Source of the DNA: Gammaproteobacteria bacterium
GTDB lineage: Bacteria; Pseudomonadota; Gammaproteobacteria; Steroidobacterales; GCA-2729495
DNA: 40,631 nucleotides
Reading direction: 5' to 3'
NCBI GenBank assembly: GCA_013001905.1
Contig: JABDLC010000015.1
Location: forward strand, 1-40,631
Positions 1 to 40,631 of the stretch are shown here, piece after piece. The notes beneath the pieces were generated by a model. It made no database searches, was not told where the DNA came from, and saw only the letters and a program-made list of their open reading frames with translations. Both the position numbers and the translations under genes were made by a program. Numbering within the stretch: position 1 is the first letter of the stretch; each line of letters opens with the position of its first letter.

Positions 1-98
1 GCAGCTACACCAAATGCTCCGCCCATCGCGGCATAGAACTGATTGCGCCGTTGGGCACGCAGCTCATCACGCCAGGGAAGCAGATTAATTCTTGGCAT
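1..98 (-). CDS. pilN: PilN, type IV pilus inner-membrane assembly protein (partial, N-terminus only)
   Basis: Only the first 32 codons lie in the window; the gene continues past position 1. The reverse strand reads MPRINLLPWRDELRAQRR and then a hydrophobic stretch (FYAAMGGAFGVAA). This is the classic PilN start: the INLLPWR motif that binds a groove on PilM, followed by the single membrane helix. PilN pairs with PilO and links cytoplasmic PilM to the periplasmic PilP/PilQ part of the type IV pilus machine. The start codon at 98 has a strong ribosome site (AAGGGGAAAC) and follows pilM by 12 bases, so the two are co-transcribed. Identity is secure from the motif and the neighbour; nothing can be said about the rest of the protein. 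Confidence 0.93.
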   Translation of the reverse strand, partial: MPRINLLPWRDELRAQRRNQFYAAMGGAFGVA

Positions 99-110
99 CT
101 TCGTTTCCCC

Positions 111-1169
111 TTAGTCGAAGCTTCTCAGTGCAAGGCCACAGGCGGTCAGCAACGCGGTGGCGTCTGCCTGCACACCCTGCGAGCGTGCGCGCGATGAAAT
201 TTTCATGTTGCCGAGCGGATCACCGACTTCGGTAGGTATGCCCACCTTGGAAGCAATCAGGTCGGCAACGCCGGGAATATTTGCGCAGCCACCGCAAACC
301 AGAATCTGCCCGGGCTGTTCGCGCCCGCCACCCGATGCAAGGAAAAACTGCAACGAACGACTGACCTGTTGAGTCATGTCATCAATGAACGGATCGAGTA
401 CTTCCGGCTGGTAGTTACTCGGCAGACCGCCGTCCTTCTTGGCGCGGCCCGCGTCTTCCAGGCTAAGCCCGTAGATACGCATGATTTCTTCGGTCAGTTG
501 CTGACCACCGAAGTTGAAGTCACGCGTGTAAATAACGCGCAGATCTTCAAGCACACTAAAGGTGGTACTCGATGCGCCGAAGTCGACGACGGCAACCTGG
601 TGACCAATGCCGGCATCGGGCATCTGGTGCGTCATTAACGTACAGGAGTTCTCAAGAGCAAACGGCTCGACGTCAACAACGCGCGCTTTCAAACCGGCTG
701 CTTCAACCGCTGCCCGTCGCTGATCCACGTTCTCTGTGCGCGTAGCAACCAGCAGGACGTCGACCATTTCCGGATCGGTTTCTGATTCGCCGATAACCTG
801 ATAGTCGAAGCTGACTTCTTCCATCGGGAACGGGATATATTGATCAGCCTGAACTTCGACCTGCGCCTCAAGATCGTTTTCATTCAGATTAGAGGGCATC
901 TGAATAATCTTGGTAATCGCAGCGTCGCCGCTGATGGCAATCGCAACTTCGGCAGACTTCGTGCCCGCGCGTTTCATTGCGCGACGCACAGCTTCGCCTA
1001 CTGCTTCAGCATCAACAATCGACTTCTCAGTGATTGAGTTAGGTGGCGACGGCTCCGCTGCATAACACTCAACAGCGTAACTGCGGCCGCTTTGTGTCAG
1101 CTCGATCAACTTGATCGATGAGGTCGTTATGTCAAGTCCAGCAAGTGTTTTTGAACGTGAAGCGAACAT
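111..1169 (-). CDS. pilM: PilM, actin-like ATPase of the type IV pilus assembly complex
   Basis: The product is 352 residues, the usual PilM length. It is a cytoplasmic actin/FtsA-fold ATPase that binds the N-terminal tail of PilN and helps connect the pilus motor to the envelope-spanning complex. Visible signatures are the N-terminal phosphate-1 loop GLDITTSSIKLIEL (about residues 11-24), the QYIPFPMEEVSFDYQ block (about 109-123), the AVVDFGASSTTFSV phosphate-2 loop (about 192-205) and the adenosine motif LVCGGCANIPG (about 288-298). The start at 1169 has a GAAGGGAAA ribosome site; an out-of-frame ATG lies four bases upstream. The gene is first in a pilMN... operon and is divergent from the PBP1A gene, the same arrangement as in Pseudomonas. 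Confidence 0.96.
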   Translation of the reverse strand: MFASRSKTLAGLDITTSSIKLIELTQSGRSYAVECYAAEPSPPNSITEKSIVDAEAVGEAVRRAMKRAGTKSAEVAIAISGDAAITKIIQMPSNLNENDLEAQVEVQADQYIPFPMEEVSFDYQVIGESETDPEMVDVLLVATRTENVDQRRAAVEAAGLKARVVDVEPFALENSCTLMTHQMPDAGIGHQVAVVDFGASSTTFSVLEDLRVIYTRDFNFGGQQLTEEIMRIYGLSLEDAGRAKKDGGLPSNYQPEVLDPFIDDMTQQVSRSLQFFLASGGGREQPGQILVCGGCANIPGVADLIASKVGIPTEVGDPLGNMKISSRARSQGVQADATALLTACGLALRSFD

Positions 1170-1202
1170 CCATTTTCCCTTCGTTGTCCTTAGCTTGAGC
1201 AG

Positions 1203-1231
1203 ACAATGCTACTCTTCGCATTAAGAGTCAA
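1203..1231 (-). promoter_or_regulatory. Possible sigma-70 promoter of pilMN
   Basis: On the minus strand TTGACT (1231-1226) is followed after 17 bases by CATTGT (1208-1203), about 34 bases before the pilM start. The -35 box matches 5 of 6 consensus positions; the -10 box matches only 3 of 6, so this is a tentative call. Confidence 0.35.
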
Positions 1232-1321
1232 TTTAACTATAAATCGGCAAAATAATGAAATAGTTGAGGTCTAACCATCCGCAGCGCCAAGATTACGCCC
1301 CCGGGCCACGTAAAACCGTGA

Positions 1322-1337
1322 CCAAATACCGATTTGG
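1322..1337. repeat. Short palindrome between pilM and the PBP1A gene
   Basis: CCAAAT, a four-base spacer ACCG, then ATTTGG: a perfect 6-bp inverted repeat in the 292-base divergent intergenic region. It could be a regulator site for either gene or chance. The rest of 1170-1461 shows no other clear element apart from the weak pilM promoter. Confidence 0.4.
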
Positions 1338-1461
1338 AGATAAAGACAGGATCAGGCCACAGATAGCCTGAAACCCGCACGAATACTAGCTTTACGACAC
1401 CAGCCCTACAATCATGGATAATCGGCCCCCTGAGATTCAAGCAAGCAAACCCGGTATCTGA

Positions 1462-4050
1462 ATGAGATTATTGATGCGCACGCTGCCGCTGCTGGCAGCG
1501 GCCCTGGCGACCATCGGCCTGTGTCTGGCTGCAGGCGGATTTGCGGGGTACTACTACCTGCGACCCGCGCTGCCGTCGGTGGCCGAAATGCGCGAAATCC
1601 CGTTGCAGATACCGCTGCGCATCTACTCCCGCGACGGCAGGCTGATGCAGCAGATCGGCGAGCAGCGCCGCACTCCGGTGGCCTATGACGATATTCCCGA
1701 GGTCGTGGTGCAGGCATTTCTCGCCGCCGAGGACGACCGCTTTTTTGAGCATCCGGGCTTTGACTACCAGGGCATCCTGCGTGCAGCACTGAAGCTGGCG
1801 GCCACCGGCTCCCGCGCTCAGGGTGGCAGCACCATCACACAGCAGCTGGCACGCGAGTACTTTCTTACCCGCGACCGCACCTTTATCCGCAAAGCCAAAG
1901 AAATCATTCTCGCTATACAGATAGAAAATTCCTTTTCTAAACAAGAGATTATGGAGCTCTATCTGAACAAGACCTTCCTTGGCCAGCGCTCCTACGGCGT
2001 GGCGGCAGCGGCTCAGGTCTACTTCGGGAAGGAGCTCGATGAGCTGTCGGTTGCGGAAGCCGCGACGATTGCGGGCCTGCCCGCGGCGCCCTCGCGACTG
2101 AATCCGGTGCGCAATCCCGACCAGGCGAGCGAACGGCGCGCCTATGTGCTGCGGCGGATGAATGAGCTCGACTTCATCGATAACGAGCAGTATGAGGCCG
2201 CTCTCGACACACCGATGGAATCCTTCCTGCATGCACCCGGAGTCGAACTGGATGCGCCGTATCTCGCCGAGATGGTGCGATCGGAGATGCTCCGGCGCTA
2301 CGGCAATGCGGCATACACCGACGGTTATCAGGTCATTACGACGCTGGACAGCGAGCTGCAGGATGCCGCGACTCGTGCGCTGCGCACCGCGCTGCTGCAG
2401 TACGATCGCCGCCATGGTTTCCGCGGCCCCGTTGCGCAGGTGGATCTGGACGCGCTCATGGCGGAGGGCGGCGCAACAGACACCCGGCTGCAGGAAACGC
2501 TGAATAATCTCCCGCGCTTCGAAGATCTGGCTGCGGCGATTGTGTTGCGAGCCGGCGCAAGTCAGGACGCCGGGGCAGAGTTTTTCCTGCGCGATACCGG
2601 GCGCGTGCAGTTACCGTGGGAGCGGTTGCGCTGGAAACCCTATATCAATGACAACGTAGTCGGCGGCGATCCGGCAAACCCTGCCGCCATGATCAAACCC
2701 GGCGATGTCGTCTACCTGCTCAATACCGCTGACGGCTGGCAACTGGCCCAGATACCGGAAGCACAGGGTGCGTTTGTCGCGCTCGACCCCGGTGACGGCG
2801 CCACGATAGCGATGACCGGCGGCTTTGATTATGCGAGCAACAAATACAATCGCGCGGTGCAGGCCAAACGTCAGCCGGGTTCTGCATTTAAACCCTTTGT
2901 TTACTCGGCGGCACTTGCAAATGGCTTTACGGCCGCCAGCATCATCAACGATGCGCCGATAGTCGTAAACAACAGCGGCCAGGAAGAAGCGTGGCGACCG
3001 CAAAACCATTCGAACCGTTTTTATGGCCCGACCCGACTGCGCGAAGGCCTGGTTCGGTCGATGAACCTCGTGTCACTGCGAGTGCTCCGCGAAGTCGGCA
3101 TCGCTAACGCGCTGGAACACATACGCGCCTTCGGCTTTCCGCGACTCGCCACGCCGCGCGATTTGTCGCTGGCACTGGGCTCGGGTAACGCCTCGCCCTT
3201 ACAGATGGCGGAAGGCTATTCGGTGCTGGCCAACGGCGGTTACCGCGTCAACAACTATTTTATTGAACGCATTCTGGATGCCGAGGGCAACGTGCTGTTT
3301 GCGGCCAACCCGAGAAGGGTATGCCGCCCGTGCGCTGATCTCTGGCTCGATGGTTTGGGTCCGGCAGACAACGACGAGTTGCCTGAGTTTGCCCGCTCCG
3401 CCGACTCTGACAATGCGACAGGTGATATACCGGCAGTGCTGGACACCAGTGAAATCTCCGGCGTCAGCTCGGTTGAGGAGTTGATGGCCATTGGTGAATC
3501 CTGGCGCCCCGACTACATTGAAACACCGCGCTTCTGGAGTGACCGCGAGCAGGCGCGCCGCGCCCTGTCGCAGCAAAACGGTTACATCGTTTACGACATG
3601 ATGCGCGATGTGATTCAGCGCGGCACCGGTCGTCGTGCGCGGGAACTCGGCCGCACTGATATCGCCGGAAAGACGGGTACATCGAATGACCGTCGCGACG
3701 CCTGGTTCAGCGGCTTCAACGGCGATCTCGTGGGTATATCGTGGGTCGGCTTTGATGACGACGGGCGCTCACTCGGTGCAGGTGAAGAGGGCGGCCGCAC
3801 AGCGTTGCCGATCTGGAAAGACTTCATGGCCGTCGCGCTGGAAGGGCAGCCGGATGCCTCACTCGAACAACCCCCGGGCATTGTCAGCGTGAAGATTTCG
3901 CCGGAGACCGGCAAAGCTGCCCGCACCGGCGAGCCCTCAGTCTTTGAGATCTTTCGTGACGGTAACGAACCGCAGGCTGTATTCGACGAGTTCGAATACC
4001 TGAGCGAAGATATTTTTGTTGACGACGACAGCGGTGAATCGATTTTCTGA
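1462..4050 (+). CDS. mrcA: Penicillin-binding protein 1A (bifunctional peptidoglycan glycosyltransferase/transpeptidase)
   Basis: At 862 residues this is a full-length class A PBP that polymerises lipid II and cross-links peptidoglycan in the periplasm. A short cytoplasmic tail and one membrane helix (about residues 6-30) anchor it. The GT51 domain shows the catalytic Glu90 in AAEDDRFFEHPG, then GGSTITQQLAR and IMELYLNKTFLGQRSYG. An inserted OB-like region, typical of PBP1A, follows. The transpeptidase domain has the active-site SAFK (Ser474-Lys477), SMN (533-535) and KTGT (737-740). The start at 1462 lacks a clear ribosome site; ATG at 1474, 10 bases after a GAG, would trim four residues and is equally possible. 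The divergent pairing with pilM is the conserved context for ponA/mrcA. Confidence 0.97.
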   Translation: MRLLMRTLPLLAAALATIGLCLAAGGFAGYYYLRPALPSVAEMREIPLQIPLRIYSRDGRLMQQIGEQRRTPVAYDDIPEVVVQAFLAAEDDRFFEHPGFDYQGILRAALKLAATGSRAQGGSTITQQLAREYFLTRDRTFIRKAKEIILAIQIENSFSKQEIMELYLNKTFLGQRSYGVAAAAQVYFGKELDELSVAEAATIAGLPAAPSRLNPVRNPDQASERRAYVLRRMNELDFIDNEQYEAALDTPMESFLHAPGVELDAPYLAEMVRSEMLRRYGNAAYTDGYQVITTLDSELQDAATRALRTALLQYDRRHGFRGPVAQVDLDALMAEGGATDTRLQETLNNLPRFEDLAAAIVLRAGASQDAGAEFFLRDTGRVQLPWERLRWKPYINDNVVGGDPANPAAMIKPGDVVYLLNTADGWQLAQIPEAQGAFVALDPGDGATIAMTGGFDYASNKYNRAVQAKRQPGSAFKPFVYSAALANGFTAASIINDAPIVVNNSGQEEAWRPQNHSNRFYGPTRLREGLVRSMNLVSLRVLREVGIANALEHIRAFGFPRLATPRDLSLALGSGNASPLQMAEGYSVLANGGYRVNNYFIERILDAEGNVLFAANPRRVCRPCADLWLDGLGPADNDELPEFARSADSDNATGDIPAVLDTSEISGVSSVEELMAIGESWRPDYIETPRFWSDREQARRALSQQNGYIVYDMMRDVIQRGTGRRARELGRTDIAGKTGTSNDRRDAWFSGFNGDLVGISWVGFDDDGRSLGAGEEGGRTALPIWKDFMAVALEGQPDASLEQPPGIVSVKISPETGKAARTGEPSVFEIFRDGNEPQAVFDEFEYLSEDIFVDDDSGESIF

Positions 4051-4147
4051 TTGCGGCTCCTGACGGCAGACGTGACAAAAGCGAGTCATCGGCGCTATGC
4101 TGATTTCAGTCACAATAAAATTCTGATCGTTGCCAGGGAGTAAGGCC

Positions 4148-4768
4148 GTGGGAAGGAAATCGGAAAAACGTTCTGACCGGCGCAAGGAATGTCAGCGCAC
4201 CGTACTGGCACAGGAAGCTGCCCGCCTGATCTGCGATCACGGCATCAGTGACTTCCGTACTGCGAAAGATAAAGCCGCATGGATGCTCGGCCTTAACGAA
4301 CACGGTGCACTTCCCAGCAATCGCGAAATAGAAGACGCCGTTGCCGAGCGCAACCGGATATTCGGAGCCGCCACCCACCCGCAATTACTCGGCCGTATCA
4401 GAGAAGCTGCAGTCAGCGTTATGCAGGACCTGATCGTTTTTCGGCCTCGTCTGGTGGGGTCGGTACTCAGCGGCAACGTGACTGAACACTCCAATATTAA
4501 TGTGCACGTGTTCGCAGACTCGTGTGAAGCTGTGAGCATGCGTCTGGACGCCATCGGGGTGCACTATCAGCTGCGTCAGCGTCGCCACAGTATTCGCCGC
4601 GGCCACACTGAGGAGTTCACAGGCTACGATTTCATGTCAGACGACTTCATCGTAGAGACCACGGTTTTTCCTGAACGCCGCAAAGGCCACGCACCATTGA
4701 GCCCTGTCGACGGCCGCCCGATGCAACGGGCGCATTTGCGGGATGTGGAATTGCTCGCTGCCGGCTAG
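4148..4768 (+). CDS. Nucleotidyltransferase-like protein with substituted catalytic aspartates
   Basis: This is a soluble 206-residue protein with a basic N-terminus and no signal or membrane segment. I chose GTG at 4148 because GGGAG lies seven bases upstream; a TTG at 4130 would add six residues but has no ribosome site. Residues 104-122 read [19 protein letters not shown]. This has the layout of the pol-beta-type nucleotidyltransferase signature (Gly-Ser, then about ten residues, then Asp-x-Asp), but both expected Asp positions are Asn (116 and 118). The C-terminal [11 protein letters not shown] suggests a conserved substrate or partner loop. It follows the PBP1A gene by 97 bases and its stop overlaps that of gltA by four bases. 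A lone TAAAAT at 4116-4121 could be a -10 box, without a matching -35. Function is unknown; the family link is inference from one motif. Confidence 0.7.
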
Positions 4769-6054
4769 CGCTTGGCGACGTCGACGTAGTCGCGCGTCTT
4801 CGGGCCAGTATATAACTGCCGCGGACGACCGATCCGGTGCTCGGGATCGGTAATCATTTCCTGCCAGTGGCTGACCCAGCCCACCGTGCGCGCGATCGCA
4901 AACATCACGGTAAACATCGAAGGCTGGAAGCCCAATGCGCGATAAATGATGCCTGAGTAAAAATCGACATTCGGGTAGAGCCGCTTCTCGACAAAATAAT
5001 CATCTTTGAGCGCCACCTGTTCTAGCTCGAGTGCGAGTTCAAACAGCGGGTCATCGTCGCGACCGAGTTTGGCGAGGACCTTGTGGCACATGTCACGAAT
5101 GATCGTGGCACGCGGATCGAAATTTTTGTAAACGCGATGGCCAAAACCCATCAGGCGGAAAGAATCGTTCTTGTCTTTCGCCTTGGCAACATATTCGGTG
5201 ATGTTCTTGGCGTTGCCGATCTGCCCGAGCATCGTCAGCACCGCCTCGTTCGCACCGCCGTGCGCAGGGCCCCAGAGTGCCGCAATGCCCGCCGCGATAG
5301 CCGAATAAGGATTGGTGCCGGAACTGCCGGCGAGTCGCACGGTCGATGTTGAACAATTCTGCTCATGATCTGCGTGGAGTATCAGCAACAGATCAATGGC
5401 TTCGACCGCGATCGGATCGATTTCGTAATCATCTGCCGGCACGGAGAAGAACATGTTGAGCAGATTGCTGGAGTAATCGAGGTCGTTGCGCGGATAGACG
5501 AACGGCTGGCCAAGGCTGTGTTTATACGCGGCAGCAGCGATTGTCGGTAATTTCGCGATGATCCGGTGCGAGAATATTTCGCGATGACGAGGGTTCTGAA
5601 TATCCATCGTCTCGTGATAAAAGGCGGACATCGAGCCCACCACACCTGACACCATGGCCATCGGGTGCGCATCGTGGTGGAAGCCGTTGAACAGCCGCAG
5701 CATCGTCTCGTTCATCATCGTATGCGTGCGAATGTCATTTTCGAAGTTCGACAGCTGCGTCGCAGTCGGCAACTCGCCGTACAACAGCAGATAACACACT
5801 TCGATATAAGTGCTGTTATTCGCCAACTGCTCCACCGGATAGCCCCGGTACAGCAACACGCCTTCCTTACCGTCGATAAAAGTAATTTCGCTCTTACAGC
5901 TCGCGGTTGACGCAAATCCCGGGTCGAAAGTGAACACATCCTGTTGCGCGTACAGACTACGCACATCCACCACATCGGGGCCGAGAGTGCCGCTGTATGA
6001 GGGCAGTTCGGCTGAGGCTTCGGAATTGCCGGAAAGCTTGTAAGTGTTACTCAT
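4765..6054 (-). CDS. gltA: Citrate synthase (type II, hexameric)
   Basis: The enzyme condenses oxaloacetate with acetyl-CoA to give citrate, the entry step of the TCA cycle, in the cytoplasm. The 429-residue product is the length of the Gram-negative NADH-sensitive type. All three catalytic residues are visible: His265 in [11 protein letters not shown], His306 in GFGHRVYK and Asp364 in YPNVDFYSG. His231 lies in [19 protein letters not shown]. The N-terminal 50 residues form the small beta domain found in type II enzymes, which carry the NADH site in E. coli. The start at 6054 follows an AGAG ribosome site. A promoter and a leader hairpin lie upstream. The stop shares the CTAG at 4765-4768 with the convergent neighbour. 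Confidence 0.98.
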
Positions 6055-6122
6055 ATGTTCTCTGCACAGTCATGAACGCCGGTCGCCACGACCAGCGGAG
6101 AGAAAGACGATCCCTGTAAGGT

Positions 6123-6141
6123 TTCCGGGAGAGACCCGGAA
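6123..6141 (-). other. Hairpin in the gltA 5' leader
   Basis: TTCCGGG, five bases, CCCGGAA: a perfect 7-bp stem with an AGAGA (plus strand) loop. It falls just after the inferred transcription start (about 6145) and about 70 bases before the gltA start codon. No T-run follows, so it is not a simple terminator. It may stabilise the 5' end or serve as a regulatory leader structure. Confidence 0.5.
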
Positions 6142-6151
6142 TGACCACACA

Positions 6152-6182
6152 ATTATAAGGTACGCGAGGCGTCCTTGCACAA
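6152..6182 (-). promoter_or_regulatory. Promoter of gltA
   Basis: The minus strand carries a perfect -10 box TATAAT (6157-6152). The best -35, TTGTGC (6182-6177), is 19 bases upstream, slightly too far for an ideal sigma-70 site. It lies between rpmE and gltA and predicts a leader of about 90 bases. Confidence 0.6.
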
Positions 6183-6227
6183 GACTGCGGTACGTAATGT
6201 CCGCAAGTCGGCCCACGAAAGGCCCGA

Positions 6228-6428
6228 TTACATTCCGTATTTGCGACGGAACTTGTCTACGCGACCCGCAGTATCAACGATCTTCTGCTTACCCGTGTAA
6301 AACGGATGGCAAGCGGAACACACTTCGATGTTCAGCTCGTCTTTCAGCGTTGAACGCGTCGAGAACTCATTACCGCAACTGCAGGTAACTTTGATGTCCT
6401 GGTACTCGGGATGGATATCGGCTTTCAT
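6228..6428 (-). CDS. rpmE: 50S ribosomal protein L31 (zinc-binding type)
   Basis: The 66-residue product [16 protein letters not shown]... is a standard L31. The four zinc ligands are present (Cys16, Cys18, Cys37, Cys40), so this is the C+ form rather than the zinc-independent paralogue RpmE2. It sits on the large subunit and contacts the small one across the central protuberance. The start at 6428 has a GAAG ribosome site. The leader of about 60 bases contains a 5-bp hairpin (6458-6472, CGTTC/GAACG) that might be used for autogenous control. In many gammaproteobacteria rpmE is divergent from priA; here priA is absent and a DnaA-box cluster occupies that side. Confidence 0.98.
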
Positions 6429-6494
6429 TATTCTTCAGCTATCTGCGTTATCGGGCCCGTTCTCAGCGAACGTGCAGCCCTCAAGGGGCGCGGA

Positions 6495-6523
6495 AATATA
6501 ACGGCTGCGCGGCAGAATGACAA
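6495..6523 (-). promoter_or_regulatory. Promoter of rpmE
   Basis: TTGTCA (6523-6518) and TATATT (6500-6495) on the minus strand are separated by exactly 17 bases. Both boxes match 5 of 6 consensus positions. The predicted start of transcription is near 6488, about 60 bases before rpmE. This is one of the two best promoters in the window. Confidence 0.7.
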
Positions 6524-6545
6524 GCAGCGGCGCGGGAAGGGCCCG

Positions 6546-6580
6546 CTATCCACAAAAACTGTGGATAACTCTGTGGATTA
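6546..6580. promoter_or_regulatory. Cluster of three DnaA boxes
   Basis: Three 9-mers lie within 35 bases: CTATCCACA (6546-6554, one mismatch to TTATCCACA), TGTGGATAA (6560-6568, the exact complement of the consensus) and TGTGGATTA (6572-6580, one mismatch). The two on the minus strand are spaced by 12 bases start to start, as in many replication origins. The cluster begins 22 bases upstream of the rpmE -35 box. DnaA could regulate rpmE from here, or the site could titrate DnaA. dnaA, dnaN and mnmG are not nearby and there is no obvious AT-rich unwinding element, so an origin of replication is unlikely. Confidence 0.7.
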
Positions 6581-6804
6581 CGGGTGTAACGAAGCCGTAA
6601 CAGCCCGAAAGCACTACAAAATCGTTAGATTGGTCAAAACCTGACCTGGAGCTATTAACGCTTTCAAAACAGTGGCTTAGTAAGTACTTTCGCGACGGCG
6701 GCTCATGAATAGGCACGCAATTGCATGATTTGCAACGCACCGCAGCCCGTTGTGCATAACCATACCCGGTCTAATATGTAAGAGAGCCCGACAGCCGGGT
6801 TGCC
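6581..6804. other. Intergenic stretch between the DnaA boxes and the hemW 3' end
   Basis: Together with 6429-6580 this makes a 376-base gap without a credible gene. The small reading frames here look random. I see a 5-bp inverted repeat TTGCA/TGCAA (6721-6735) and, next to the hemW stop, a short CCCG/CGGG hairpin (6787-6799). On the minus strand the hairpin is followed by a pyrimidine-rich CTCTCTT, so it could be a weak terminator for the hemW operon. No tRNA fold was found. Confidence 0.5.
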
Positions 6805-7986
6805 TCAACGGGAGATTTTTTGCGCGAGCGGCAGAAACAGCGACTGCAAATCGTCCAGAAACCGCCACCCGCGTGCGGTCGGACGAATCCGCCCGCTGTC
6901 CGGATCACACAACAGGTCGCGCTCAACAGCGGTCGTCAGCGCGGGCTCCAGTTGGGCGACAGAAAGGCCCGTGTAATCAGTGAATTGGGTGAGCGGCACC
7001 CCTTCCCGCAGACGCAACGCGTTAAGCATAAATTCGAACACGAGATCAGCCGGCGCAACGCGGGCGGATTGCGCCGCATCACCCGAGCCCGCATGTCGCA
7101 GGTAGCGGCGCGGACTCGCCAGCCTGTGTTCGCGCCAGACCTGCAGCCCGTCGTTGCTGCGAACGGTCCGCTTCCCGTGCGCACCGGCGCCCAGACCGAT
7201 GTAGTCACCGAAGTTCCAATAGTTAAGGTTATGCACGCTGCCACGCCCGTTACGTGCCCAGGCTGATACTTCGTAATCGCTGAACCCGGCTGCACGCAGT
7301 TCGCCGGCGCACGCGGTCTGCATATCCCAGGCCTGATCGTCGTCGGGAAGGTGATCCGGTGGCCGCGCATGGAAAGGGGTATTCGGCTCCAGTGTCAGGT
7401 GATAGTGAGACAGGTGCTCCGGACCGAGGTCGAGCGCGCGTTGCACATTGTCCAGCGCTGCGGCAACCGTCTGCCCCGGCAGCGCATACATGAGATCCAC
7501 ATTGATGTTGTCGAACCCGGCGCTGCGCGCAGCACGGAATGCCGCAACCGCCTCGGTGCTGCTATGTACCCGCCCGAGTTGCTGCAACTGCTGATCGGCG
7601 AAACTCTGCACACCGAGCGACAGCCGATTGACCCCCGCACGCAGATACCCTTCGAAAGAACCGTGCTCTAGAGCGCCGGGGTTCGCTTCCAGTGTGACTT
7701 CGCATTTGTCGCCGAGTGACAGATGATCGCGCACGCCGCGCATCAGTCTGTCGATATCAGCCGGCGCAAACAGACTCGGTGTGCCGCCGCCGAGAAAAAT
7801 CGACACCAGCGGCCGCCCTGGCAGATCATCGGGCAACTGCCGGAGCTCGGCGAGCAATGCATCGATGTATGCGGCTGCCGGCAGCTCGCCGCGCAGGCCA
7901 TGCGAATTGAAATCGCAATAGGGGCACTTCGCGACGCACCACGGAAAGTGCAGGTACAACGACAGAGGCGGCAACGTGCCTGTCAT
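6805..7986 (-). CDS. hemW: HemW, heme chaperone of the radical SAM family
   Basis: The 393-residue protein belongs to the HemN-like radical SAM group. The 4Fe-4S ligands are Cys17, Cys21 and Cys24 in CVAKCPYCDF. True coproporphyrinogen dehydrogenase HemN has a further Cys two residues later; here that position is Phe, which supports HemW. HemW binds heme and inserts it into membrane respiratory proteins and is often misannotated as HemN. GGGTPSLF (about residues 67-74), the SAM-binding glycine motif, is present, as is a C-terminal HemN_C domain from about 290. It is the last gene of the phosphatase-rph-rdgB-hemW cluster and starts five bases after the rdgB stop. Confidence 0.95.
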   Translation of the reverse strand: MTGTLPPLSLYLHFPWCVAKCPYCDFNSHGLRGELPAAAYIDALLAELRQLPDDLPGRPLVSIFLGGGTPSLFAPADIDRLMRGVRDHLSLGDKCEVTLEANPGALEHGSFEGYLRAGVNRLSLGVQSFADQQLQQLGRVHSSTEAVAAFRAARSAGFDNINVDLMYALPGQTVAAALDNVQRALDLGPEHLSHYHLTLEPNTPFHARPPDHLPDDDQAWDMQTACAGELRAAGFSDYEVSAWARNGRGSVHNLNYWNFGDYIGLGAGAHGKRTVRSNDGLQVWREHRLASPRRYLRHAGSGDAAQSARVAPADLVFEFMLNALRLREGVPLTQFTDYTGLSVAQLEPALTTAVERDLLCDPDSGRIRPTARGWRFLDDLQSLFLPLAQKISR

Positions 7987-7991
7987 CGCCG

Positions 7992-8624
7992 TTAGTCGGG
8001 CTGGTCGGGCTGGTCGGGCTGGCCGCGCCCGGCGTTGAACAAGCGTCTGAATTCAGCCAAAGCACGGCCGCGATGACTGCGGGCATTTTTTTCCGCGGGC
8101 GTCAGTTCCGCCGACGTAACGCCGCTTTCCGGATCGATAAACAGCGGGTCATAGCCGAATCCGCCGCCACCGAAGGGCGCCCGGGCGATCACACCCTCCC
8201 AGGTGCCGTCGACAACCAACGGCGCCGGGTCATCAGCACCGCGGACGTAGGTCAGCACGCAGCGAAACCGGGCGGTGCGTTCCGCATCAGGAACACCGCG
8301 CAGTGCCCGCAACAGTTTTTCGTTGTTGGCCGCGTCATCCGCGTCAGGTCCGGCGTAACGTGCTGAATAAACACCGGGTTCGCCGCCGAGCGCATCGACT
8401 TCGATGCCCGAGTCGTCAGCGAGTGCCGGTAATCCGGTTACCTTCGCTGCATGCTGTGCTTTCAGCAGTGAGTTGGCAGCGAATGTTGTGCCGGTCTCTG
8501 CAACAGACTCCACACCCAGGTCGCCCTGCAGAATGACGTCGAAACCATCACCGAGAACCGCTTCGATCTCGCGCGCCTTGCCCGCGTTACCGCTGGCGAA
8601 AACTATGCGCGTACGGTCGCTCAT
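7992..8624 (-). CDS. rdgB: RdgB, dITP/XTP pyrophosphatase
   Basis: RdgB hydrolyses non-canonical purine triphosphates (dITP, dXTP, ITP) to monophosphates, keeping inosine and xanthine out of DNA. The 210-residue product shows the family start [18 protein letters not shown], the [22 protein letters not shown] active-site block and the [12 protein letters not shown] motif, followed by [18 protein letters not shown] at 8624 is preferred over the adjacent TTG at 8627; the ribosome site is weak, so translation may be coupled to rph, whose stop is 15 bases upstream. The C-terminus is unusual: three PDQ-like repeats encoded by a 9-bp tandem repeat. Confidence 0.97.
7995..8021. repeat. 9-bp tandem repeat at the 3' end of rdgB
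   Basis: GTCGGGCTG occurs three times in perfect tandem. On the coding strand it adds QPD triplets (residues about 202-210) right before the stop. The unit is a multiple of three, so copy-number changes would only lengthen or shorten the tail. Confidence 0.85.
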
Positions 8625-8639
8625 CAAATACCCGCAGTC

Positions 8640-9380
8640 TCAGCGCTGGGCTTCGCGCCAGTTGTACAGCGTCTCGGTCTGTTGCCCGCAAATTTCAGCG
8701 ACGCCCTTGGCCGCTAAATTCAACAACTGATCAAGTTCCTCACGCCGAAACGCGTGGCCCTCGGCTGTGCCCTGCACTTCAACAAAACCGCCGGCTTCAT
8801 TCATGACCACATTCATGTCGGTTTCAGCTGCTGAATCTTCCGGATAATCAAGGTCGAGCACGGGTGCGCCTTCGTAGATACCCACGGAGATTGCAGCAAT
8901 CTGCCCCAGCAGCGGATTTTCTTTGATCTTCTTTTTAGCAATCAGGCGATCGACAGCCATCGACAACGCCAGCCATGCGCCACTGATGGATGCAGTGCGG
9001 GTGCCGCCGTCGGCCTGTAACACGTCACAATCGAGCGTCACCGTGTAGCCGTCAAGCGCGTTCAGGTCTGCGGCTGCGCGCAATGAACGGCCGATCAGTC
9101 GCTGGATTTCCTGCGTGCGACCCGTCTGTTTTCCGCGTGCCGCTTCGCGACGACCGCGGGTATGCGTCGCCCCGGGCAACATACTGTATTCGCCGGTGAT
9201 CCAACCACTGCCGGAACCTCGCAAAAAATGCGGCACCGTATCCTCGACGCTGGCCGTGCAAAGCACACGGGTATTGCCGAAACTGGCCAACACGGAGCCT
9301 GCCGGATGCATTGTGTAATCAGTCTCGAATGTCACGGCGCGCATCTCATCGGCAGCGCGGCCACTGGGTCGCTTCAGCAT
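8640..9380 (-). CDS. rph: Ribonuclease PH
   Basis: RNase PH is a phosphorolytic 3'-5' exoribonuclease that trims tRNA precursors and helps degrade structured RNA; it works as a hexamer of dimers. The 246-residue product is slightly longer than the E. coli enzyme (238 residues in its intact form). The SIPS-like start [13 protein letters not shown], the GTEYSMLP-like [18 protein letters not shown] with its tRNA-binding arginines, the [13 protein letters not shown] motif and [17 protein letters not shown] with catalytic acidic residues are all seen. The start at 9380 has a GAGAG ribosome site. The gene lies 30 bases downstream of the phosphatase gene and is near the divergent yicC, an old conserved neighbour. 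Confidence 0.98.
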
Positions 9381-9410
9381 AAATTCTCTCGTGCTTAAAA
9401 AGGGGTCGGG

Positions 9411-10151
9411 TCAGGCTGTATAACGTAAAGCAGCGGCAGAGGTATTGTCGCTGTGCGGCGCAGCTTTCTTGGTGGCTGCCTGAGCGAGTTGCTGCAAGCC
9501 TGCCTCCAGTTCGACGGAGTCGTCGGCCAGCGCCGCAATATGCTCGCTGATCATCGGCGACCAGAAACCGTCACTGCAGGTCAGCATCACATCTTCCGGC
9601 TGCAGCACTTTGCGGGTGCTGATGGTCATCCGCGGCAACTCGGCATCGCCGCCGAGGCAACACTCGACGTAATTGCGCATCGGGTGCGATGAAAGTTCTT
9701 CGCGGGAAATACTACCGTCGTACAACAGCACTTCAACGTGACTGTGATCACGGGTGTGTTCAATAACTGCGCTGTCTCGCAGATGATAGACGCGACTGTC
9801 GCCGACATGAGCCCAGAAGGCGGAATCACCCTGCACCAGACAAAGTGCGCAGGTTGCTCGCGGACGGGTCTCGACCGAGATGTCGGCACCGAGCTCGACG
9901 ACGGCTGCATGCGCCTTGCCAATAGCAAGGTGCAAAAACCCGAAGGGGTCGAAAACCGGATGCGGCTCGGCATCGAACGCGCGCATGATGGAGTCAACAG
10001 CGAGCTCTGCGGCCCGCTCGCCATTCGCGTGGCCACCCATGCCGTCCACGGCGATTAGCAGCGTGACACCGTCTGCTTCCGCGACCGCGACCCGGTCCTG
10101 ATTGTCTTCGCGGTCACCAATCAGGCTGACCGCAGTACTTTCTGTGCTCAT
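9411..10151 (-). CDS. PP2C-family serine/threonine protein phosphatase (Stp-like)
   Basis: A 246-residue cytoplasmic PPM/PP2C phosphatase that removes phosphate from Ser/Thr using two metal ions. Metal-binding motifs are present: GDREDNQD (residues 12-19), VDGMGGH (35-41), HVGDSRVY (about 115-122), LTCSDGFW (about 181-188) and HSDNTS near the C-terminus. I chose ATG at 10151, preceded by GGATAA, over an upstream ATG that would add 13 unconserved residues. Bacterial PP2C enzymes of this size are usually partnered with a Hanks-type kinase. None is present in this window, so its substrate and kinase are unknown. It leads the rph-rdgB-hemW cluster and is divergent from yicC with an 85-base gap. 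Confidence 0.92.
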   Translation of the reverse strand: MSTESTAVSLIGDREDNQDRVAVAEADGVTLLIAVDGMGGHANGERAAELAVDSIMRAFDAEPHPVFDPFGFLHLAIGKAHAAVVELGADISVETRPRATCALCLVQGDSAFWAHVGDSRVYHLRDSAVIEHTRDHSHVEVLLYDGSISREELSSHPMRNYVECCLGGDAELPRMTISTRKVLQPEDVMLTCSDGFWSPMISEHIAALADDSVELEAGLQQLAQAATKKAAPHSDNTSAAALRYTA

Positions 10152-10236
10152 TCTTTTATCCGGAGCGGTTTCGGGAACCCACCGCGCCATCTACTATACG
10201 GGTACCAAACAGCGGGTGAGTTTACAGGAGACGACC

Positions 10237-11103
10237 GTGATCCACAGCATGACTGGTTTTGCCAGCAGTGAAAGCGACACGCCGCAAGGCACGTTGTTGT
10301 GGGAGCTGCGCTCGGTCAATCACCGCTATCTCGAGATGCAGTTCAAGCTACCGGACGGATTTCGCGCACTCGAACCGGCCTTGCGGGAGCTGATCAGCCG
10401 CAAGCTGAAGCGCGGCAAAGTCGATGCAACACTGCATTTTCGTCCGGCAACAACCGCAGCCGCGAATCTCACCGTCAACGAGGAACTGGCCCAGCAGGTC
10501 ATTCAGCAAGCGGAAAAGCTGGCTGCCGCCATCAGCACCCCGCAGTCATTCAGCTCACTGGATGTGCTGCGCTGGCCCGGCGTGGTTGCCGAGGACGGCG
10601 TCGACTTGAAAGCGCTGTTCGACCCGGCGCAAGCATTATTGAGCGAGACGCTCGATGCACTGGTGGCGAACCGCGCTCGCGAAGGCGAACGGATTCAGGC
10701 AGCGCTGGACGAGCGCCTGGTGCAGATCGACGCATTGGGCAGTTCCGTCGCGGCGCGCATGCCGCTGGTGCTCGACGGTATTCGGGCGCGGGTTCGTGAA
10801 CGGGCCCTGGGCCTCGAAATCAAAGTCGATGATGAACGACTGGAACAGGAACTTGTGCTGCTGGCGCAGAAGATGGACGTTGCCGAGGAGCTCGACCGGT
10901 TGCATGCGCACGTCGCGGAAACGCGGGAAACGTTCGCGATGGACGGCGCTGTCGGCAGGCGGCTCGATTTTCTGATGCAGGAATTTAATCGCGAAGCCAA
11001 TACACTCGGCTCAAAATCGGCGGACCCGGAAACCACGCGGGCCGCGGTCGACCTTAAAGTGCTGATTGAGCAATTGCGCGAGCAGGTGCAGAACGTCGAA
11101 TAG
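10237..11103 (+). CDS. yicC: YicC family endoribonuclease
   Basis: The 288-residue product is of standard YicC length. I chose GTG at 10237 because AGGAG lies six bases upstream and the protein then begins VIHSMTGFA, matching the family start; the longer upstream reading is not conserved. ATG at 10249 is a poorer alternative. The N-terminal YicC_N region includes WELRSVNHRYLEMQFKLP (about residues 24-41). The C-terminal DUF1732 region includes DVAEELDRLHAHVAETRE and GRRLDFLMQEFNREANTLGSK. In E. coli YicC acts as an endoribonuclease affecting small RNA turnover. It begins the yicC-gmk-rpoZ-spoT series and is divergent from the rph side, as in other gammaproteobacteria. Confidence 0.95.
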   Translation: MIHSMTGFASSESDTPQGTLLWELRSVNHRYLEMQFKLPDGFRALEPALRELISRKLKRGKVDATLHFRPATTAAANLTVNEELAQQVIQQAEKLAAAISTPQSFSSLDVLRWPGVVAEDGVDLKALFDPAQALLSETLDALVANRAREGERIQAALDERLVQIDALGSSVAARMPLVLDGIRARVRERALGLEIKVDDERLEQELVLLAQKMDVAEELDRLHAHVAETRETFAMDGAVGRRLDFLMQEFNREANTLGSKSADPETTRAAVDLKVLIEQLREQVQNVE

Positions 11104-11108
11104 TGACT

Positions 11109-12794
11109 TCAGGCAAAGGTATCGAAAACGGACCCTTTCGTGCCGGATAATTCATTCAGGCCTCGCACAGCACTCAGCGCAAACTGCTCAACGATCTGCA
11201 ACAGGCCCTGCCGGCCATCCGCGCCGTTCAGCAGCGCTTTAACATTGGGCCCGCTGGAACGCAGCTTCTTCGCCAACCGGTTGCGATCAACGCTGCCAAC
11301 ATCGCGAAAGCGGTCACCGGAAGCGTCCAGATCAAGGCGGATTCCCAGCGCTTTGCTCACCTCGCCGTTACCGAGCAAACCGCGCAGGGCGCCCTCCAGC
11401 TGATTGCGCAAGCCATTAACCGTCGCATCCTCCCGACCCCTGCCCGCCGTTTCACGAAAAAACGTATTGAGCGTTTTAACCGTGTCGGCAACCGCGGCAT
11501 TAATCTTGAGACTGCGGCGCTCCGAGTAACCGCGACCGCGGCCGTTAGCAGCGACCGTGCCTTCCTGTATCGCGAGCGCTGCAAAAAAACCGGTGCCGTT
11601 GGCATCGATATCCATGCTTGTTTCAGCAGAATCGCTCGTCAGCGTTACCCGCTGCCCGTCCGGGCTTAATTGGGCCGTGACGCCGGCATCTGACGTACTG
11701 ATGCGAGTCAATACATCATCAAGTGAGTCATTGCCGACATCAATCGCAATATTTTCTCCGTTGACCACGAGATTGCCGCTACTGACCGACGAGAATGCGT
11801 CAACCTGATCAAGCGTTGCGAGATTGTCTGCGTTACGCCCCGGCAGCGTTGTACCGGACCACAATTTAGTGGCGCGGAATAACCGCGCATTGTCATTCTG
11901 CAGGTTAACGCTGCCGCCGGGACCGGTCTGATTGGCAACAATCTCGACCTGCTCGGTCACCTCGTTATAGCTTGCAGTGACGCCTGCCGCAGACGCATTT
12001 ATCTTGTCCAAAGCCGAATTGATACTGTCAGTCTCGGCGATAGCGATCGTCTCGCCATTAATTCTGACCGTGCCATTACGAACCTGTGAGCCGCTGTATT
12101 CGATGTTCGCACCGAAACTGCCTATGCCTATAAACGGCTGATCAGGGTCGGCAGCGGACGAAATCGTATCGGATAAAGTGACCGTTGCAGTGTCGTCTCG
12201 TGTCAGCGTGCCGGCGCCAACGACAAAATACATGCCGTTGCCGATGCTGTACTTGCGGTCCAGAGCGTGATTTTCGCGAATCGTGCGCGTGGTCAGCCTG
12301 TCACCGAGCGGGTCATAGACACGGATTCGCGGCCGATCGACACCACGGACGCCGCCGCGTAGTACCTCCAGAACCAGATCACCGGCGCCGTTTTCGCCGT
12401 TGTAATCGCCGCCGACGGTCAGCATCGAAGTCGATGTGGCGCCGATATTCCACGCCGGCTCAAATGGACCATAGGAGCCCGTGTTCGCGTTGACTTCGTC
12501 CGTCGATACCCGGGTCGCGGCCAGATCACGCAAATCAAGACCCAACGCCGATTGCGAGCGCGAACTCGGCACGCCCGTCAGCACGGTCTTCGAGCCGTTA
12601 ACCAGGCGATCAAGCTCTGCGACCGCATCGAGAACGCGGATAAGCTGATCGCGCGCCTGCAGTTGCTGAAAACTCAACACCGGGGCCACGGAAGGGGCCT
12701 CCACAGCCGCGCGCGGCGCAGCGGCAGGTCGCTCGATGCGCGAGTAGCTATTCAGGTTTAGCAGCGTATTGCCGACCAGCAAGGCAAACTCCAA
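11109..12794 (-). CDS. FliD-like protein with two flagellin hook IN motifs (orphan)
   Basis: The protein is about 561 residues with no signal peptide. Residues 124-205 (GAGTL...DTATVTLSD) resemble a beta domain found in flagellins and hook-associated proteins. Two IN motifs follow, at about 241-285 (GTVRINGETIAIAE...) and 340-385 (GNLVVNGENIAIDV...). The C-terminus (KALGIRLDLDASGDRFRDV, about 481-499, then RNRLAKKL) matches the end of the filament cap FliD, which closes with a GI.LD..G pattern. No flagellar gene is near. The frame has no ATG start: TTG at 12794 follows GGGGCG, while TTG at 12782 follows GGAG by six bases. The open frame extends upstream to 12851, so a non-standard start is possible. 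It lies on the opposite strand between yicC and gmk. It may cap or anchor a filament, or be a secreted adhesin-like protein; function is unproven. Confidence 0.75.
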   Translation of the reverse strand: MEFALLVGNTLLNLNSYSRIERPAAAPRAAVEAPSVAPVLSFQQLQARDQLIRVLDAVAELDRLVNGSKTVLTGVPSSRSQSALGLDLRDLAATRVSTDEVNANTGSYGPFEPAWNIGATSTSMLTVGGDYNGENGAGDLVLEVLRGGVRGVDRPRIRVYDPLGDRLTTRTIRENHALDRKYSIGNGMYFVVGAGTLTRDDTATVTLSDTISSAADPDQPFIGIGSFGANIEYSGSQVRNGTVRINGETIAIAETDSINSALDKINASAAGVTASYNEVTEQVEIVANQTGPGGSVNLQNDNARLFRATKLWSGTTLPGRNADNLATLDQVDAFSSVSSGNLVVNGENIAIDVGNDSLDDVLTRISTSDAGVTAQLSPDGQRVTLTSDSAETSMDIDANGTGFFAALAIQEGTVAANGRGRGYSERRSLKINAAVADTVKTLNTFFRETAGRGREDATVNGLRNQLEGALRGLLGNGEVSKALGIRLDLDASGDRFRDVGSVDRNRLAKKLRSSGPNVKALLNGADGRQGLLQIVEQFALSAVRGLNELSGTKGSVFDTFA

Positions 12795-12912
12795 AGATTG
12801 CGCCCCAATCTTCAGGCTGCCGGACAGCTTGACGATAAGCGTTGCGTTGGTTCACAAAAATTGCTCACGAACGCTTGTACCTGACAGCGCGTCTGCCTAA
12901 AGTGCTCGCGTT

Positions 12913-13554
12913 ATGGAAATTGATGCAGGAACGCCGAAACCCGGCCGTCTTTTTGTGATTGCGGCGCCATCCGGGGCAGGCAAAACGACACTGGTGCGCC
13001 GCCTCATGGAGGCCGATGAGTCCGTCAAGTTTTCGATCTCGTACACAACCCGTCCGCGGCGCGATACGGAGACCAACGGCAAAGATTACTTCTTCGTCGA
13101 CAAAAGCACTTTTCGCGCGATGATCGAGGCCGGTGACTTTCTTGAGCATGCCGAGGTCTTCGACCACTACTACGGCACATCCAAAAGTCAGGTGGAGGGG
13201 ATGCTCAACACGGGCGACAACGTGATCCTGGAAATTGACTGGCAGGGTGCACAGCAGGTGCGTGAGCACATGCCGTACTGCCGCAGTATTTTCATTCTCC
13301 CGCCGTCGGTCAGTGAGCTGAAGGCGCGACTGACGGGGCGGGGTACTGACAGCGACGCTGTCATCGAAAGACGGTACCGCGACGCGGTCAGTGACATGTC
13401 GCACTGGCAGGAATTTAACTACGTGGTCATCAACGATGACCTCGACACTGCCACCGCGGAACTGCGGGCAATCGTCTCGGGCGCGGAAAACCGCACGGCT
13501 AACAGCACCGATGATGCCTCTGTGCGGGCCCGCGTCAGCGCCATTCTGGGCTGA
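12913..13554 (+). CDS. gmk: Guanylate kinase
   Basis: Gmk phosphorylates GMP to GDP with ATP, feeding GTP, dGTP and (p)ppGpp pools. The 213-residue product has the P-loop APSGAGKTT (Gly21, Gly23, Lys24), the GMP-binding region [20 protein letters not shown] and [16 protein letters not shown], and the lid residues [10 protein letters not shown]. The chosen ATG at 12913 adds about ten residues before the conserved [11 protein letters not shown] and has no clear ribosome site; no better start is present. Its 5' region of 118 bases is shared with the divergent FliD-like gene. The downstream order rpoZ-spoT is conserved and fits a role in guanine nucleotide control. Confidence 0.97.
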
Positions 13555-13611
13555 ATCACTGCAAAATCAGTCGGATATCCCCACTGCAGATGCGGCACCG
13601 GCTATTGCAGC

Positions 13612-13651
13612 CGGGTCAGCAACTCTGTAATCTTGCGCGTCCGCTGACCCG
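13612..13651 (+). other. Inverted repeat upstream of rpoZ
   Basis: CGGGTCAGC (13612-13620) and GCTGACCCG (13643-13651) form a perfect 9-bp stem with a 22-base loop, ending 28 bases before the rpoZ start. There is no T-run. It could be a leader hairpin, an operator, or a partial terminator between gmk and rpoZ. Confidence 0.55.
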
Positions 13652-13679
13652 ACCTTCAGTACTAATAAGAGCATTACTC

Positions 13680-14171
13680 ATGGCCCGTATCACTGTAGAA
13701 GATTGCCTCAACAAAATTGATAACCAGTTTGACCTGGTGCTGGTGGCTGCAAAGCGCGCCCGCCGACTGGCCAATGGTGCAGACCCGCTCGTCGAAATGG
13801 AAAACGACAAGCCGACGGTGATTGCGCTGCGGGAAATCGCGGCAGGCCTGATCAATGCCGAGATTCTTGAGGAGATGGCGCAGCCTGAAGAAGACATTCT
13901 CAGCAGCGAAGAAGCTGAGGAGCTGCTGGCCAGCACACCACTGCCGGGCATGGATACACCGGCTGCGGAAGCGCCCCCGGCCGTTGACTCACCCGTGATT
14001 CCGCCGGTCGAATCTGCTGCCCCGGCGGCACCCGCAGCAGCTGAGGCTGAAGCGAACGAAGCTGATTCAACACCCGTCGAGTCAGCAGACGTCGAAACGC
14101 CGGCAGCCCCCGAAGCGGACGCCCTGCCGGACGCCCAGACGGACGACACGCCGGACCGTCCGGCCGAATAA
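13680..14171 (+). CDS. rpoZ: RNA polymerase omega subunit with a long acidic C-terminal tail
   Basis: Residues 1-75 are a normal omega: [31 protein letters not shown] and the [15 protein letters not shown] motif that clamps beta-prime and forms part of a ppGpp site. The start at 13680 has an AAGAG ribosome site. The usual protein is about 80-90 residues; this one has 163. The extra part, from about residue 76, is almost entirely Ala, Pro, Glu, Asp, Ser and Thr, with one Arg and no Lys, so it should be disordered and highly acidic. It shares base composition with its neighbours, so it is not an obvious insertion. It lies between gmk and spoT, the conserved place for rpoZ. Confidence 0.96.
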
Positions 14172-14246
14172 CCCGTCCGACCGGCGCGGCCAACGGGGCG
14201 ACTCGCCGCCGTTTGCTCCCAGCCATTCATTTATACTGAGTGCAGA

Positions 14247-14267
14247 CCGCGCTGTTACGCGCGGGAG
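14247..14267 (+). promoter_or_regulatory. Hairpin overlapping the spoT ribosome site
   Basis: CCGCG (14247-14251) can pair with CGCGG (14260-14264). The 3' arm runs into the GGGAG ribosome site (14263-14267), which is ten bases before the spoT ATG. Pairing would partly hide the site and could dampen translation. A TATACT upstream (about 14232-14237) resembles a -10 box but lacks a good -35. Confidence 0.35.
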
Positions 14268-14277
14268 ACGCCTCTGA

Positions 14278-16437
14278 ATGGAATACGCCGCCACATTACG
14301 CCAGAAATTGCCGCCCGCTCTGCAGGGTGTCGGCTTTCGCCGGCTCATGGCAAAACTCGACTACCTGACTGACGAGCAGCGTGCCCGGGTAAAACAGGCG
14401 TTTGAATACGGCGCCGCCAGACATGCGGGCCAGACCCGCGCGTCGGGCAAGCCCTACATCAGTCATCCTGTCGCGGTGGCCGAAATCATCGCCGGCATGC
14501 GTCTGGACGTTGAGAGTCTGTGTGCCGCGATTCTGCACGATGTGATTGAAGACACCGGCACAAGCCAGGAAGAGCTGGCCGCTGCATTCGGCGCAGAAAT
14601 TGCCGGTATCGTTGAAGGCGTCAGCAAACTCGACAAACTAAGCTTCACTAATCACGGCGAAGCGCAGGTCGAGAGCTTCCGCAAGATGATGCTCGCGATG
14701 GTCGATGACATACGCGTCATTCTGGTCAAACTTGCCGACCGGCTGCACAACATGCGCACGCTCGACGCACTGCCCCCTGAAAAACGCTCGCGCATTGCGC
14801 GTGAAACGCTGGAGATTTATGCGCCGATTGCCAATCGGCTGGGCATCAACTGGCTCAAGGTTGAGCTGCAGGAATTCGGCTTTCGTAACGCCTACCCGTT
14901 CCGCGCACGCGTCATTGATGCGGCGATTCGCAAGGCAGAGGGCGGTCAGAAGCAGTTTATAAGGCGGATGTCAGACCGGCTGGATAAACGCCTGAAAACG
15001 ACCGGCATTGATGCCCGCATCGTCGGCCGCAAAAAAAATCTCTACAGCATTTATCAGAAGATGGCGCGCAAACGGCTGCCGCTCAGCGAAATCGTTGATG
15101 TGTTCGGGATCCGAATCATCGTTGACCACGTCGACAACTGTTACCGCACGCTCGGCACTGTGCACCAGCTATATAAACCGATGCCCGGGCGGTTCAAAGA
15201 CTACATCGCAATACCGCGCGTCAACGGCTATCAGTCGCTGCATACAACTCTGTTCGGCCCGAACGGTATCCCGGTTGAGGTGCAGATACGCACCGACGAA
15301 ATGCATCAGGTTGCCGAAAGCGGGGTGGCGGCCCACTTTAATTACAAGGCGGCCGATCAGACCGTACTGTCACCGCAGGTGCGGGCACGCGAATGGCTGT
15401 CATCCATCGCGGAAATGCAGGCGGCGGCCAACTCCGAAGAATTCATGGAGAACGTCAAAGTCGATCTGTTCCCGGACAAGGTTTATGTGTTTACGCCGAA
15501 GGGCGAAATACTGCGCCTGCCGCGCGGTGCAACGTGTGTCGATTTTGCCTATGCGGTGCATACCGATGTCGGCAACCACTGCGTCTCCGCGAAGATCGAC
15601 CGGCACCTCGAGCCGCTGCGAACGCAGCTGAAGAACGGCCAGACGGTAGAGATTATTACCGCAAAAACAGCGCAACCCAATCCGAACTGGGTGAATTTTG
15701 TGGCAACCGCCAAGGCTCGCCACAGCATTCGCCACTACCTCAAAAACCTCCGTCGCGATGAAGCCATCGAGCTCGGCAGGCGGATGCTGAAAGAGGCATT
15801 ACGAGGTCAGGGTGAATCGCTGCACAAACTACCGCGGAAAAAGATGAACGAGTTGCTGGAACGGCTGGAGTTGGAAAAACCGACCGACCTTTATGAACAG
15901 CTGGGTCTGGGTGAACGTCTGGCACCGCTGGTTGCTCAACTGCTGCTCACCGACGGCGCCGTCCGGGGAGACGGCGACAGCGGCGACACATCACCACACA
16001 TCACCATTGCGGGCACCGAGGGCCAGGTAGTCAGCTACGCTCGCTGCTGCCACCCGATACCGGGTGATGCGATTATGGGCTACCTGAGCGCGGGGCGCGG
16101 CCTGGTCATACATCGCAACGCCTGCGGCAATCTGATCCGGTACGCGAAAGAGCCCGGCAAGTGGCTCGCGATCGACTGGGAAGATGATATCGACAGTGAC
16201 TTTACGGTCGAACTGCGTGTCGAGATGCCCAATCGTCCGGGCGCGCTGGCCGAAGCGGCTGCGCGTATTGCCGATGCGGGCTCGAATATCGAACAGGTAT
16301 CCGTCAGCGAAGACGACGAAGACTACGCGGAGATGACCTTTAACGTGCTCGTGCAAAATCGCGTGCAGCTGGCGCGCGTGATGCGGAGCCTGCGCACCAT
16401 CAGCGACATAAAAAGCGTGGCGCGTACCTGCGCCTGA
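14278..16437 (+). CDS. spoT: SpoT, bifunctional (p)ppGpp synthetase/hydrolase
   Basis: SpoT makes and degrades the alarmones ppGpp and pppGpp. The 719-residue protein has the full RelA/SpoT layout. An N-terminal HD hydrolase has His87-Asp88 in HDVIED. The synthetase domain shows GRKKNLYSIYQKM, FKDYIAIPRVNGYQSLHTT and VEVQIRT. A TGS domain starts near residue 397 (DLFPDKVYVFTPKG). A conserved-cysteine region with YARCCHPIPGD and a C-terminal ACT domain from about 640 complete it. Because the HD motif is intact this is SpoT rather than the hydrolase-dead RelA. The start at 14278 uses GGGAG ten bases upstream; ATG at 14347 would drop 23 residues. It follows rpoZ, whose product forms a ppGpp site on RNA polymerase. 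Confidence 0.97.
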   Translation: MEYAATLRQKLPPALQGVGFRRLMAKLDYLTDEQRARVKQAFEYGAARHAGQTRASGKPYISHPVAVAEIIAGMRLDVESLCAAILHDVIEDTGTSQEELAAAFGAEIAGIVEGVSKLDKLSFTNHGEAQVESFRKMMLAMVDDIRVILVKLADRLHNMRTLDALPPEKRSRIARETLEIYAPIANRLGINWLKVELQEFGFRNAYPFRARVIDAAIRKAEGGQKQFIRRMSDRLDKRLKTTGIDARIVGRKKNLYSIYQKMARKRLPLSEIVDVFGIRIIVDHVDNCYRTLGTVHQLYKPMPGRFKDYIAIPRVNGYQSLHTTLFGPNGIPVEVQIRTDEMHQVAESGVAAHFNYKAADQTVLSPQVRAREWLSSIAEMQAAANSEEFMENVKVDLFPDKVYVFTPKGEILRLPRGATCVDFAYAVHTDVGNHCVSAKIDRHLEPLRTQLKNGQTVEIITAKTAQPNPNWVNFVATAKARHSIRHYLKNLRRDEAIELGRRMLKEALRGQGESLHKLPRKKMNELLERLELEKPTDLYEQLGLGERLAPLVAQLLLTDGAVRGDGDSGDTSPHITIAGTEGQVVSYARCCHPIPGDAIMGYLSAGRGLVIHRNACGNLIRYAKEPGKWLAIDWEDDIDSDFTVELRVEMPNRPGALAEAAARIADAGSNIEQVSVSEDDEDYAEMTFNVLVQNRVQLARVMRSLRTISDIKSVARTCA

Positions 16438-16467
16438 TCCAACCCCACCTCAACCAGTGATTCAGCT

Positions 16468-16845
16468 ATGACCCGTACACCTATAAATACAGACCATGCA
16501 CCGGCGGCGATCGGCCCTTATTCGCAGGCGATCCGCCACAACGACACCGTTTATATCTCGGGGCAGATTCCGCTGGACCCGGCGACGGGCGAACTCGTCA
16601 GCGGCATCGATGCGCAGATCACACAAGTGTTTGAGAATCTTAAAGCGGTGGCGGAAGCAGCGGGCTCTGATCTGAGTCAGGCTTTAAAAGTCACCGTGTT
16701 TCTGACCGACCTGGGTCACTTCGCCAGGGTCAATGAAGTCATGGAGCAGTATTTCGCCAAGCCGTACCCGGCCCGCGCCGCCATCGAGGTGGCCGGTCTG
16801 CCCAAGGGCGCCGATGTCGAAGCCGACGCTATCCTCGCTCACTGA
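16468..16845 (+). CDS. ridA: RidA, enamine/imine deaminase
   Basis: RidA hydrolyses reactive 2-aminoacrylate and related enamines made by PLP enzymes, preventing damage to cellular targets; it acts as a trimer in the cytoplasm. The 125-residue product has the whole family signature: [12 protein letters not shown] (about 11-22), [11 protein letters not shown], and the substrate-binding Arg103 in [16 protein letters not shown]. The ribosome site is weak, so translation may depend on read-through from spoT, whose stop is 30 bases away. Its 3' end overlaps recG by 32 bases. The spoT-ridA-recG order is conserved in gammaproteobacteria. Confidence 0.97.
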
Positions 16846-18892
16846 TCTGCGCGGGGTCGGCCCCGCACTCGCGACCAAGCTGCAACGACTGGGTGTCGAA
16901 CGCCCGGTTGATCTGCTGTTTGTGTTGCCGTTCCGTTACGAAGACCGCACCCGGATAGTGCCGCTCGGCGCATTACTGCCGGGGCAGCGTGCAGTGGTGG
17001 AGGCAGAGATTGAGCTGACCGAAGTCGCTTTTCGCGGCCGCCGCACCATGCTGTGCCGGATCGCCGACGGCACCGGTCAGCTCACGCTGCGCTTTTTCTA
17101 TTTCTCACGCGCCCAGCAGCAGGGACTGGCGCGCGGGAAACGCGTGCGATGCTACGGTGAAGTCCGCAAAGGTTCCGCCGGACTGGAGATGGTGCATCCG
17201 GAATACCGGGTGCTGCGTGCCGGTGAGAACGACCAGCTGGACGAGCACCTGACGCCGATCTACCCGACAACTGAAGGCGTCCAGCAGGGGCGCTTGCGCA
17301 GCCTGATAGCACAGGTACTCAGCAGCCCCGCGCTGATCCCGGAAGATTACCTGCCCGCCGGGCTGACCACTGCCGACGGCGCCGAATTACCGGGTCTGCA
17401 CGATGCCATCCGCTATCTGCATACACCTCCGCCCGATGCGAATCTGGCCGAGCTGGCGAGCGGCAAACACCCTGCGCAGCAACGGCTGGTCATTGAAGAG
17501 TTACTTGCCCACCACCTGAGCCTCAGCAAACTGCGGGCGCGCGCCAGCGGATTGCGGGCACGGCCGCTGACGGGCAATGACACGCTGGAGCGCCGCTTCA
17601 TTGACGGTCTCGGCTTCACGCTGACCGGCGATCAGCAAGCGAGTATCGACGAAGTTCGCGGTGACCTGACACTAAGTCACCCGATGATGCGGCTGGTGCA
17701 GGGTGATGTCGGCTGCGGCAAAACGGTAGTGGCCGCGGTAGCGGCGTTGCTGGCAGTCGGGGCCGGCAGCCAGGTGGCGGTGATGGCGCCTACCGAGCTG
17801 CTCGCAGAACAACACCGGGACAATTTTGCACGCTGGCTGCAACCACTCGGCGTCAGTGTTGCCTGGTTGTCAGGCTCGCTCAAGGCAGCGCAGCGCAGAG
17901 AAGTCTATGCCGCGATTGCCGGCGGCGAAGCAAACGTGATCGTCGGCACGCATGCACTTTTTCAGGAAGCGGTGGAATACGCGCAACTCGGTCTGGTTAT
18001 AGTGGATGAGCAACATCGCTTCGGTGTGCACCAGCGCATGAGCCTGATGGAAAAAGGCGCGGCGGGTGACTACCGCCCTCACCAGCTGGTGATGACAGCA
18101 ACGCCGATTCCACGCACGCTCGCCATGACGCTCTATGCCGATCTTGATGTCTCCGTCATACGCGAAATGCCGCCGGGGCGACAAACCGTAAAAACCGCAG
18201 CGGTATCCGATAACCGGCGTGCCGAGGTCGTCACCCGCATCCGCGAGGCGCTGAAGTCTGAGCAACGGGTGTACTGGGTGTGCCCGTTAATTGAAGAATC
18301 CGAAGCACTGGATTTTCAGGACGCTGAATCAACTCACGCGATGCTGACCGAAGCATTACCGGATGCAGCCGTGGGCCTGATCCACGGTCGCATGAAGGCC
18401 AATGAAAAAGACCGGGTCATGAAACGGTTCGCCGCCGGCGAGCTGCAGGTGCTGGTTGCAACGACAGTGATCGAGGTCGGTGTTGACGTGCCGGAAGCGA
18501 CGCTCATGGTGATAGAAAATGCGGAGCGAATGGGACTCGCGCAACTGCACCAGCTCCGCGGCAGGGTAGGCCGGGGTGACCAGCAAAGCACCTGTGTTCT
18601 GATTTACAAGGCGCCGCTTTCGAACCACGCGCGCCAGCGACTGGATGTGATGCGTGAAACCAACGACGGTTTCATCGTTGCGCAAAAAGACCTCGAACTG
18701 CGCGGCCCGGGCGAGGTTTTGGGAAAGCGGCAAACGGGACTGATGCAGATGCGCGTGGCCGATTTGTCACGCGACGCGTGGTTACTTCCGCGCGTTCAGG
18801 AGGCGGCAGCGATGCTTGAACACAGTCCGGAGCAGGCCGACGCCATCATTGCCCGCTGGATTGTTGCGGCCGACGCCTACGGCAACGTATAA
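16814..18892 (+). CDS. recG: RecG, ATP-dependent DNA helicase
   Basis: RecG remodels stalled replication forks and branch-migrates Holliday junctions. ATG at 16814 with AAGGG five bases upstream gives 692 residues, essentially the E. coli length (693); an upstream ATG would add 27 residues read from inside ridA. The N-terminus has a helix-hairpin-helix-like [20 protein letters not shown], followed by an OB-fold wedge (about residues 55-150). Helicase motifs: I GDVGCGKT (Lys303), II DEQH (398-401), [12 protein letters not shown], and [11 protein letters not shown]. It overlaps ridA by 32 bases, so the two are translationally linked, and ends seven bases before ubiC. Confidence 0.98.
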
Positions 18893-18899
18893 AACGCAC

Positions 18900-19424
18900 A
18901 TGGCAGCCTCCGGACAACAACTCAGCGACACCGGCAACCGGTTTGCGAGCCGGTGGCTGGCTGAGCCCCGCTGCGCTGAACTGACGCCCGACACGTTAAT
19001 TGCCAGCTGGCTTACAGAAACCGGCTTGCTCACGCGGCGACTACGCACGTTGTGCGGAGATGACTTCAATATGCAAGTCCTGCGCAACGCGGAGGGCGAC
19101 GACGTTATCGGTCTGCACCGCGAAGTGTTGCTGTGCTGCGGGCCCGCACCCTGTATCTATGCGGTCACGGATGTGCCCGCGGCGACGCTGAGAGAACACG
19201 ACTGGCTGGCGCAGCTGGGCGATGAACCACTCGGCGAAACCCTGCAATCGCGCGCCGATGTAACCCGGAGCAGTTTCAGCTACGCATTGCTGCAACCCGA
19301 GTCGCTGCCGGCCGCGGCGAAGGCAACGACGCCGGCCTGGGCACGCCGTTCAGCATTTCAAATCGGCGCGGCAACGCTGAGCGTCACCGAAGTGTTTCTC
19401 GCGGCACTGAACGATTGCGGATAA
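18900..19424 (+). CDS. ubiC: Chorismate pyruvate-lyase
   Basis: UbiC converts chorismate to 4-hydroxybenzoate and pyruvate, the first committed step of ubiquinone synthesis in the cytosol. The 174-residue product is slightly longer than the E. coli enzyme (165). Family features are WLTETGLLTRRLRTL (about 37-51), VLLCCGPAPCIYAVTDVP with the REV preceding it, LGDEPLGETL and a C-terminal VTEVFLAAL with the catalytic Glu. ATG at 18900 is seven bases after the recG stop; the ribosome site is poor. The next gene uses its product, which supports the call. Confidence 0.93.
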   Translation: MAASGQQLSDTGNRFASRWLAEPRCAELTPDTLIASWLTETGLLTRRLRTLCGDDFNMQVLRNAEGDDVIGLHREVLLCCGPAPCIYAVTDVPAATLREHDWLAQLGDEPLGETLQSRADVTRSSFSYALLQPESLPAAAKATTPAWARRSAFQIGAATLSVTEVFLAALNDCG

Positions 19425-19434
19425 CCTGACCGGT

Positions 19435-20343
19435 ATGACCCCACCCACAGGGCAGCACGGTTTCTTAGCGGAACTTCGCGCGCAACTGCATCACTACGGT
19501 CGACTGATGCGCGTCGATCGCCCGATCGGCATCTGGTTATTGCTCTGGCCGACCCTCTGGGCGCTGTGGCTGTCAGCTGACGGCACGCCTGACCCGTGGA
19601 TCTTTACTGTCTTCGTGCTGGGCGCACTGGTAATGCGCAGTGCCGGCTGCGTGATCAACGATCTGGCCGATCGCAATCTGGACGGTCGCGTAGCGCGCAC
19701 GCGTGACCGGCCGCTGGTGACGGGCGACGTCGCACCGGCGGAAGCGCTGGCTTTGTTTGTCGCGCTCTCGATGATCGCCATTGGTCTGGTGCTGACGCTG
19801 GACCGCCTCACCCAGATGCTGGCGGTCGGTGCCGCGGCACTGACGGTGCTGTACCCGTTTTGCAAACGATTTCTTGCGGCACCACAACTGGTACTCGGCA
19901 TCGCGTTCGCCTGGGCTGTGCCGATGGCCTTCGCTGCGCACACCGGCTACATACCCCGGCTGGCCTGGTTGCTGGCTCTGGCCGTCGTGGTCTGGGCGAT
20001 CGCCTACGACACCATGTATGCGATGGCAGACCGGCAGGATGACCTGAAGGCCGGCATTCGTTCTACCGCAATACTGTTTGGCCAGGCCGATGTGTTTGTC
20101 ATTGCGGTGCTGCAACTGGTCTTTTTGTTTGCGCTGTTGCTGGTTGGCGAAGTCGCACGACTGGGCATGTGGTACCGGCTGAGCCTGCTGATCAGCGCAC
20201 TGTTTATGCTGTATCAGTTCACGCTCATACGCACGCGTAAACCCGATGCGTGCTTTCGCGCGTTCCGGAACAACCGGCATATCGGTGCAACCGTGTTTGC
20301 CGGCATTATTCTGAGTTACACCTTCGACCCGTTGAGCGCCTGA
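19435..20343 (+). CDS. ubiA: 4-hydroxybenzoate polyprenyltransferase
   Basis: UbiA attaches the polyprenyl tail to 4-hydroxybenzoate in the inner membrane, the second step of ubiquinone synthesis. The 302-residue protein has about nine hydrophobic helices and both Asp-rich Mg-diphosphate motifs: NDLADRNLD (75-83) and YDTMYAMADRQDD (191-203). The N-terminal YGRLMRVDRPIGIWLLLWP is typical. It starts 11 bases after ubiC, forming a two-gene ubiquinone unit. Its 3' end overlaps the convergent comF by 28 bases. Confidence 0.97.
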   Translation: MTPPTGQHGFLAELRAQLHHYGRLMRVDRPIGIWLLLWPTLWALWLSADGTPDPWIFTVFVLGALVMRSAGCVINDLADRNLDGRVARTRDRPLVTGDVAPAEALALFVALSMIAIGLVLTLDRLTQMLAVGAAALTVLYPFCKRFLAAPQLVLGIAFAWAVPMAFAAHTGYIPRLAWLLALAVVVWAIAYDTMYAMADRQDDLKAGIRSTAILFGQADVFVIAVLQLVFLFALLLVGEVARLGMWYRLSLLISALFMLYQFTLIRTRKPDACFRAFRNNRHIGATVFAGIILSYTFDPLSA

Positions 20344-21056
20344 ACGCCTGTAGAGTAAAGGAGCGCCCGGGCAGCCACCCAGCACGTCACCGACTCCGCC
20401 CCTGCCGCCAGCAACGCGCGGGTACAGTCGCGCAATGTCGCGCCCGTGGTGATCACATCATCAACAATCGCAACGTGTGCACCTGCGACCGGGTTGTGCG
20501 CCACGAATGTACCCGCCAGATTTTGCAGCCGGCCGCCCCGGCCAAGCCCGGTCTGCGAATCGGCATGACGAACACGGCTCAGGCAATGAGTGACGACAGG
20601 TAGTCGCAATTCATAACCGACCACACGTGCGATAAGCGCCGCCTGGTTGTAACCGCGTGTGCGCAGTCGGCGGCGATGCAAAGGGACGGGCAGCAAACAG
20701 TCGGGCAACCGATCTTGCAGCGGCAGTTCCTGCAGACGGATCGCCAGTAGTTCACCTAACAACCGCCCGTAGACACGTTGCCGATGGTATTTGAGCGCCG
20801 TCACCATGCCGTCTACCGGTGGCCGGTAGGCGAGCGCGGCGCGGCCGCTGACTCCCGGCCCGCTCAATCGGCTGAGGGACTCATCCAGCCAGGGCAGTGC
20901 ATCCAGGCATGCCGGGCACAGCTCAATCCCGGCGCCCGCATCACCGCACCGCACGCAAACCCAGGGCAGGACAGGGGTCAGAACCCTGTCAACCAACTCG
21001 CTCGCCAAAAGTTGACAGCGCCGCGCCACGTCCCGATACTTGCCGCCAATCTGCAT
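20316..21056 (-). CDS. comF: ComF family phosphoribosyltransferase-like protein
   Basis: The 246-residue product has a zinc-finger-like start (Cys34, Cys37, Cys47, Cys50), then [18 protein letters not shown] and a C-terminal PRPP-binding loop [13 protein letters not shown]. This is the ComF/GntX layout. The family is linked to DNA uptake and to growth on DNA as a nutrient, and ComF is needed for natural transformation in several bacteria; its reaction is not established. I chose ATG at 21056; a much longer reading to 21293 would run through the bioB start region and is not ComF-like. Divergence from bioB is common in gammaproteobacteria. Its first 15 codons contain the bioB promoter. Confidence 0.9.
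21012..21040 (+). promoter_or_regulatory. Promoter of bioBC, inside the 5' end of comF
   Basis: TTGACA (21012-21017, perfect -35) is followed after exactly 17 bases by GATACT (21035-21040, 4 of 6). Transcription would start near 21047, 83 bases before bioB. Both boxes lie within the opposite-strand comF coding region. I saw no BirA operator (the TTGTAAAC-type palindrome) around it. Confidence 0.65.
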
Positions 21057-21129
21057 GGTTCTGCACGATATCGGCTGCGAACTGCAGCGATCAAGCGGCG
21101 AAACTGTCGGCAACTCAGAGAAAGAGCGC

Positions 21130-22185
21130 ATGGACGGAACACAGCAATCTTTGCAGCAGGGTCGCAACGACATCCCTGCACAACAAACAGGCCCGGACCT
21201 CGAATCCCTGGCGCAGGGCACCGTTCGCACCGACTGGACCGTTGCGGAAGTCCGCGCTTTGTTTGAGTTGCCCTTTAACGATCTGCTGCACACGGCGCAG
21301 CGGGCTCACCGCCAGCACTTTGATCCCAATGCGATACAGATCAGCACCCTGTTAAGTGTCAAAACGGGTGGCTGCCCTGAAGACTGCAGCTACTGCCCGC
21401 AAAGCGTTCGCTATGAAACGAACGTTAACAACGACCCGTTGATGGAGCTGGATGAGGTGGTCGCGCAGGCGTCGCTCGCCAAAGCCAAAGGCGCGACGCG
21501 CTTTTGTATGGGCGCCGCGTGGCGCTCACCGAAACCGAAACAGATCGAGCAGATTAACGAGATGGTCAGGGCCGTGGCCGATCTTGGCATGGAAACCTGC
21601 GCGACGCTCGGCATGCTGAAACCGGAACAAGCCGAACAATTGAAAGAAGCAGGTCTCGATTATTACAACCACAACCTCGACACCTCCGAACGACACTACA
21701 AAAAAATCATCACGACCCGCACTTATCAGCATCGACTGGATACGCTGGAGGCCGTGCGTGACGCAGGGCTTAAAGTCTGCTGTGGCGGCATTGTGGGCAT
21801 GGGTGAAGAAGCGATTGACCGGGCTGAACTGCTGCACACGCTGGCCACCATGGTCGAACATCCCGGCAGTGTGCCGATCAATCAGCTGGTGCAGGTCGAA
21901 GGCACGCCGCTTGACGGCACCGAAGCCTTCGATGCGCTCGACTTCGTACGGATGATTGCGGTCGCGCGCATCCTGATGCCCGCTTCGCATGTGCGACTGT
22001 CGGCCGGACGTGAAGACATGAGCGACGCAACTCAGGCGCTGTGTTTTCTGGCCGGCGCCAATTCGATCTTTTACGGTGAGAAACTGCTGACGACCGCCAA
22101 TCCCGCTGCGGACAAGGATCGCGCGCTGATGGGCAAGCTCGGCATTCAGCCCGAGCCATGCACGAAATCGACCAGCAGCAGCTGA
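21130..22185 (+). CDS. bioB: Biotin synthase
   Basis: BioB inserts sulfur into dethiobiotin, the last step of biotin synthesis, using a radical SAM 4Fe-4S cluster and a sacrificial 2Fe-2S cluster. The 351-residue product has Cys82, Cys86 and Cys89 in [13 protein letters not shown], then [17 protein letters not shown] and [12 protein letters not shown] with the family Cys and Asn residues, and [11 protein letters not shown] with the 2Fe-2S Arg ligand. ATG at 21130 follows an AGAGAAAGAG site; an upstream ATG at 21040 would be at the promoter and is rejected. The 28-base overlap with bioC indicates coupled translation. bioF, bioH, bioA and bioD are not in the window. Confidence 0.98.
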
Positions 22186-23021
22186 GGCGCGCCAACGATC
22201 GCATTGCCGCCGGTTTCGACGCTGCGGATTTTTTCTGCGCCGAGGTGCGCGGGCGCCTGCTCGAACGACTGCAACTGATGACGCTTGAGCCCGGCGTAAT
22301 TCTTGATCTGGGCGCAGGCACCGGCGCCGTCACGCGCGAGTTGCAGCGCCTCTATCCCGACGCAGCATGCATCGCACTCGACTGGTCGCCAGCCATGCTG
22401 CGCGAGGCACCGGCCGACACCGCTCATCGCATCTGCGCTGACGGTCATCACTTGCCGCTGGCTGACGACAGCGTCGATATCGTGGTCTCCAACATGATGC
22501 TGCCGGGCTGCAACGATCCGCAACGGATATTCAGCGAGGCGCAGCGCGTGCTGCGGTCGCCCGGACTGTTTCTGTTCAACACGCTCGGGCCGGACACGTT
22601 ACGCACACTGCAACGGGCATGGTCAAAGGTTGACGACGCCCCGCACGTGCACGTGTTCGCAGACATGCACAACGTGGGCGATGCGCTGGTGCAGGCGGGT
22701 TTTCGCGAACCGGTCATGGATGTCGAACATGTGCGCATCAACTACCGCGACCTGAATCGCCTGTTTGCTGATCTGCGCGCCGTGGGCGCCACTAACCGCT
22801 TACAGAACCGTCGCCGCGGGCTGACCACACCACGCCTGTGGCAACGCATGCTCGCCGCCGCTGATCAGCTGCGCAATGAAGACGGCAAATTCCCTGTGCT
22901 GGCAGAACTGGTCACGGGGCAGGCGTGGACCGGCGCGCCGGCAGCCGGCGTGCAGATGTCAGACGGCGAAGCGCACTTTCCGGTGTCACGGCTGCGGGGC
23001 AACCGGATGGGGTTCGATTAA
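22158..23021 (+). CDS. bioC: Malonyl-ACP O-methyltransferase BioC
   Basis: BioC methylates malonyl-ACP so that fatty-acid synthase can build the pimeloyl chain for biotin. The 287-residue protein has the SAM-binding motif [13 protein letters not shown] (47-59), the acidic residue in [12 protein letters not shown], and the BioC-specific [35 protein letters not shown] is also typical. It begins inside the 3' end of bioB and shares its promoter. Its 3' end overlaps the opposite-strand DUF2909 gene by 36 bases. Confidence 0.95.
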
Positions 23022-23201
23022 CCCGAAATACCAGCTGACAAACAACAAAATGAACAGCGCGACCGACAGCGAAATACGCACGGTCAGCGAATTCACCATG
23101 CGCTTGGACTTACCTTCGTCCTTCAGCATGTAATACAGGCTCGAGCCCAGACTCGCGACAATAGCCACAAAAATGGCAACGATCAGATACTTAATAATCA
23201 T
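22986..23201 (-). CDS. DUF2909 twin-transmembrane protein of the cytochrome oxidase cluster
   Basis: The 71-residue product has two hydrophobic helices, about residues 4-24 (YLIVAIFVAIVASLGSSLYY) and 46-62, joined by a charged loop LKDEGKSKRM. It is the small membrane protein found just before SURF1, on the opposite strand, in the aa3-oxidase clusters of Pseudomonas and relatives. A role in oxidase assembly or stability is inferred only from this context. ATG at 23201 is 12 bases from the divergent SURF1 start, so the two ribosome sites share almost the same DNA. A longer reading to 23471 runs antisense through surf1 and is not supported. Confidence 0.8.
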   Translation of the reverse strand: MIIKYLIVAIFVAIVASLGSSLYYMLKDEGKSKRMVNSLTVRISLSVALFILLFVSWYFGLIEPHPVAPQP

Positions 23202-23213
23202 GAGGCAGTACCC

Positions 23214-24014
23214 GTGAGCAGAGGCAGGCAACCGTACAGCGAGGATGCGGCCCGGGCAAGCGGGGATCGCGCCGATGACAGTGCGCCGGGCACAGACCTG
23301 CGGCGCCCGGTCATTGCCACCGTGACGCTGCTGCTGATGCTCGGGGCATTTTTCGCGGCAGGCATCTGGCAACTGGATCGCGCCGTTGAGAAAGAGGCGA
23401 TACTCGAACGCTTCAGCAACGCGGCGGACGGCAATCTGATTACTGAAATCGTGCCGGACGAAGCAGCGCAAGCACTGCGTTTTCGGCAGGTGCGGCTTAC
23501 CGGCCGTTATCAGCCCGACCGGCAGATACTGCTGGACAACATGACCGCCGCCGGCCGCAGCGGCTACCAGGTACTCACCCCGTTCGTGACCGGGCAGGGA
23601 ACGGTATTAATCAATCGCGGCTGGGTTCCCGCAGACCCGGATCGTGCGGTGCTGCCGGCTGTGCCCGTGGACGATGACATGCGCACTGTGGTCGCGCGCG
23701 TCAATGACCTGCCTGCACCCGGTCTGCGCCTCGCGCAACCGCAGACCAGCACCAACACCTGGCCGCGTCGCTTATTGTTCCCGACCGCCGCAGAATTATC
23801 CGCGGTACTTGGCGTAGAATTGCCCGCCTACCAGCTGCAACTCGATGCGCAACAAGCCGATGGCTATCTGCGTGACTGGCAGGCGGTGAGCTCCGGCCCG
23901 GAAAAGCACCTGGGGTATGCATTCCAGTGGTTTTCGTTCGCGCTGATCGCGGTCATCGTTTACGCGGTACTGATGATTCAGTGGCTGCGCGCGCGACGCG
24001 CGGCCGGCAATTGA
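23214..24014 (+). CDS. SURF1 family cytochrome oxidase assembly protein
   Basis: SURF1 (Shy1) is an inner-membrane chaperone for heme a insertion into cytochrome oxidase subunit I. The 266-residue protein has the N-terminal helix (about 36-56) ending FFAAGIWQLDRA, the central RQVRLTGRY..RQILLDN and VLINRGWVPAD motifs, and a C-terminal helix YAFQWFSFALIAVIVYAVL. Both ends match the family. The start is GTG at 23214, eight bases after a GAGG site. The N-terminus is about 20 residues longer than usual and rich in charged residues. The next genes, SCO-like and ctaA, are the standard partners. Confidence 0.93.
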   Translation: MSRGRQPYSEDAARASGDRADDSAPGTDLRRPVIATVTLLLMLGAFFAAGIWQLDRAVEKEAILERFSNAADGNLITEIVPDEAAQALRFRQVRLTGRYQPDRQILLDNMTAAGRSGYQVLTPFVTGQGTVLINRGWVPADPDRAVLPAVPVDDDMRTVVARVNDLPAPGLRLAQPQTSTNTWPRRLLFPTAAELSAVLGVELPAYQLQLDAQQADGYLRDWQAVSSGPEKHLGYAFQWFSFALIAVIVYAVLMIQWLRARRAAGN

Positions 24015-24071
24015 GCACATTATTTTTCCTGTAGACAAACCCCATCCAACACGATCGATGCAACACGACTT

Positions 24072-24638
24072 ATGAATAACCAAACCCGGGGACGGCTGAT
24101 TCTGCTAGGTATCGCGGCCGCGTTTGCCCTGCCGATTGCTACCGCCATGTTCTTCTATTTTTCAGATAACGGCTGGCGACCGGGTGAATACACCCAGCGC
24201 GGCGTGCTGATTACCCCGCCCCGCACCTTATCTGACACAGCGCTGACAGACGCACAGCCGGCGCCGCAGTTTCGCGAGGTCTGGTCGCTCGTGGTGCCGG
24301 CGGGCCGTAACTGCGATGACGTCTGTGCCGATGCGCTCGACAAAATACGTCAGACGCGACGCTGGCTCGGGCCAAAGATCACGCGGATGCAGACGGTATT
24401 TTTACCGACGGACAGCGCCGCGCTGACACCGGAACTCGCGGCCAGACACCCGCAGCTGATTACACCCGGTGACAGCGCACGCGCCGAGGCACGCCCGGTC
24501 ATTGGTGACTACACGAACGGCGACATCTTTCTGGTAGACCCTTTCGGCAACGTCATGATGTTGTACCCTGCTGGCACGGACATGGGAGACATCCGCAAGG
24601 ACCTCGGGCACCTGCTGAAATTGTCTACCATAGGCTGA
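24072..24638 (+). CDS. SCO1/thioredoxin-like protein of the oxidase assembly cluster
   Basis: The 188-residue protein has one N-terminal membrane anchor (about 9-29) and a periplasmic domain. CDDVC (81-85) is the CxxxC copper or thiol motif of SCO proteins. The C-terminal VDPFGNVMMLYPAG resembles the SCO region after the active site, but the His that completes the SCO copper site is not evident there. It may therefore act as a thiol reductant rather than a copper donor. It occupies the position of the hypothetical gene between SURF1 and ctaA in Pseudomonas. ATG at 24072 has no obvious ribosome site; it starts 57 bases after surf1. Confidence 0.8.
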   Translation: MNNQTRGRLILLGIAAAFALPIATAMFFYFSDNGWRPGEYTQRGVLITPPRTLSDTALTDAQPAPQFREVWSLVVPAGRNCDDVCADALDKIRQTRRWLGPKITRMQTVFLPTDSAALTPELAARHPQLITPGDSARAEARPVIGDYTNGDIFLVDPFGNVMMLYPAGTDMGDIRKDLGHLLKLSTIG

Positions 24639-24683
24639 CGCAGGCACCCACAGCGCGGGCAATAAGAACAACGAGGCAGCGCG

Positions 24684-25679
24684 ATGATCTGGTACAAACG
24701 CTTACTCTGGCTGGCAACGGCACTCACACTGATCGTGGTAGTGCTGGGCGCCTATGTGCGACTCAGCGACGCAGGTCTGGGCTGCCCCGACTGGCCGGGT
24801 TGCTACGGCGAACTGATTCCCACCGGTATCGAAGACGGCGACCAGCGCGGCGACGATTACCCGACGCGCCCTGTGGTCGAGACCGGCAAAGCCTGGAAAG
24901 AAATGATCCACCGCTATGTCGCCACGACGCTGGGCTTTTGCATCGTCCTGATCGCCTTGCTGGCTTGGCGTAACCGGCATGAACCCGGGCAACCGGTGGT
25001 GCTCCCCGCGGTCACACTCGGCGTCGTGATCTTTCAGGGCCTGCTCGGGATGTGGACGGTCACGCTGTTACTCAAACCCGTGATTGTGATGGGCCATCTG
25101 CTCGGGGGCCTCACCACGCTGGGATTATTGTTCTGGTTACTACTCGACGATGCGCGACGCGAAAAATTTGCCGGCGTCGCGTCTAAATTAGCGTGGCCTG
25201 CAGCAGTTGCTCTCGTGGTGCTCGTCATACAAATTGCGCTCGGCGGCTGGACCAGCTCGAACTACGCCATCTGGGGCTGCCCGGAAGTACCGACGTGCAA
25301 TGGCCAGTGGTGGCCGGAGAACGCCGACTTCAATGAAGGCTTCATCATGTGGCGCGGTATCGGTATCGACTACGAGTTCGGTGTGCTGGAAGCACCGGCG
25401 CGCGTTGCGATCGCGTTCGTGCATCGTCTCGGCGCGATTACAACGACACTGGTTTTGCTGGCTGTCACAACCTTCTACTGGCGCCGTCACCCGCATAACA
25501 CGCCACTGCGTACGGCATGCGCTGCCATCTGGGCCGCACTGGCCATGCAGGTCACGATCGGCATCTCTATCTTTCTGGTCGATGGCCATTTGCCGGTGGC
25601 GGCCGCGCACAACGGTGTCGCAGCCGTGTTGTTGCTGACGGTGATCAATCTGAATCATCTGGCCGCCCGTGCCCGTTAG
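24684..25679 (+). CDS. ctaA: Heme A synthase (CtaA/COX15)
   Basis: CtaA oxidises the methyl group of heme O to give heme A for aa3-type oxidases. The 331-residue membrane protein has about eight helices in two halves with the four His ligands: His76 (EMIHRYV), His138 (MGHLLGG), His247 (FVHRLGA) and His309 (AAHNGVA). The periplasmic Cys motif GLGCPDWPGCYGE after helix 1 and its partner GCPEVPTCNGQWWPE are also present. ATG at 24684 has GAGG seven bases upstream. Heme O synthase (ctaB) usually follows but is not here. Confidence 0.96.
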   Translation: MIWYKRLLWLATALTLIVVVLGAYVRLSDAGLGCPDWPGCYGELIPTGIEDGDQRGDDYPTRPVVETGKAWKEMIHRYVATTLGFCIVLIALLAWRNRHEPGQPVVLPAVTLGVVIFQGLLGMWTVTLLLKPVIVMGHLLGGLTTLGLLFWLLLDDARREKFAGVASKLAWPAAVALVVLVIQIALGGWTSSNYAIWGCPEVPTCNGQWWPENADFNEGFIMWRGIGIDYEFGVLEAPARVAIAFVHRLGAITTTLVLLAVTTFYWRRHPHNTPLRTACAAIWAALAMQVTIGISIFLVDGHLPVAAAHNGVAAVLLLTVINLNHLAARAR

Positions 25680-25696
25680 CCGTTTTTAAGCGTTCC

Positions 25697-26656
25697 GTGA
25701 CGCGCTTTAACATCACTATTGTGCTCGCCTGCGTGTTGCTGGCGATGCTGTTGTGGATCGTCCGCAGCACTGTCGGTGAGTGGACCAACCCGCAACCGCT
25801 GGTCATACCCGATACCGTGGCCACAGAGTCGCAGGCCGTGACTTTCGATCCGGATTTGCCGGTGATTTCATCCGGTGCGTCGCTGGCTGCCTATCTGCGG
25901 GAGAACGGTCTGGGCGGCGCACCGCTGCTGAACGACCTGCAGATCTGGCGTTTGCAGCGGGGTTTTCCTGACGACACGCACTGGCCCACGCAACCGCTGG
26001 TGACACAAAACACGGGAGCGCTGTCTGCGACAGCAGACGGCGCGGAACTCCTGCAGCAGGCTGCTGCGGGCAATATGGCTGCGATGCACCGGCTGGCTGA
26101 AAACAGCAAATTCGAAAACCCGGTTGAGGCGCTCGACTGGTTTGATATGGCGATGGTCAACGGCTCGCTCTATGCGATGCTGCGCACGGCAGACCTGCTG
26201 GCGTCACTCGGCGACCCTGCGCTCGCCGGATTTCGCAGCGACCCGGTATTTGCGCAGGCGCTCAACGAATTACAACAGGCAACACCGCCCCCGCGCGTGC
26301 GCTCACTTGCCTGGAGCATTGCGGCGATCACCGCCGGCGGCTTTGCACTTCTGGACGCTTCACATGCAGACCGTATCAGCAGCCTGACGGCTGATATGGA
26401 TGCTGCCAACATTAACAAGGCCTGCGAACTGGCTCAGAGTTTTGTGCTGGAGACCGCGATGGCGCGTCGCGCACGCGGCGGCGCAGTGTTCTCCACGGAC
26501 CGGCCGCTGTTTGCCGTCAGCGTCGCCGACCCGCAGGATGTGCTGCCGTGTGAAATTCCCGTGCAGCCGCTCGTCGATTTAAGCGGGTGCATTACCGAAC
26601 CCTTCGTCGGGCCCGGCCGTCGTTTATGGCAAATGTATTTTTGTCCGTCACCTTAA
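25697..26656 (+). CDS. Unknown membrane-anchored protein with a Sel1-like helical region
   Basis: I do not recognise this gene. The 319-residue product (GTG at 25697) has one N-terminal membrane helix (about 6-22) and a large domain that should be periplasmic. About residues 110-180 contain helical repeats with an alanine/leucine pattern (ADGAELLQQAAAGNMAAMHR, ALDWFDMAMVNGSLYA) that resemble Sel1/TPR-like repeats. Four Cys sit in the C-terminal third (CELAQ, VLPCEIPV, SGCITEP, and YFCPSP at the very end), so disulfides are possible. It starts 18 bases after ctaA and probably shares its transcript, in the place where ctaB is usually found; the upstream reading within ctaA is rejected. No function is claimed. 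Confidence 0.75.
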   Translation: MTRFNITIVLACVLLAMLLWIVRSTVGEWTNPQPLVIPDTVATESQAVTFDPDLPVISSGASLAAYLRENGLGGAPLLNDLQIWRLQRGFPDDTHWPTQPLVTQNTGALSATADGAELLQQAAAGNMAAMHRLAENSKFENPVEALDWFDMAMVNGSLYAMLRTADLLASLGDPALAGFRSDPVFAQALNELQQATPPPRVRSLAWSIAAITAGGFALLDASHADRISSLTADMDAANINKACELAQSFVLETAMARRARGGAVFSTDRPLFAVSVADPQDVLPCEIPVQPLVDLSGCITEPFVGPGRRLWQMYFCPSP

Positions 26657-26661
26657 TACCG

Positions 26662-26690
26662 CTCACAATACTTTACCCACAGGCTAGACT
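26662..26690 (+). promoter_or_regulatory. Possible promoter of uvrD
   Basis: CTCACA (26662-26667) and TAGACT (26685-26690) are 17 bases apart, each matching 4 of 6 consensus positions. The expected transcription start is close to 26697, the A of the uvrD ATG, so the transcript could be leaderless. No ribosome site precedes that ATG. Confidence 0.35.
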
Positions 26691-26696
26691 GCAGAC

Positions 26697-28874
26697 ATGG
26701 ATGTCACACCCATTATCGACCCGCTCAATGACGCCCAGCGCGAAGCGGTGACCGCGCCGCAGGAGCCCGTCCTGGTCGTCGCCGGCGCCGGCAGCGGCAA
26801 GACCCGGGTGCTGGTGCATCGCATGGCGTGGCTGGTCGAAGTGGAAGGCGTCTCGCCTCACGGCATACTGGCGGTCACGTTCACCAATAAAGCCGCGGCC
26901 GAAATGCGCGGCCGCGTGGAAGAACTCCTGAAGATGCCGGTCAGCAATTTCTGGGTCGGCACCTTTCATGGTCTGGCGCATCGGCTGCTGCGCCGTCATG
27001 CGGAGGCCGCGGGCCTGCCACCGGGTTTTCAGATTCTCGATTCGCAGGATCAGTTAAGGCTGATCAAACGCATCGTGCGGGACATGGAGCTGGATGACAG
27101 CACCTGGTCGCCGAAAGAAGTGCAGTGGTTTATTAACGGCGAAAAAGACGAGGGCCGCCGCCCGGACCACATCGACACCCGCAACGATCAGACCCGCGCG
27201 ATGATGGTCCGCATTTACCGGGTCTACCAGGACATGTGTGACCAGAACGGCCTGGTCGATTTCGCGGAACTGCTGTTGCGCGCGCATGAGCTGTGGCTGA
27301 ACAATCCCGATATTCTCGATCAGTACCGGCGACGCTTCCGCCATTTGCTGGTGGATGAGTTTCAGGACACCAACAGCGTGCAGTACGCATGGCTGCGCGT
27401 GCTGGCCGGCCAGACGGGTACCTTGTTTGCCGTCGGCGACGACGACCAGTCGATTTACCGCTGGCGCGGTGCGCGCGTCGAAAACATGTTCGCGCTCAAA
27501 AAAGAATTCCCGAACATGCGTGAGATTAAGCTCGAGCAAAACTACCGCTCGACATCCACCATCCTGAACGCCGCTAATTCAATCATCGCGCACAACAGCG
27601 AGCGGCTGGGCAAAAACCTCTGGACTGACGGACACGATGGCGACTCGATTCGCCTGTACTCCGCTTATAACGAACGCGATGAGGCGGAGTTTGTTGTCGC
27701 GCGCATCGAAGAGTGGGTCAACGACGGCAATCTGCGCGCCGAATCCGCGGTGCTGTATCGCTCTAACGCGCAGTCACGTGTATTTGAAGAAATGCTGCTC
27801 GCCAAGCAGATTCCGTATCGCGTTTACGGCGGCCTCCGTTTCTTCGAGCGTGCCGAGATTAAAGATGCACTGGCCTATCTGCGGCTGCTCGAAAACCGCG
27901 CGGATGACGCATCCTTCGAGCGGGTCGTGAATCTGCCGACCCGCGGTATCGGCGCCAAGACTGTCAGCGTGATCCGCGAGTACGCCAGCGCCAATGCGAT
28001 GTCGTTGTGGCAATCGGCTACGACGGCCGCCGGGGGCCAGCTCAGCGCGCGCGCCGCAGGCGCAGTGCAACGGTTTCTGGCGCTGATTGAACAACTGGAT
28101 CAGGACACAGCCGAACTCGACCTGGGCGAGGTCGTTGATCACGTGATTGCCCACAGCGGGCTGCTTGAGCATTTTCGCAAAGACCGTGGCGAGCAGGCCG
28201 AGACGCGGGTGGAAAACCTCGAAGAACTCGTGAATGCCGCGCAGTCGTTTGACCCCGACACCGCCGCAGACGACGAGGATGAAATGCCGCCGTTGGCCTC
28301 TTTTCTCGCGCATGCCGCACTGGAGGCCGGCGAGGGCCAGGCCGACAAGTGGGAAGACTGCGTACAGTTGATGACGCTGCATTCGGCCAAAGGCCTCGAA
28401 TTCCCGCTGGTGTTTATCGGCGGGATGGAAGAGGGCCTGTTCCCGCACAAGCGCTCACTTAACGATCCCGGCGGCCTCGAGGAAGAGCGCCGCCTCTGTT
28501 ACGTCGGCATCACCCGCGCGATGCGCAAACTCTATCTGAGTCACGCCGAGCAGCGCCGTATGCACGGTGTCGACAACTACGCCCAGGTGTCCCGCTTTGT
28601 CAGCGAATTGCCGGCTGAATGTATCGAGGAGATCCGGCCCAACATCCGCGTCTCCAGACCCGCATTCGACGGCGGCCGGGCGCGTAATTCGATTCGTGTC
28701 AAAGACTCCGGCGGTGACGTGCGCCTCGGTCAGCGCGTGAGGCACGGCAAATTCGGCGAAGGCGTGGTGCTGAATTACGAAGGCTCGGGCGCGCATGCGC
28801 GGGTGCAGGTGAATTTTGAAAGCGCCGGCACAAAATGGCTGGTCATGTCGTACGCAAATCTCGAACTGATGTAG
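26697..28874 (+). CDS. uvrD: DNA helicase II (UvrD)
   Basis: UvrD is a 3'-5' superfamily 1 helicase that removes cut strands in nucleotide excision and mismatch repair and can pull back RNA polymerase. The 725-residue protein has all SF1A motifs: Walker A GAGSGKT (30-36), TFTNKAAAEMRGR, DEFQDTN (from 220), GDDDQSIYRWRGA, QNYRST, TLHSAKGLEFP and ERRLCYVGITRA. The C-terminal VRHGKFGEGVVL...VQVNFESAGTKWLV is the Tudor-like domain that binds RNA polymerase and marks UvrD rather than Rep. It begins a co-directional run uvrD-trkA-trkH-dctQM. Confidence 0.97.
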   Translation: MDVTPIIDPLNDAQREAVTAPQEPVLVVAGAGSGKTRVLVHRMAWLVEVEGVSPHGILAVTFTNKAAAEMRGRVEELLKMPVSNFWVGTFHGLAHRLLRRHAEAAGLPPGFQILDSQDQLRLIKRIVRDMELDDSTWSPKEVQWFINGEKDEGRRPDHIDTRNDQTRAMMVRIYRVYQDMCDQNGLVDFAELLLRAHELWLNNPDILDQYRRRFRHLLVDEFQDTNSVQYAWLRVLAGQTGTLFAVGDDDQSIYRWRGARVENMFALKKEFPNMREIKLEQNYRSTSTILNAANSIIAHNSERLGKNLWTDGHDGDSIRLYSAYNERDEAEFVVARIEEWVNDGNLRAESAVLYRSNAQSRVFEEMLLAKQIPYRVYGGLRFFERAEIKDALAYLRLLENRADDASFERVVNLPTRGIGAKTVSVIREYASANAMSLWQSATTAAGGQLSARAAGAVQRFLALIEQLDQDTAELDLGEVVDHVIAHSGLLEHFRKDRGEQAETRVENLEELVNAAQSFDPDTAADDEDEMPPLASFLAHAALEAGEGQADKWEDCVQLMTLHSAKGLEFPLVFIGGMEEGLFPHKRSLNDPGGLEEERRLCYVGITRAMRKLYLSHAEQRRMHGVDNYAQVSRFVSELPAECIEEIRPNIRVSRPAFDGGRARNSIRVKDSGGDVRLGQRVRHGKFGEGVVLNYEGSGAHARVQVNFESAGTKWLVMSYANLELM

Positions 28875-28923
28875 AGAAAAACAGGGTAAAATACGCCCCG
28901 CCCGACAAAGCGCATATCTGCCA

Positions 28924-30288
28924 ATGAATATTCTTATCCTCGGGGCCGGCAAGGTCGGCTCCAACGTCGCTCACCAGCTGGCTCGTGAAGAAGCCAATCG
29001 GGTCACCATCGTTGATACTGATTCCGGAGCACTGCGTGAATTGCAGGACCGCCTGGATGTGCGCACGGTCATCGGCCATGCGGCGTATCCCGACGTGCTC
29101 GAGCGGGCAGGGGCCAGCCGCGCCGACATGATTATCGCGCTCACCGATTCTGATGAGCTCAACATGGTCATCTGTCAGATTGCCTACACACTGTTCGATA
29201 CGCCGACCAAAATCGCCCGCATTCGCGCACCGGAATACATCAATGCGCCGAACCTGTTTCAGAGCGAGCACATGCCCGTCGATGTCTGCATCAGCCCGGA
29301 GCAACTGGTCACTGACAATATCGAGCAACTGATTCATTACCCGGGCGCATTTCAGGTGCTGGAATTCGCTGACGGCAAAGTACGGCTCGTCGGTGTGCGC
29401 GCACACGAGGGCGGTTTGCTGGTCAATCAACAGATTAAAAATCTGGACGATCACCTGCCGAATGTTGAAGCTCGGGTGGCGGCGATTTATCGCGGTGGCT
29501 ATCCGCTACCTGTTGACGGCGACACCACGATCGAAAAGGGCGACGAGGTATTTTTTATCGCGGCGCGCAAAGACATCCGCGTGGTGATGAGTGAAATTCG
29601 CAAACTTGAGGAACCGGTGCGCCGGGTAGTCATCGCGGGCGGCGGCAATATCGGCTATCGCCTTGCCAAAGCGCTCGAGAAGACCAATCAGGTCAAGATT
29701 ATCGAACGTGACCGTGAGCGGGCGCGCGTGCTGTCGGAACGCCTGGGCAGCAGCATCGTGCTGTGCGGTGACGCAGCCGACGAGGCGCTGATGCTCGAAG
29801 AAAATGTCGATACCGCCGATATTTTTGTGGCGATTACCAATGCGGAAGAAGCCAACATTTTGTCATCCATGCTTGCCAAACGACTGGGCTGCAAAAAGGT
29901 GATGGCGCTGATTAACCGGCCGTCGTACGCCGCACTGGTGGAGTCGGGCAACATCGATGTCGCCATTTCTCCGCAGCAAGTCACCATCGGCTCGCTACTT
30001 GCCTATGTGCGTCGCGGTGACGTGGTGCGCGTACACTCACTGCGCCGCGGACGCGCTGAGGCGATCGAAGCCATCGCGCACGGCGAGTCGGGCAAGTCCA
30101 AGGTCGTCGGTCGCACCATCGAAGAAATCAAACTGCCCAAGGGCACGACCATATGCACCATCGTGCGTGAGGATGAGGTCATGCAGGCACATCATGACCT
30201 CGTCGTGGAAGAAGATGACCACGTCATCCTGTTCATGACCGACCGGCGCCACATCGACGAAGTGGAGCGCGTTTTCGCGGCGCGCTGA
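28924..30288 (+). CDS. trkA: TrkA, NAD-binding regulatory subunit of the Trk potassium transporter
   Basis: TrkA forms a cytoplasmic gating ring on TrkH and senses NAD(H) and nucleotides. The 454-residue product has two RCK-N/Rossmann domains: MNILILGAGKVGSNVAHQLA (1-20) and RVVIAGGGNIGYRLAKALE (about 236-254), each followed by an acidic ribose-binding residue (VDTD, IERD) and a TrkA-C domain. This double layout is the usual proteobacterial TrkA. A TAAAAT (28887-28892) could be a -10 box 31 bases before the start but lacks a good -35. trkH follows after 14 bases. Confidence 0.97.
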   Translation: MNILILGAGKVGSNVAHQLAREEANRVTIVDTDSGALRELQDRLDVRTVIGHAAYPDVLERAGASRADMIIALTDSDELNMVICQIAYTLFDTPTKIARIRAPEYINAPNLFQSEHMPVDVCISPEQLVTDNIEQLIHYPGAFQVLEFADGKVRLVGVRAHEGGLLVNQQIKNLDDHLPNVEARVAAIYRGGYPLPVDGDTTIEKGDEVFFIAARKDIRVVMSEIRKLEEPVRRVVIAGGGNIGYRLAKALEKTNQVKIIERDRERARVLSERLGSSIVLCGDAADEALMLEENVDTADIFVAITNAEEANILSSMLAKRLGCKKVMALINRPSYAALVESGNIDVAISPQQVTIGSLLAYVRRGDVVRVHSLRRGRAEAIEAIAHGESGKSKVVGRTIEEIKLPKGTTICTIVREDEVMQAHHDLVVEEDDHVILFMTDRRHIDEVERVFAAR

Positions 30289-30302
30289 ACGTTACCGATA
30301 CG

Positions 30303-31754
30303 ATGCGTTTTGCCGTAGTCCAACGTCTTCTCGGTTTGTTGATGCTGATGTTCAGCATCACGATGCTGCCACCTGTTGCTATCTCGTATTACTACAACGA
30401 CGGCGGTGCGAACGCGTTTCTGTACAGCTTCGGCGCCACTATCGTTGCCGGGCTGACGATCTGGTTTCCGGTGCGCCACCGCACTGAAGAACTGCGATTG
30501 CGCGACGGCTTTCTCGTCGTCGCCGCGTTCTGGTTCGGCCTCGGCAGCGTCGGCGCGCTGCCGCTGTTATTTCTCGAAGCACCGGTACTGAGCTTCACCG
30601 ATGCGATTTTTGAGGCGATGTCCGGCCTGACAACCACGGGTGCAACCGTGCTGACAGGGCTGGACGATCTGCCACGCTCGCTGCTGTATTACCGCCAGCA
30701 ACTGCAGTGGCTGGGCGGTATGGGCATCATTGTGCTGGCTGTCGCCGTGTTACCCATGCTCGGCGTCGGCGGCATGCAGTTGTACCGTGCTGAAATTGCC
30801 GGCCCGGTGAAAGACACCAAGCTCACACCGCGCATTACCGAAACTGCGAAAGCGCTCTGGTTCATCTATCTGGCCCTGACGGCTGCCTGTGGCGCGTCGT
30901 ATTACGCGGCCGGCATGGGCGGCTTCGATGCGCTGTGTCACGCGTTCAGCACGGTAGCCATCGGCGGGTTCTCGACCCATGACGCAAGCATCGGCTATTT
31001 CAACAGCACCACCATCAACTCGGTCGCCATCGTGTTCATGTTTATCGCCGGCATCAATTTTTCGCTGCACTTTCTGGCACTGCGGTCTGTCAGTCTGGGC
31101 GCCTATCTGCGCGATTCCGAGTTTCGCGCGTACGCCAAAGGCATGTTTGCCTTAGCCGTAACCGTCATCGGCTTTCTCTACGTCGCCGGCGATTACGGCT
31201 CGTGGCAGAACACCATTAACCAGGGTTTGTTCCAGGTGGTGTCGATCGCGACAACGACAGGCTTCACAACCACTGACTACTCCGCATGGCCGGGCGCGCT
31301 GCCGGTGCTGCTGTTGTTCGCGAGTTTTGTCGGCGGCTGCGCCGGTTCGACCGGCGGCGGCATGAAAGTCATGCGCTGCCTGTTGCTGTACCGGCAGGGC
31401 GTCCGCGAAATCAAACGACTCGTGCACCCGAATGCCGAGATACCGGTCAAGCTCGGCGGCAACCCGGTGCCGGCGCGCGTTATCGAATCGGTCTGGGGCT
31501 TTTTCGCTGTGTACGTATTTGTATTCGCCGTGATGATGGTGATGCTGTTGTTTGACGGTGTCGATCAGGTCACGGCTTTCTCCGCGATCGCCGCCTCGCT
31601 CAATAACCTCGGCCCCGGTCTGGGCGAGGTCGCGTCCGGCTTCGGCGGGCTCAGCGACCTCAGCAAGTGGGTCTGTGTGATCGCGATGGTGCTCGGCCGG
31701 CTGGAGATTTTTACGTTGCTCGTACTGGTCTCTCCCACTTTCTGGGAACAGTAA
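30303..31754 (+). CDS. trkH: TrkH, potassium-translocating membrane subunit
   Basis: A 483-residue polytopic inner-membrane K+ transporter. The four selectivity-filter loops of the MPM repeats are visible: MSGLTTTGATVLTG, FSTVAIGGFSTHD, IATTTGFTTTDYS and LNNLGPGLGEV. The conserved GGCAGSTGGGMKVMR after the third pore loop and the IFTLLVLVSPTFW end are standard for TrkH. With TrkA it forms the low-affinity constitutive potassium uptake system, used in osmotic adjustment. The next gene starts nine bases after its stop, so the TRAP genes may be transcribed with it. Confidence 0.97.
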   Translation: MRFAVVQRLLGLLMLMFSITMLPPVAISYYYNDGGANAFLYSFGATIVAGLTIWFPVRHRTEELRLRDGFLVVAAFWFGLGSVGALPLLFLEAPVLSFTDAIFEAMSGLTTTGATVLTGLDDLPRSLLYYRQQLQWLGGMGIIVLAVAVLPMLGVGGMQLYRAEIAGPVKDTKLTPRITETAKALWFIYLALTAACGASYYAAGMGGFDALCHAFSTVAIGGFSTHDASIGYFNSTTINSVAIVFMFIAGINFSLHFLALRSVSLGAYLRDSEFRAYAKGMFALAVTVIGFLYVAGDYGSWQNTINQGLFQVVSIATTTGFTTTDYSAWPGALPVLLLFASFVGGCAGSTGGGMKVMRCLLLYRQGVREIKRLVHPNAEIPVKLGGNPVPARVIESVWGFFAVYVFVFAVMMVMLLFDGVDQVTAFSAIAASLNNLGPGLGEVASGFGGLSDLSKWVCVIAMVLGRLEIFTLLVLVSPTFWEQ

Positions 31755-31763
31755 ACGCAGCAC

Positions 31764-32291
31764 ATGCGTGCGCTGGCTGCAAAACTTGAGCAAATCTGCC
31801 GCGTGACCGGGCGCGCCGTGGCCTGGCTGTGCCTCGCCATGGTGATCGTCACCGGCATCGTGGTCGTTGACCGTTACGTCTTTAATAGCGGCTCAATCCG
31901 CTTACAGGAATCGGTCACGTTCATGCACGCCGTGGTTTTCATGCTCGCCGCGGGTTATACGCTGGCCGCCGGCGATCACGTGCGGGTCGATGTGTTTTAC
32001 GGCTCCATGTCAGCGCGCGGTCGTGCGCTGGTCGATTTGCTCGGCAGCCTGTTGCTGCTGTTTCCTTTCTGCCTGTTCATACTCTGGTCCAGCTGGGATT
32101 TTGTCAGCGTTTCCTGGTCTATCCGCGAAGCATCACAGGAAGCGGGCGGGCTGCCGTATCCGTTTTTGCCGCTGATGAAAAGCTGTATCCCGCTGACCAT
32201 GATCCTGCTCATGCTGCAGGGCTGTAGCATGATTCTGACAAGTATAGCGACGCTGGCTGAGGCGTCGGGCGACCCGAGCGGAGTTAACTGA
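31764..32291 (+). CDS. TRAP transporter small membrane subunit (DctQ type)
   Basis: The 175-residue protein has four predicted helices, with RYVFNSGSIRLQES after helix 1 and GDHVRVDVFYG in the middle; both are the DctQ signatures. It joins the large subunit DctM in an Na+-driven solute importer. The gene pairs with dctM (2-base gap) and follows trkH by nine bases. Together with the binding protein at 33677-34762 it looks like the COG4663/4664 group (keto-acid, mannitol or chloroaromatic type names); the actual substrate cannot be told. Confidence 0.92.
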   Translation: MRALAAKLEQICRVTGRAVAWLCLAMVIVTGIVVVDRYVFNSGSIRLQESVTFMHAVVFMLAAGYTLAAGDHVRVDVFYGSMSARGRALVDLLGSLLLLFPFCLFILWSSWDFVSVSWSIREASQEAGGLPYPFLPLMKSCIPLTMILLMLQGCSMILTSIATLAEASGDPSGVN

Positions 32292-32293
32292 GC

Positions 32294-33667
32294 GTGAGCT
32301 GGCTCAGCTTCGTCATGTTTGCCGCGGTGGTAGTCATACTGCTGGCCGGTTACCCCGTCGCCTTCACACTGGCCGGCACTGCACTGGCCTTCGCCGCGAT
32401 CGGTATCGCGGGCGGCTTCTTCGACGCGGTGTTTCTCGAGACGATGCCGAACCGTATCTTCGGCGTCATGAACAACGTCACTCTGATCGCGGTGCCGCTG
32501 TTTGTGTTTATGGGCGTCACGCTGGAACGGGCGCGCATCGCTGAGGACCTGCTGGAAACCCTGAGCATGCTGATGGGGCGGCTGCGCGGCGGTCTCGGTA
32601 TCGCCGTCATTCTGGTCGGCACACTGATGGCTGCCAGCACCGGCATCGTCGGCGCAACCGTCGTCACCATGGGGCTGCTGTCACTACCAACCATGTTGAA
32701 ACGCGGGTATGCCCCCGGCGTTGCGACCGGCACCATCACCGCCGCCGGCACACTCGGGCAGATCATTCCGCCCTCTATCATTCTCGTCCTGCTCGGTGAT
32801 GTGCTGTCATCCGCGTATCAGCAGGCGCAACTGGCGCAGGGCAACTTCAGACCGGCGACCGTGTCGGTCGGCGACTTGTTTATCGGCGCCTTGCTACCCG
32901 GTCTGTTGCTGGTGGGGCTGTACATCGCCTGGCTGCTGATCATGGCGATCGCACGCCCCGACAGCATGCCGGCCTGGGAACAACCGGCTGAGCAGAAACC
33001 CAAAGGCCTGTGGCTGCAGATAGGCGGTGCATTGTTGCCGGCATTCGGGTTGATACTGGCAGTGCTCGGCTCAATCATCTTCGGCTTCGCCACGCCCACT
33101 GAAGCGGCGGGTGTGGGCGCCTTCGGCGGGCTGCTGCTCGCCACCGCACGCGGGCAAATGAACCTCGCCCGTCTGTACGATATTTGCAAGACCACGGCGC
33201 GCTTCACGAGCATGGTATTTCTGATTCTGCTCGGTGCCTCGATGTTTTCGCTGGTGTTCCGCGGCTACGGCGGCGACGAAGTGATCCAGGAATTTCTTAC
33301 CACCTTGCCCGGCGGCCGCGTAACCGCATTGCTGGTCGTGATGCTGGTGATGTTTCTGATGGGCTTCGTGCTCGACTTTATTGAGATCACCTTTGTGGTG
33401 GTGCCGATCGTCGGCCCGGCTCTGCTCGCGATGGGTGTAGACCCCGTCTGGCTTGGCATCATGATTGCGATCAATCTGCAGACGTCGTTTCTGACGCCGC
33501 CGTTTGGCTTTGCCCTCTTTTATCTGCGCAGCGTCGCACCGGAATCCGTAAAAACGACAGACATTTATAAAGGGGCTCTGCCGTTCGTGGGCATTCAGCT
33601 GCTCGCGTTGGTGCTACTTGCCGTCTGGCCCGAGCTGGCCACCTGGTTACCGCAACAGTTTAAATAG
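32294..33667 (+). CDS. TRAP transporter large membrane subunit (DctM type)
   Basis: The 457-residue DctM protein forms the transport channel with about 12 helices. GIVGATVVTMGLLSLPTMLKRGY, the SIILVLLGDVL region and the C-terminal FVLDFIEITFVVVPI, NLQTSFLTPPFGFALFYL are family hallmarks. The inserted loop (about 175-235) is a little longer than in DctM of C4-dicarboxylate systems, which is usual for the FcbT3/TakQM group. GTG at 32294 follows the dctQ stop by two bases. Its 3' end faces the convergent dctP with a 9-base gap. Confidence 0.95.
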   Translation: MSWLSFVMFAAVVVILLAGYPVAFTLAGTALAFAAIGIAGGFFDAVFLETMPNRIFGVMNNVTLIAVPLFVFMGVTLERARIAEDLLETLSMLMGRLRGGLGIAVILVGTLMAASTGIVGATVVTMGLLSLPTMLKRGYAPGVATGTITAAGTLGQIIPPSIILVLLGDVLSSAYQQAQLAQGNFRPATVSVGDLFIGALLPGLLLVGLYIAWLLIMAIARPDSMPAWEQPAEQKPKGLWLQIGGALLPAFGLILAVLGSIIFGFATPTEAAGVGAFGGLLLATARGQMNLARLYDICKTTARFTSMVFLILLGASMFSLVFRGYGGDEVIQEFLTTLPGGRVTALLVVMLVMFLMGFVLDFIEITFVVVPIVGPALLAMGVDPVWLGIMIAINLQTSFLTPPFGFALFYLRSVAPESVKTTDIYKGALPFVGIQLLALVLLAVWPELATWLPQQFK

Positions 33668-33676
33668 CGCTGACCG

Positions 33677-34762
33677 CTACAACGACCGCGTATCCAGGTA
33701 GGCCTTTTCAGACAGCGCCGTCCAGCGTGCGAGCTTCTGCCTCCAGTCCTGAAACGAGGTGTTAATCCGCGCCGCCTGCGGATCCCGCGCGACCAGTTCG
33801 GCAATTATTTCATCCACATACTGGCGCAGCTCACGGATCACATCGTCGGGAAAACGGCGCAGCTCGATATCGGGATTCTCTTCGATGGCCGCGAGGGCGT
33901 CCGCATTACGCGCGGTGTACTCGGCCATCATCGTTTCATTCAGCGTGGCCGCAGCCAGCTGCAATATCATGCGCAGGTCATCGGGTAACTGCGCCAGTGC
34001 ATCGCTGTTGACGATCAATTCCAGAGTCGGGCCGGGCTCGTGCCACCCCGGCGAGTAGTAATAACGCGCGGTTTCCTGCAGGCCAAGACTCTGATCGTTG
34101 TAAGGGCCGACCCATTCGGAGGCATCGATCACGCCGGTTTGCAGTGAAGTAAATAATTCGGATGCCGGCAGCGTCACCGGTGTGCCGCCTGCCCGCGCGA
34201 GGGCCTCACCGCCGATACCGGGAATGCGCATACGCAAACCTTTCAGGTCAGCGATGCTGTTGATCTCGCGGTTAAACCAGCCGCCCATCTGCACGCCCGT
34301 GTTGCCGGCCGGGAACGGCACCAGATTGAAATTCGCATAGAGCTCCCGCCACAGGTCCAGACCGCCGCCTTCGTAAAGCCAGCCATTCATTTCGAGCACG
34401 GTCATCCCGAACGGGATCGTGGTGAAAAACTGTGCGGCCTCAGATTTGCCTTTCCAGTAGTAGGCAGCCCCGTGACCCATCTCGACGGTGCCGCGACTGA
34501 CGGTGTCGAACACCTCCAGCGGCGGCACCAGTTCACCCCCGGCGTACACTTTAATTTTGAGCCGCCCGCCCGATGCCGTTTCGATCTGCTCGACCATGCG
34601 CATCACGCCGGTCTGCATACCGGGGAAGCCCGGCGGCCAGGTCGTGACCATTTTCCATTCGAACGTTTCCGCTGCGCCGTCCGGGCCCGCACTCTCCTGC
34701 GGGCCGGCACACCCGGCCAGTGCCAGCGCACCGGCACCTGTCAGCACATCACGTCTTTTCAT
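33677..34762 (-). CDS. TRAP transporter substrate-binding protein with a Tat lipoprotein signal
   Basis: The 361-residue protein is a periplasmic TRAP binding protein of the TakP/FcbT1 type (EMGHGAAYYWKGKSEAAQFF, then LRMRIPGIGGEALARAGG with the ligand-binding Arg). Starting at ATG 34762, the N-terminus MKRRDVLTGAGALALAGC has twin arginines at residues 3-4 and a lipobox LAGC with Cys18. It should therefore be exported folded by Tat and lipid-anchored. A longer start at 34819 would bury the signal and is rejected. The binding-protein gene is on the opposite strand and convergent with dctQM, an uncommon layout. The tatABC genes lie 0.6 kb away. The ligand is unknown, perhaps a keto acid by family. 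Confidence 0.92.
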   Translation of the reverse strand: MKRRDVLTGAGALALAGCAGPQESAGPDGAAETFEWKMVTTWPPGFPGMQTGVMRMVEQIETASGGRLKIKVYAGGELVPPLEVFDTVSRGTVEMGHGAAYYWKGKSEAAQFFTTIPFGMTVLEMNGWLYEGGGLDLWRELYANFNLVPFPAGNTGVQMGGWFNREINSIADLKGLRMRIPGIGGEALARAGGTPVTLPASELFTSLQTGVIDASEWVGPYNDQSLGLQETARYYYSPGWHEPGPTLELIVNSDALAQLPDDLRMILQLAAATLNETMMAEYTARNADALAAIEENPDIELRRFPDDVIRELRQYVDEIIAELVARDPQAARINTSFQDWRQKLARWTALSEKAYLDTRSL

Positions 34763-34885
34763 TGCAGGGTTCTCTTCACGGTTGTCGTTATCAGGCGGCG
34801 GTTTTTCAGCGCTCCGCAACGCGCGGAACAGCAGGCAGTGTAGTCCGCGCTTGTTCGCTCCGCCACACTGCGCGAGACTTCGCTC

Positions 34886-35332
34886 ATGATCGGATTGCTA
34901 CAACGAGTCAGTTCGGCCTCCGTGGATGTCGACGGCGAACGAATCGCCGCCATCGATCACGGACTGCTGGTGCTGGTCGGGGTCGAACGGGGCGACAGCG
35001 AAGATGAAGCGCGTCGCCTTGCTGAACGACTGCTGAATTATCGCGTCTTCAGCGACACCGCCGGCAAGATGAACCTGTCCCTGCGCGATACCGGCGGTGC
35101 GATCCTGCTCGTGCCGCAGTTCACGCTGGCGGCTGATACACGCAAAGGCAACCGGCCCGGATTCAGCGCGGCCGCGGAACCCGGTCGCGGCCAGGCATTA
35201 TTCGACTGTCTGGTTGAAGCCGTGCAGATGCAGCACGGTGAGGTGGCTACAGGGCGTTTCGGGGCCGATATGTCGGTATCTTTATGTAATGAAGGCCCTG
35301 TCACAATCAGTCTGCATGTCACGCCACAGTAA
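34886..35332 (+). CDS. dtd: D-aminoacyl-tRNA deacylase
   Basis: Dtd removes D-amino acids (and glycine from tRNA-Ala) that were wrongly attached to tRNA. The 148-residue product has LLQRVSSASVDVDGE at the start, the PQFTLAADTRKGNRPGFS motif and the cis Gly-Pro motif NEGPVTISL. In E. coli the first motif is SQFTL; here Ser is replaced by Pro. The active site uses the cis Gly-Pro backbone mainly, so activity is still likely. It is divergent from the TRAP binding-protein gene (123-base gap) and 65 bases upstream of tatA, with which it may share a transcript. Confidence 0.95.
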   Translation: MIGLLQRVSSASVDVDGERIAAIDHGLLVLVGVERGDSEDEARRLAERLLNYRVFSDTAGKMNLSLRDTGGAILLVPQFTLAADTRKGNRPGFSAAAEPGRGQALFDCLVEAVQMQHGEVATGRFGADMSVSLCNEGPVTISLHVTPQ

Positions 35333-35397
35333 GACTGAATGCTTTATCATTGAACTATCGATATTGACGCAGGGCTGCGGCCCCGTTGGAGAGAGAC

Positions 35398-35640
35398 ATG
35401 GGTTTAGGTGGTATCAGCCTCTGGCAGCTACTCATTATTCTGGTCATTGTGGTGCTCATCTTCGGCACCAAGAAGCTCACCAGCATGGGCGCGGATCTGG
35501 GCGGCGCCGTCAAAGGCTTCCGCAAAGCGATGGGTGACGCGGACAAAGACGAGGACGCAGCGCAGATCGACAAGCCCGATGCAGAGTTTTCGGAGCGCTC
35601 CAACGCCGAAGACAGCAGCGAGACGAACCAGAACAGCTAG
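35398..35640 (+). CDS. tatA: TatA, pore subunit of the twin-arginine translocase
   Basis: The 80-residue protein has the short N-terminal helix ([20 protein letters not shown], residues 2-21), the FGTKKL hinge and an amphipathic helix with [15 protein letters not shown], then a short acidic tail. These are the TatA features; TatB differs at the hinge. ATG at 35398 follows GGAG by six bases and is preferred over TTG at 35386. It polymerises to let folded proteins pass through the membrane, and is first in tatABC. Confidence 0.96.
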
Positions 35641-35645
35641 CGCTC

Positions 35646-36005
35646 ATGTTCGATATCGGCTTCTGGGAGCTCGTCATTCTGTTCGGGCTCGGCCTGTTAG
35701 TGCTGGGCCCCGAACGCATGCCTCGCGTGGCCGCGAAACTCGGTCGCTGGGTCGGTCAGGCCCGCAACATGGCGCGCCATCTGAACAATCAGATCCGCGA
35801 TGAGATTGAGCCTTTCGAGTCCGGTCTAAATTCCGTCAAAGAGACTTTGAACAAAGACGTACGTGATGATTTTCGCGCGCGCCGTCCTGAACCCGGTCAA
35901 CCTGCCACCGATGAGGCGTCATCAGCCGACAGTGCCTCGGGCGAGTCCGGCAAAGATGCGGCCGGCACCGATAAGCCAACCGATAAGCCAGCCGATAAAC
36001 CATGA
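35646..36005 (+). CDS. tatB: TatB, receptor subunit of the twin-arginine translocase
   Basis: The 119-residue TatB has MFDIGFWELVILFGLGLLVLGPERMP: the Glu in the helix and the GPERMP hinge are TatB-specific. The amphipathic helix follows (AAKLGRWVGQARNMARHL). The C-terminus is charged and ends in a DKPTDKPADKP repeat coded by a 12-bp tandem repeat. TatB and TatC bind twin-arginine signal peptides. It starts five bases after tatA and its stop overlaps the tatC start by four bases (ATGA). Confidence 0.95.
   Translation: MFDIGFWELVILFGLGLLVLGPERMPRVAAKLGRWVGQARNMARHLNNQIRDEIEPFESGLNSVKETLNKDVRDDFRARRPEPGQPATDEASSADSASGESGKDAAGTDKPTDKPADKP
35967..36002 (+). repeat. 12-bp tandem repeat at the tatB/tatC junction
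   Basis: ACCGATAAGCCA occurs twice in perfect tandem (35967-35990); a third copy with two changes (35991-36002) runs into the A of the tatC ATG. It encodes the DKPT/DKPA repeats at the end of TatB. Units are multiples of three, so copy changes preserve the frame. Confidence 0.8.
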
Positions 36006-36796
36006 GTGACGAACTGCCCGATCACGAGCCGTTGCCGGACGAGGACGAAGTGCTCGAGGAGACCAGTCTGGTCTCGCACCTGATCGAACTCCGCGACCGC
36101 CTGTTGCGGCTCGTTGTCGCCGTGCTGATTGTGTTCGCATGCCTGTTGCCGTTCACCGAAGAACTGTTCACGCTGGTCGCACAACCGCTGATCAATGAGT
36201 TGCCGGAAAACTCGACGATGATTGCGACCCAGGTCGCCGCGCCATTTCTTACGCCGTTCAAAACCGTGCTGTGGCTGGCTATTTTTATCGCAATGCCGAT
36301 TGTGATCTATCAGATCTGGGCATTTGTGGCGCCCGGTTTGTATAAGAATGAAAAACGCTTTGCAGTGCCGCTCGTCGTGTCGAGCATCATCCTGTTTTAC
36401 TGCGGTGTCGCGTTTGCGTACGGCGTGGTGTTCCCGCTGATGTTTGCGTTCTTTAACTCGGTCGCACCGGAAGGTGTCGCCGTCATGACCGACATCGACA
36501 ATTATCTGAGCTTTGTGCTGGTGCTGTTCTTCGCGTTCGGCATGGCATTTGAAGTTCCGATTGCCACCGTCATGCTGGTCTGGTCCGGGCTTACAACGCC
36601 CGCGAAGCTCGGTGAAGCGCGCCCTTACGTGTTTCTCGGTGCCTTTGTGGCCGGCATGCTGCTGACACCACCGGATGTCATTTCGCAAACATTGCTCGCG
36701 GTACCGGTGTACCTGCTGTACGAAGCAGGCATCATCATGGCGCGGATCATGCTGCCACCGAAAAACGAAGACGAGACTGAAACCGCACCTTCCTGA
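36002..36796 (+). CDS. tatC: TatC, core subunit of the twin-arginine translocase
   Basis: TatC is the six-helix protein that recognises the twin-arginine motif. The 264-residue product has the conserved HLIELRDRLLRLV after an acidic N-terminus, and FLTPFKTVLWLAIFIAMPIV, YQIWAFVAPGLYKNEKRF and FGMAFEVPIATVMLVWSGL, the signature blocks. ATG at 36002 overlaps the tatB stop. The N-terminal acidic stretch (about residues 2-20) is somewhat longer than in E. coli. It ends 27 bases before the OPT-family gene. Confidence 0.96.
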   Translation: MSDELPDHEPLPDEDEVLEETSLVSHLIELRDRLLRLVVAVLIVFACLLPFTEELFTLVAQPLINELPENSTMIATQVAAPFLTPFKTVLWLAIFIAMPIVIYQIWAFVAPGLYKNEKRFAVPLVVSSIILFYCGVAFAYGVVFPLMFAFFNSVAPEGVAVMTDIDNYLSFVLVLFFAFGMAFEVPIATVMLVWSGLTTPAKLGEARPYVFLGAFVAGMLLTPPDVISQTLLAVPVYLLYEAGIIMARIMLPPKNEDETETAPS

Positions 36797-36823
36797 GTCT
36801 CTCTCCACCGGTCGAGGAGCACC

Positions 36824-38725
36824 ATGAATACGGCTGCGAATACGGCGACACCGCCGCCCCAACTGACTGTGAAAGCGATCCTGCTGGGTATCGCACTGGC
36901 CATGATTCTTGCCGGCGCCAACGCCTATCTGGGGCTGTTCGCCGGGCTCACCGTGTCAGCATCCATACCGGCCGCCGTCATTTCGATGGGCATTCTTAAG
37001 CTCTTTAAGAACAGCAATATTCTCGAAAATAACATTGTGCAGACGTCGGCATCGGCCGGTGAGTCGCTCGCGGCAGGTGCCATCTTCACGTTGCCTGCAC
37101 TGATTCTGCTCGGTTACTGGGAAGTGTTCGATTACTGGTGGGTCTGTGCAATCGCAGGGCTCGGCGGCTTGCTCGGCGTGCTATTTACTATCCCGTTGCG
37201 ACGATCGCTGATCATTGAGCAAGCGCTGCCGTTTCCGGAGGGCACGGCAACCGCCGAAGTACTGCGCGCGGGTGATAAACCCGGTGCAGGTCTGAAGATA
37301 CTCGGTGTCGCGGCACTGACCGGCGGGCTGGTGAAGTTCGCAGAAACCGGTCTCAAGCTGTGGCCGGCGACCGCACAAACGGGCGGCAGCGTTGGCAACA
37401 CGGTCTTTTATGCGGGGGCCAACGTATCGCCGGCGCTGCTCAGTGTCGGCTACATCGTCGGGTTAAACATCGCTGCACTGGTTTTTATCGGCGGCTTTAT
37501 TTCCTGGGGCATCGCCATTCCGATTTACAGCACCTGGTTTATGGAGCCGGAACTGGCGGCCGGTAAAGACAGTGTCGCGCTTGCGTACACGATCTGGAGC
37601 AACAAGATTCGCTACCTCGGTGTCGGTGCCATGCTGGTCGGCGGCATCTGGGCCTTGATTTCGATACGCGGATCGGTATTTTCCGGCATCCGCAGCGGCC
37701 TCGTTGCCAGTCGCCGCAACGACACTGCGGAGCGGCCGCATACAGAACATGACACGCCCATGAAATTTGTACTGGTCGGCGTCATGTTGTTGGTGATTCC
37801 GATTTTCCTGCTCTACAACGTCATCGCCGGGGCAACGAACATCGCGCTGGCGATGACACTCGTCATGATCATCGCGGGATTCCTGTTCAGTGCGGTCGCC
37901 GGTTATATGGCCGGCCTGGTCGGGTCATCGAACAACCCCGTGTCCGGCATCACCATCGCCACAATTCTGTCGGCCTCATTGTTGCTGCTGTGGCTGGCCG
38001 GACCCACCAGTGCGGCAGCGGCGGCGGCGATCATGATCGGCGCTGTGGTCTGTTGCTCGGCCGCGATCGCCGGCGACAACATGCAGGACCTGAAAGCCGG
38101 TTACCTGCTTGGCGCGACACCCTGGAAACAACAACTCATGCAGGCCATTGGCGTGATCTCCGCCGTGCTGGTGATGGCACCCGTGCTGAATCTGCTGCTG
38201 GCCGCGTACGGCATCGGGCCGGCCACCGAAGCCCAACCCAATTCACTGGCAGCACCGCAGGCGACCCTGATGGCCTCGGTCGCTGAAGGCGTACTCGGCG
38301 GCGAATTGCCGTGGAACCTGATCCTGATCGGCGCAGCCATCGGTGTCGCCATTATCGCGACCGATGAATACCTGCGGGTGCGCGGCGCCGCTTTTCGTGC
38401 CCCGATACTTGCGGTCGCCGTGGGAATTTATCTGCCGTTCGAGTTAGCCATCCCGATTTTTGCCGGCGGGCTGATCAGCTGGCTGTCGAGCCGCCGTGAC
38501 CCCGATGCCGCCCGCAAGGGCCCGGGCGTGCTGTTTGCGGCCGGTCTGATTACTGGTGAAGCGCTGATCGGCATACTCATGGCGATTCCTATCGTGCTGA
38601 GCGGCCGGCCGGACGTTCTGGCGGCTCCCGACACGCTGCGAATGACAGCGTTCGCCAGTCTGGCGGCTCTTTGCATCGTGGCCGCGGCACTCTGGCGGGT
38701 ATCCGTGCGGTTACCCCAAAGCTGA
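36824..38725 (+). CDS. OPT-family oligopeptide/metal-chelate transporter
   Basis: The 633-residue protein has about 14-16 hydrophobic segments typical of the OPT family of proton-coupled importers of small peptides or metal-chelates. The N-terminal LAGANAYLGLFAGLTVSASIPAA and the LPFPEGTATAEVL loop are family hallmarks, along with NIVQTSASAGESLAAG and a later CCSAAIAGDNMQDLKAGYLLG. ATG at 36824 has a GAGGAG ribosome site. The gene follows tatC by 27 bases but has its own strong site. A TonB receptor lies downstream. The substrate is not readable from sequence. Confidence 0.93.
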   Translation: MNTAANTATPPPQLTVKAILLGIALAMILAGANAYLGLFAGLTVSASIPAAVISMGILKLFKNSNILENNIVQTSASAGESLAAGAIFTLPALILLGYWEVFDYWWVCAIAGLGGLLGVLFTIPLRRSLIIEQALPFPEGTATAEVLRAGDKPGAGLKILGVAALTGGLVKFAETGLKLWPATAQTGGSVGNTVFYAGANVSPALLSVGYIVGLNIAALVFIGGFISWGIAIPIYSTWFMEPELAAGKDSVALAYTIWSNKIRYLGVGAMLVGGIWALISIRGSVFSGIRSGLVASRRNDTAERPHTEHDTPMKFVLVGVMLLVIPIFLLYNVIAGATNIALAMTLVMIIAGFLFSAVAGYMAGLVGSSNNPVSGITIATILSASLLLLWLAGPTSAAAAAAIMIGAVVCCSAAIAGDNMQDLKAGYLLGATPWKQQLMQAIGVISAVLVMAPVLNLLLAAYGIGPATEAQPNSLAAPQATLMASVAEGVLGGELPWNLILIGAAIGVAIIATDEYLRVRGAAFRAPILAVAVGIYLPFELAIPIFAGGLISWLSSRRDPDAARKGPGVLFAAGLITGEALIGILMAIPIVLSGRPDVLAAPDTLRMTAFASLAALCIVAAALWRVSVRLPQS

Positions 38726-38809
38726 GTCACCAGCTAGTGGTCAGGCGCAGAGTCGCCTAATTGCAACGCACTGTTGCGCCACTTACACTCACTTTGCTTA
38801 CCGGCGTAT

Positions 38810-38839
38810 GTCCGGGCGATATAGGGATATATCGCGGAC
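38810..38839. promoter_or_regulatory. Long palindrome upstream of the TonB-dependent receptor gene
   Basis: GTCC, two unpaired G, GCGATATA, loop GGGA, TATATCGC, GGAC. The 8-bp core is a perfect inverted repeat (38816-38823/38828-38835) and the outer GTCC/GGAC extends it to a 12-bp stem with a two-base bulge. It lies 70 bases before the receptor ATG. It may be an operator for a repressor or activator, or a leader structure. Shorter hairpins nearby are AGGCG/CGCCT (38743-38758), GCAAC/GTTGC (38763-38777) and CTCGC/GCGAG (38873-38889); the first may end OPT transcription. No convincing promoter boxes were found in 38726-38909. Confidence 0.6.
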
Positions 38840-38909
38840 CAATCTAGATTCTTAAATAACAAGCGGGGATTGCTCGCAACCAAAGCGAGTCTGACCTGGG
38901 GGATAAAAT

Positions 38910-40631
38910 ATGAGGCAACTCAAAATGTCGGCTAAAGCCGGTGGTGCACTTCTTTCCGCACTTCTGCTGCTGGCCGCATCGTTCACTGCGCACAGTCAGG
39001 CGCTTGAGGAAATCACGGTTACCGCGCGTAAGACTAGTGAGAACCTGCAAGAGGTTCCGCTGGCTATAACGGCACTCGGCGCCGAACAGATTGATCGCCT
39101 CGGCGTCAAAGATCTGAACTCACTGTCGCAACAGGACACCAGTGTGCAGTTTGACGAAGGTTTTACGCCTTCAGATACCCGCATCACCATTCGCGGCCTG
39201 TCACCAACGCGTGGTCGTCCGAACGCGGCGACACTGATCGACGGTATCGATATCTCGAGTGAGGCTGTCAGTAACGCCGGCGGCTCACTGCTCATCGACC
39301 CCCGTCTGATTGACGTGCAGCGTATCGAAATCGTGAAAGGCCCGCAGAGTGCTTTGTACGGTCGTAGCGCCTTCGCCGGTGCGATTTCCTACGTGACCAA
39401 AGACCCGGCTGATGTGCTCAGCGGCGGCGCCTACCTCGATTACGGTTCGGAAGGTGACGAAGAAGTTCGCGGCAACATCAGTATTCCCCTCACTGAAACA
39501 CTGGGCATGCGCATCAACGGCCTGGCGTGGAAGAAAGAGGGCTATTACCGCAATGCTGCCACCGGTAACAAACTGGGTGATGGCGACGGCACCGGCGCAA
39601 CGGTGACCTTTAAGTGGGAGCCGACGGACAACTTCAGCGCCAAGTGGCGTACAGACTACTCCGACGATAACTTCGGCGTCGCTGCACAAACGCTGTTGAA
39701 TGATTTCAACACTCTCTATGACCTCAGTAACAACGGCGGTCTGTCGGGCACAGACTCAGAAGGTCGTTCAGTCGTCAATCTGGCCACGGCAGCGAGCAAC
39801 TGTAACGGCGGTTTCCGCTCCGATTACAACTGTGAGTCGCCGCGCCCGAATAACACAGCGCCTGATCCGGTCGGCCCGGTGTTTCCGGGTGACCCGACCT
39901 ACAGCCCGACAATTGGTTACGGCCGCAACGGTGGTAAGTATCTCGATATTATTCTGCGCCAGAAGGAAGCCGCTAACGATCCGACCGTTGGGTTGTACGA
40001 CTCCAGTGATGACTGGATTCGTAACATCTACAACCAGAACGTGGTCAGCGCCTTTACCGGTAAATTCCCGGATGGCGATCAGCTGCAGCCGTCGATTCAG
40101 CCGGACTACCGGCTGTCGGATAACCCCTACGACGCGACCGACTTCAAGGGCACCGAACGGCAGGTCTTCCGCAACTCGCTGGTCATGACGTGGGACATTA
40201 ATGACGCGATGGTGTTCACGTCGTACACCGGCTTTACCGACGCGAAAGAAAACACCGCAACGGATATTGGTAAGTACTACCGCGACAATTGTCGCCCCGG
40301 CACTGATCAGCTGGGCCTGCCGCCGGAATACCGCGCACAGAACGACTGTACCGGTGGTGACGGCCTCCATGACGGCCCGATCAGCTTCTTTCAGGACAGC
40401 TTCGGCACGACCACGCAGCTGAGTCAGGAAATTCGTCTCGCCTGGGATATCACTGACAATCTGCAGTTTACACAGGGCCTGCAGTACTGGCGCGAACGCG
40501 TGACGTCCACGCAATTCAACTCCACCACGCTGGTGGGCGGCCCGGTTTGTTACACGGGTCTGAGCGAAGGCGAAGATCTCGTTGATGCCCCGGGCGCCGA
40601 CATCTTCTTCGGCATTACGCCCAACCAGAAC
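38910..40631 (+). CDS. TonB-dependent outer-membrane receptor (partial, 3' end beyond window)
   Basis: The frame is open for 574 codons to the window edge. The start at 38910 follows GGGGGA. A signal peptide (MRQLKMSAKAGGALLSALLL, then ...AASFTAHSQA) comes before the TonB box EEITVTARK (about residues 35-43). The plug domain shows TRITIRGLSPTRGRPNAATL, IDGIDISSE and DVQRIEIVKGPQSALYGRS (about 135-153); beta-barrel sequence follows. It is a TonB-powered importer of an unknown ligand. Cysteine pairs in the extracellular-loop region (for example CNGGFRSDYNC) suggest a disulfide. The antisense open frame at 39768-40514 is a shadow. The upstream palindrome may control it. Confidence 0.95.
   Translation, partial: MRQLKMSAKAGGALLSALLLLAASFTAHSQALEEITVTARKTSENLQEVPLAITALGAEQIDRLGVKDLNSLSQQDTSVQFDEGFTPSDTRITIRGLSPTRGRPNAATLIDGIDISSEAVSNAGGSLLIDPRLIDVQRIEIVKGPQSALYGRSAFAGAISYVTKDPADVLSGGAYLDYGSEGDEEVRGNISIPLTETLGMRINGLAWKKEGYYRNAATGNKLGDGDGTGATVTFKWEPTDNFSAKWRTDYSDDNFGVAAQTLLNDFNTLYDLSNNGGLSGTDSEGRSVVNLATAASNCNGGFRSDYNCESPRPNNTAPDPVGPVFPGDPTYSPTIGYGRNGGKYLDIILRQKEAANDPTVGLYDSSDDWIRNIYNQNVVSAFTGKFPDGDQLQPSIQPDYRLSDNPYDATDFKGTERQVFRNSLVMTWDINDAMVFTSYTGFTDAKENTATDIGKYYRDNCRPGTDQLGLPPEYRAQNDCTGGDGLHDGPISFFQDSFGTTTQLSQEIRLAWDITDNLQFTQGLQYWRERVTSTQFNSTTLVGGPVCYTGLSEGEDLVDAPGADIFFGITPNQN

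What the first reader, a model, noticed from the sequence alone, without database searches (positions are those of the whole stretch)
11109..12794. Orphan FliD-like gene inserted in the yicC-gmk cluster
A 561-residue protein with two flagellin hook IN motifs and a FliD-like C-terminus lies on the opposite strand between two genes that are normally adjacent and co-directional. No flagellar gene is present. It lacks an ATG start. It could be a filament cap for a distant flagellum, or a repurposed cap/adhesin.
Basis: partly seen in the sequence, partly recalled or inferred. Interest (0 to 1): 0.6.

Follow-up and report, generated by a model that had tools for sequence, protein, structure and literature searches.

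The report
Stand-alone FliD-like accessory flagellar protein
This gene makes a relative of the protein that caps bacterial flagella, but without the helix that plugs the cap into the filament; it sits far from the flagellar genes, in a genome that also has an ordinary cap gene, and in related marine bacteria it occurs almost only in flagellated species and carries a flagellar-type promoter.

Summary
The ORF is real: 557 aa from TTG 12782 (GGAG Shine-Dalgarno), not 561. It lies between yicC and gmk, which abut in four congeners. Pfam finds two Flagellin_IN motifs but neither FliD_N nor FliD_C. The predicted fold nevertheless matches FliD best (E. coli D1-D2-D3, Z 14.5, model 37-549), and the C-terminal region alone gives a weak FliD-specific profile signal. 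FliD's N-terminal motif and C-terminal D0 helix are absent. It is not a relocated fliD: the genome has flgE-flgL, fliC, flaG, fliD and fliS elsewhere. It belongs to a conserved stand-alone family (18 of 296 genomes of the order, 32-41% identity, scattered loci) found almost only with flagella: in family f7 (Woeseiaceae) 11 of 12 carriers have fliD versus 24 of 95 non-carriers, and the twelfth has flagellin. All 12 Woeseiaceae loci tested have a FliA (sigma-28) type promoter, against 4 of 157 neighbouring genes. The window gene and the other lineages show no such site. Best reading: a late flagellar accessory protein related to the FliD cap, probably exported by the flagellar system and acting at the filament tip or as an adhesin. 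The flagellar link is well supported; the mechanism is inferred.

The parts
11109..12782 (-).
   Evidence: ORF; start by homologue alignment and Shine-Dalgarno
12789..12792 (-). Shine-Dalgarno GGAG, 6 bases before TTG 12782
   Evidence: sequence CTTTGGAGTTTGCC-TTG
12600..12671 (-). predicted N-terminal D1 helix (residues 38-61)
   Evidence: AlphaFold2 model, aligned with FliD from residue 44
11927..12053 (-). Flagellin_IN motif 1 (about residues 244-285)
   Evidence: Pfam
11598..11792 (-). Flagellin_IN motif 2 (about residues 331-395)
   Evidence: second Pfam stretch; hhalign to the FliD IN region; limits approximate
11145..11522 (-). C-terminal helical region (residues 421-546) resembling the C-terminal D1 of FliD; only 11 residues follow, so the FliD D0 helix is absent
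10102..11103 (+). yicC (YicC/YloC endoribonuclease), convergent neighbour, 5 bp away
   Evidence: TIGR00255
12913..13554 (+). gmk, guanylate kinase, divergent neighbour
   Evidence: TIGR03263

Best explanation
The gene encodes an accessory flagellar protein related to the FliD filament cap: FliD-type D1 helices around an enlarged beta head with two IN domains, without FliD's N-terminal motif or its C-terminal D0 docking helix. Shown: fold similarity to FliD, co-occurrence with flagella, FliA-type promoters in one family. Inferred: it is made as a late flagellar product, exported through the flagellar secretion channel by its conserved N-terminus, and either joins the FliD cap at the filament tip or is released as a surface adhesin. 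Because it lacks the helix thought to dock FliD in the filament, it should not replace FliD.
For: Top ten VIA-align matches are all FliD, Z 10.6-14.5, the best spanning model residues 37-549; the five Foldseek matches with E < 1e-3 in the PDB are FliD/cap complexes. The C-terminal profile aligns with FliD (E 0.0012) and not with flagellin (0.14) or FlgL (0.27) of the same bacteria. The own genome has a separate fliD in a flagellar cluster. In family f7, 11/12 carriers have FliD vs 24/95 non-carriers, Fisher p 1.2e-5; the exception G281 has flagellins. Order: 15/18 vs 117/278, p 9e-4. FliA-type sites upstream of all 12 Woeseiaceae loci tested vs 4 of 157 neighbouring genes; consensus TAAAGTTT-N11-GCCGATAA is published for Pseudomonas (PMC7286023).
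Against: No FliD_N or FliD_C match above cut-off. Profile-profile probabilities are low (19-26%). The model is middling (pLDDT 75, pTM 0.35) and the FliD superposition has rmsd near 13 A, so domains match but their arrangement is uncertain. The window gene and the homologues in f16, f6, f5 and f3 have no FliA site better than shuffles. Two carriers (G067, G128) show neither FliD nor flagellin, though both assemblies are fragmented. Related genomes are not independent, so Fisher values overstate the evidence. Export and location are untested.
Confidence: 0.62

Rival explanations
1. A second, alternative filament cap that replaces FliD on some filaments (for example at another growth stage).
For: FliD-like fold over D1-D2-D3; FliA-type promoter in f7.
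Against: No C-terminal D0 helix, the part proposed to contact the filament lumen, where mutations reduce motility in C. jejuni (PMC7316729). Carriers with FliD have one ordinary FliD each; a second flagellar system was not sought systematically.
Confidence: 0.1
2. A surface or secreted adhesin that reuses IN and FliD-like domains and is exported by another route; its link with flagella is indirect, through a particle-attached life style.
For: Genes lie outside flagellar clusters, one next to ORFs that look like type IV pilus minor pilins (by inspection). Sediment Woeseiaceae MAGs mostly have flagella (PMC12175321), so co-occurrence could reflect habitat.
Against: FliA-type promoters at 12 of 12 Woeseiaceae loci tie it to the flagellar programme there; no Sec signal or anchor is apparent in the N-terminus (inspection only).
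Confidence: 0.17
3. A cytoplasmic regulator or decoy that binds FliD or its chaperone and tunes filament assembly.
For: A FliD-like D1 without D0 could bind FliD partners without docking (inference).
Against: A large beta head with two IN domains is typical of exported axial proteins; no direct evidence for a cytoplasmic role.
Confidence: 0.06
4. Relocated ordinary fliD.
For: FliD-like fold.
Against: The genome has fliD with its flagellar cluster; 15 of 18 carriers have a separate FliD.
Confidence: 0.01

Closest known systems
FliD (HAP2), flagellar filament cap; Pfam FliD_N/FliD_C
   Same: Predicted D1 helices at both ends around beta head domains; IN domain; C-terminal D1 profile signal
   Different: No GxGSGLD N-terminal motif, no C-terminal D0 helix, two IN domains, no Pfam FliD match above cut-off, gene outside flagellar clusters and coexisting with a true fliD
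Flagellins and FlgK/FlgL (HAP1/HAP3) with IN or related domains
   Same: IN-type and beta head domains align (FlgK 5xbj Z 9.5, FlgL 5zj0 Z 8.4)
   Different: No similarity of the terminal helices by profile (flagellin and FlgL tested); no Flagellin_N match in the Pfam scan
FliD as adhesin (e.g. P. aeruginosa mucin binding, reviewed in PMC4009794)
   Same: Possible functional parallel for a cap-related surface protein
   Different: There the ordinary cap does both jobs; no binding is known here

Membership tests
FliD filament cap | FliD_N and FliD_C Pfam domains above cut-off | tested here: not met
   Absent for this protein at E <= 10; FliD_C in 3 of 16 members at E 0.022 or worse
FliD filament cap | D1-D2-D3 fold | tested here: met
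   Best matches are FliD, Z up to 14.5 over 37-549, Foldseek E 2.5e-7; domain arrangement uncertain (rmsd 12.6), predicted model only
FliD filament cap | N-terminal GxGSGLD motif and C-terminal D0 helix | tested here: not met
   Motif present in own FliD, absent here; only 11 residues follow the last D1 helix
FliD filament cap | Gene in flagellar cluster, sole cap gene | tested here: not met
   True fliD on contig C9
FliD filament cap | Oligomer at filament tip, required for filament growth | not testable with these tools
   needs experiment
Proteins with Flagellin_IN motif | Flagellin_IN above cut-off | tested here: met
   32.9 bits vs 22.7, two stretches; 14 of 16 members match at E <= 1
FliA (sigma-28) regulon | TAAAGTTT/TCAAGTTT-N11-GCCGATAA upstream | tested here: inconclusive
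   Met in 12 of 12 Woeseiaceae homologues tested; not met in the window gene (score equal to shuffles) or in six other-lineage homologues
Flagellin (FliC) | Flagellin_N and Flagellin_C | tested here: not met
   no match at E <= 10

The most novel reading that the evidence does not exclude
A previously undescribed late flagellar protein family, a FliD relative without the docking helix, works alongside the ordinary cap (as a tip subunit or filament-delivered adhesin) in flagellated Woeseiaceae and related Gammaproteobacteria, and changes genomic place as a single gene.
Probability: 0.45. Interest if true: 0.6.

Novelty: new variant of a known kind. Interest (0 to 1): 0.48.

Why it matters
Filament caps are usually thought of as one protein, FliD, encoded with the flagellins. 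A FliA-linked cap relative without the docking helix, kept beside a normal fliD, would mean some flagella carry an extra tip or secreted component. It would add a testable flagellar gene in a bacterial group common in marine sediments. Full-text searches of the open-access library found no description of such a family, which is weak evidence of novelty.

Tried and rejected
Relocated fliD: rejected, own fliD exists. Misbinned contig (assembly contamination 5.2%): rejected for this contig, since gmk (64-70%) and gltA (85-91%) are closest to four congeners. Recent foreign DNA by composition: GC 58.4% vs 59.6% for the window, no anomaly. Phage or plasmid origin: no viral-contig or plasmid homologue, no PHROG. 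Conserved neighbourhood: none beyond closely related genomes; neighbours scanned are unrelated. Sigma-54 sites upstream of non-f7 members: best 10 of 12 specified bases in one (L063), others 6-8, not pursued. GTCAA[AG] recurs upstream in 7 of 7 non-f7 members; unexplained, no statistics. BFVD matches are tail-sheath-like and other proteins with low TM-scores. No RNA family nearby.

Full report
Observation. The ORF is present at 11109-12794 (-). In relatives the protein starts with MSxIxxLQNL; the window residue that aligns with that M is TTG 12782, preceded by GGAG six bases upstream, so the protein is 557 aa. The gene ends 5 bp from yicC (convergent) and starts 130 bp from gmk (divergent). 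yicC and gmk abut in four congeners and in carrier G042, so the gene's place between them is specific to this species among those examined. The contig belongs to its genus: gmk and gltA are closest to the four congeners. None of the four congeners, and none of the other genomes of its family that were sampled, has the gene.

Domains. Pfam gives only Flagellin_IN above cut-off, two stretches, 32.9 bits. NCBIfam FliD models hit the IN region far below their cut-offs. No PHROG and no convincing PDB sequence match.

Family. Four full-length proteins were found first, then 18 carriers (plus one very weak match) among 296 genomes of the order and 12 among 107 genomes of family f7. Named records of matches include several Woeseiaceae MAGs and others labelled Gammaproteobacteria or Rhodospirillales/Rhodospirillaceae (MAG titles as deposited); G042, a member of f7, is the contig of a Woeseiaceae MAG. 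Outside the order only one clear fragment was seen in 369 genomes of the class, so the family is rare there. Members align end to end, 32-41% identical to the window protein, with conserved ends (MSxIxxLQNL......GTxVDTxA). The gene tree groups mostly by family. Genomic places differ between lineages, so this is a single-gene family that has changed place often.

Link with flagella. The window genome has flgE, flgH, flgI, flgJ, flgK, flgL, fliC, flaG, fliD and fliS together on contig C9, and one FliD_C match in all. Across the order 15 of 18 carriers have a separate FliD, against 132 of 296 genomes overall. Within f7, 11 of 12 carriers have FliD against 24 of 95 non-carriers (Fisher p 1.2e-5), and the twelfth (G281, 82% complete) has flagellins. 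The genomes are related and many are incomplete, so these p-values are indicative.

Promoter. Eleven f7 carriers with an upstream region, plus a Woeseia record (L019), were scanned: all 12 have a FliA-like site (TAAAG, TCAAG or a near variant, spacer 10 or 11, then GCCGATA or ACCGATA), roughly 35 to 100 bases before the start. The same scan passed only 4 of 157 other genes in these neighbourhoods. fliC genes of the same genomes mostly have sites with the same spacer. The published Pseudomonas consensus is TAAAGTTT-N11-GCCGATAA (PMC7286023). The window's own fliC has a perfect TCAAGTTT-N12-GCCGATAA, but the window gene has no site above shuffles, nor do the f16, f6, f5 and f3 homologues. The FliA argument therefore applies to the family in Woeseiaceae and is only transferred to the window gene by homology.

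Fold. The AlphaFold2 model (pLDDT 75, pTM 0.35) has a disordered start (1-34), a helix (38-61), a beta region to about 410, and helices to 546. Foldseek's only PDB matches with E below 1e-3 are FliD or cap complexes. VIA-align ranks FliD entries 1-10, best E. coli FliD D1-D2-D3 (5h5v), Z 14.5, 248 residues aligned, model 37-549 against FliD 44-411, but rmsd 12.6 A shows that domain orientation is not reproduced. FlgK and FlgL match single head domains. The C-terminal region alone aligns with FliD 309-389 (E 0.0012, probability 19%) and not with flagellin or FlgL; alignments are shallow. FliD residues beyond about 410, the D0 helix, have no counterpart: 11 residues remain. In C. jejuni FliD this C-terminal helix is proposed to contact the filament lumen, and mutations in it reduce motility (PMC7316729).

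Mechanism. Shown: conserved protein, FliD-like domains, absence of the FliD docking helix, coexistence with true fliD, association with flagella, FliA-type promoters in Woeseiaceae. Inferred: late flagellar expression, export by the flagellar system, action at the tip with FliD or as a filament-delivered adhesin. Ordinary FliD has been reported as an adhesin in some bacteria (PMC4009794), and sediment Woeseiaceae mostly encode flagella (PMC12175321), which makes adhesion plausible but does not test it.

Verdict. Not a relocated fliD and not a member of FliD by the usual tests, but a relative that probably works within the flagellar programme: a new variant of a known kind.

Noticed in passing
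L053 upstream of 6276 and L054 upstream of 7377 (the family gene's start): Palindromes (GGGGACATTCTGCTTTTT...AAAAAGCAGAATGTCCCC; GGGTCGAACCGATTTTC...GAAATCGGTTCGACCC) lie directly upstream of the FliA-like site, perhaps REP-type elements that relate to the gene's changing locations. Seen in the sequences printed.
   Followed up: no
upstream of the family gene in window, L010, L011, L057, L059, L060, L063: GTCAAG (GTCAAA in L059) recurs 26-98 bases before the start in every non-f7 member, where no FliA -10 box is found.
   Followed up: partly
L009:410-6880: In G042 the family gene directly follows a run of ORFs that look like type IV pilus minor pilin genes with a PilY1-like 1063-aa protein (by inspection); not tested by HMM.
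   Followed up: no
window 4130-4765, 24072-24635, 25517-26653, 35900-36862: ORFs of 188-379 aa without a Pfam match at E 1e-10; some may not be genes.
   Followed up: no
L086:1-528: C-terminal fragment of a family member in a genome outside the order (ends GYLIDTLA), next to a short-chain dehydrogenase-like ORF.
   Followed up: partly
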